Positions 1 to 29,514 of a stretch of DNA of 29,514 nt are shown one piece after another. The position numbers were made by a program, and so were the translations under genes. Each line of letters opens with the position of its first letter. The first letter of the stretch is position 1. Origin of the DNA: an uncultured Oxalobacteraceae bacterium (GTDB taxonomy: Bacteria; Pseudomonadota; Gammaproteobacteria; Burkholderiales; Burkholderiaceae); NCBI GenBank assembly GCA_946480015.1, contig CAMLIL010000074.1, positions 1-29,514 on the forward strand, given 5' to 3'. The notes under the pieces are model-generated. The model worked only from the letters and a program-made list of their open reading frames with translations. It ran no database searches and had not been told where the DNA came from.

Positions 1-16
1 GTAGAATGCGGCTATC

Positions 17-90
17 GCGGGTGTAGCTCAATGGTAGAGCAGAAGCTTCCCAAGCTTACGACGAGGGTTCGATTCCCTTCACCCGCTCCA
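17..90 (+). tRNA. tRNA-Gly (anticodon CCC)
   Basis: A complete cloverleaf can be drawn. The acceptor arms GCGGGTG and CACCCGC pair fully, followed by discriminator T and an encoded CCA. The D arm is GCTC/GAGC, the T arm carries TTCGATT, and the anticodon loop reads TTCCCAA, giving CCC and so glycine (codon GGG). The sequence closely resembles the enterobacterial tRNA-Gly(CCC) from memory. The first pair of the anticodon stem looks mismatched (G-A), which is not unusual at that position. No downstream terminator was seen before the next gene. Confidence 0.96.
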
Positions 91-124
91 CGCGAGACCA
101 GCTGGTCCTCTCACTCTGGTGGAT

Positions 125-952
125 ATGCTGCCATCAACCATGCCTGATCTCCTCCGCGCTGTCATCGCAGCCGCGCTGTGCTGCGTTATGCCGCTCGTGC
201 ACGCCGCTCCCGACATCATCGAACTTGAACAGCTCACCTGGACCGAAGTGCGCGCGCGCATTGCCGCCGGCACCGGCACGGTCCTGATCCCGATCGGCGG
301 CACCGAGCAAAGCGGCCCGTATATCGCGCTGGGCAAGCACAATGTGCGGGCGCGCTATTTTGCCAACGCGATCGCCCGGCAAATCGGCCATGCGCTGGTC
401 GCGCCGGTGATTTCCTACGTGCCGGAAGGATCGGTCAAGCCACCGGCGGCGCACATGCGCTTTCCCGGCACGATCTCGATTCCCGACCCGGCCTTCGAGG
501 CGGTGCTGGAGGGCGCCGCGCGCAGCTTTTGCCAGCATGGCCTGCACGAGATCGTCTTCATCGGCGATCACGGCGGCTATCAAAAGAACGAGCAGCGCGT
601 GGCCGAGCGCCTGAACCGCGCGTGGTCGAAAGAGCACGGGTGCAGGGTCCATGCACTGCCCGAGTATTATCAGGCCAGCCAGAAAGCGTACGCCGATGCC
701 CTGAAGGCGCGCGGCATCGGCGCCGGCGAGATCGGCGTCCACGCCGGCCTGGCCGATACCGCGCTCACCCTGGCCATCGATCCGGCCATGGTACGCAGCC
801 AGGCCATGGCGCGCGCGCCGCGCCCTGGCGCCGCCGACGGTGTCGATGGCGACCCGCGCCGGGCCAGCACGGCGCTGGGCCAGATCGGGGTCGAGCGCAT
901 CGTCGCCGGCGCGGTCAAGGCGCTGCGGGAAGCGCTGCGCGAACCACGATAA
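125..952 (+). CDS. Exported creatininase-family protein
   Basis: About 275 residues with an N-terminal hydrophobic signal peptide ending near VHAAPD, then a creatininase-type amidohydrolase fold. The family block appears as IPIGGTEQSGP (residues about 56-66), and the later metal-site block as IGDHGG (about 146-151). Creatininases bind two metals through E, H and D in the first block and H and E in the second. Here only the first Glu and the His of DHGG are evident: the expected His is Ser63 and the expected Asp is His72. It therefore belongs to a divergent subfamily and the substrate is unknown. Start is uncertain: GTG at 119, ATG at 125 and ATG at 140 are all in frame, and none has a strong ribosome binding site. 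The ATG at 125 follows a weak TGGTGG. The gene lies 25 bp before the beta-propeller gene on the same strand and is probably co-transcribed with it. Confidence 0.8.
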   Translation: MLPSTMPDLLRAVIAAALCCVMPLVHAAPDIIELEQLTWTEVRARIAAGTGTVLIPIGGTEQSGPYIALGKHNVRARYFANAIARQIGHALVAPVISYVPEGSVKPPAAHMRFPGTISIPDPAFEAVLEGAARSFCQHGLHEIVFIGDHGGYQKNEQRVAERLNRAWSKEHGCRVHALPEYYQASQKAYADALKARGIGAGEIGVHAGLADTALTLAIDPAMVRSQAMARAPRPGAADGVDGDPRRASTALGQIGVERIVAGAVKALREALREPR

Positions 953-977
953 CCATCAGCAGGATTCATCGATCTTT

Positions 978-2243
978 ATGCGCCTCAACAGAAAACTGAT
1001 TGCCCCCGTCCTGATCGTTTCGGCCGCGGCCGCCGCGGCCGCCCTGTACTACGGCTACCGCGCCGTCTCGTCGGCGCCGCCCAAGACCGTGACCGCGCGC
1101 GTGCCCGAGGTCGCCGGCATGCCGCCGCTGGTCGACGCCAGCAATCTGTACAGCGAAATCGCCCCCGCCCACCTGAGCCATGCCGTCGCCGGCCAGCTGC
1201 ACCGCGTGTATGTGCCCAACCTGCGCACCAACGACGTGTACGTGATCGATCCCGACAAGCTGAAGGTGGTCGACAAGTACAAGGTCGGCGTCGCGCCCCA
1301 GCACGTGATTCCATCGTACGACCTGCAGACGCTGTGGGTGGCCAACAACTCCGAGCGCAGCGACAAGGGCAGCCTGACGCCGATCGACCCGCGCACCGGC
1401 AAGCCGGGCGAAGCGGTTCCGGTCGACGATCCTTACAATATGTACTACACGCCGGACGGCAAATCGGCCATCGTCGTGGCCGAGGCCAGAAAGCGCCTCG
1501 ACTTCCGCGATCCGAAGACCATGGCGATGCAGTATTCGATCGACACGCCCAAGTGCGGCGGCGTCAACCATGCCGACTTCACCGCCGACGGGCGCTACGT
1601 GCTGTTTACCTGCGAGTTCGAGGGCAGCCTGGTCAAGATCGACCTGGCCAAGCGCCAAGTGCTGGGCTACCTGAAACTGCAGATGCCGCCGACCCGTTTC
1701 AAGGAAGGCAAGCTGGCCTTCGATCCGGCCGCCATCGAAATATGCACGTCGAAGAAAGGCATGCCCCAGGATATCCGCATTTCTCCGGACGGCCGCCATT
1801 TCTACGTGGCCGACATGGACGCCGACGGCATCCACGTGGTCGACGGCGACACCTTCCGCCAGATCGGCTTCATCGCCGCCGGCCCGGGAACGCACGGCCT
1901 GTACCCCAGCCGGGACGGCAAGCAGCTGTACATCGCCTTTCGCGGCACCCACAAGATCCACGGCAAACCGAAAGGGCCGGGCGGCGTGGCGGTGATGGAC
2001 TTCGCCAGCGAAAAGATCATTGCGCACTGGTCGGTGCCCGGCGGCGGCAGTCCCGACATGGGCAACGTCAGCATCGACGGCAAGTGGCTGTGGCTGTCGG
2101 GGCGCTACGACGACATGGTTTACCGCTTCGACACCGCCACCGGCGCCGTCAGCAAGATCAAGGTCGGCGGCGAGCCGCACGGGCTGACCGTGTGGCCCCA
2201 GCCGGGCCGCTATTCGCTCGGACACACCGGCAACCTGCGCTGA
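978..2243 (+). CDS. YVTN/YncE-type beta-propeller protein, exported or membrane-anchored
   Basis: A 421-residue protein. It opens with MRLNRKLIAPVLIV followed by an alanine-rich hydrophobic stretch, which could be a signal peptide or an uncleaved anchor. The remainder is made of repeated propeller blades with patterns such as VYVPNLRTNDVYVIDP, LWVANNS, FYVADMDADGIHVVDG and LYIAFRG, typical of YVTN/cytochrome-d1-like seven-bladed propellers. Such proteins sit in the periplasm and often serve as binding or scaffold proteins; no catalytic residues can be named. The ATG at 978 is chosen because it begins the hydrophobic leader. An in-frame open stretch extends upstream to 840 but overlaps the preceding gene and is not leader-like. 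An AGCAGGA about 13 bases upstream is a weak ribosome binding site. Confidence 0.85.
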   Translation: MRLNRKLIAPVLIVSAAAAAAALYYGYRAVSSAPPKTVTARVPEVAGMPPLVDASNLYSEIAPAHLSHAVAGQLHRVYVPNLRTNDVYVIDPDKLKVVDKYKVGVAPQHVIPSYDLQTLWVANNSERSDKGSLTPIDPRTGKPGEAVPVDDPYNMYYTPDGKSAIVVAEARKRLDFRDPKTMAMQYSIDTPKCGGVNHADFTADGRYVLFTCEFEGSLVKIDLAKRQVLGYLKLQMPPTRFKEGKLAFDPAAIEICTSKKGMPQDIRISPDGRHFYVADMDADGIHVVDGDTFRQIGFIAAGPGTHGLYPSRDGKQLYIAFRGTHKIHGKPKGPGGVAVMDFASEKIIAHWSVPGGGSPDMGNVSIDGKWLWLSGRYDDMVYRFDTATGAVSKIKVGGEPHGLTVWPQPGRYSLGHTGNLR

Positions 2244-2244
2244 A

Positions 2245-2264
2245 GCGGGGCCGGACGGCCCTGC
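2245..2264 (+). terminator. Hairpin after the beta-propeller gene, possible terminator
   Basis: An 8-bp stem with one G-T pair encloses the tetraloop GGAC directly after the stop codon at 2243 (core GGGCC/GGCCC). No T-run follows, so it may only be a 3'-end-stabilising or weak terminating structure. Confidence 0.35.
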
Positions 2265-2266
2265 GA

Positions 2267-2272
2267 TATAAT
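2267..2272 (+). promoter_or_regulatory. Candidate -10 box for trmB
   Basis: A perfect TATAAT lies 29 bp upstream of the trmB start codon, just after the hairpin that ends the previous gene. No good -35 hexamer is visible at 16-18 bp, so the call rests on the -10 match and position alone. Confidence 0.35.
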
Positions 2273-2301
2273 GTCGTCCTTCCTTTTTCAGCCACCACGC
2301 C

Positions 2302-3009
2302 ATGTCCTCCGAAACCACCAACCGCCCGATGCTGTACGACCCGACCGAACACCGGATCCGCAGCTTCGTCACGCGCGCCGGCCGCCTGTCGACCGCCCAG
2401 GCGCGCGCGCTGGAAGAGCTGGGGCCGCGCTACATGATCGAGTACGCCAAGGCGCCGCTCGACTTCGAACAGGCCTTCGGCCGCAAGGCGCCGGTGATCC
2501 TGGAGATCGGCTTCGGCATGGGCGATACCACGGCGCACATCGCCAAGGGCATGCCGGAGAAGGATTTCATTGGCGTCGAAGTGCACACGCCGGGGGTGGG
2601 CAGCCTGCTCAAGCAGATCGGCGAGCAGGGCATCGGCAACCTGCGCCTGATCCAGCACGACGCGGTGGAAGTGTTGAACAACATGATCGGCCCGGCGTCG
2701 CTGGCCGGAGTGCACGTGTTCTTTCCGGACCCCTGGCACAAGGCGCGCCACAACAAGCGCCGCCTGATCCAGCCGGCCTTCGTCAAGCTGCTGTGCGAGC
2801 GCCTCGCGCCGGGCGGCTATCTGCACTGCGCCACCGACTGGGAAGACTACGCGGTCCAGATGCTGGAAGTGCTGGGCGCCGAGCCTGCCCTGCAGAACAG
2901 CGCGGACGGTTACGCCCCGCAGCCGGCCTACCGCCCGCTGACCAAGTTCGAAAACCGCGGCCTGAAGCTGGGGCACGGGGTGTGGGACCTGGTGTTCACC
3001 AAGAAGTAA
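2302..3009 (+). CDS. trmB: tRNA (guanine-N7)-methyltransferase TrmB
   Basis: A 235-residue cytoplasmic enzyme that uses S-adenosylmethionine to make 7-methylguanosine at position 46 of the tRNA variable loop. The class I methyltransferase glycine loop [12 protein letters not shown] lies at about residues 66-77, followed by [15 protein letters not shown], the acidic QHDAVEVL segment and the TrmB hallmark [16 protein letters not shown] (about 140-155). The C-terminal block [17 protein letters not shown] is also typical. Length matches the family. The N-terminal extension with [13 protein letters not shown] is the usual leader of beta- and gammaproteobacterial TrmB. The gene converges on recQ across a 28-bp gap that holds a hairpin. 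Confidence 0.96.
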
Positions 3010-3012
3010 GCT

Positions 3013-3037
3013 CGTCCCCCGCCAGCGCGGGGCGACG
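3013..3037. terminator. Bidirectional hairpin between trmB and recQ
   Basis: The outer arms CGTC/GACG and inner arms CCCCGC/GCGGGG enclose the loop CAGC, with one bulged C. The hairpin fills the gap between two convergent stop codons. It lacks a clear T-run on either strand, so termination strength is uncertain. Confidence 0.55.
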
Positions 3038-4857
<1,820 letters not shown>

Positions 4858-4858
<1 letters not shown>

Positions 4859-5691
4859 TATTCTGCCCAAACGACCCAGCCGTAATGTGCACTGGCGATG
4901 ACGAAGATACCGAACACGATGCGGTACCAGGCAAAGGCGCTGAAGTCGTGCGTGCTGATGTAGCGCAGCAGCCAGCGTACGCACAGGAAGGCCGACACGA
5001 AGGCGGCCACGGTGCCGAAGCCGAACATCGGCAGGTCGGCCGCCGACAGCAGCGCGCGCTCCTTGTACAGCTGGTAGGCGGTGGCCAGCAGCAGGGTCGG
5101 AATGGCGAGGAAGAAGGAGAACTCGGTGGCCACCTTGCGCGGCAGGCCGAACAGCATGCCGCCGATGATGGTCGCGCCCGAACGGCTGGTGCCGGGGATG
5201 AGCGCGAACGCCTGCGCGCAGCCGACCTTGAACGCGTCGAGCACGCTCATGTCGTCGACCGCGGCGACCCGCTCGGCCACCGGGTTGATGCGGTGGCGCC
5301 GTTCCACGAACAGGATCAGCAGGCCGCCGGCGATGAAGGCCAGCGCCACCGGCACGGGTTTGAACAGCACCGCCTTGATCACCTTGCCGAACGCCAGGCC
5401 AAGCAGCGCCAGCGGCATGAAGGCCACCATCAGATTGAAGGCGAAGCGGCGCGCCTTGGGATCCGAGCCCAGGCCGGACAGTACCGCCGCGATGCGGGCA
5501 CGGTACTCCCAGCACACCGCCAGGATGGCGCCGGCCTGGATGACGATCTCGAACACTTTCGACTTGTCGTCGGTGAAGTCGAGCAGGCTGCCCGCCAGGA
5601 TCAGGTGGCCGGTCGAGGAAATCGGCAGGAATTCGGTGAAGCCTTCTACCAGCCCCATGATGATTGCTTTGAGCGCGAGAACGATGTCCAT
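4858..5691 (-). CDS. uppP: Undecaprenyl-diphosphate phosphatase UppP (BacA)
   Basis: A 277-residue integral membrane enzyme that converts undecaprenyl diphosphate to the monophosphate, recycling the lipid carrier of cell-wall synthesis and conferring bacitracin tolerance. The first family motif [15 protein letters not shown] lies at about residues 16-30 and the second, [11 protein letters not shown], at about 160-170. The rest is a series of hydrophobic helices ending in [13 protein letters not shown]. The start ATG at 5691-5689 is chosen because [23 protein letters not shown] is the canonical N-terminus; an in-frame upstream extension of 18 residues is not family-like. Its stop codon overlaps the recQ start by one base. 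Confidence 0.96.
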
Positions 5692-5832
5692 TGAAATGGT
5701 GTGTGGTGAGTTGTTGGGTGCGAAAGGGGGGCGGGCGACGGCCACGCTGCGGGGTCGAAGCTTACCACGAGCGCGGCTCCGGCTGGGCTGGCGCGCGCAA
5801 GGCCGGCCCCCGTTTTGCGCTTCAAATTTGCT

Positions 5833-5860
5833 TTGACGGCGCCCCTAATAGCGCTACCAT
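5833..5860 (+). promoter_or_regulatory. Candidate promoter of the LacI-family repressor gene
   Basis: TTGACG (5833-5838) and TACCAT (5855-5860) are separated by 16 bp. The -10 region overlaps the palindrome at 5846-5859, which would suit autorepression. A second TAGAAT lies at 5931-5936, only 7 bp before the start codon. Confidence 0.45.
5846..5859. promoter_or_regulatory. Operator-like palindrome TAATAGCGCTACCA upstream of the LacI-family gene
   Basis: The imperfect palindrome TAATAGCGCTACCA shares the core TAGCG-TACCA with the perfect-armed site at 7076-7089 before gudD. LacI-family operators are typically short palindromes of this size with a central CG or GC step. Two related sites flanking one regulator gene support a local operator pair. 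Confidence 0.55.
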
Positions 5861-5943
5861 GATCAAAAATGCGTCAAGAATGCGGGAGTGCTCCGTACGA
5901 CTCCCCTGTCTCGTCGCCTGCCGGCAATGCTAGAATAAAAGGC

Positions 5944-7020
5944 ATGACAAAGAAAACACGCGCCGCCACCGAAGCGGCCCCAGTTACCCCCCCCGTTAAA
6001 CGCAGCCGCCGATCCAGCGGCGGACTGACTTTGCGCGACGTCGCCGCGCTCGCCAATGTCGCGCCGATCACCGCGTCGCGCGCGCTCAACACGCCCGACG
6101 CGGTCTCGCCCGCGATCCTGCAGCGCGTGCGCGAAGCGGTCGAACGCACCGGCTACGTTCCCAATATGCTCGCCGGCGGCCTGGCCTCCAAGAAAAGCCG
6201 GCTCGTCGCCGCCGTGGTCCCGACCATCACCGGCTCGGTGTTCCTCGAAATGGTGCAGTCGCTGACCGAATCGCTGGCCGCCTCCAACTACCAGCTCATG
6301 CTGGGCCAGGCCGGCTACGAAAACTCGCGCGAGGACGCGCTGCTCGAAGCGATCATCGGCCGCCGTCCCGACGGCGTGGTCCTGACCGGCATCATGCGTT
6401 CGCCCCAGGGGCGGCGCCGCCTGCTGGCCAGTGGCATCCCCGTGGTCGAGACCTGGGACCTGACCCCGACCCCGATCGACATGCTGGTCGGCTTCTCGCA
6501 CGAAAAAATCGGCGCCGCCGTGGCCGACTATCTGTACCAGAAGGGCCGCCGCCGCGTGGCCACCCTCAGCGCCAACGACGAGCGCGCCATGCGCCGGACC
6601 CGCGCGTTTTCCGAGCGCGCCAAGGAACTGGGCATGATCGCTCCGGGTGCGGGCGAGGTGCCGACCGTGTCCGTCCCGGCCCCGACCACGCTGGGCACCG
6701 GCCGCACCGGCCTGCGCGAACTGCTGGCGAAATCGCCCGACATCGACGCGCTGTTCTGTAACTCCGACATGATGGCGCTGGGCGTGATCATGGAAGCCAA
6801 TGCGCAAGGCATCGACGTGCCCGGCAAACTGGCCGTGATCGGCCTGGGCGACCAGAGCTTCTCGCGCGACACCTTCCCCTCGCTGACCAGCGTGCGCATC
6901 GATGGTACCGCAATCGGCAGCACCGCCGCGCGCTACATCATCGAACGCTCGGAAGGCAAAACCGTCGCGGAACCGGTCTGCGATATCGGATTTACCATCG
7001 TGGAGCGCGACAGCGCCTGA
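5944..7020 (+). CDS. LacI-family transcriptional repressor, probable regulator of gudD
   Basis: A 358-residue regulator. A basic N-terminal tail of about 25 residues precedes the LacI helix-turn-helix LTLRDVAALANVAPITASRALN (about 28-49) and hinge region VPNMLAGGLASKKS. The periplasmic-binding-like effector domain starts at LVAAVVPTITGSVF, with GRRPDGVVLTG, IDALFCNSDMMALGVI and VIGLGDQSFSRDTFPSLTSVRID. It resembles the gluconate-repressor GntR branch of LacI regulators from memory. It lies 85 bp upstream of gudD on the same strand, with matching palindromes before itself and before gudD, so autoregulation and control of glucarate or gluconate use are inferred. ATG 5944 fits the domain. AAAAGG sits too close to it to be a normal ribosome binding site. 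Confidence 0.88.
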   Translation: MTKKTRAATEAAPVTPPVKRSRRSSGGLTLRDVAALANVAPITASRALNTPDAVSPAILQRVREAVERTGYVPNMLAGGLASKKSRLVAAVVPTITGSVFLEMVQSLTESLAASNYQLMLGQAGYENSREDALLEAIIGRRPDGVVLTGIMRSPQGRRRLLASGIPVVETWDLTPTPIDMLVGFSHEKIGAAVADYLYQKGRRRVATLSANDERAMRRTRAFSERAKELGMIAPGAGEVPTVSVPAPTTLGTGRTGLRELLAKSPDIDALFCNSDMMALGVIMEANAQGIDVPGKLAVIGLGDQSFSRDTFPSLTSVRIDGTAIGSTAARYIIERSEGKTVAEPVCDIGFTIVERDSA

Positions 7021-7032
7021 CCCGCACCCAGG

Positions 7033-7061
7033 TTGACTTTCGGCGCCGGCCGCGCTAAGCT
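7033..7061 (+). promoter_or_regulatory. Candidate gudD promoter
   Basis: TTGACT (7033-7038) and TAAGCT (7056-7061) are separated by 17 bp. The palindrome at 7076-7089 lies just downstream of the expected transcription start, a roadblock position for a repressor. Confidence 0.45.
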
Positions 7062-7075
7062 GGGTAATCTTTTTT

Positions 7076-7089
7076 TGGTAGCGGTACCA
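7076..7089. promoter_or_regulatory. Operator-like palindrome TGGTAGCGGTACCA before gudD
   Basis: Perfect 5-bp arms TGGTA/TACCA surround GCGG, 16 bp before the gudD start codon. It matches the palindrome at 5846-5859 and is the probable binding site of the adjacent LacI-family protein. Confidence 0.6.
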
Positions 7090-7105
7090 TCCGCGCGACA
7101 GCGTC

Positions 7106-8443
7106 ATGCAAAATTCCTCCTCTTCGCCAGTCGTCACGGGCATGCGCGTCATTCCCGTGGCCGGGCGCGACGGCATGCTGCTCAATCTCAGCGGTGCGCA
7201 CAGCCCGTATTTCACGCGCAATCTGGTGATTATTTCCGATAGCGCCGGCAACCACGGCGTGGGCGAAGTTCCGGGCGGCAGCGCCATCGCCGCCACCCTG
7301 GAGGAGGCCGCCGCGCTGGTGAGCGGCCAGCCGATCGGCAATTACAATGCGATCCTCAACAGCGTGCGCAGCGCCTTTGCCGCGCGCGACGCCGGCGGGC
7401 GCGGGCTGCAGACCTTCGACCTGCGCGTCACCATCCACGCCGTCACGGCGCTCGAATGCGCGCTGCTCGACCTGCTCGGCCAGTTCCTCGGCGTGCCGGT
7501 CGCGGCCCTGCTGGGCGAAGGGCAGCAGCGCACCCAGGTCGAGATGCTGGGCTACCTGTTCTTTATTGGCGAGCGCAAGGCGACCGGCCTGCCGTATGCC
7601 GCCGAGCCGGATGCCGCCGACGACTGGCTGCGCCTGCGTCATGAGCAGGCCATGACGCCCGAGGCCGTGGTGAAGCTGGCCGACGCGGCCTGGCAGCGCT
7701 ACGGTTTTCGCGACTTCAAGCTCAAAGGCGGCGTGCTGCGCGGCGAGGAGGAAGTCGCGGCGGTGACCGCCCTGGCCGAACGTTTTCCGCAAGCCCGCGT
7801 CACGCTCGATCCAAACGGAGGCTGGCTGCTCAAGGACGCGGTCCGCCTGCTGCGCGACTGCGCCGGCGTGCTGGCCTATGCCGAAGACCCGTGCGGCGCC
7901 GAGAACGGCTTTTCCGGGCGCGAAGTGATGGCCGAGTTCCGCCGCGAGACCGGCCTGCCGACCGCCACCAACATGATCGCCACCGACTGGCGCGAACTGG
8001 GCCATGCGGTGCAGCTGCAATCGGTCGACATCCCGCTGGCGGATCCGCACTTCTGGACCATGCAAGGCTCGGTGCGGGTGGCCCAGATGTGCCGCGAATG
8101 GGGGCTGACCTGGGGATCGCACTCGAACAACCACTTCGACGTGTCGCTGGCGATGTTCACCCACGTGGCCGCAGCGGCCCCGGGCAAGATCACCGCCATC
8201 GACACCCACTGGATCTGGCAGGACGGCCAGCGCCTGACGCGCGAACCGCTGAAGATCGTGGGCGGCAAGGTGGACGTGCCGGCCAGGCCGGGCCTGGGCG
8301 TGGAGCTCGATATGGAGGCCGTCGAAGCGGCTCACCAGCTGTACCGCAACATGGGGCTGGGAGCGCGCGACGACGCGATGGCGATGCAGTATCTGATCCC
8401 AGGCTGGAAGTTCGACAACAAACGTCCCTGCCTGGTGCGATAA
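7106..8443 (+). CDS. gudD: Glucarate dehydratase GudD
   Basis: A 445-residue enolase-superfamily enzyme that dehydrates D-glucarate to 5-dehydro-4-deoxyglucarate in the cytoplasm. It aligns almost without gaps to E. coli GudD (446 residues) as recalled. Blocks [71 protein letters not shown] and [37 protein letters not shown] are all present. Expected catalytic and Mg-binding residues are in place: Lys207 in the KxK motif, Asp235, Glu260, Asn289 and His339. ATG 7106 fixes the family length, although the ribosome binding site is weak. The product is the substrate of KdgD, encoded about 21 kb away at 28971. It runs convergently into the kinase gene with only 10 bp between stop codons. Confidence 0.97.
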
Positions 8444-8453
8444 GCCTGGCAGC

Positions 8454-9365
8454 TTACAGGGTGGCGATCAGCGATTCGATCAGCGCCACCGACGGCGGGC
8501 TGGCGCCCGCGCCCAGGCAGGCGCCCGCGCCGGCACACACCGAAAACTGCAGATGCTCGGCCGGCGTGCGCGCCGGTTTGCGCAGCATGCTCCAGGCCAG
8601 CGCGGCGATGCTGGCGTCGCCCGCGCCGACGCTGTCGACCACCTCGATCCGGGGCGCGCTGCGGTGCCAGGCTTCACCGCCGATATGCAGCGAAGCCCCT
8701 TGCGAGCCCTTGGTGTACAGATAGCTGGCCTTGGGATTGAAGGCCTGCAGGGCCGCAAAGGCGCCGTCCGCATCGGCGCTGCGGAACAGGCCCGCCAGAT
8801 CCTCCTCCGACACTTTCACGACATCGGCCAGTTCGGTCATGCGGCGCAAGGTCGCATCGTAGCGCTGGTCCATGAGCGCGCGGAAGTTCGGGTCGTAGCT
8901 GATGCGCACGCCGTCGCGCTTGAGCGATTCGGCCAGCGCCACCAGCTTGCCCGCCAGCGGTTCACGGGCCAGGCTGATGCCGCCGAAATGCGCCCAGCGG
9001 CAGTGCGTGCGCCAGCCTTGCGGCAGCAGCGCGGCGTCGAAGTGCAGGTCGGCGCTGTCGTCGCCGACGAAAAAATAGCTGGGCGGGTCGGTACGGTAGA
9101 CGATCGCCAGCAGGGGCGACTTGTCGTGCCGCTGCAGGAAGCGCAGGTCCAGCCTGGCCGCTTCGCTGGCCCGCCACAGCTGGTCGCCGAACACGTCGCG
9201 GCTGATGGCGCCGGCGAACGCGCTCGGCACATCCAGCGCCGCCATCGCGCGCGCCACGTTCCAGGTCGAACCGCCCACCTGGCTGGCCCAGCGCTGCTGG
9301 CCCGGTTCGGCGATCATGTCGGTCAGGGCCTCGCCCGCCGCTACAAATTCAGGAAATGCGCTCAT
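8454..9365 (-). CDS. PfkB-family sugar kinase, probable fructokinase
   Basis: A 303-residue ribokinase-fold kinase. The first PfkB region is GGSTWNVARAMAALDVPSAFAGAISRDVFG (about 32-61) and the second is DSVGAGDASIAALAW, with the catalytic base Asp250 in GAGD. FVAAGEALTDMI near the N-terminus is typical of bacterial fructokinases. It starts just after the stop codon of the AGE-family isomerase gene (ATG at 9365 lies 2 bp after that TGA; a TTG at 9371 is possible but less likely). In this context it would phosphorylate fructose made from mannose to fructose-6-phosphate. Fructose as substrate is inferred from the neighbour rather than from a specific residue. Confidence 0.85.
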   Translation of the reverse strand: MSAFPEFVAAGEALTDMIAEPGQQRWASQVGGSTWNVARAMAALDVPSAFAGAISRDVFGDQLWRASEAARLDLRFLQRHDKSPLLAIVYRTDPPSYFFVGDDSADLHFDAALLPQGWRTHCRWAHFGGISLAREPLAGKLVALAESLKRDGVRISYDPNFRALMDQRYDATLRRMTELADVVKVSEEDLAGLFRSADADGAFAALQAFNPKASYLYTKGSQGASLHIGGEAWHRSAPRIEVVDSVGAGDASIAALAWSMLRKPARTPAEHLQFSVCAGAGACLGAGASPPSVALIESLIATL

Positions 9366-9367
9366 GC

Positions 9368-10570
9368 TCAATCCTTCAGTACGTTGAGCACTTCATGGCA
9401 AGCGCCCATGGTGTGGTAATCGGTCTTGCCGGCCGGGCTCTTCTCGTCGGTCAGCTTGCCGTTGTCCGGGCCGAGGATGCGGTACCAGGCGCCGTGCTGG
9501 TGGTCGACGAAATGCTCCCAGCTGTAGGCCCAGATGCGGTCGTACCAGTCCCAGTAGCGGGCCTCGCCGGTGCGCTCGGCCAGCAGGGCGGCGGCGACCA
9601 GGCTTTCGGCCTGCACCCAGAAGTATTTATGGGCGTCGCAGATGCCGCCGTCGGGCGCGAAGCCGTAGAAAATGCCGCCGTGCTCGGCGTCCCAGGCCTT
9701 GACCAGCGCGGCGTCGAACAGCGCGGCCGCGCGCGGGGCCAGCCACTCGGACGGGCCGGCCATGTGGTCCTTGTGGCGCTCCAGGATCAGCAGCAGCTTG
9801 CTCCACTCGGTCAGGTGACCGGGCTGGTAGCCCCACGGGCGGAAGATATTGGTGCTGTCGTGGCGGTTGTAGTCCGGGTCGACCGACCAGTCGCTGTTGT
9901 AGTGTTCCCACACCATGTTGTCGGCCAGCGCCGCCTGGCGCCGCGTGATGTTGTGGGCGACGGTTTCGGCGCGCTGCAGATAGCGCGTTTCGCCGGTGGC
10001 CTCGAAGGCGGCCAGCAGCGCTTCGCAGGTGTGCATATTGGCGTTCTGTCCGCGGTAGCTGCCGACCTGCCAGTCGGCGCTGGCCTCGTCGGCGTACAGG
10101 CCGTGCTCACTTTCCCAAAAGCGCAGCTCCATCAGATCGAAGGTTTCGGCGATCTGCGCGGCCTGCGCGGCGCCGGCCATGTGCGCATGCGAGTACGCCA
10201 GCAGCACGAAGGCCAGGCCGTAGCAGTGGTTGGTGGCGTCGGTCACGCTGGCCTTGCCGTCCTGCCAGCGCAGCTCCCAGGCGTAGCCGCCGGTGGCCGG
10301 GTTGCGGTGCGCGGTGCGCAGGAAGGCCAGCGCATGCAGCATGCGTTCCTGGTCGGCCGCTTCGCCGAACTGGCGATACGCCATCGCATAGTTGAAGACG
10401 AAGCGCGTGCTGCTCACCAGGTGGCGGGTGTGCGCGTCGTAGACGGTGCCGTCGTCCTTGTAGAAGTGATAGAAGCCGCCGCTCGGGTCGATGCAGCGCG
10501 GGTCGTAGAAGGCCTTGGTATGGCGGATATGGTTCAGCAGCGTGGCGCGTGAGCGGAAGTCTGGAAGCAT
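9368..10570 (-). CDS. AGE-family sugar isomerase/epimerase, probable D-mannose isomerase
   Basis: A 400-residue (alpha/alpha)6-barrel protein of the N-acylglucosamine 2-epimerase family. Blocks include DPSGGFYHFYKDDGTVYDAHTRHLVSSTRFVF, GGYAWELRWQDGK, GQNANMHTCEALLAAFEAT, FRPWGYQPGHLTEWSKLLLILE and HFVDHQHGAWYRIL. The two catalytic histidines used by E. coli YihS (His248 and His383, from memory) correspond to His252 in PGHLTEW and His392 in GACHEVL. Length also matches YihS, which interconverts mannose, fructose and glucose. Placement between a LacI-family regulator and a fructokinase, opposite mannan hydrolases, supports mannose to fructose as the job. Cellobiose or mannobiose 2-epimerase is the main alternative. 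ATG 10570 starts the family-like N-terminus MLPDFRSRATLLNHI. Confidence 0.87.
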   Translation of the reverse strand: MLPDFRSRATLLNHIRHTKAFYDPRCIDPSGGFYHFYKDDGTVYDAHTRHLVSSTRFVFNYAMAYRQFGEAADQERMLHALAFLRTAHRNPATGGYAWELRWQDGKASVTDATNHCYGLAFVLLAYSHAHMAGAAQAAQIAETFDLMELRFWESEHGLYADEASADWQVGSYRGQNANMHTCEALLAAFEATGETRYLQRAETVAHNITRRQAALADNMVWEHYNSDWSVDPDYNRHDSTNIFRPWGYQPGHLTEWSKLLLILERHKDHMAGPSEWLAPRAAALFDAALVKAWDAEHGGIFYGFAPDGGICDAHKYFWVQAESLVAAALLAERTGEARYWDWYDRIWAYSWEHFVDHQHGAWYRILGPDNGKLTDEKSPAGKTDYHTMGACHEVLNVLKD

Positions 10571-10624
10571 CGTCAGTCTCGTGTCTATCGTGTGTGTCGT
10601 GGGCCGTCGGCCCGTGTTGTCAAT

Positions 10625-10647
10625 GCCGCCGTGCGTGAGCCGGCGGC
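10625..10647. other. Inverted repeat between the isomerase and regulator genes
   Basis: GCCGCCG (10625-10631) and CGGCGGC (10641-10647) form a 7-bp stem with a 9-base loop in the 104-bp gap between the LacI-family gene and the isomerase gene. No T-run follows on the minus strand, so it may be a processing or weak terminating hairpin that makes regulator and enzymes unequal in expression. Confidence 0.3.
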
Positions 10648-10674
10648 GCCTGGTTGTTTTGCTTTCCCTGCAAA

Positions 10675-11694
10675 TTACTGTTTCGGTCCCCAGTCGTCGC
10701 ACACCGTGCTGGCGCGCACGATCAGTTCGACCTGCGCGATCTTTTCGACCGGTTCTTCCGGCAGCCCGCCCAGCAGCATTTCCACCCCCAGCGCGCCCAG
10801 TTCCTTTTTGTCGATGCGCAGCGTGGTCAAGGGACGATGGCCCAGCACCGCACTGGAGATGTCGTCGAATCCCACGATCGACACGTCGTGCGGCACCTTC
10901 AGTCCGGCCGCCAGGCAGCAGCGCATCGCCACCAGCGCGGCGCTGTCGTTGTAGCAGAACACCGCGTCCGGCGGATGCGGCAGCGCCAGCAGCGACTGCA
11001 TCGCTTCGAATGCGCCGCTCTCCAGGTCGACGCCGTCGGCCACGCTGACCTCGTAGCGCGGATCGGCCAGCACGCCTGCATCGAACAGCGCCTGGCGGTA
11101 GCCGCGGTTGCGCTCGCGGATGCTGTAGTGACTGAGCGAGCCGGAAATCATGCCGATGCGGGTGCGGCCCAGACTGAGTAAATGTTTGGTGGCCATGTAG
11201 CCACCCATCATATTGTCCGGATTGACCGAGCTGTAGCCGCGCAGCTTCATGTCGATCAGGACCAGCGGCTTGCCGGTGGCGCGCAAGGCATTGAGCAGTT
11301 CGGGTTCGAAAAAGCCGGCGCACACCATGGCGTCGGGCGCGTGCATGCGCAGCTGTTCGGTCACGCCGTCGGCCGGGCCGACCGCCATGAACGACAGCAC
11401 GATGCCCTGTTTGCGGCAGGCTTCCTCGGCGCCGTGCAGCACCGGCGAATAAAACGGGCTGCTGGCCGCGGTGTTGTGCTGGCGGTGCAGCAGGAAGGTC
11501 ATGCGGCGCATGCGCTTGCGGCGCAGTTTGCAGAAGTCGTATCCCAGATGGTGGGCGGCCGACAGCACCACCTGGCGGGTCGCCTCGGTCAGTCCGGGCT
11601 CGTTCTTGAGCGCGCGCGAAATCGTCCCCGCCGACAGGCCGGCGAACTTGGCGATGTCGCGGATGGTGACGTTCGGCGCATCGCCGGTGGTCAT
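10675..11694 (-). CDS. LacI-family transcriptional regulator of the mannan locus
   Basis: A 339-residue protein with the helix-turn-helix VTIRDIAKFAGLSAGTISRALKN at about residues 9-31. The hinge segment LRRKRMRRMTFLLHR leads into an effector domain with SPFYSPVLHGAEEACRKQG, PDAMVCAGFFEPELL, RIGMISGSLSHYSIRERNRGYRQAL, PDAVFCYNDSAALVAMRC and VSIVGFDDISSAVLGHRPLTTLRIDKKELG. Start ATG 11694 is preferred because a GAAGG lies 8 bases upstream and the helix-turn-helix then begins at the usual distance. ATG 11772 would add 26 residues and has only a weak ribosome binding site. It is divergent from the importer-mannanase operon and heads the isomerase-kinase operon, and the region between carries repeated CTAAAC/GTTTAG half-sites. 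Mannose, mannobiose or a fructose phosphate could be the inducer; this is not decided by sequence. Confidence 0.88.
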   Translation of the reverse strand: MTTGDAPNVTIRDIAKFAGLSAGTISRALKNEPGLTEATRQVVLSAAHHLGYDFCKLRRKRMRRMTFLLHRQHNTAASSPFYSPVLHGAEEACRKQGIVLSFMAVGPADGVTEQLRMHAPDAMVCAGFFEPELLNALRATGKPLVLIDMKLRGYSSVNPDNMMGGYMATKHLLSLGRTRIGMISGSLSHYSIRERNRGYRQALFDAGVLADPRYEVSVADGVDLESGAFEAMQSLLALPHPPDAVFCYNDSAALVAMRCCLAAGLKVPHDVSIVGFDDISSAVLGHRPLTTLRIDKKELGALGVEMLLGGLPEEPVEKIAQVELIVRASTVCDDWGPKQ

Positions 11695-11788
11695 GGGCGC
11701 GCCTTCGCGATCGTTGCGGATTTCACGATTTTCTCCTGTTACTGCGTTCGGTACTGATTTTGAGTCTTGCATATCGATAGGCCCACGG

Positions 11789-11799
11789 CAAACGTTTAG
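11789..11799. promoter_or_regulatory. Operator-like site CAAACGTTTAG
   Basis: Near-palindrome with a central CG, the usual LacI-family form, made of two half-sites of the GTTTAG/CTAAAC type with one mismatch. It lies in the 5' region of the regulator gene. Confidence 0.45.
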
Positions 11800-11814
11800 T
11801 CCGGCAGGGGTGTA

Positions 11815-11836
11815 GTTTAGTCTGCTTTTACTAAAC
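11815..11836. promoter_or_regulatory. Inverted repeat GTTTAG-N10-CTAAAC
   Basis: GTTTAG (11815-11820) and CTAAAC (11831-11836) face each other in the divergent regulator/importer region. Extending by one base each side of the spacer gives GTTTAGT/ACTAAAC. Confidence 0.5.
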
Positions 11837-11891
11837 AAGGATAGTCCCGCTACGCCCCACGAATGGGGGGTGGAGCGGAGCGCTGCGGTTT

Positions 11892-11912
11892 GTTTAGTGA
11901 TCACCGCTAAAC
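11892..11912. promoter_or_regulatory. Inverted repeat GTTTAG-N9-CTAAAC
   Basis: GTTTAG (11892-11897) and CTAAAC (11907-11912) enclose TGATCACCG, about 25 bp upstream of a candidate -35 for the importer operon. The same hexamers recur at 11794, 11815 and 11831. Confidence 0.5.
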
Positions 11913-11935
11913 TCGGCGTTCAAGCATCTCTTCGT

Positions 11936-11966
11936 TTGACCGTGCTAATGTCCCGGTGCAGAATAT
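11936..11966 (+). promoter_or_regulatory. Candidate promoter of the importer-mannanase operon
   Basis: TTGACC at 11936-11941 is a good -35. An AT-rich stretch with CAGAAT (11959-11964, 17-bp spacing) follows. The -10 is weak, and a TATAAA at 11976 is an alternative without a matching -35. The start codon at 12038 leaves a leader of about 70 bases. Confidence 0.3.
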
Positions 11967-12037
11967 TTTTGCCTCTATAAAAAATCCTGCCTGTGCCGCC
12001 GGCGCCGAGCAAGGAAACCGCCCCTCAAGGAGACTTC

Positions 12038-13339
12038 ATGGAACACGTTTCACACGGCGCGCTCGCGCCGGGCCAGCCACTGGCCGACGCGCAGGCCAAC
12101 AACACCGCCCCCCTGGTCATCATCACGCTGCTGTTCTTCATGTGGGGCCTGCTCACCTCCATGAACGACGTGCTGATTCCTCACCTGAAGGCGGTCTACA
12201 CGCTCACGTATGTCCAGGCGATGCTGGTCCAGTTCTGCTTTTTCGGCGCCTATGCCATCGTTTCGCTGCCGGCCGGGATGCTGATCAAGCGGATCGGCTA
12301 CAAGGCCGGCGCCGTCACCGGCCTGGTGATCGCCGCCGCGGGCTGCGCACTGTTCTATCCGGCCTCGGTCAGCGGCTATGCCGTGTTCCTGCTGGCCTTC
12401 TTCGTTCTCGCGGGCGGCATCACCATCCTGCAGGTGGCGGCCAATCCGTTCGTGACGGTTCTCGGCCCGGCCGCCACCGCCTCGAGCCGCCTGACCCTGA
12501 CCCAGGCCTTCAATTCGCTCGGCACCACGATCGCGCCCTGGCTGGGCGGCATGCTGATTTTGTCCGGGGTGACGCTGGGCGCGACCGAACTGGCCGCGCT
12601 GCCCGCGGCCGACGCCATCGCCTACAAGGCCAGGGAAGCGGCCATGGTGCAGGGGCCGTATCTGGCCCTGGCCGGCGCGCTGCTGTCGATCGCGGTGCTG
12701 TTCGCGCTCGTCAAGCTGCCCAGGATCAGCCATGGCGGCGAGGCGGCCGGCAGCATCGGCACCTCGGCGCTGTCGCATCGCCATCTGCTGCTCGGCACCA
12801 TCGGCATCTTCCTGTACGTGGGCGGTGAAGTCAGTATCGGCAGCTTCCTGATCAATTACATCGGCGAGCCGAACATCGCCGGGCTGGCGCATGGCGCCGC
12901 CGCCAAGTATGTGGCTTACTACTGGGGCGGGGCCATGATCGGCCGCTTTATCGGCTTCGGCGTGATGCGCTTCGTCAGCCCGGGCAAGGCGCTGGCCACC
13001 AACGCCGCCGTGTCGATCGCGCTGATCCTGACCGCCACCTTCGGCCACGGACCTGTGGCGATGTGGGCGCTGATCGCGGTTGGCCTGTTCAACTCCATCA
13101 TGTTCCCGACCATTTTCTCCATGGCGCTGCACAAGCTGGGCGCGCAGACCGGCCAAGGGTCCGGCATCCTGTGCATGGCCATCGTCGGCGGCGCCATCGT
13201 GCCGTTCCTGCAGGGCTTCATGGCCGACCGCATCGGCCTGCAGATCTCCTTCCTGATCCCGGCGGCCTGCTACATCTTCATCCTGTACTTTGGCTTGAAG
13301 TACGCCAACATGTACCAGGGCGAGCGTATCGCGCTCTGA
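12038..13339 (+). CDS. gluP: GluP/FucP-type MFS sugar importer
   Basis: A 433-residue inner-membrane protein with about twelve hydrophobic segments. The opening LLFFMWGLLTSMNDVLIPHLKAVYTLTYVQAMLVQFCFFGAYAIVSLPAG block is diagnostic of the glucose/galactose (FucP-related) transporter family, as is QVAANPFVTVLGP with LTLTQAFNSLGTTIAPWLGG. The C-terminal half has YVGGEVSIGSFLINY, NSIMFPTIFSMALHKLG and GSGILCMAIVGGAIVPFLQG. These carriers are proton symporters of hexoses; mannose released by the mannanase and mannosidase encoded downstream is the likely cargo here. ATG 12038 is chosen for its strong AAGGAG 8 bases upstream; an in-frame GTG at 11993 has none. It is the first gene of the four-gene rightward operon. 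Confidence 0.9.
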   Translation: MEHVSHGALAPGQPLADAQANNTAPLVIITLLFFMWGLLTSMNDVLIPHLKAVYTLTYVQAMLVQFCFFGAYAIVSLPAGMLIKRIGYKAGAVTGLVIAAAGCALFYPASVSGYAVFLLAFFVLAGGITILQVAANPFVTVLGPAATASSRLTLTQAFNSLGTTIAPWLGGMLILSGVTLGATELAALPAADAIAYKAREAAMVQGPYLALAGALLSIAVLFALVKLPRISHGGEAAGSIGTSALSHRHLLLGTIGIFLYVGGEVSIGSFLINYIGEPNIAGLAHGAAAKYVAYYWGGAMIGRFIGFGVMRFVSPGKALATNAAVSIALILTATFGHGPVAMWALIAVGLFNSIMFPTIFSMALHKLGAQTGQGSGILCMAIVGGAIVPFLQGFMADRIGLQISFLIPAACYIFILYFGLKYANMYQGERIAL

Positions 13340-13371
13340 TTCCACCACCATCCTCGTCAAAGGGTTTGAGC

Positions 13372-14694
13372 ATGAATTTCGTACACAAGCTGGGCGCGAG
13401 CCTGGTGATGGCGGCCGTCTGCGGCCTGGCGCAGGCCGCCCCTGCGGACAAGGACAGCTTCGTCAGCGTCAAGGACACCCATTTCGCGCGCAAGGGCCAG
13501 TCGTATTACATCGCCGGCGCCAATTTCTGGTATGGCGGCTACCTGGGCGCCACCAGCGCCGTCGGCGACCGCGCCCGGCTGGTCAAGGAACTCGACAACA
13601 TGAAGGCGATCGGCATCAATAATCTGCGCGTGCTGGCGGTGTCCGAGAAGACCGGGATGAAAAGCGCGGTGCGTCCCGCCACCACCAGCGCGCCCGGCAA
13701 ATACGATGAAAACCTGCTGGCGGGGATGGACTTTTTGCTCGCCGAACTGGCCAGGCGCGACATGACGGTGGTGATCTACCTGAACAACTTCTGGCAGTGG
13801 TCGGGCGGCTTCACCCAGTACATGAACTGGTTCGCCGGCACCCCGGCGCTGGACCCGAACGTCACCGGCGACTACAACGCCTTCATGACCAATTCGGCGC
13901 GCTTCTACAGCAACCAGGCGGCCCAGGACGAATACCGCAATGTGATCAAGACCATCGTCAACCGCGTCAACACCGTCAGCGGCGTGGCCTACCGCGACGA
14001 TCCGACCATCATGTCCTGGCAGCTGGCCAACGAGCCGCGCCCCGGCAACGACCACGCCAGCGATGCCGAGAAGGCCATTTACACCAGGTGGATCGACGCC
14101 ACCGCCAAATACATCCACGATCTCGACAAAAATCACCTGGTCAGCAGCGGCAGCGAAGGGCTGGCCGGTTCCGCCCAGGATGCCAGGCTGTTCCTGGCGG
14201 CGCACTCGAGCCGCCATGTCGACTACCTGACCTACCACCTGTGGCCGAAAAACTGGAGCTGGTTCGATTCCAGAAAGCCGGCCGCGACCTGGGACGGCGC
14301 CATCGCCAAGAGCCGCGACTATCTGAACTCGCACATCGAGCTGGCCAAACAGTTGAACAAGCCGATCGTGCTTGAAGAATTCGGCCTGGACCGCGACGGT
14401 CCGTCGTTCGACCGCCGCGCCACCACCAAGATCCGCGACCGCTTCTACGGCGAGATCTTCAAGCTGGTGCAGACACGCGCGGCCAAGGGCGACCCGATCG
14501 CCGGCTGGAACTTCTGGGCCTGGGGCGGCATGGGCCGCGCCGCCAACCCCGACTACTGGTGGAAGGAAGGGAACGACTTCGTCGGCGATCCGCCGCAGGA
14601 AGAGCAGGGCCTGTATTCGGTATTCGACTCCGACGTGCCCTCGCTGGTCCTGATCAAGGAGCACGCCGACCAGCTGCATCAACTTCAACGCTGA
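13372..14694 (+). CDS. Secreted endo-beta-1,4-mannanase, glycoside hydrolase family 5
   Basis: A 440-residue protein with a signal peptide (MNFVHKLGASLVMAAVCGLAQA, cleaved before APAD), hence periplasmic or extracellular. The catalytic barrel starts at GQSYYIAGANFWYGGYLG, which resembles GH5 subfamily 7 mannanases (FYVNGTNYWYG-like opening). The acid/base is Glu221 in SWQLANEPRPG and the nucleophile is Glu336 in IVLEEFGLDRDG; WNFWAWGG near the end is also typical. It would cut internal beta-1,4-mannosidic bonds of mannan, glucomannan or galactomannan. No carbohydrate-binding module is seen. An AAAGGG 7 bases before ATG 13372 is a good ribosome binding site, and the gene follows the importer by 32 bp. 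Confidence 0.92.
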   Translation: MNFVHKLGASLVMAAVCGLAQAAPADKDSFVSVKDTHFARKGQSYYIAGANFWYGGYLGATSAVGDRARLVKELDNMKAIGINNLRVLAVSEKTGMKSAVRPATTSAPGKYDENLLAGMDFLLAELARRDMTVVIYLNNFWQWSGGFTQYMNWFAGTPALDPNVTGDYNAFMTNSARFYSNQAAQDEYRNVIKTIVNRVNTVSGVAYRDDPTIMSWQLANEPRPGNDHASDAEKAIYTRWIDATAKYIHDLDKNHLVSSGSEGLAGSAQDARLFLAAHSSRHVDYLTYHLWPKNWSWFDSRKPAATWDGAIAKSRDYLNSHIELAKQLNKPIVLEEFGLDRDGPSFDRRATTKIRDRFYGEIFKLVQTRAAKGDPIAGWNFWAWGGMGRAANPDYWWKEGNDFVGDPPQEEQGLYSVFDSDVPSLVLIKEHADQLHQLQR

Positions 14695-14703
14695 CACGAC
14701 ATC

Positions 14704-17700
14704 ATGCATATCCGTATCACCTCGCTTGTCCTGGCCGTTGTGGCTGCGCACGGTGCGCAGGCCGCGGCCTGGGGGCCGTTCAACGCCGAATTTCCGGCCG
14801 CCGCCGACGGGCTGCTGAAAAAGCCGGCCAAGGGCGACCTGTTCGCCAATGCCGATGGCTTCAGCATCGGCGGCTGGTTCAAGCCGAGCGAGCTGTCGAA
14901 CGCGCCGACCCTGCTGGCCGGGATCGAGGGCCGCGGCTATTTGTGCAGCATCGGCGCCGCATTCGGGTTTTGCCTGGACGGCGCCACGGTGCCGAGCACC
15001 AGCGCGCTGGCGCCCGGGGTATGGACCCATCTTGCGGCCGCTTATGATGGCCGCCGCCTGACCCTGTACGCCAACGGCCGCGTGGTGGCGCAGCGCGACA
15101 TCGCCATCCAGGGCACTGCGGGCGCCCAGCTCAGCATCGGACCGCGCGGCAAGAGCGCCGGCGCTTTCGCTGGCCGCGTGGCCGGCCTCACCGTGGCCGG
15201 CAACGCCATCGATGCGCAGGCGGCGGCGCGCATGGCCTCGGCCGCGCCCAACGATGCGCTGATCAATTTCGAGAACGGCAGCCCGTCGTGGCCGCTGCAA
15301 ACCCGCCAGATGGCCGGGCAGCTGGTGCCGCAGGATGCGTGGACGCTGCCGACATCGAACACGCCGCCGTCGGCCCCGGTTGCCAGGGCGCCGTATGCCG
15401 GGCCGGCGCTGGAAAAGAGCGGCCCGAACGAATGGACGATCCGCGCCTGGTCGCTCCAGGCCGCGCCGCAGGTCAAGGGCGCCGAGCGCCAGATCGCCAG
15501 CGCCGGTTTTGATGCCAGCGGCTGGTACAAGGCCACCGTCCCGGGCACCGTCCTGACCACGCTGGTCGACCGTGGCGTGTATCCGGACCCTGCCCATGGG
15601 CTGAACAATCTGGTCATCCCCGAGAGCCTGAACAGGCAGGATTACTGGTATCGCAGCAGCTTCGATACGCCGGCCGCTTACCGCCCCGGACAGCACCTGT
15701 TCGTCACCTTCAAGGGCATCAACTACGCCGCGCAGGTGTGGATCAATGGCCGCCGCCTCGGCGACATGAAGGGCGCCTTCATCCGCGGCACCTTCGACAT
15801 CAGTCCCTTCCTCGCTGCCAAAGGCCGGAACGTCATCGCGGTCAAAGTGTCGCCGCCGCCGCATCCAGGCTTGCCGCAGGAGGAATCGCTCAGCGCCGGC
15901 GCCGGCGAAAACGGCGGCGTGCTGGCGCAGGATGGCCCGACCTTTATCGCCTCCGAAGGCTGGGACTGGATTCCCTCCGTGCGCGACCGCAATACCGGCA
16001 TGTGGCAGGACGTGGTGCTGCGCGCCACCGGCGACGTGCGCCTGGGCGATACCCACGTCGTCACCGCGCTGACCAAGGCCGACAACAGCGAGGCCGAGAT
16101 CGGCATCGACGTGCCGCTGACGAACCTGTCCGGCAAAACCATACGCACCACCGTGCGCGCCACCATCACCGACCGCGCCGGCATCCTGCAACCGGTCGTC
16201 GTCAGCAAGACCGTGGCGCTCGCGCCGGGCGCGCACAGTGTCAGTTTCACGGCGCAGCAATTCGCCGCGCTCAAGCTGCGCCAGCCGCGCCTGTGGTGGC
16301 CGAACGGCTACGGCCGCCCCGATATGCACGACGTCAAGGTCGACGTGCTGCAGGGCGGACGGCTGTCGGACCAGGGCAAGACCGGCTTCGGCATCCGCGC
16401 GGTGACGTACGAACTGTCGCTGGTCGACGCCGGCGGCCATCTGCGCCGGGTGGAGGCCGACTTTACCAAGGCGAGCCGGCTGGGCATCAGGATCACCGAC
16501 GCGCGCCACCAAGCGATCCGCAAGGTGGCCGGCAACCAGTGGGCCAGCGGCCTGCGTCCGGAAGCCGAGGGCAGCGCCGCCATCCGGGACCTGGGCGAGA
16601 GCACGCTGACGCCGCATCTGGTCATCAAGGTCAATGGCGTGCGCATCGCGGCGCGCGGCGGCAACTGGGGCATGGACGACTGGCTCAAGCGGGTCCAGCG
16701 CCAGCGCCTGGAGCCGTATTTCCGGCTGCACCGCGACGCCAACGTCAACATCATCCGCAACTGGGTGGGCCAGAACACCGAGGAAGCATTCTTCGAGCTG
16801 GCCGACGAGTACGGCCTGATGGTGCTGAACGACTTCTGGGCCTCGACCCAGGACTACAACATCGAGCCGCAGGATGTCGGCCTGTTCATGGCCAATGCGC
16901 GCGACGTGGTCAAGCGCTTTCGCAATCATCCATCCGTGATCGCCTGGTTCGGCCGTAACGAAGGCGTGCCGCAGCCGGCGCTCAACGAAGCGCTGGAATC
17001 GATGATTTATGAGCTGGACGGCACCCGCTGGTACACCGGCAGCTCGAACCGCATCAACCTGCAGAACAGCGGCCCGTACAACTACCAGGCGCCGGCCACT
17101 TACTTCACCCAGCATGCCAAAGGCTTTTCGGTGGAAGTGGGCGTGCCGTCGATGCCGACTGCGGAAGCGTTCAAGGCGGCCATTCCCGAATCCGAGCGCT
17201 GGCCGATCAGCGACAGCGTGGCCTATCACGACTGGCATCCCGACGGTAACGGCGGCACCGGCCCGTTCATGAATGCGCTCAGGACCGCGTACGGCGAAGC
17301 CAGCTCCTTCGACGACTTCGAGCGCAAGGCCCAGCTGATGAACTACGACATTCACCGCGCGATCTTCGAAGGCATGAATGCCGGCCTGTGGCGCGAGAAC
17401 AGCGGGCGCATGCTATGGATGACGCAGCCGGCGTGGCCGAGCACCATGTGGCAGATTCTCAGCCACGATTACGACACCCACGGCTCCTTTTACGGCGTCA
17501 AGAGCGCCGCCGAGCCGGTGCACGTGCAGCTCAATCTGCCGGACTACCGCGCGATGGTGATCAACAATCCCAACCGTGCGCTGGACAACGCCACCCTGAG
17601 CTACCAGGCCTACGGCATCGATGGCACGCTGCTTGCCTCCAGCAGCAGCACCGTCCATGCCGGCGCGGCCGCAACCTCGGCCCCGGTCGACCTTGGTATC

Positions 17701-18783
17701 GCCGCGCTGCTGGCCAAACAGGGCGTCATGGTGGTCAAGCTGGCGCTCAGACACAGCTGGGGCGGGGTGATTTCGGAGAACGTCTACTGGCCGAGTGCGA
17801 AACCGGAAGGCCAGCAGGGACTGAACGGGCTGGCCACCGTGCCCGTGGGCCTCAGCGTCAGCCGTCACCAGAACGGCAAAGAGGCGCGCCTGAACATCAC
17901 GCTCAGGAACACCGCGCAGGTGCCTGTATTGAACAGCAAGCTCACACTGCTGAAGGAATCGGGCGAGCGCGTGCTGCCGGTGTACTACTCGGATAACTAC
18001 GTGTCGCTCATGCCGGGCGAGAGCAAGACCTTGACCGCCGACTTCCAGGCGCAAGGCCCGCTGACGCTGACTCTGCGCGGCTGGAACGCGGCCGCGCAGT
18101 CGGTCGCGGTGGCCGATCCGGGGCCGGCCGTGTGCGCGACCAATATCGCACCGCGCACCGTGGAGTATCCGTGGATGTCGACCGCGCGCTGGAACAAGAT
18201 GCACGCAGACCAGGTGGCGCGCGCCGCGAAGGGCGGCGTGGATGTGATGTTCGTCGGCGATTCGATCACCGAAGGCTGGCCGCAGCCGATCTGGAATGCC
18301 AGCTTCGGCGCCTTCAGGCCGGGCAACTTCGGCATCGGCGGCGACCACACCGGCAACGTGCTGTGGCGCCTGCAGGACGACCGCATCCGCGCACTCCGGC
18401 CGAAGGTCGTGGTGCTGCTGATCGGCGTGAACAATCTGGGCTTGTGCAATGAAAGCGCGGAGCAGGTTTTCAACGGCATCAAGGCGACGGTTGCGCAGCT
18501 GCGCAAGAACTATCCGCCGGCGCGCATTCTGCTCAACGCCGTGCTGCCGGCCGACGAGAGCCCGCAGGGCGAGCGCCGCAAGAGCATCGCCGCGCTCAAC
18601 AAGATGGTGGCGACGCTGGCCGACGGCAAACAGGTCGTGGTGCACAACTACGGCGCGCTCCTGACGCGCGCGGACGGGGCGATCCCGTCCGACATCATGG
18701 CTGACTTCCTGCACCTGACCCCGAAGGGTTATCAGATCTGGGCCGACGCCATGCGGCCCGATATCCAGCAACTGCTCAAATAA
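14704..18783 (+). CDS. Secreted LamG - GH2 (beta-mannosidase-like) - SGNH esterase fusion protein
   Basis: A 1359-residue protein with a signal peptide (MHIRITSLVLAVVAAHGAQA). Residues about 45-185 form a LamG/concanavalin-like jelly roll (GFSIGGWFKPS, GVWTHLAAAYDGRRLTLYANG). Residues about 240-1130 form a full GH2 enzyme: sugar-binding domain (YWYRSSFD, VWINGRRLGDMKGAF), LWWPNGYG, then a barrel with acid/base Glu753 in WFGRNEG and probable nucleophile Glu811 in FSVEVGVPSMP. The layout resembles the endo-beta-mannosidase/exo-glucosaminidase branch of GH2. Residues about 1150-1355 are an SGNH hydrolase with Ser1187 in VGDSITEGW, GIGGDHTGNV, GVNN, and Asp1334/His1337 in DFLHLTPKG. In this locus it should release mannose from manno-oligosaccharides and strip acetyl groups. 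Exact GH2 specificity is uncertain. It starts 9 bp after the mannanase stop. Confidence 0.88.
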   Translation: MHIRITSLVLAVVAAHGAQAAAWGPFNAEFPAAADGLLKKPAKGDLFANADGFSIGGWFKPSELSNAPTLLAGIEGRGYLCSIGAAFGFCLDGATVPSTSALAPGVWTHLAAAYDGRRLTLYANGRVVAQRDIAIQGTAGAQLSIGPRGKSAGAFAGRVAGLTVAGNAIDAQAAARMASAAPNDALINFENGSPSWPLQTRQMAGQLVPQDAWTLPTSNTPPSAPVARAPYAGPALEKSGPNEWTIRAWSLQAAPQVKGAERQIASAGFDASGWYKATVPGTVLTTLVDRGVYPDPAHGLNNLVIPESLNRQDYWYRSSFDTPAAYRPGQHLFVTFKGINYAAQVWINGRRLGDMKGAFIRGTFDISPFLAAKGRNVIAVKVSPPPHPGLPQEESLSAGAGENGGVLAQDGPTFIASEGWDWIPSVRDRNTGMWQDVVLRATGDVRLGDTHVVTALTKADNSEAEIGIDVPLTNLSGKTIRTTVRATITDRAGILQPVVVSKTVALAPGAHSVSFTAQQFAALKLRQPRLWWPNGYGRPDMHDVKVDVLQGGRLSDQGKTGFGIRAVTYELSLVDAGGHLRRVEADFTKASRLGIRITDARHQAIRKVAGNQWASGLRPEAEGSAAIRDLGESTLTPHLVIKVNGVRIAARGGNWGMDDWLKRVQRQRLEPYFRLHRDANVNIIRNWVGQNTEEAFFELADEYGLMVLNDFWASTQDYNIEPQDVGLFMANARDVVKRFRNHPSVIAWFGRNEGVPQPALNEALESMIYELDGTRWYTGSSNRINLQNSGPYNYQAPATYFTQHAKGFSVEVGVPSMPTAEAFKAAIPESERWPISDSVAYHDWHPDGNGGTGPFMNALRTAYGEASSFDDFERKAQLMNYDIHRAIFEGMNAGLWRENSGRMLWMTQPAWPSTMWQILSHDYDTHGSFYGVKSAAEPVHVQLNLPDYRAMVINNPNRALDNATLSYQAYGIDGTLLASSSSTVHAGAAATSAPVDLGIAALLAKQGVMVVKLALRHSWGGVISENVYWPSAKPEGQQGLNGLATVPVGLSVSRHQNGKEARLNITLRNTAQVPVLNSKLTLLKESGERVLPVYYSDNYVSLMPGESKTLTADFQAQGPLTLTLRGWNAAAQSVAVADPGPAVCATNIAPRTVEYPWMSTARWNKMHADQVARAAKGGVDVMFVGDSITEGWPQPIWNASFGAFRPGNFGIGGDHTGNVLWRLQDDRIRALRPKVVVLLIGVNNLGLCNESAEQVFNGIKATVAQLRKNYPPARILLNAVLPADESPQGERRKSIAALNKMVATLADGKQVVVHNYGALLTRADGAIPSDIMADFLHLTPKGYQIWADAMRPDIQQLLK

Positions 18784-18786
18784 GCC

Positions 18787-19827
18787 ATGAAAACCATCGC
18801 CGCCATCGCCGCCATGCTGGCCGCATCGAGCGCCTTCAGCGCCAGCCAGGTAGCCGCCACCGACAGCCATATCGCCCGCATGGGCAGGCTGGCCGAGCAG
18901 CTTGACGGCGCCGTGCGGATCGCTTATCCGGGCGTGAGCCTGGCCTTCAGCTTTACCGGCAAGACGCTGTCGGTCGACGCCTGGAGCAGCGGCACCAGCA
19001 GCGCCATCGACGTGACGATCGATGGCGGCGAAACGCACCGCATCAGGCTTGGCATGCAGCGCGCCACCTACACGCTGCTGGACGCGCCCACGGCGGGTGC
19101 GCACCGCGTTGAAATCATGCACCCGAACGAGACCTGGCACGGCATCGTCACGCTGGCCGGCTTTGCCACCGACGGCGAACTGGGCGCGCCGCCCACGCTG
19201 CCCGAGCGGCGGATGCTGGTGCTGGGCGACTCCGTCACCTGCGCCGAAGGGGTCAAGCGCGGCACCGGCAAACTCGATCCGAGCTGGAACGACGCGCGTC
19301 ATTCCTACGGCATGCTGGCCGCGCAGGCGCTCGGGGCGCAGGTTCATCTGGTCTGCTACGGCGGGCGTGGGCTGGTGCGCAGCTGGAACAAGCGCACCGA
19401 CGAACACAATCTGCCCGACTTCTACGAGCTGGCCATTCCCGACCCGGCCAACCCGGTGCCCTGGGATCACGAGCGCTACCAGCCGGACCTGATCGTCAGC
19501 GCCATCGGCACCAACGATTTCACGCCCGGCGTACCCGACCGCGAGGCGTATGTGTCGACCTATGTGAAGTTCGTCCGGACGCTGCTGCGCAATCATCCGC
19601 GCGCGCGCATCGTGCTGACCGAAGGGGCGATACTGAACGGCGCGAACAAGGACATCATGCGCTCGTACATCGCCGAAACGGTCACGCGGGTAGGGGACAA
19701 ACGCGTGCGTGCCGTATCCTCTGCTTATTATCCCGGCGATGCCGCCGACGCCCATCCGACCGGCGAACAGCACGCCATGATGGCGCGCGACCTGGTGCCG
19801 CAGCTCAGGCAAACGATGGGCTGGTAA
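18787..19827 (+). CDS. Secreted CE2-type acetylesterase (SGNH), acetyl-mannan esterase candidate
   Basis: A 346-residue protein with a signal peptide (MKTIAAIAAMLAASSAFSA). Residues about 25-135 form a beta-sandwich with IAYPGVSLAFSFTGKTLSVDAWS and GAHRVEIMH, then an SGNH hydrolase domain starts at RRMLVLGDSVTCAEG with nucleophile Ser149. Later blocks are LVCYGGRGLVRSW, LIVSAIGTNDFTPG and DAHPTGEQHAMMA, with Asp321 and His323 as the likely charge relay. The jelly roll plus SGNH order is the carbohydrate esterase family 2 architecture, which removes acetyl groups from xylan, mannan and glucomannan. The gene begins 3 bp after the previous stop with no visible ribosome binding site, so translational coupling is likely. 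It ends the operon at a hairpin. Confidence 0.87.
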   Translation: MKTIAAIAAMLAASSAFSASQVAATDSHIARMGRLAEQLDGAVRIAYPGVSLAFSFTGKTLSVDAWSSGTSSAIDVTIDGGETHRIRLGMQRATYTLLDAPTAGAHRVEIMHPNETWHGIVTLAGFATDGELGAPPTLPERRMLVLGDSVTCAEGVKRGTGKLDPSWNDARHSYGMLAAQALGAQVHLVCYGGRGLVRSWNKRTDEHNLPDFYELAIPDPANPVPWDHERYQPDLIVSAIGTNDFTPGVPDREAYVSTYVKFVRTLLRNHPRARIVLTEGAILNGANKDIMRSYIAETVTRVGDKRVRAVSSAYYPGDAADAHPTGEQHAMMARDLVPQLRQTMGW

Positions 19828-19828
19828 G

Positions 19829-19862
19829 GCCCGGCCGCAACACCATCGGGTGTGGGCCGGGC
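19829..19862. terminator. Bidirectional hairpin between the mannan operon and the GMC/ferritin operon
   Basis: Perfect 8-bp outer arms GCCCGGCC/GGCCGGGC and inner arms ACACC/GGTGT with loop ATCG lie between two convergent stop codons (19827 and 19872). No long T-run follows, but the stem is strong. Confidence 0.7.
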
Positions 19863-19871
19863 GTCAACGCC

Positions 19872-20945
19872 TCACAACGATACCGGCAACGCGACCCATT
19901 CGAAGCTTGGCGCCCCGTGCGCCCCGTCCGGGTTGCCGTCGATGGGCAAGTGCATCATCTCGCGGGCCACCGATGTCATGCCATGCATGCCGTTGACAAT
20001 GGCGTCATAGAGCACCGACGGGGTGCCGTTGAACCCCAGCTCCAGCTGCGTCAGCATCAGGCAATACTGGCCGTTAAAGGTATCGTTCAACTTCGCAAGC
20101 TGTGAACCCGGCGGGTAATCCGAGCTTTTTGCATTGCGTTTGATCGGGAACACGGCGGTGTAATCGACGTCGAAACCGTCGCCTGTGGGCGGGTGCCGCG
20201 GATTGTCGTCGCGCCGATAATATCGCCCATGGGCGATTTCATTGAAGCGGAAATAGTGCGCAGCTTCTTCCGGCTGGCCGAAATATTCGGTGTCGCCGTC
20301 GAAAATCGAGTTGCCCGAGGCTTCCCCTTGCTTCTTGATCACGTTCATGGCCTCGATGGCCGATTGCCGCGACACAACGGCAATCGGTTTGCCCCCGCTG
20401 CTCCAGTAATATTGTTCATTGATTTGATGGCGAGGATCGCCGCAAAACACCTCGCTTTCGGGATAATCGGCGCACATCTGTTCCAGCAGCCCAATGATGC
20501 GGTCGTAGAACTGACCCAGCGTGATGCCGGGAATGACCATATTCGGGTTCGCCGCCGGGATGTCCGCCGGCGGGAGCAGACTGGCCGGTATTTCAATTTT
20601 CTTGAACGTCTCGATCGCTTGCGGCGAGAACGCTTCCAGATGGATGTCGAATTCGCGCTCGCGAATGGGACTGCCCTCGAACTCCAGCCTGAGCGGATAG
20701 GCCGGCACGCTCGCGCCGCGCAGGCATACCGTGCCGCCCAGGCTGGAGATCAAATTCCCCACAAGCACCATATGCAGCATTTCCTCGATCGCGACGCTGC
20801 GAATCAAGTTGGCGGCGGTCCGGTTGCCAGGCATTTTGATGCTCAGTAGCGCGGTCAGATAGGGCGGAATGGTGGCAAGCTCCAGCTCCATGGCTTTTTG
20901 CAAAAGCGGCAGCAAGGCCGCTTTTTGTTCCTGCAAACTTCTCAT
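19872..20945 (-). CDS. VioB-related ferritin-like domain protein
   Basis: A 357-residue protein. The N-terminal ferritin-like block is LELATIPPYLTALLSI (about 21-36) followed by LIRSVAIEEMLHMVLVGNLISSLGG (about 47-71), with Glu20/Glu22 and the E-x-x-H pair Glu55/His58 as candidate metal ligands. This is the pattern of the ferritin-like domain found in the iminophenyl-pyruvate dimer synthase VioB (Pfam Ferritin-like, PF12902, from memory). The C-terminal half has EAAHYFRFNEIAHGRYY, giving further E and H residues, and LMLTQLELGFNGTP. Members occur in secondary-metabolite and oxidation clusters; substrates are mostly unknown. The start codon overlaps the stop codon of the GMC gene by 4 bases (ATGA), so the two are translationally coupled. 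It is the last gene of the leftward operon. Cytoplasmic: no signal peptide. Confidence 0.82.
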   Translation of the reverse strand: MRSLQEQKAALLPLLQKAMELELATIPPYLTALLSIKMPGNRTAANLIRSVAIEEMLHMVLVGNLISSLGGTVCLRGASVPAYPLRLEFEGSPIREREFDIHLEAFSPQAIETFKKIEIPASLLPPADIPAANPNMVIPGITLGQFYDRIIGLLEQMCADYPESEVFCGDPRHQINEQYYWSSGGKPIAVVSRQSAIEAMNVIKKQGEASGNSIFDGDTEYFGQPEEAAHYFRFNEIAHGRYYRRDDNPRHPPTGDGFDVDYTAVFPIKRNAKSSDYPPGSQLAKLNDTFNGQYCLMLTQLELGFNGTPSVLYDAIVNGMHGMTSVAREMMHLPIDGNPDGAHGAPSFEWVALPVSL

Positions 20946-22585
20946 GCGGCACTCGCTTTCTTCGTCGTCGTTTGGTGAAGGAGATGGGGAGGACAGCCGG
21001 CCTTGCTCAGATGGTCGCCAAGGCGCAGGGCGAGCGCGGCCACGGTCAAGGTGGGGTTGACCGAGCCCGAGGACGAAAACGCGGCGTTGGAACAGACGTA
21101 GACGTTGTCCACGCCGTGCACTTTCAAGTCCCGGTCGATGACGCCCTGGGATTCATCGGTGCTCATGCGGCATGTGCAGCAGGCATGGTCGGCCCGCCAG
21201 GACACGTAGGGGTTGTCGACCGGCGTGGCCGACATGGTGGTGAAGATCCGGTTGATATGCGCCTGCACCTCGGTGACCCGCTGGTCGAAGCTGTCCGGTT
21301 TGGTAAAGTTCACCGCGGTTTCGACCATGCCCATGCTGTTGATCTTGCCGTAGTTGGACACGCGGTCTTTCCAGTCGCCGACGATTTCGATCTGGCCGAT
21401 CAATTGCAGCTGCTGGGGACCGTCGACATAGCTGTCGATCTCGGCGCGACGATTGCCCGCCTGCATCTTGGCGGCGACATTCACGACGGGGGCAAACGGG
21501 GGATTGCCGATGACAAATTTCCCCTTCGCTTGCTCCTCCACGCTGTCATAGTAGCGCGAGCACAGGGTCGCAAAGCCCATTTCCGGCTGCAGACGCGCGC
21601 GGTTCGAGGCCAGGTTCGCCGAAAAGGCGTAATACGGTTGCGTGATGAGATAGCGGCCGACCAGATCGCGGTCGTTGCCGATGCCATTCTCCCAATGGCT
21701 TGAACGCGAACGTTGCAGCAATTTCGGCGATTCCAGCGTGCCGGCCGCGATAATGACGCGCTCCGCTTCCACCGTCACATCTTGCCCGAGTTCCCGGTCG
21801 TAGAAGACCGCGCCGCTGGCGCGGCGTTTGGCGCTCATGGTGATCTCTTTGACGAAGCAATTGAGCCTGATCTGGAAGTGGGGATAGCTGTTCCATTCCA
21901 CCATGTCGTTCAGGAAGTTATTGGCGGAGTAGCGCGCGCCGAACGGGCAGTACAGGCAGGTGCCGGTGGTCTGGCAGGGCGCGTGGGTCGAGGTGGTCTC
22001 GGTGATGCCATGCCGGGCAATGGGCATGTGGCTGACCGTGATGCCGAGCGCTTCCATCGCGGTCGCCACCGGCTGGTCTTCCAGGCTGAAGGGGAAGGCT
22101 GGAAACGGGTAGGGCGTCGTGCGCGGCACGCTGGCGTCCCTGGAATCGCCCGATACGCCGATATAGTGCTCGGCCTGGCCGTAATACGGTTCGAGCTCGT
22201 CGTAACTGATGGGCCAGTCGATTCCCTGCCCGGTGTTGGAATGGAGCCGGAAGTCTTCCGGCTTGAGCCGGAACGACCAGCCATCCCAATGGATGGTGGT
22301 GCCGCCCAGCGTGAAGACACGCGAACCGCTCAAGCCCATCACCGTCCCGCCAAGGCTGATGTTCTCGCCTTGCTGGCCGCGGGCCGGGTAGTCCTGGTCC
22401 TGGAAGGTGTCGTAGGGCAGCTTGGCGCTGACGACGTAGTCCTGCCACAGGGCCGCATCTTTCATCTTGACGCTGGAGCCTGCTTCCAGCATCAGGATGG
22501 ATGCGCGCGGATCGCGCGCCAGCAGGCGTTGCGCAAGCGCGGCCGCGGCGACGCCGGAGCCGATGATCAGAGTCTCAACTTTCAT
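20942..22585 (-). CDS. GMC-family FAD-dependent oxidoreductase
   Basis: A 547-residue flavoprotein. The FAD-binding Rossmann loop is LIIGSGVAAAALAQRLL (about 6-22) with the distal acidic LMLEAG. GMC family blocks follow: GGTTIHWDGWSFRLKPEDF, DWPISYDELEPYYGQAE, and a cysteine-containing TGTCLYCPFGARYSANNF. The C-terminal GMC block is HACCTCRMSTDESQGVIDRDLKVHGVDNVYVCSNAAFSSSGSVNPTLTVAALALRLGDHL, in which the final Asn of SVNPTLT and the His before CCTCRM are the expected catalytic pair. The usual GTCRMG is CTCRMS here. The family oxidises alcohols or sugars, with either O2 (yielding H2O2) or another acceptor. ATG 22585 begins MKVETLIIG and overlaps the upstream stop by 4 bases. No signal peptide. 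Confidence 0.9.
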   Translation of the reverse strand: MKVETLIIGSGVAAAALAQRLLARDPRASILMLEAGSSVKMKDAALWQDYVVSAKLPYDTFQDQDYPARGQQGENISLGGTVMGLSGSRVFTLGGTTIHWDGWSFRLKPEDFRLHSNTGQGIDWPISYDELEPYYGQAEHYIGVSGDSRDASVPRTTPYPFPAFPFSLEDQPVATAMEALGITVSHMPIARHGITETTSTHAPCQTTGTCLYCPFGARYSANNFLNDMVEWNSYPHFQIRLNCFVKEITMSAKRRASGAVFYDRELGQDVTVEAERVIIAAGTLESPKLLQRSRSSHWENGIGNDRDLVGRYLITQPYYAFSANLASNRARLQPEMGFATLCSRYYDSVEEQAKGKFVIGNPPFAPVVNVAAKMQAGNRRAEIDSYVDGPQQLQLIGQIEIVGDWKDRVSNYGKINSMGMVETAVNFTKPDSFDQRVTEVQAHINRIFTTMSATPVDNPYVSWRADHACCTCRMSTDESQGVIDRDLKVHGVDNVYVCSNAAFSSSGSVNPTLTVAALALRLGDHLSKAGCPPHLLHQTTTKKASAA

Positions 22586-23055
22586 GATGGTGTCTCGCAA
22601 GTTCTATAGGGAACGGGGTGTCCGGGGATGAAGGCGCCGCCGATATAGCCGCAATAATTGCGTGCGCCCCAGGCCTTGAATCCGCCCAGGGCCACCTGCC
22701 AGGCCACGAACTCGTTGGACACATAGTGGTGCGTCACGGCCAGCGCCGATGCCGGCGGGCTGGCCGTGGCGCCGGGATCGGTGAACAGGAAAGCGTAGGC
22801 GGCCTCTTCCCCCCGCGCCGCGATCAACTGGTCCATGACCTCCTTGGCCAGGATGTAATAGTCGTGATAGATCGGGTACAGGCTGATCCGGTTCTGCATG
22901 AATGTGTAGAGTTGCGATTTATACGGCGCCGGGTCATCCATGTTTTTCCAGAATTTGCCGATGTGGACGAATATCTGCCACATCGAGGCAAACACGTCGT
23001 CCCGGATGGGCGGCAGGCTGGCGCTTAAAGGGTGTTTGTCGGTTGCTTGGTACAT
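22582..23055 (-). CDS. 157-residue protein of unknown function, possible GMC partner subunit
   Basis: I do not recognise the family. The protein has no signal peptide or clear membrane segment. It is rich in aromatic residues, with helical-looking blocks DDVFASMWQIFVHIGKFWKNM and LYPIYHDYYILAKEVMDQLIAARGEEAAYAFLF. A proline/alanine linker and VTHHYVSNEFVAWQVALGGFKAWGARNYCGYIGGAFIPG follow, ending PYRTCETPS. Size, position directly before the GMC gene and the 4-base ATGA overlap with it recall small partner subunits of membrane or soluble GMC dehydrogenases (gluconate 2-dehydrogenase subunit 3 type), but this is inference. A GGAG 8 bases before ATG 23055 is a good ribosome binding site. It follows the peroxidase-glycyl-radical fusion gene by 36 bp. 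Confidence 0.75.
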   Translation of the reverse strand: MYQATDKHPLSASLPPIRDDVFASMWQIFVHIGKFWKNMDDPAPYKSQLYTFMQNRISLYPIYHDYYILAKEVMDQLIAARGEEAAYAFLFTDPGATASPPASALAVTHHYVSNEFVAWQVALGGFKAWGARNYCGYIGGAFIPGHPVPYRTCETPS

Positions 23056-23091
23056 GCTTGCTCCAGGTTCGGTGAATGGACGCGCTGCGGC

Positions 23092-26000
23092 TCAGGGCGT
23101 GAAGTATTGGCGCCGCTGGTGCTGCTCCTGGTGCATCGGGAACATGCTCGAATAGAATTCGGTCCAGCCCCCCATCCGCACCCGCACCAGGTTGTAGCGC
23201 TCGGGATCGCCCACCGCGGCCTGGTAGGTCGCCAGGTCGGCGCACGTTAATGTGATGAGGTTGGAGCCGGTTTCACTGCGCGCATAGGCTTTCACGAACT
23301 TCTTTAAATCCTCCAGCGGGAAATCCTCGGCGATGTTCATGTCCACCGGAGAGGCGTTGGACAGCCCCTTGTCGATCGCATCGATCTGCCAGCTTTTCAG
23401 CGACTGGTAGATATTGCGGAAAGCCGGAGCGGCCGGCAGGTCTTGCGGGGCTGGCGAGGGCGAAAGGTCCGAGGCGATCGGCATGCCGTTGCGGCGGCCG
23501 TCGGCGCTCGCGCCGCAAGGCAGGCCATCGCCGACGTAACCCTCGAAGGTGCCGACCCCGGGCGTGACCACGAATTCGAAGGCGCCAAAGCGCGCGGCGA
23601 TCTGTTCGAGCTGGCTGCGCAAGGGCGGGGCCGGCTTGCGGATCACGCTGACGCACAGGCCCACCATTTTTTCCATCATCCAGCTTCCCACCGCGTCGAC
23701 TTCGGGATCGCCGCTGCCCCATTTCGGCAGCGCCAGCGCCACCTCGCGCAATTGCTGGTAGCGGCGCCCGCGCTCCATGGCGTCGGCCGGGCCGAGCAGC
23801 TGGCTCTGATAGGGTTCGACCATGGTGTATCCCCAGTCGTTGATCAGGCAATCGAGCAGTTCCGGCAAGGTGGTGACGGCGGTGGCTGGGTCGTACACCA
23901 TTTTCTTGATGGCATACAGAGAATCGATGGCGTTGGACGCGCCCACGCACAGCGGGGCCATGATGTGGAACAGGGCGCCGCCGTTGGTCAGGTCGCGTCC
24001 GCTGGCCGCGCATCCCTCGATGACCGCCGACAGCAGCGGGCTGGGGCAAATGTCGGCCAGGTTGCCGTAGGCGCCGAGCATCACGCTGTAGGCTTGCACC
24101 ACGTTCCATTCCAGCTGCTTCAGAAATAGCGCTTGCAGCATCTCGAAACTGTGGATTGCCGATGCCTGCGGCGTGCGGATGGTCTGCTTCTGGCCACGCA
24201 GGTAGACCGGGCCGGCCGTGCCGTAGCTGGCGCCTTCGTTCAAGGCCTGTTCCAGCGCACTCATCGGGGCGACATTGAAGAAGGTGAATTCCGAGGCGCC
24301 GGCGAACATCGGTTCATAGCAGCCATCGGCCGCATAGTTGCGCGACCAGGCCGGGGTGACCTCCTTGCCCGAATCGAGCAGGGCGCCGCACAGCTTGTCG
24401 TCGTTGTACAGGATCGGATGGGCGCCGCCGGCCAGGATGCACTTGGCGGCCTCGTCCAGATAGGCGTCCGGCATGTCCTTGTAGACCCGCAGCGACAGCG
24501 TGGGGGCGTTCACTGGAATGCGCCGCGCCGCCTTCAGGCACAGCATCGTGACCGGGTTCGCGCCGCCGACAGGCTCGGCGTCGTCGGTGGGCAGGTAGCC
24601 GCCCACCGTGACCTGCTGCACCCACTGGTTGATGCCGCCGCCCTGGGGGAAGTTGCCGCCCAGTCCGAACACCGAGGTGGTGCCATAGGTACGGTAGTCG
24701 ACGATATTGGCGCGGTTGACGAAGGCGTTTTCCCCGATCTTGAGCCACAGGCAGTCGATGATTTCCTGCGCCCGTTCCGGCGCCACCGTATCGTGTTCCA
24801 GCAACGGCCACAGGATCTGGTCGAGGCGGCCGATCGGGGTCAGCTCGCCGACCAGGTGCAGACAGCAGTGGAAGGCGTAGACCAGTTGCACGCCATCCTG
24901 GAAACTGCTTGGCCTGTCGGTGCGCAGGCGGCGCAGGCGGGCCGCGACGTCACGCATATTGGCCGCGTCGGCGGGATCGGCCGCGGCGTCGCCGCAGCGC
25001 TCGGCCAGCATTGCCCAGTTGTCGAGATAGCCCTGCACGCCTTCCAGCGAATAGATCGCCGACTGGTAGAAATCGGCGGCGCCGGACTGCGCGCTCTGCG
25101 TGCGGCTGGCGTTCAGCTGGTCCAGCAGCTTGCCCAGGCCTTCGCGCACCACCAGCGCCAGGTCGGGCACCACGTGCCCCATCGCCGACCATTCATTCAA
25201 CTGGGCCTTGAGCCAGGCGGCGACGGTTTCTTCCTCGTCCAGGTAAGGTACCACTTCCTTGCCTCGTCCCAGCGTGAAGTCGGGAATCACGCCGACAATC
25301 AATTCCTTCGGGTCGATCCGCAGCAGGTCGTTGTGGCGCGCGATGGACGAGTCCGGGCTGGAAAGCAGGCCGGCCAGGGTCTTTTTGTTCGCCATGCCCT
25401 TGCGCAAGGCCACGCTGGATGTCAGCAGATGTTTTTCATCGGCATCCAGCAATTGATTGAGGTGGGGCAGGCGCGGGAATGGTTTGCGTTTCAGCCAGCC
25501 ATCGTTCCAATGCGAGAAGGTCCGTTCCGCCAGGTACAGCAGGCGCGCGCTGGGGGGATCGCCGGCCACATAGCGTCCGGCGGCCATCTGGTGGAGGTAG
25601 TCGGTGCCGTTGTAGAACATATAGCCGTTGGCGCTGCGCACCTGCCAGTGCTGGTCTTCGGTGACGTCCTGGTCGCGCGCGCCGGCGACCCGCAGTTCGG
25701 CCGCGCACGGGACGTACCAGTACGAGCCGGCCACGCCCTGCACCACGCTCATCAACCGGTCCGCCGGGCGGTTCTTGTCCGGCCCCATCATGTGCTGGAT
25801 GATTTTTTCGAAGCGGGCTTGGTCGTTGCAAAAGCCGACGAACATCAATCCCTTTTCGCGCGCGGCGCTGCCGTCCACGGCGCCGAACGGCAGCGCCTGG
25901 CGCAGCAGTTTCAGGTTGTCGCCGTTCTCGTCCAACACATGCACGCGGCGGATGTGGGCGTTCACGTCGCCGTGCGGCAAGGCCATGCCTTCCGGGTTGC

Positions 26001-26592
26001 GGCCGATCATCGCGTCTTGCGCGTCGGGCAACATGGTGCCGATGCTGTTCCAGTCGAACAGGAATTTCTGGGTGAAGCCATAGCAGGCGCCGCGATATTC
26101 GCCATCGAGCAAAATGTCGGCCGCCAGGCCGATCGGGTCGTTCGGGTTGGTGATGCCATCCAGATAGCGGCCAGCCATGATTTTTCCGTCGGGGCGCTTG
26201 CCCAGGGGCTGGATGTCCAGCTGCGCGGCCAGCGCCTCGAGGGCGGGACGCACGCTGTCCATCAGTTCGGCCGCCGTGGCCGGATCGTCGCTCTTGAGGT
26301 ACAGCAGGACATCGCCGCCGCTGTCGCGCAGCTTCGGCGACTCGTCCAGCACCTTGCGCGAGACGGGAATCTCGCGTCCTTGCCAGGCGCCCCACAACGC
26401 GGGGGCGAAGGCCGCCACCAGGCCGCTGGGCACTGGGGATGCCTGCGCCCGCGCAGCGAGCGTGCGGACGATGTCGAGCACGGCTTGCTCGCTGGCATGA
26501 TCGTGGTGACGCAAAGTGAGCGTGGCGATTTGTCCAAACACTGCGCGCTGGAGCAAACCGGCCTGGGCGCCGCGAACGAGCTCAAAATACAT
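23092..26592 (-). CDS. Fusion of DyP-type haem peroxidase and glycyl-radical enzyme (PFL-like)
   Basis: A 1166-residue protein with no signal peptide. Residues about 1-320 are a DyP-type peroxidase: RYLDGITNPNDP with Asp145 in the GxxDG position (first Gly is Arg142), probable proximal haem ligand His213 in NAHIRRVH, and probable distal Arg231 in LLRQALPFG. A linker leads to a full-length glycyl-radical enzyme from about residue 400: DPKELIVG (434), PSSFQDGVQLVYAFHCC, GENAFVNRANIVDYRTYG, then the thiyl Cys758 with Glu760 in AADGCYEPM (the C-x-E pattern of non-PFL members). The glycyl loop is RMGGW with Gly1142, 24 residues before the C-terminus, where pyruvate formate-lyase has RVSGY. The reading frame is continuous across the junction. 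AAGGGA precedes ATG 26592 by 8 bases. It is the first gene of the four-gene leftward operon. Substrate unknown. Confidence 0.88.
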   Translation of the reverse strand: MYFELVRGAQAGLLQRAVFGQIATLTLRHHDHASEQAVLDIVRTLAARAQASPVPSGLVAAFAPALWGAWQGREIPVSRKVLDESPKLRDSGGDVLLYLKSDDPATAAELMDSVRPALEALAAQLDIQPLGKRPDGKIMAGRYLDGITNPNDPIGLAADILLDGEYRGACYGFTQKFLFDWNSIGTMLPDAQDAMIGRNPEGMALPHGDVNAHIRRVHVLDENGDNLKLLRQALPFGAVDGSAAREKGLMFVGFCNDQARFEKIIQHMMGPDKNRPADRLMSVVQGVAGSYWYVPCAAELRVAGARDQDVTEDQHWQVRSANGYMFYNGTDYLHQMAAGRYVAGDPPSARLLYLAERTFSHWNDGWLKRKPFPRLPHLNQLLDADEKHLLTSSVALRKGMANKKTLAGLLSSPDSSIARHNDLLRIDPKELIVGVIPDFTLGRGKEVVPYLDEEETVAAWLKAQLNEWSAMGHVVPDLALVVREGLGKLLDQLNASRTQSAQSGAADFYQSAIYSLEGVQGYLDNWAMLAERCGDAAADPADAANMRDVAARLRRLRTDRPSSFQDGVQLVYAFHCCLHLVGELTPIGRLDQILWPLLEHDTVAPERAQEIIDCLWLKIGENAFVNRANIVDYRTYGTTSVFGLGGNFPQGGGINQWVQQVTVGGYLPTDDAEPVGGANPVTMLCLKAARRIPVNAPTLSLRVYKDMPDAYLDEAAKCILAGGAHPILYNDDKLCGALLDSGKEVTPAWSRNYAADGCYEPMFAGASEFTFFNVAPMSALEQALNEGASYGTAGPVYLRGQKQTIRTPQASAIHSFEMLQALFLKQLEWNVVQAYSVMLGAYGNLADICPSPLLSAVIEGCAASGRDLTNGGALFHIMAPLCVGASNAIDSLYAIKKMVYDPATAVTTLPELLDCLINDWGYTMVEPYQSQLLGPADAMERGRRYQQLREVALALPKWGSGDPEVDAVGSWMMEKMVGLCVSVIRKPAPPLRSQLEQIAARFGAFEFVVTPGVGTFEGYVGDGLPCGASADGRRNGMPIASDLSPSPAPQDLPAAPAFRNIYQSLKSWQIDAIDKGLSNASPVDMNIAEDFPLEDLKKFVKAYARSETGSNLITLTCADLATYQAAVGDPERYNLVRVRMGGWTEFYSSMFPMHQEQHQRRQYFTP

Positions 26593-26647
26593 GGAAATTC
26601 CCTTCTCTCTGACAAGCGCACCGGGGCGCCGATTGGTCATGGATATT

Positions 26648-26679
26648 CTGGACGGAAAAACGCGGCGGTTTCCGTCCAG
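26648..26679 (-). promoter_or_regulatory. Perfect 11-bp stem-loop in the leader of the peroxidase/glycyl-radical operon
   Basis: CTGGACGGAAA (26648-26658) and TTTCCGTCCAG (26669-26679) are exact reverse complements with a 10-base loop. The structure ends 55 bp before the start codon at 26592. No T-run follows on the minus strand, so it is not a simple terminator. A second hairpin GCGGTG-ATTCG-CACCGC (26690-26706) overlaps a third short palindrome CGCCGTGACGGCG (26704-26716). Confidence 0.6.
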
Positions 26680-26844
26680 GGCAAGCAGCGCGGTGATTCG
26701 CACCGCCGTGACGGCGCGAACCATGCGCGAAATACGCACCGGCTAAGGATATAAATTGGCTGGAGCGCCCGGGCGCGGTATGGCCATATAAAAAAACCGG
26801 GCCATCTGTTTCAGGGCTTTTTATTCAATTAAATGGAAAGTGGC

Positions 26845-26895
26845 GCCTATGCGATAGGCAAGCGAACCCCCGTGCGCAAATAGGCCGGGCCTATT
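26845..26895. repeat. Four ATAGGC half-sites in two palindromes
   Basis: GCCTATGCGATAGGC (26845-26859) is a perfect 6-3-6 palindrome. AATAGGCCGGGCCTATT (26879-26895) is a perfect 8-1-8 palindrome built from the same hexamer in the opposite order. Such clusters of half-sites in a divergent control region usually mark binding of a dimeric regulator. Confidence 0.6.
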
Positions 26896-27027
26896 CAAAC
26901 ATTCTTCATTTCGTTTGGGAACATTATCAGAAGGTTATACGCAAATCAATCGCCCGGCCATGAAAACGACGGTCGGGAAATCGGCTGGCGCCATTATTGG
27001 GAATGGATTTTTTAACTGTGGGAATTT

Positions 27028-27051
27028 AGCAACAGTCAGCGCAATGTTGCT
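27028..27051. promoter_or_regulatory. Inverted repeat AGCAACA-N10-TGTTGCT
   Basis: Perfect 7-bp arms lie about 75 bp upstream of the exported-protein gene, in an AT-rich stretch. It may be an operator for that gene or a hairpin in its leader. Confidence 0.4.
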
Positions 27052-27124
27052 GTATATCATGAGAAGATAAACAGTGTTGCATTTCCAGATATATTTTATG
27101 GATTATTTTACAAGGGATTTTCAC

Positions 27125-27727
27125 ATGAACATGCAAGCGACACAACGACGCGCACCCTGGATCGCGGTGCTGCCGCTGGCCGTGCTGATCGGCCTGTCCC
27201 ACGGGGCGATGGCGCAGGGCGCGGGAGCTGCTTCGAGCGCCGCCAGTAATTCCCTGCAGACCTACCAACAGATGTGCGCCGCGAATGGCGGGTATTTTCA
27301 ATACGGGACGGTCAATACTCCGCAAGACAGTGACTATCCTGCGGTGACCAATTTCAAGAACGGTGGAAAGCTGAAAGGCATTCCTCTGACGCATACCCAT
27401 ATCGAAATAACATCAGGAATCGATGGGCAAATATATGACATCGCCATTGATAACGTTTTTGCTGCCGATTACGACCCGAAAAAACTCGTGGTGCCGCCGT
27501 CTTATGCAAAAAGCCTGACCGCCAACAGCACTGTTTATTTGTGCAGCGGTAATCCGGCCAAGGTCCCCTATTCGCTCACCGAGACCGTGGCTTCGCAAGG
27601 TATCGATTGGGTGCACACCAATTGCGCGGCAAGCGGATACCAGTCGACATTTAACAACGGCTTTCTCTACAGTCAAAATGTGAATCTGACCAATAGTCAA
27701 ACATATTGCCGGCTCTGGCCGAATTGA
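27125..27727 (+). CDS. Exported protein of unknown function with four cysteines
   Basis: A 200-residue protein. A basic start (MNMQATQRRAPW) and hydrophobic stretch AVLPLAVLIGLSHGAMAQ give a clear signal peptide cleaved near AMA-QG. The mature part is rich in Asn, Tyr, Ser and Thr. It has four cysteines in QMCAANGGYF, VYLCSGNPA, TNCAASGYQ and TYCRLWPN, suggesting two disulfides in the periplasm or outside. I recognise no family. The ATG at 27125 is chosen because AAGGGA lies 8-13 bases upstream; in-frame starts at 27074 and 27098 would add residues before the signal peptide. The gene is divergent from the peroxidase/glycyl-radical operon and converges on the YkgJ gene with 12 bp between stops. 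Confidence 0.8.
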   Translation: MNMQATQRRAPWIAVLPLAVLIGLSHGAMAQGAGAASSAASNSLQTYQQMCAANGGYFQYGTVNTPQDSDYPAVTNFKNGGKLKGIPLTHTHIEITSGIDGQIYDIAIDNVFAADYDPKKLVVPPSYAKSLTANSTVYLCSGNPAKVPYSLTETVASQGIDWVHTNCAASGYQSTFNNGFLYSQNVNLTNSQTYCRLWPN

Positions 27728-27739
27728 CTTCTCAAAAGA

Positions 27740-27997
27740 TCAGGCTGGGGCGGTTGCGCGTTCCAGGTTTTCCAGCCAGACGATAGCGTGTTCCCGGCGC
27801 GAACCGCACATTTCTTCGGACGGCTGCAAGCCTGCGCAGCAGGCCGGCCGTTCCGGTTTTCCGAAAATGAGGCAGCGATTGTCTTCGCCGAGCTGAATGC
27901 ACCTGTCGCCGGCAGGTTTCCCATCAGGCATGCCAGGAATCGGGCTGGTGATCGAAGGGGCGATGCAGCACGCACCGCAATGGTCTCGGCACTTCAT
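27740..27997 (-). CDS. YkgJ-family cysteine cluster protein
   Basis: An 85-residue protein beginning [16 protein letters not shown], with further cysteines in [25 protein letters not shown] and [11 protein letters not shown]. This spacing is the YkgJ/CxxCxxCC zinc- or iron-chelating family, which is widespread and of unknown biochemical role. The final [11 protein letters not shown] matches the end of short proteobacterial members from memory. Start ATG 27997 gives the normal compact length; the ribosome binding site is not obvious. No functional link to the neighbours is evident. Confidence 0.85.
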
Positions 27998-28051
27998 GGA
28001 GGTCTTTCGGTGGAGGAGCGGCGATCATAGCACTTTTCGTGTCATAGGATG

Positions 28052-28078
28052 TCATACAACAACAAAGCGCGCTATAAT
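28052..28078 (+). promoter_or_regulatory. Candidate promoter of the FadR-family gene, with TCATACAA half-site
   Basis: A perfect TATAAT lies at 28073-28078, only 7 bases before the start codon at 28086, so the transcript would be leaderless or nearly so. TCATACAA at 28052-28059 resembles the TCATCGTACAA arms of the inverted repeat before kdgD and may serve autoregulation. The -35 region is weak. Confidence 0.45.
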
Positions 28079-28085
28079 AGGCCGC

Positions 28086-28841
28086 ATGACCCCGTCCGCC
28101 GCCTCCTCCACGTCTGCGCCGCCGCGCAAAAAGTACCGCACCCTGGCCGAAGGGGTGGTTGAACGCATCATCGCGTCGATCGAAAAAGGCGTGCTCAAGG
28201 TCGGCGACAAGCTGCCGACCGAGTCCGCCATCATGAATGAATACGGCGTCAGCCGCACCGTGGTGCGCGAAGCGCTGTCGCATCTGCAGGCCGGCCGCTG
28301 GGTCCAGACCCGGCACGGCATCGGCACCTTCGTCATCGAGCGCGCGCAGCATGGGCTGGGCATCAATGGCGACAGCATCGTCACCGTGATCGACGTGCTG
28401 GCCATGCTGGAGCTGCGCATCAGCATGGAAGCGGAGGCCGCCTGGCTGGCGGCATCGCGCCGCACCGATGCCCAGGTGGCCGCGCTGGGCCAGGCCCTGG
28501 CCGCCATGCAGCAAAGCATGCGGCAGGGCCGTACCTCGGTCGACGCCGACCGCCAGTTCCACCTGCTGATCGCCCAGGCCACCGGCAACCCGTATTTCGT
28601 CGAAATTCTCAGCCAGCTGGGCAACACCATCATCCCGCGCGCGCGCCTGAACATGCCGCAGCTGGCGCACGACGATCCGTCCGCCTACCTGGAGCGGGTC
28701 AACCGCGAACACGAAGATATCTACAACGCGATCCTGCGCCGGGACCCTGAAGCGGCGCGCGCCGCCATGCGCACGCACCTGAGCAACAGCCGCGAGCGGC
28801 TGCGCCAAGCCCAGCAGCAACTGGAAGCGGCCGCGCGCTAA
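28086..28841 (+). CDS. FadR-subfamily GntR transcriptional regulator, probable kdgD regulator
   Basis: A 251-residue regulator. The winged helix-turn-helix spans about residues 17-80: LAEGVVERIIASIEKGVLKVGDKLPTESAIMNEYGVSRTVVREALSHLQAGRWVQTRHGIGTFV. The all-helical FCD ligand domain follows, with LAMLELRISMEAEAAWLAASRRTD, DADRQFHLLIAQATGNPYFVEIL and EHEDIYNAILRRDPEAARAAMRTHLSNSRERL; the conserved Asp and His residues are candidate metal ligands. Regulators of this class often bind sugar acids. It lies 129 bp upstream of kdgD on the same strand, and an 11-bp inverted repeat flanks the kdgD promoter. Open frame extends upstream to 27897 but overlaps the YkgJ gene; ATG 28086 gives the normal N-terminus. 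Confidence 0.88.
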   Translation: MTPSAASSTSAPPRKKYRTLAEGVVERIIASIEKGVLKVGDKLPTESAIMNEYGVSRTVVREALSHLQAGRWVQTRHGIGTFVIERAQHGLGINGDSIVTVIDVLAMLELRISMEAEAAWLAASRRTDAQVAALGQALAAMQQSMRQGRTSVDADRQFHLLIAQATGNPYFVEILSQLGNTIIPRARLNMPQLAHDDPSAYLERVNREHEDIYNAILRRDPEAARAAMRTHLSNSRERLRQAQQQLEAAAR

Positions 28842-28876
28842 GGGCCTGTTTCAGTCACCGTCCCGACTATTTCAAC

Positions 28877-28924
28877 TCATCGTACAAATCCGCTTGCCAT
28901 TCCAAATGATCAGTTGTACGATGA
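28877..28924. promoter_or_regulatory. Inverted repeat TCATCGTACAA ... TTGTACGATGA around the kdgD promoter
   Basis: The arms 28877-28887 and 28914-28924 are exact reverse complements, 26 bp apart. The right arm overlaps the candidate -10 box and the left arm lies just upstream of the -35, so a repressor dimer pair could occlude or loop the promoter. The adjacent FadR-family protein is the likely binder. Confidence 0.65.
28894..28922 (+). promoter_or_regulatory. kdgD promoter
   Basis: TTGCCA (28894-28899) and TACGAT (28917-28922) are separated by 17 bp. The -10 is embedded in the right arm of the inverted repeat. Confidence 0.6.
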
Positions 28925-28970
28925 CGTACCACTTAAAAATCAAGCGCCACCCCATTACCCTGGAGATCCA

Positions 28971-29514
28971 ATGAATCCGAATCCGCAAGAACTCAAGAAA
29001 ATCCTGTCCCACGGCCTGCTGTCGTTCCCGGTCACCGACTTTGACGCGCAAGGTAACTTCAACGCCAAGTCGTACGCCGACCGTCTGGAGTGGCTCGCTC
29101 CCTACGGCGCCAGCGCACTGTTCGCCGCCGGCGGCACGGGTGAGTTCTTCTCGCTGACCCCGGGCGAGTACACGGACGTGATCAAGACCGCGGTCGACAC
29201 CTGCCGCGGCCAAGTTCCCCTGCTGGCCGGCGCCGGCGGCCCGACCCGCCAGGCCATCGCCTACGCCCAGGAAGCCGAGCGCCTGGGCGCGCACGGCATC
29301 CTGCTGCTGCCGCACTACCTGACCGAAGCGAGCCAGGACGGCCTGGTCGCGCACGTCGAAGAAGTCTGCAAATCGGTCAAGTTCGGCGTGGTGGTGTACA
29401 ACCGCGGCCAGTGCCGCCTGACCCCTGATTCGCTGGCGAAGCTGGCTGACCGCTGCCCCAACCTGATCGGCTTCAAGGACGGCATCGGCGACATCGAACT
29501 GATGGTCTCGATCT
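28971..29514 (+). CDS. kdgD: 5-dehydro-4-deoxyglucarate dehydratase KdgD (partial, cut by window end)
   Basis: The first 181 residues of a protein usually about 300 long. It belongs to the dihydrodipicolinate synthase/N-acetylneuraminate lyase superfamily and converts 5-dehydro-4-deoxyglucarate to 2,5-dioxopentanoate with loss of water and CO2. The opening [18 protein letters not shown] is characteristic of KdgD, followed by [63 protein letters not shown] and [13 protein letters not shown], where Lys169 should form the Schiff base. GGAG 6 bases before ATG 28971 is a good ribosome binding site. This is the step after GudD, whose gene is at 7106-8443. Confidence 0.96.

Follow-up and report, generated by a model that had tools for sequence, protein, structure and literature searches.

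The window, a stretch of 29,514 nucleotides from an uncultured Oxalobacteraceae bacterium, carries the following features, listed with the alignments (A2, A3) in which single residues were followed.

19872..20945, minus strand: gene of a ferritin-like PF12902 protein of 357 aa (E 3.9e-49), overlapping the GMC oxidoreductase gene
20942..22585, minus strand: GMC oxidoreductase gene (PF05199, PF00732), overlapping the gene of the 157-aa protein
22582..23055, minus strand: gene of a 157-aa protein, the next gene after the fusion, with no Pfam or NCBIfam match
23092..26592, minus strand: fusion of a DyP-type haem peroxidase and a PFL-like glycyl-radical protein, 1166 aa (open frame, Pfam, homologues and structure model)
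23095..25575, minus strand: PFL-like glycyl-radical domain, residues 340-1166 (model superposes on glycyl-radical diol dehydratases)
23164..23178, minus strand: glycyl-radical loop Arg1139-Met-Gly-Gly1142-Trp1143 (A2 and listed homologues)
24313..24321, minus strand: Cys758-x-Glu760 active-site loop, DGCYE (C758 and E760 96/96 in A2)
25576..25686, minus strand: aromatic-rich domain junction, residues 303-339 (Tyr327 and Tyr332 conserved)
25687..26574, minus strand: B-type DyP haem-peroxidase domain, residues 7-302 (model superposes on B-type DyPs)
25900..25902, minus strand: Arg231, distal Arg of the DyP site (96/96 in A2; 30/30 fusions in A3)
25954..25956, minus strand: His213, expected proximal haem ligand (96/96 in A2; 30/30 fusions in A3)
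26158..26160, minus strand: Asp145, distal Asp in the DyP site, replaced by Glu in clade 2 (A2 and A3)
26600..26610, minus strand: AGAGAGAAGGG, probable ribosome-binding site before ATG 26592

The uninterrupted frame of 1166 codons that the initial annotation had placed at 23092-26592, naming no strand, is indeed present and lies on the minus strand; a plus-strand reading is ruled out by the stops that it contains. The frame stays open further 5′ as far as GTG 26739, yet aligned homologues start at or near ATG 26592, for which the element at 26610-26600 is a plausible ribosome site judging by its sequence. Among the genes downstream, the GMC oxidoreductase is a possible source of H2O2. The window operon was nevertheless not used for inferring function, because no relatives of its neighbours turned up beside other fusions; the three downstream genes had no tblastn match at E 1e-4 in the 14 fusion loci L001-L014, and even at E 10 the best match in these loci reached only 0.016. 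When 15 stretches were compared by mechanically called open frames, no family besides the fusion recurred in more than 3 of them, although such calling can overlook genes and left the fusion of L008 out of its own list. Likewise, among 20 open frames flanking the fusion in nine loci, Pfam reported neither a common partner gene nor a radical-SAM domain. A conserved gene cluster around the fusion was therefore rejected.

Joining of a DyP half and a glycyl-radical half in one polypeptide, as first proposed from the sequence, is upheld by the domain search, in which both profile scores are far above cut-off and neither half is refuted. Dyp_perox_C (PF20628) matches residues 143-297 (E 1.1e-20), with TIGR01413 at 106.4 bits against a cut-off of 100.5, and PFL-like (PF02901) matches residues 461-978 (E 8.4e-98, 329 bits against a cut-off of 24.3). 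Both the DyP fold and the barrel fold of glycyl-radical enzymes (GREs) are present in the predicted model, whose pTM of 0.90 points to a fixed packing of the two domains, since residues 340-1166 alone make up 0.71 of the length. Residues 7-302 match in the model the fold of B-type DyPs; KpDyP and YfeX, known members of this type, are stand-alone proteins with about 20% identity. Glycerol dehydratase and 1,2-propanediol dehydratase share about 22-24% identity with the window protein over the aligned part, and of these proteins only that of the window has a fused DyP domain.

Counted from ATG 26592, the positions given beforehand for Asp145, His213, Arg231, Cys758, Glu760 and Gly1142 are exactly right, and Gly1142 does lie 24 residues from the C-terminus. 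The glycyl loop of the window reads RVRMGGW, with RMGGW where the PF02901 GREs glycerol dehydratase, 1,2-propanediol dehydratase and CutC have RVxGY. In A2, built from the window protein and from the 95 of 120 listed homologues that remained once fragments, near-duplicates and P0002 (identical with the window protein) were removed, R1139, G1141, G1142 and W1143 are each present in 96/96, and the junction aromatics W316, Y327 and Y332 in 96/96, 95/96 and 92/96, respectively. A3 consists of 30 fusions and 1 unfused GRE.

The search returned 134 homologues at E <= 1e-3, and both Pfam domains were found in 116 of the 120 of those listed; at least 13 family loci, a lower bound, came from a scan with two peptide patterns. 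Hosts of the fusion are Proteobacteria, Myxococcota, Actinomycetota, Bacteroidota, fungi and one fern. On a GRE tree with 17 unfused GREs (L017 and 16 of 120 listed), the 30 sampled fusions form one group adjoining the unfused RxGGW GREs (100/99 support). The fusion thus recurs widely among related genomes, and an assembly artefact, which the initial annotation had named as a possible refutation, was rejected together with a chance fusion in view of the many homologues with both domains, in several phyla and in one clade. The nearest unfused RxGGW GREs (L017 and relatives) share the GGW loop and, in the tree rows shown, have a [DG]GCWE motif like the Cys-x-Glu loop of the fusions; they differ from them in carrying PF02901 only (in 120 listed of 533 matches). 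L017 is the sole such GRE whose neighbourhood was read, and there an activase-like gene adjoins it as the next gene upstream in L014/L017. A further unfused relative, which is not among the sequences of the tree, lies on a Hymenobacter plasmid; 11 bp behind it begins a DyP gene that is separate and of a different type.

The initial annotation was unaware of any earlier description of such a pairing, which needs amending, and the view that the fusion is unknown to science was rejected; the accessible part of PMC5041501 (2016) reports a DyP-PFL fusion in Chaetomium cochliodes (Ccochdyprx) as a hypothetical protein whose significance was called elusive. According to the same part of that report, further genomes of prokaryotes and eukaryotes contain the fusion too, the fungal sequences share one clade with the fused bacterial ones, a transfer between proteobacteria and ascomycetes is inferred, and expression of the fungal fusion gene rises 3-fold with H2O2 and 18.5-fold with peroxyacetic acid. 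A putative PFL activase was described in C. cochliodes as well, both components being taken as present (PMC5041501, accessible part). Ccochdyprx has the same architecture as the window protein, DyP type B and then PFL; it differs in that no mechanism is given in that part of the source and in that a putative activase is reported for the fungus. In the open-licence literature, with subscription papers and preprints outside the scope, we found no study of a purified fusion. Chaetomium proteins do occur among the homologues of the window protein.

GREs perform hard chemistry, namely cleavage of C-O, C-N, C-C and C-S bonds, and are held to be enzymes of anaerobes; oxygen cuts the glycyl radical, and the radical-SAM activase has an oxygen-sensitive iron-sulphur cluster. 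Known diol dehydratases and CutC stand alone and depend on a radical-SAM enzyme for their activation. In the fusion, the N-terminal B-type DyP domain is predicted to use H2O2 for the glycyl/thiyl radical of the C-terminal PFL-like domain. Haem would bind at His213, H2O2 would give Compound I with Asp145 and Arg231, and the hole would travel via conserved Tyr and Trp at the junction (candidates being Tyr293, Tyr327, Tyr332, Trp362 and Trp366) to end on Cys758 and/or Gly1142. Like diol dehydratases and choline lyase, the enzyme could then use its Cys radical to abstract hydrogen from the substrate. Perhaps the haem domain makes the radical in place of a radical-SAM activase, a reading that we prefer to its rivals and regard as evenly balanced between true and false. 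Both catalytic sites are conserved (H213, R231, C758, E760 and G1142 each 96/96), which speaks for it indirectly, as do the lack of activases in most hosts searched and the B-type DyP that forms tyrosyl radicals dependent on an Asp/Arg pair (PMC8154254, accessible part). It is also favoured by the single clade of fusions beside GREs whose one read neighbourhood has an activase, by the confident model with its predicted fixed packing, by the Hymenobacter plasmid that pairs an unfused GRE with a separate DyP gene and by the peroxide induction of the fungal gene (PMC5041501, accessible part). Against it count the broken frames of the Hymenobacter GRE and DyP genes, a pLDDT below 50 across glycyl loop residues 1141-1146 and 1148-1150, and the apparent absence, in a by-eye alignment, of a tyrosine in the window (GLMF) at the position of the KpDyP radical tyrosine Y247, which the accessible part of PMC8154254 says is confined to enterobacterial B-type DyPs.

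The putative PFL activase of C. cochliodes (PMC5041501, accessible part) also disfavours a haem-made radical and agrees with an alternative that we consider unlikely, in which the haem domain is otherwise employed and the radical is set by a divergent or borrowed radical-SAM enzyme encoded elsewhere, be it NrdG2, AmmeMemoRadiSam or, in fungi, a protein resembling a PFL activase. We surveyed activases in the genomes of fusion hosts, which is new beyond the 2016 report; no such test of bacterial genomes is seen in the accessible part of PMC5041501. The survey covered 25 genomes in which the family was matched, namely G001-G013, another 10 from Myxococcota, G413 and G443, all of them from bacteria other than the window's own host; TIGR02493 or TIGR02494 was over cut-off in 3 (G001, G002 and G443). 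These are exactly the hosts that have an ordinary PFL too, with the activase near that PFL, and neither profile was over cut-off in any of the 22 host genomes where the fusion is the sole PFL-like gene. With full-length family matches only, 17 of 19 host genomes are without a PFL-type activase over cut-off, G011 (interrupted frame), G012 (fusion cut by a contig end) and G077, G104, G105 and G443 (match incomplete or split between two frames) being left out. The host genomes are not independent, their completeness is not given and the first 13 include 4 MAGs (L010-L013).

TIGR02494 scores leave a gap between at most 45.0 bits in these 22 genomes and 127-359 bits for activases near PFL-like genes (G001, G002, G443 and G014), although the cut-offs are an unsafe line: the activase-like gene beside L017 falls below both, at 169.0 bits for TIGR02494 (cut-off 174.35) and 63.3 bits for TIGR02493 in the genome search. 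The further 12 genomes were searched with these two profiles only, and the first 13 with five families (adding TIGR02491, TIGR02495 and TIGR04041), none of which was over cut-off in 9 of the 13, and no tested activase family is over cut-off throughout the hosts. An activase encoded elsewhere would agree with the NrdG2 profile (TIGR02495) being over cut-off in G002, G003 and G006, yet among the first 13 genomes it passes only there, where its own target NrdD is found. Weak activase matches were identified as two NrdG2, QueE and one AmmeMemoRadiSam enzyme in G008, a candidate for such a role; TIGR02493 matches of 62-67 bits, below threshold and similar in size to the match of that enzyme, occur in G077, G079, G104, G146 and G413. 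These profiles can overlook an activase that is divergent or belongs to a different radical-SAM family. The missing radical-SAM domain on the flanking open frames of nine loci speaks against such an enzyme at those loci.

Somewhat less probable still is that the haem domain acts as a guard, destroying H2O2 or organic peroxides that would quench the radical and thereby letting the radical half work in air, with a separate radical source. The intact DyP site and the peroxide-induced fungal gene (PMC5041501, accessible part) agree with this, as does the known cleavage of PFL by oxygen with repair by YfiD (PMC8683613, accessible part). YfiD, a spare-part protein, is another answer to oxygen damage of a GRE, and it differs in that it swaps in for the broken loop and a radical-SAM activase is still needed (PMC8683613, accessible part). 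A guard, however, requires a radical source that most of the searched host genomes do not show, and a role in protecting or repairing alone, as the initial annotation had suggested beside radical formation, leaves the first making of the radical unexplained where an activase was not found. A guard could also do without covalent joining, whereas the fusions make up a single widespread clade and both domains are modelled together with confidence.

Improbable is a PFL-like half that no longer carries out radical chemistry and serves the peroxidase as a scaffold or substrate-binding domain, even though no match of the window protein to Pfam Gly_radical (PF01228) appeared at E <= 1, the glycyl loop is modelled at low confidence and His281 and Asp447 of glycerol dehydratase are apparently not conserved; a scaffold would not require C758, E760, R1139 and G1142 at 96/96, and among listed homologues DGC[YFW]E is found in 240/240 and RxR[MTV]GGW in 232/240, the remaining 8 being sequences that do not extend over the loop. 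PF01228 scores 14.6 and 18.6 bits in the relatives L015 and L036, respectively, and 22.7 bits against a cut-off of 22.2 in the Hymenobacter piece. The pairwise alignments extend across the glycyl loop in weak second stretches, of 10.9 bits with glycerol dehydratase and 9.8 bits with 1,2-propanediol dehydratase. His281, Ser282 and Asp447 of glycerol dehydratase do not line up with the window protein in the pairwise alignment.

The haem-made radical would have a working analogue in class I ribonucleotide reductase, where an oxygen-derived metal centre generates a distant cysteine radical via a Tyr/Trp chain in a related barrel; the latter differs in its unrelated di-iron radical source on a separate subunit and in a barrel without a glycyl loop. 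By analogy, the fusion may stand to the anaerobic GREs as the oxygen-dependent class I stands to class III ribonucleotide reductase, keeping a related barrel and cysteine but drawing its radical from a metal centre that is compatible with air. Taken further, such fusions could make up a new aerobic class among the radical enzymes, in which a built-in haem peroxidase turns H2O2 into the protein radical and no radical-SAM activase is needed. They would then mark a second way, besides that of class I ribonucleotide reductase, by which a thiyl-radical barrel came to work in air, and this enzyme would have reached fungi and at least one fern; we place this wider conclusion a little short of an even chance. 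If true, a self-activating, peroxide-driven GRE would break the anaerobes-only rule, would offer glycyl-radical catalysis to chemists without an anaerobic box or activase, and would show the refitting of an anaerobic enzyme family to aerobic life. Even with the haem domain as a mere guard, the family is widespread and conserved in bacteria, fungi and a fern.

Finally, the Asp145 column holds D in 93/96 and E in 3/96 in A2, and D in 11/30 and E in 19/30 among the fusions of A3; the change to Glu in clade 2 was counted against a haem-made radical. Among those listed, clade-2 fusions are mostly longer than 1200 aa.

The initial annotation had read one polypeptide, joining an N-terminal DyP haem-peroxidase domain to a C-terminal glycyl-radical enzyme (GRE), in an uninterrupted frame, and this frame was recovered in the window as follows:

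23092–26592, minus strand, open frame of 1166 codons, DyP-GRE fusion

Its start codon is the ATG at 26592, with a plausible ribosome site immediately upstream, and the six residues that had been singled out all lie at the numbers given for them. The proposed domain search upheld both halves, with Pfam matches to Dyp_perox_C (residues 143–297, E 1.1e-20) and PFL-like (residues 461–978, E 8.4e-98), but the Gly_radical model gave no reported match to the protein. Among NCBIfam models, the TIGR01413 cut-off is exceeded and several GRE families match below theirs. The loop RVRMGGW is covered by alignments to the solved glycerol and 1,2-propanediol dehydratases, as weak second stretches.

The fusion is real and conserved, and as a gene fusion it was already described in 2016. 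His213, Arg231, Cys758, Glu760, Arg1139 and Gly1142 are invariant across 96 aligned sequences, where position 145 holds Asp in 93 and has Glu in the other 3; in a second alignment Glu occupies it in 19 of 30 fusions, those of clade 2. The motif DGC[YFW]E is present in all 240 listed homologues and RxR[MTV]GGW in 232 (231 with M or T, and P0157 with V), the remaining 8 stopping before the loop region. In the GRE-domain tree, in which the two outgroup rows form very long branches, the 30 fusions make a single group (support 100/99), nearest to which are 17 unfused GREs with the GGW loop in common. This fits one origin of the fusions, without proving it. Unfused relatives named among the matches listed come from Bacteroides, Parabacteroides, Vibrio quintilis, a Fibromonadaceae MAG and a Chlorobiaceae MAG, and the DyP domain is absent from all 120 listed of 533.

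A protein search with the window fusion gave 134 homologues, 116 of the 120 listed having both Pfam domains, with identity reaching down to 45%. Among the matches listed are Betaproteobacteria (Janthinobacterium, Collimonas, Massilia, Chromobacterium, Andreprevotia), Archangium, a Bacteroidota MAG, a Thermoanaerobaculia MAG and many Ascomycota, lichen fungi included. The Archangium violaceum genome that carries the fusion L008 has a second copy:

L015:4307–8260, divergent DyP-GRE paralogue, 1318 aa

Searching with it returned 208 homologues, both domains being present in 120 of 120 listed; those named among them belong to Myxococcota, Actinomycetota, Hahella, Xenorhabdus, a Reyranella MAG and a cyanobacterial MAG. 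Also listed is an annotated clade 2 fusion of the fern Ceratopteris richardii (P0199, 1317 aa, on a 186-Mb contig), which clusters on the tree with a eukaryotic transcript (P0184) and is a candidate transfer into plants. Scanning one genome per species over 84,980 species with two patterns, so that counts are a lower bound, found 14 loci: at least 13 of the fusion family, Pseudomonas cichorii included, and one unfused GRE (L014). Profile searches of 195 genomes from the Archangium phylum recovered the family in 11; in 399 genomes from the Janthinobacterium order they recovered it in 4, of which two were already known and one is only a C-terminal piece. Such patchy spread would fit a frequently transferred gene.

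Three further records were observed. On an Asticcacaulis plasmid (NZ_CP084912.1, L038:7815–11795) the fusion directly follows a gene for a SUMF1/EgtB-type non-haem iron protein. A relative with 36% identity (L036:5001–8816) lies on a 33-kb contig classed viral in IMG/VR, which is probably cellular or plasmid DNA. In a Kordia MAG (L011:9950–13560) the gene has internal stops and frame breaks, either by sequencing error or as a pseudogene.

A protein that retains the GRE catalytic residues, in genomes without a visible activase, needs its radical source explained. Profiles of five activase families were run against every one of the first 13 host genomes. TIGR02493 passes solely in the two Andreprevotia genomes (G001, G002), each time near an ordinary PFL; TIGR02494, TIGR02491 and TIGR04041 exceed their cut-offs in none of the 13; and NrdG2 (TIGR02495) does so in G002, G003 and G006, exactly the three with NrdD. 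No family passes in the other 9, among them the named isolates Paracidovorax anthurii, Azohydromonas australica, P. cichorii, A. violaceum and Collimonas humicola. Sub-threshold matches were identified as NrdG2 (G003, G006), QueE (G007) and an AmmeMemoRadiSam enzyme (G008). In twelve further hosts the search was confined to TIGR02494 and TIGR02493; a cut-off is exceeded in just one of them, G443, where the match once more lies close to an ordinary PFL. Over all 25 hosts, one or the other of these two profiles exceeds its cut-off in each of the 3 genomes that also have an ordinary PFL and in none of the 22 whose sole PFL-like gene is the fusion; restricted to full-length fusions, 17 of 19 genomes have no activase over cut-off.

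An activase-like gene lies directly upstream of the unfused GRE of L014/L017:

L017:3693–7283, Peptostreptococcaceae MAG, unfused GRE with RIGGW loop, activase-like gene adjacent

Cut-offs by themselves are not a safe dividing line, since the gene beside L017 scores 169.0 on TIGR02494 against a cut-off of 174.35, and the activases near the ordinary PFLs in G001 and G002 reach only 128 and 127 on it. The top TIGR02494 score in the 22 genomes, 45.0 bits (G104), is far under all three. TIGR02493 separates less well: matches of 61–67 bits occur in G008, G077, G079, G104, G146 and G413, only that of G008 (AmmeMemoRadiSam) being identified, and the gene beside L017 scores 63.3, within their range. 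Fourteen control genomes were searched as well: each of TIGR02493 and TIGR02494 exceeds its cut-off in 3 of them, and 3 have a PF02901 match (E. coli, Bacteroides ihuae, Lactococcus lactis). The host genomes are not independent and come without completeness figures, 4 of the first 13 are MAGs, and absence in profile searches is not proof of activase absence.

One plasmid holds the two domain types as separate genes:

L037:6058–9397, Hymenobacter cellulosilyticus plasmid NZ_CP095048.1, unfused GRE of the fusion family and DyP gene

This GRE lacks the N-terminal DyP and is annotated as two pieces, which match window residues 354–880 with 41% and 883–1166 with 39% identity. Eleven bases after it comes a DyP gene of a different type (PF04261 and part of PF20628), and the apparent remainder of its haem domain reads in another frame; either the record therefore contains errors or the genes are disrupted. 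This one record suggests that GRE and DyP stay side by side even without fusion, and possibly represents an independent pairing in reverse order.

The economical answer would be that the haem domain supplies the GRE radical. The B-type enzyme KpDyP is described as forming tyrosyl radicals, with its catalytic Asp and Arg required (PMC8154254). The domain junction of the fusions holds conserved aromatics: W362 in each of the 30 fusions, W366 in every one of the 31 rows of the alignment that includes one unfused GRE, Y332 in 30 of 30 fusions, Y327 as Y in 30 of 31 rows and Y293 in 29 of 30 fusions. From this conservation, the radical may travel through them. PMC5041501 reports that the fungal fusion gene responds to peroxides, with 3-fold induction by H2O2 and 18.5-fold by peroxyacetic acid; this is consistent with either a peroxide-driven or a peroxide-guarding role. 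Against self-activation, the paper also describes Chaetomium cochliodes as having a putative PFL activase and concludes that both components of glycyl-radical formation are present; moreover, the radical tyrosine of KpDyP is seemingly not common to the window fusion. In the literature searched, no characterisation of a DyP-GRE fusion was found. As far as our searches show, the missing-activase pattern and the separated pair are new arguments for a putative self-activating, haem-driven GRE; that this is a categorically new mechanism we consider a real possibility, falling somewhat short of probable.

The fusion behaves as a stand-alone gene. A radical-SAM domain was reported for none of 20 flanking open frames at nine loci, and no relatives of the fusion's downstream neighbours in the window were found beside other fusions. 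These neighbours and other features of the window are:

19872–23055, minus strand, three genes downstream of the fusion, the second and third each overlapping the gene before
13063–19827, plus strand, carbohydrate genes (GH5-like cellulase, 1359-aa GH2 protein, CE2 esterase)
17–90, tRNA-Gly (anticodon ccc), the only Rfam match above gathering score

The three genes look like an operon, encoding a 157-aa protein of no known family, a GMC oxidoreductase, which could supply H2O2 if it is an oxidase, and a PF12902 ferritin-like protein weakly resembling VioB (E 0.016). The GH2 protein carries a glucosaminidase-type Ig domain and a GDSL domain.
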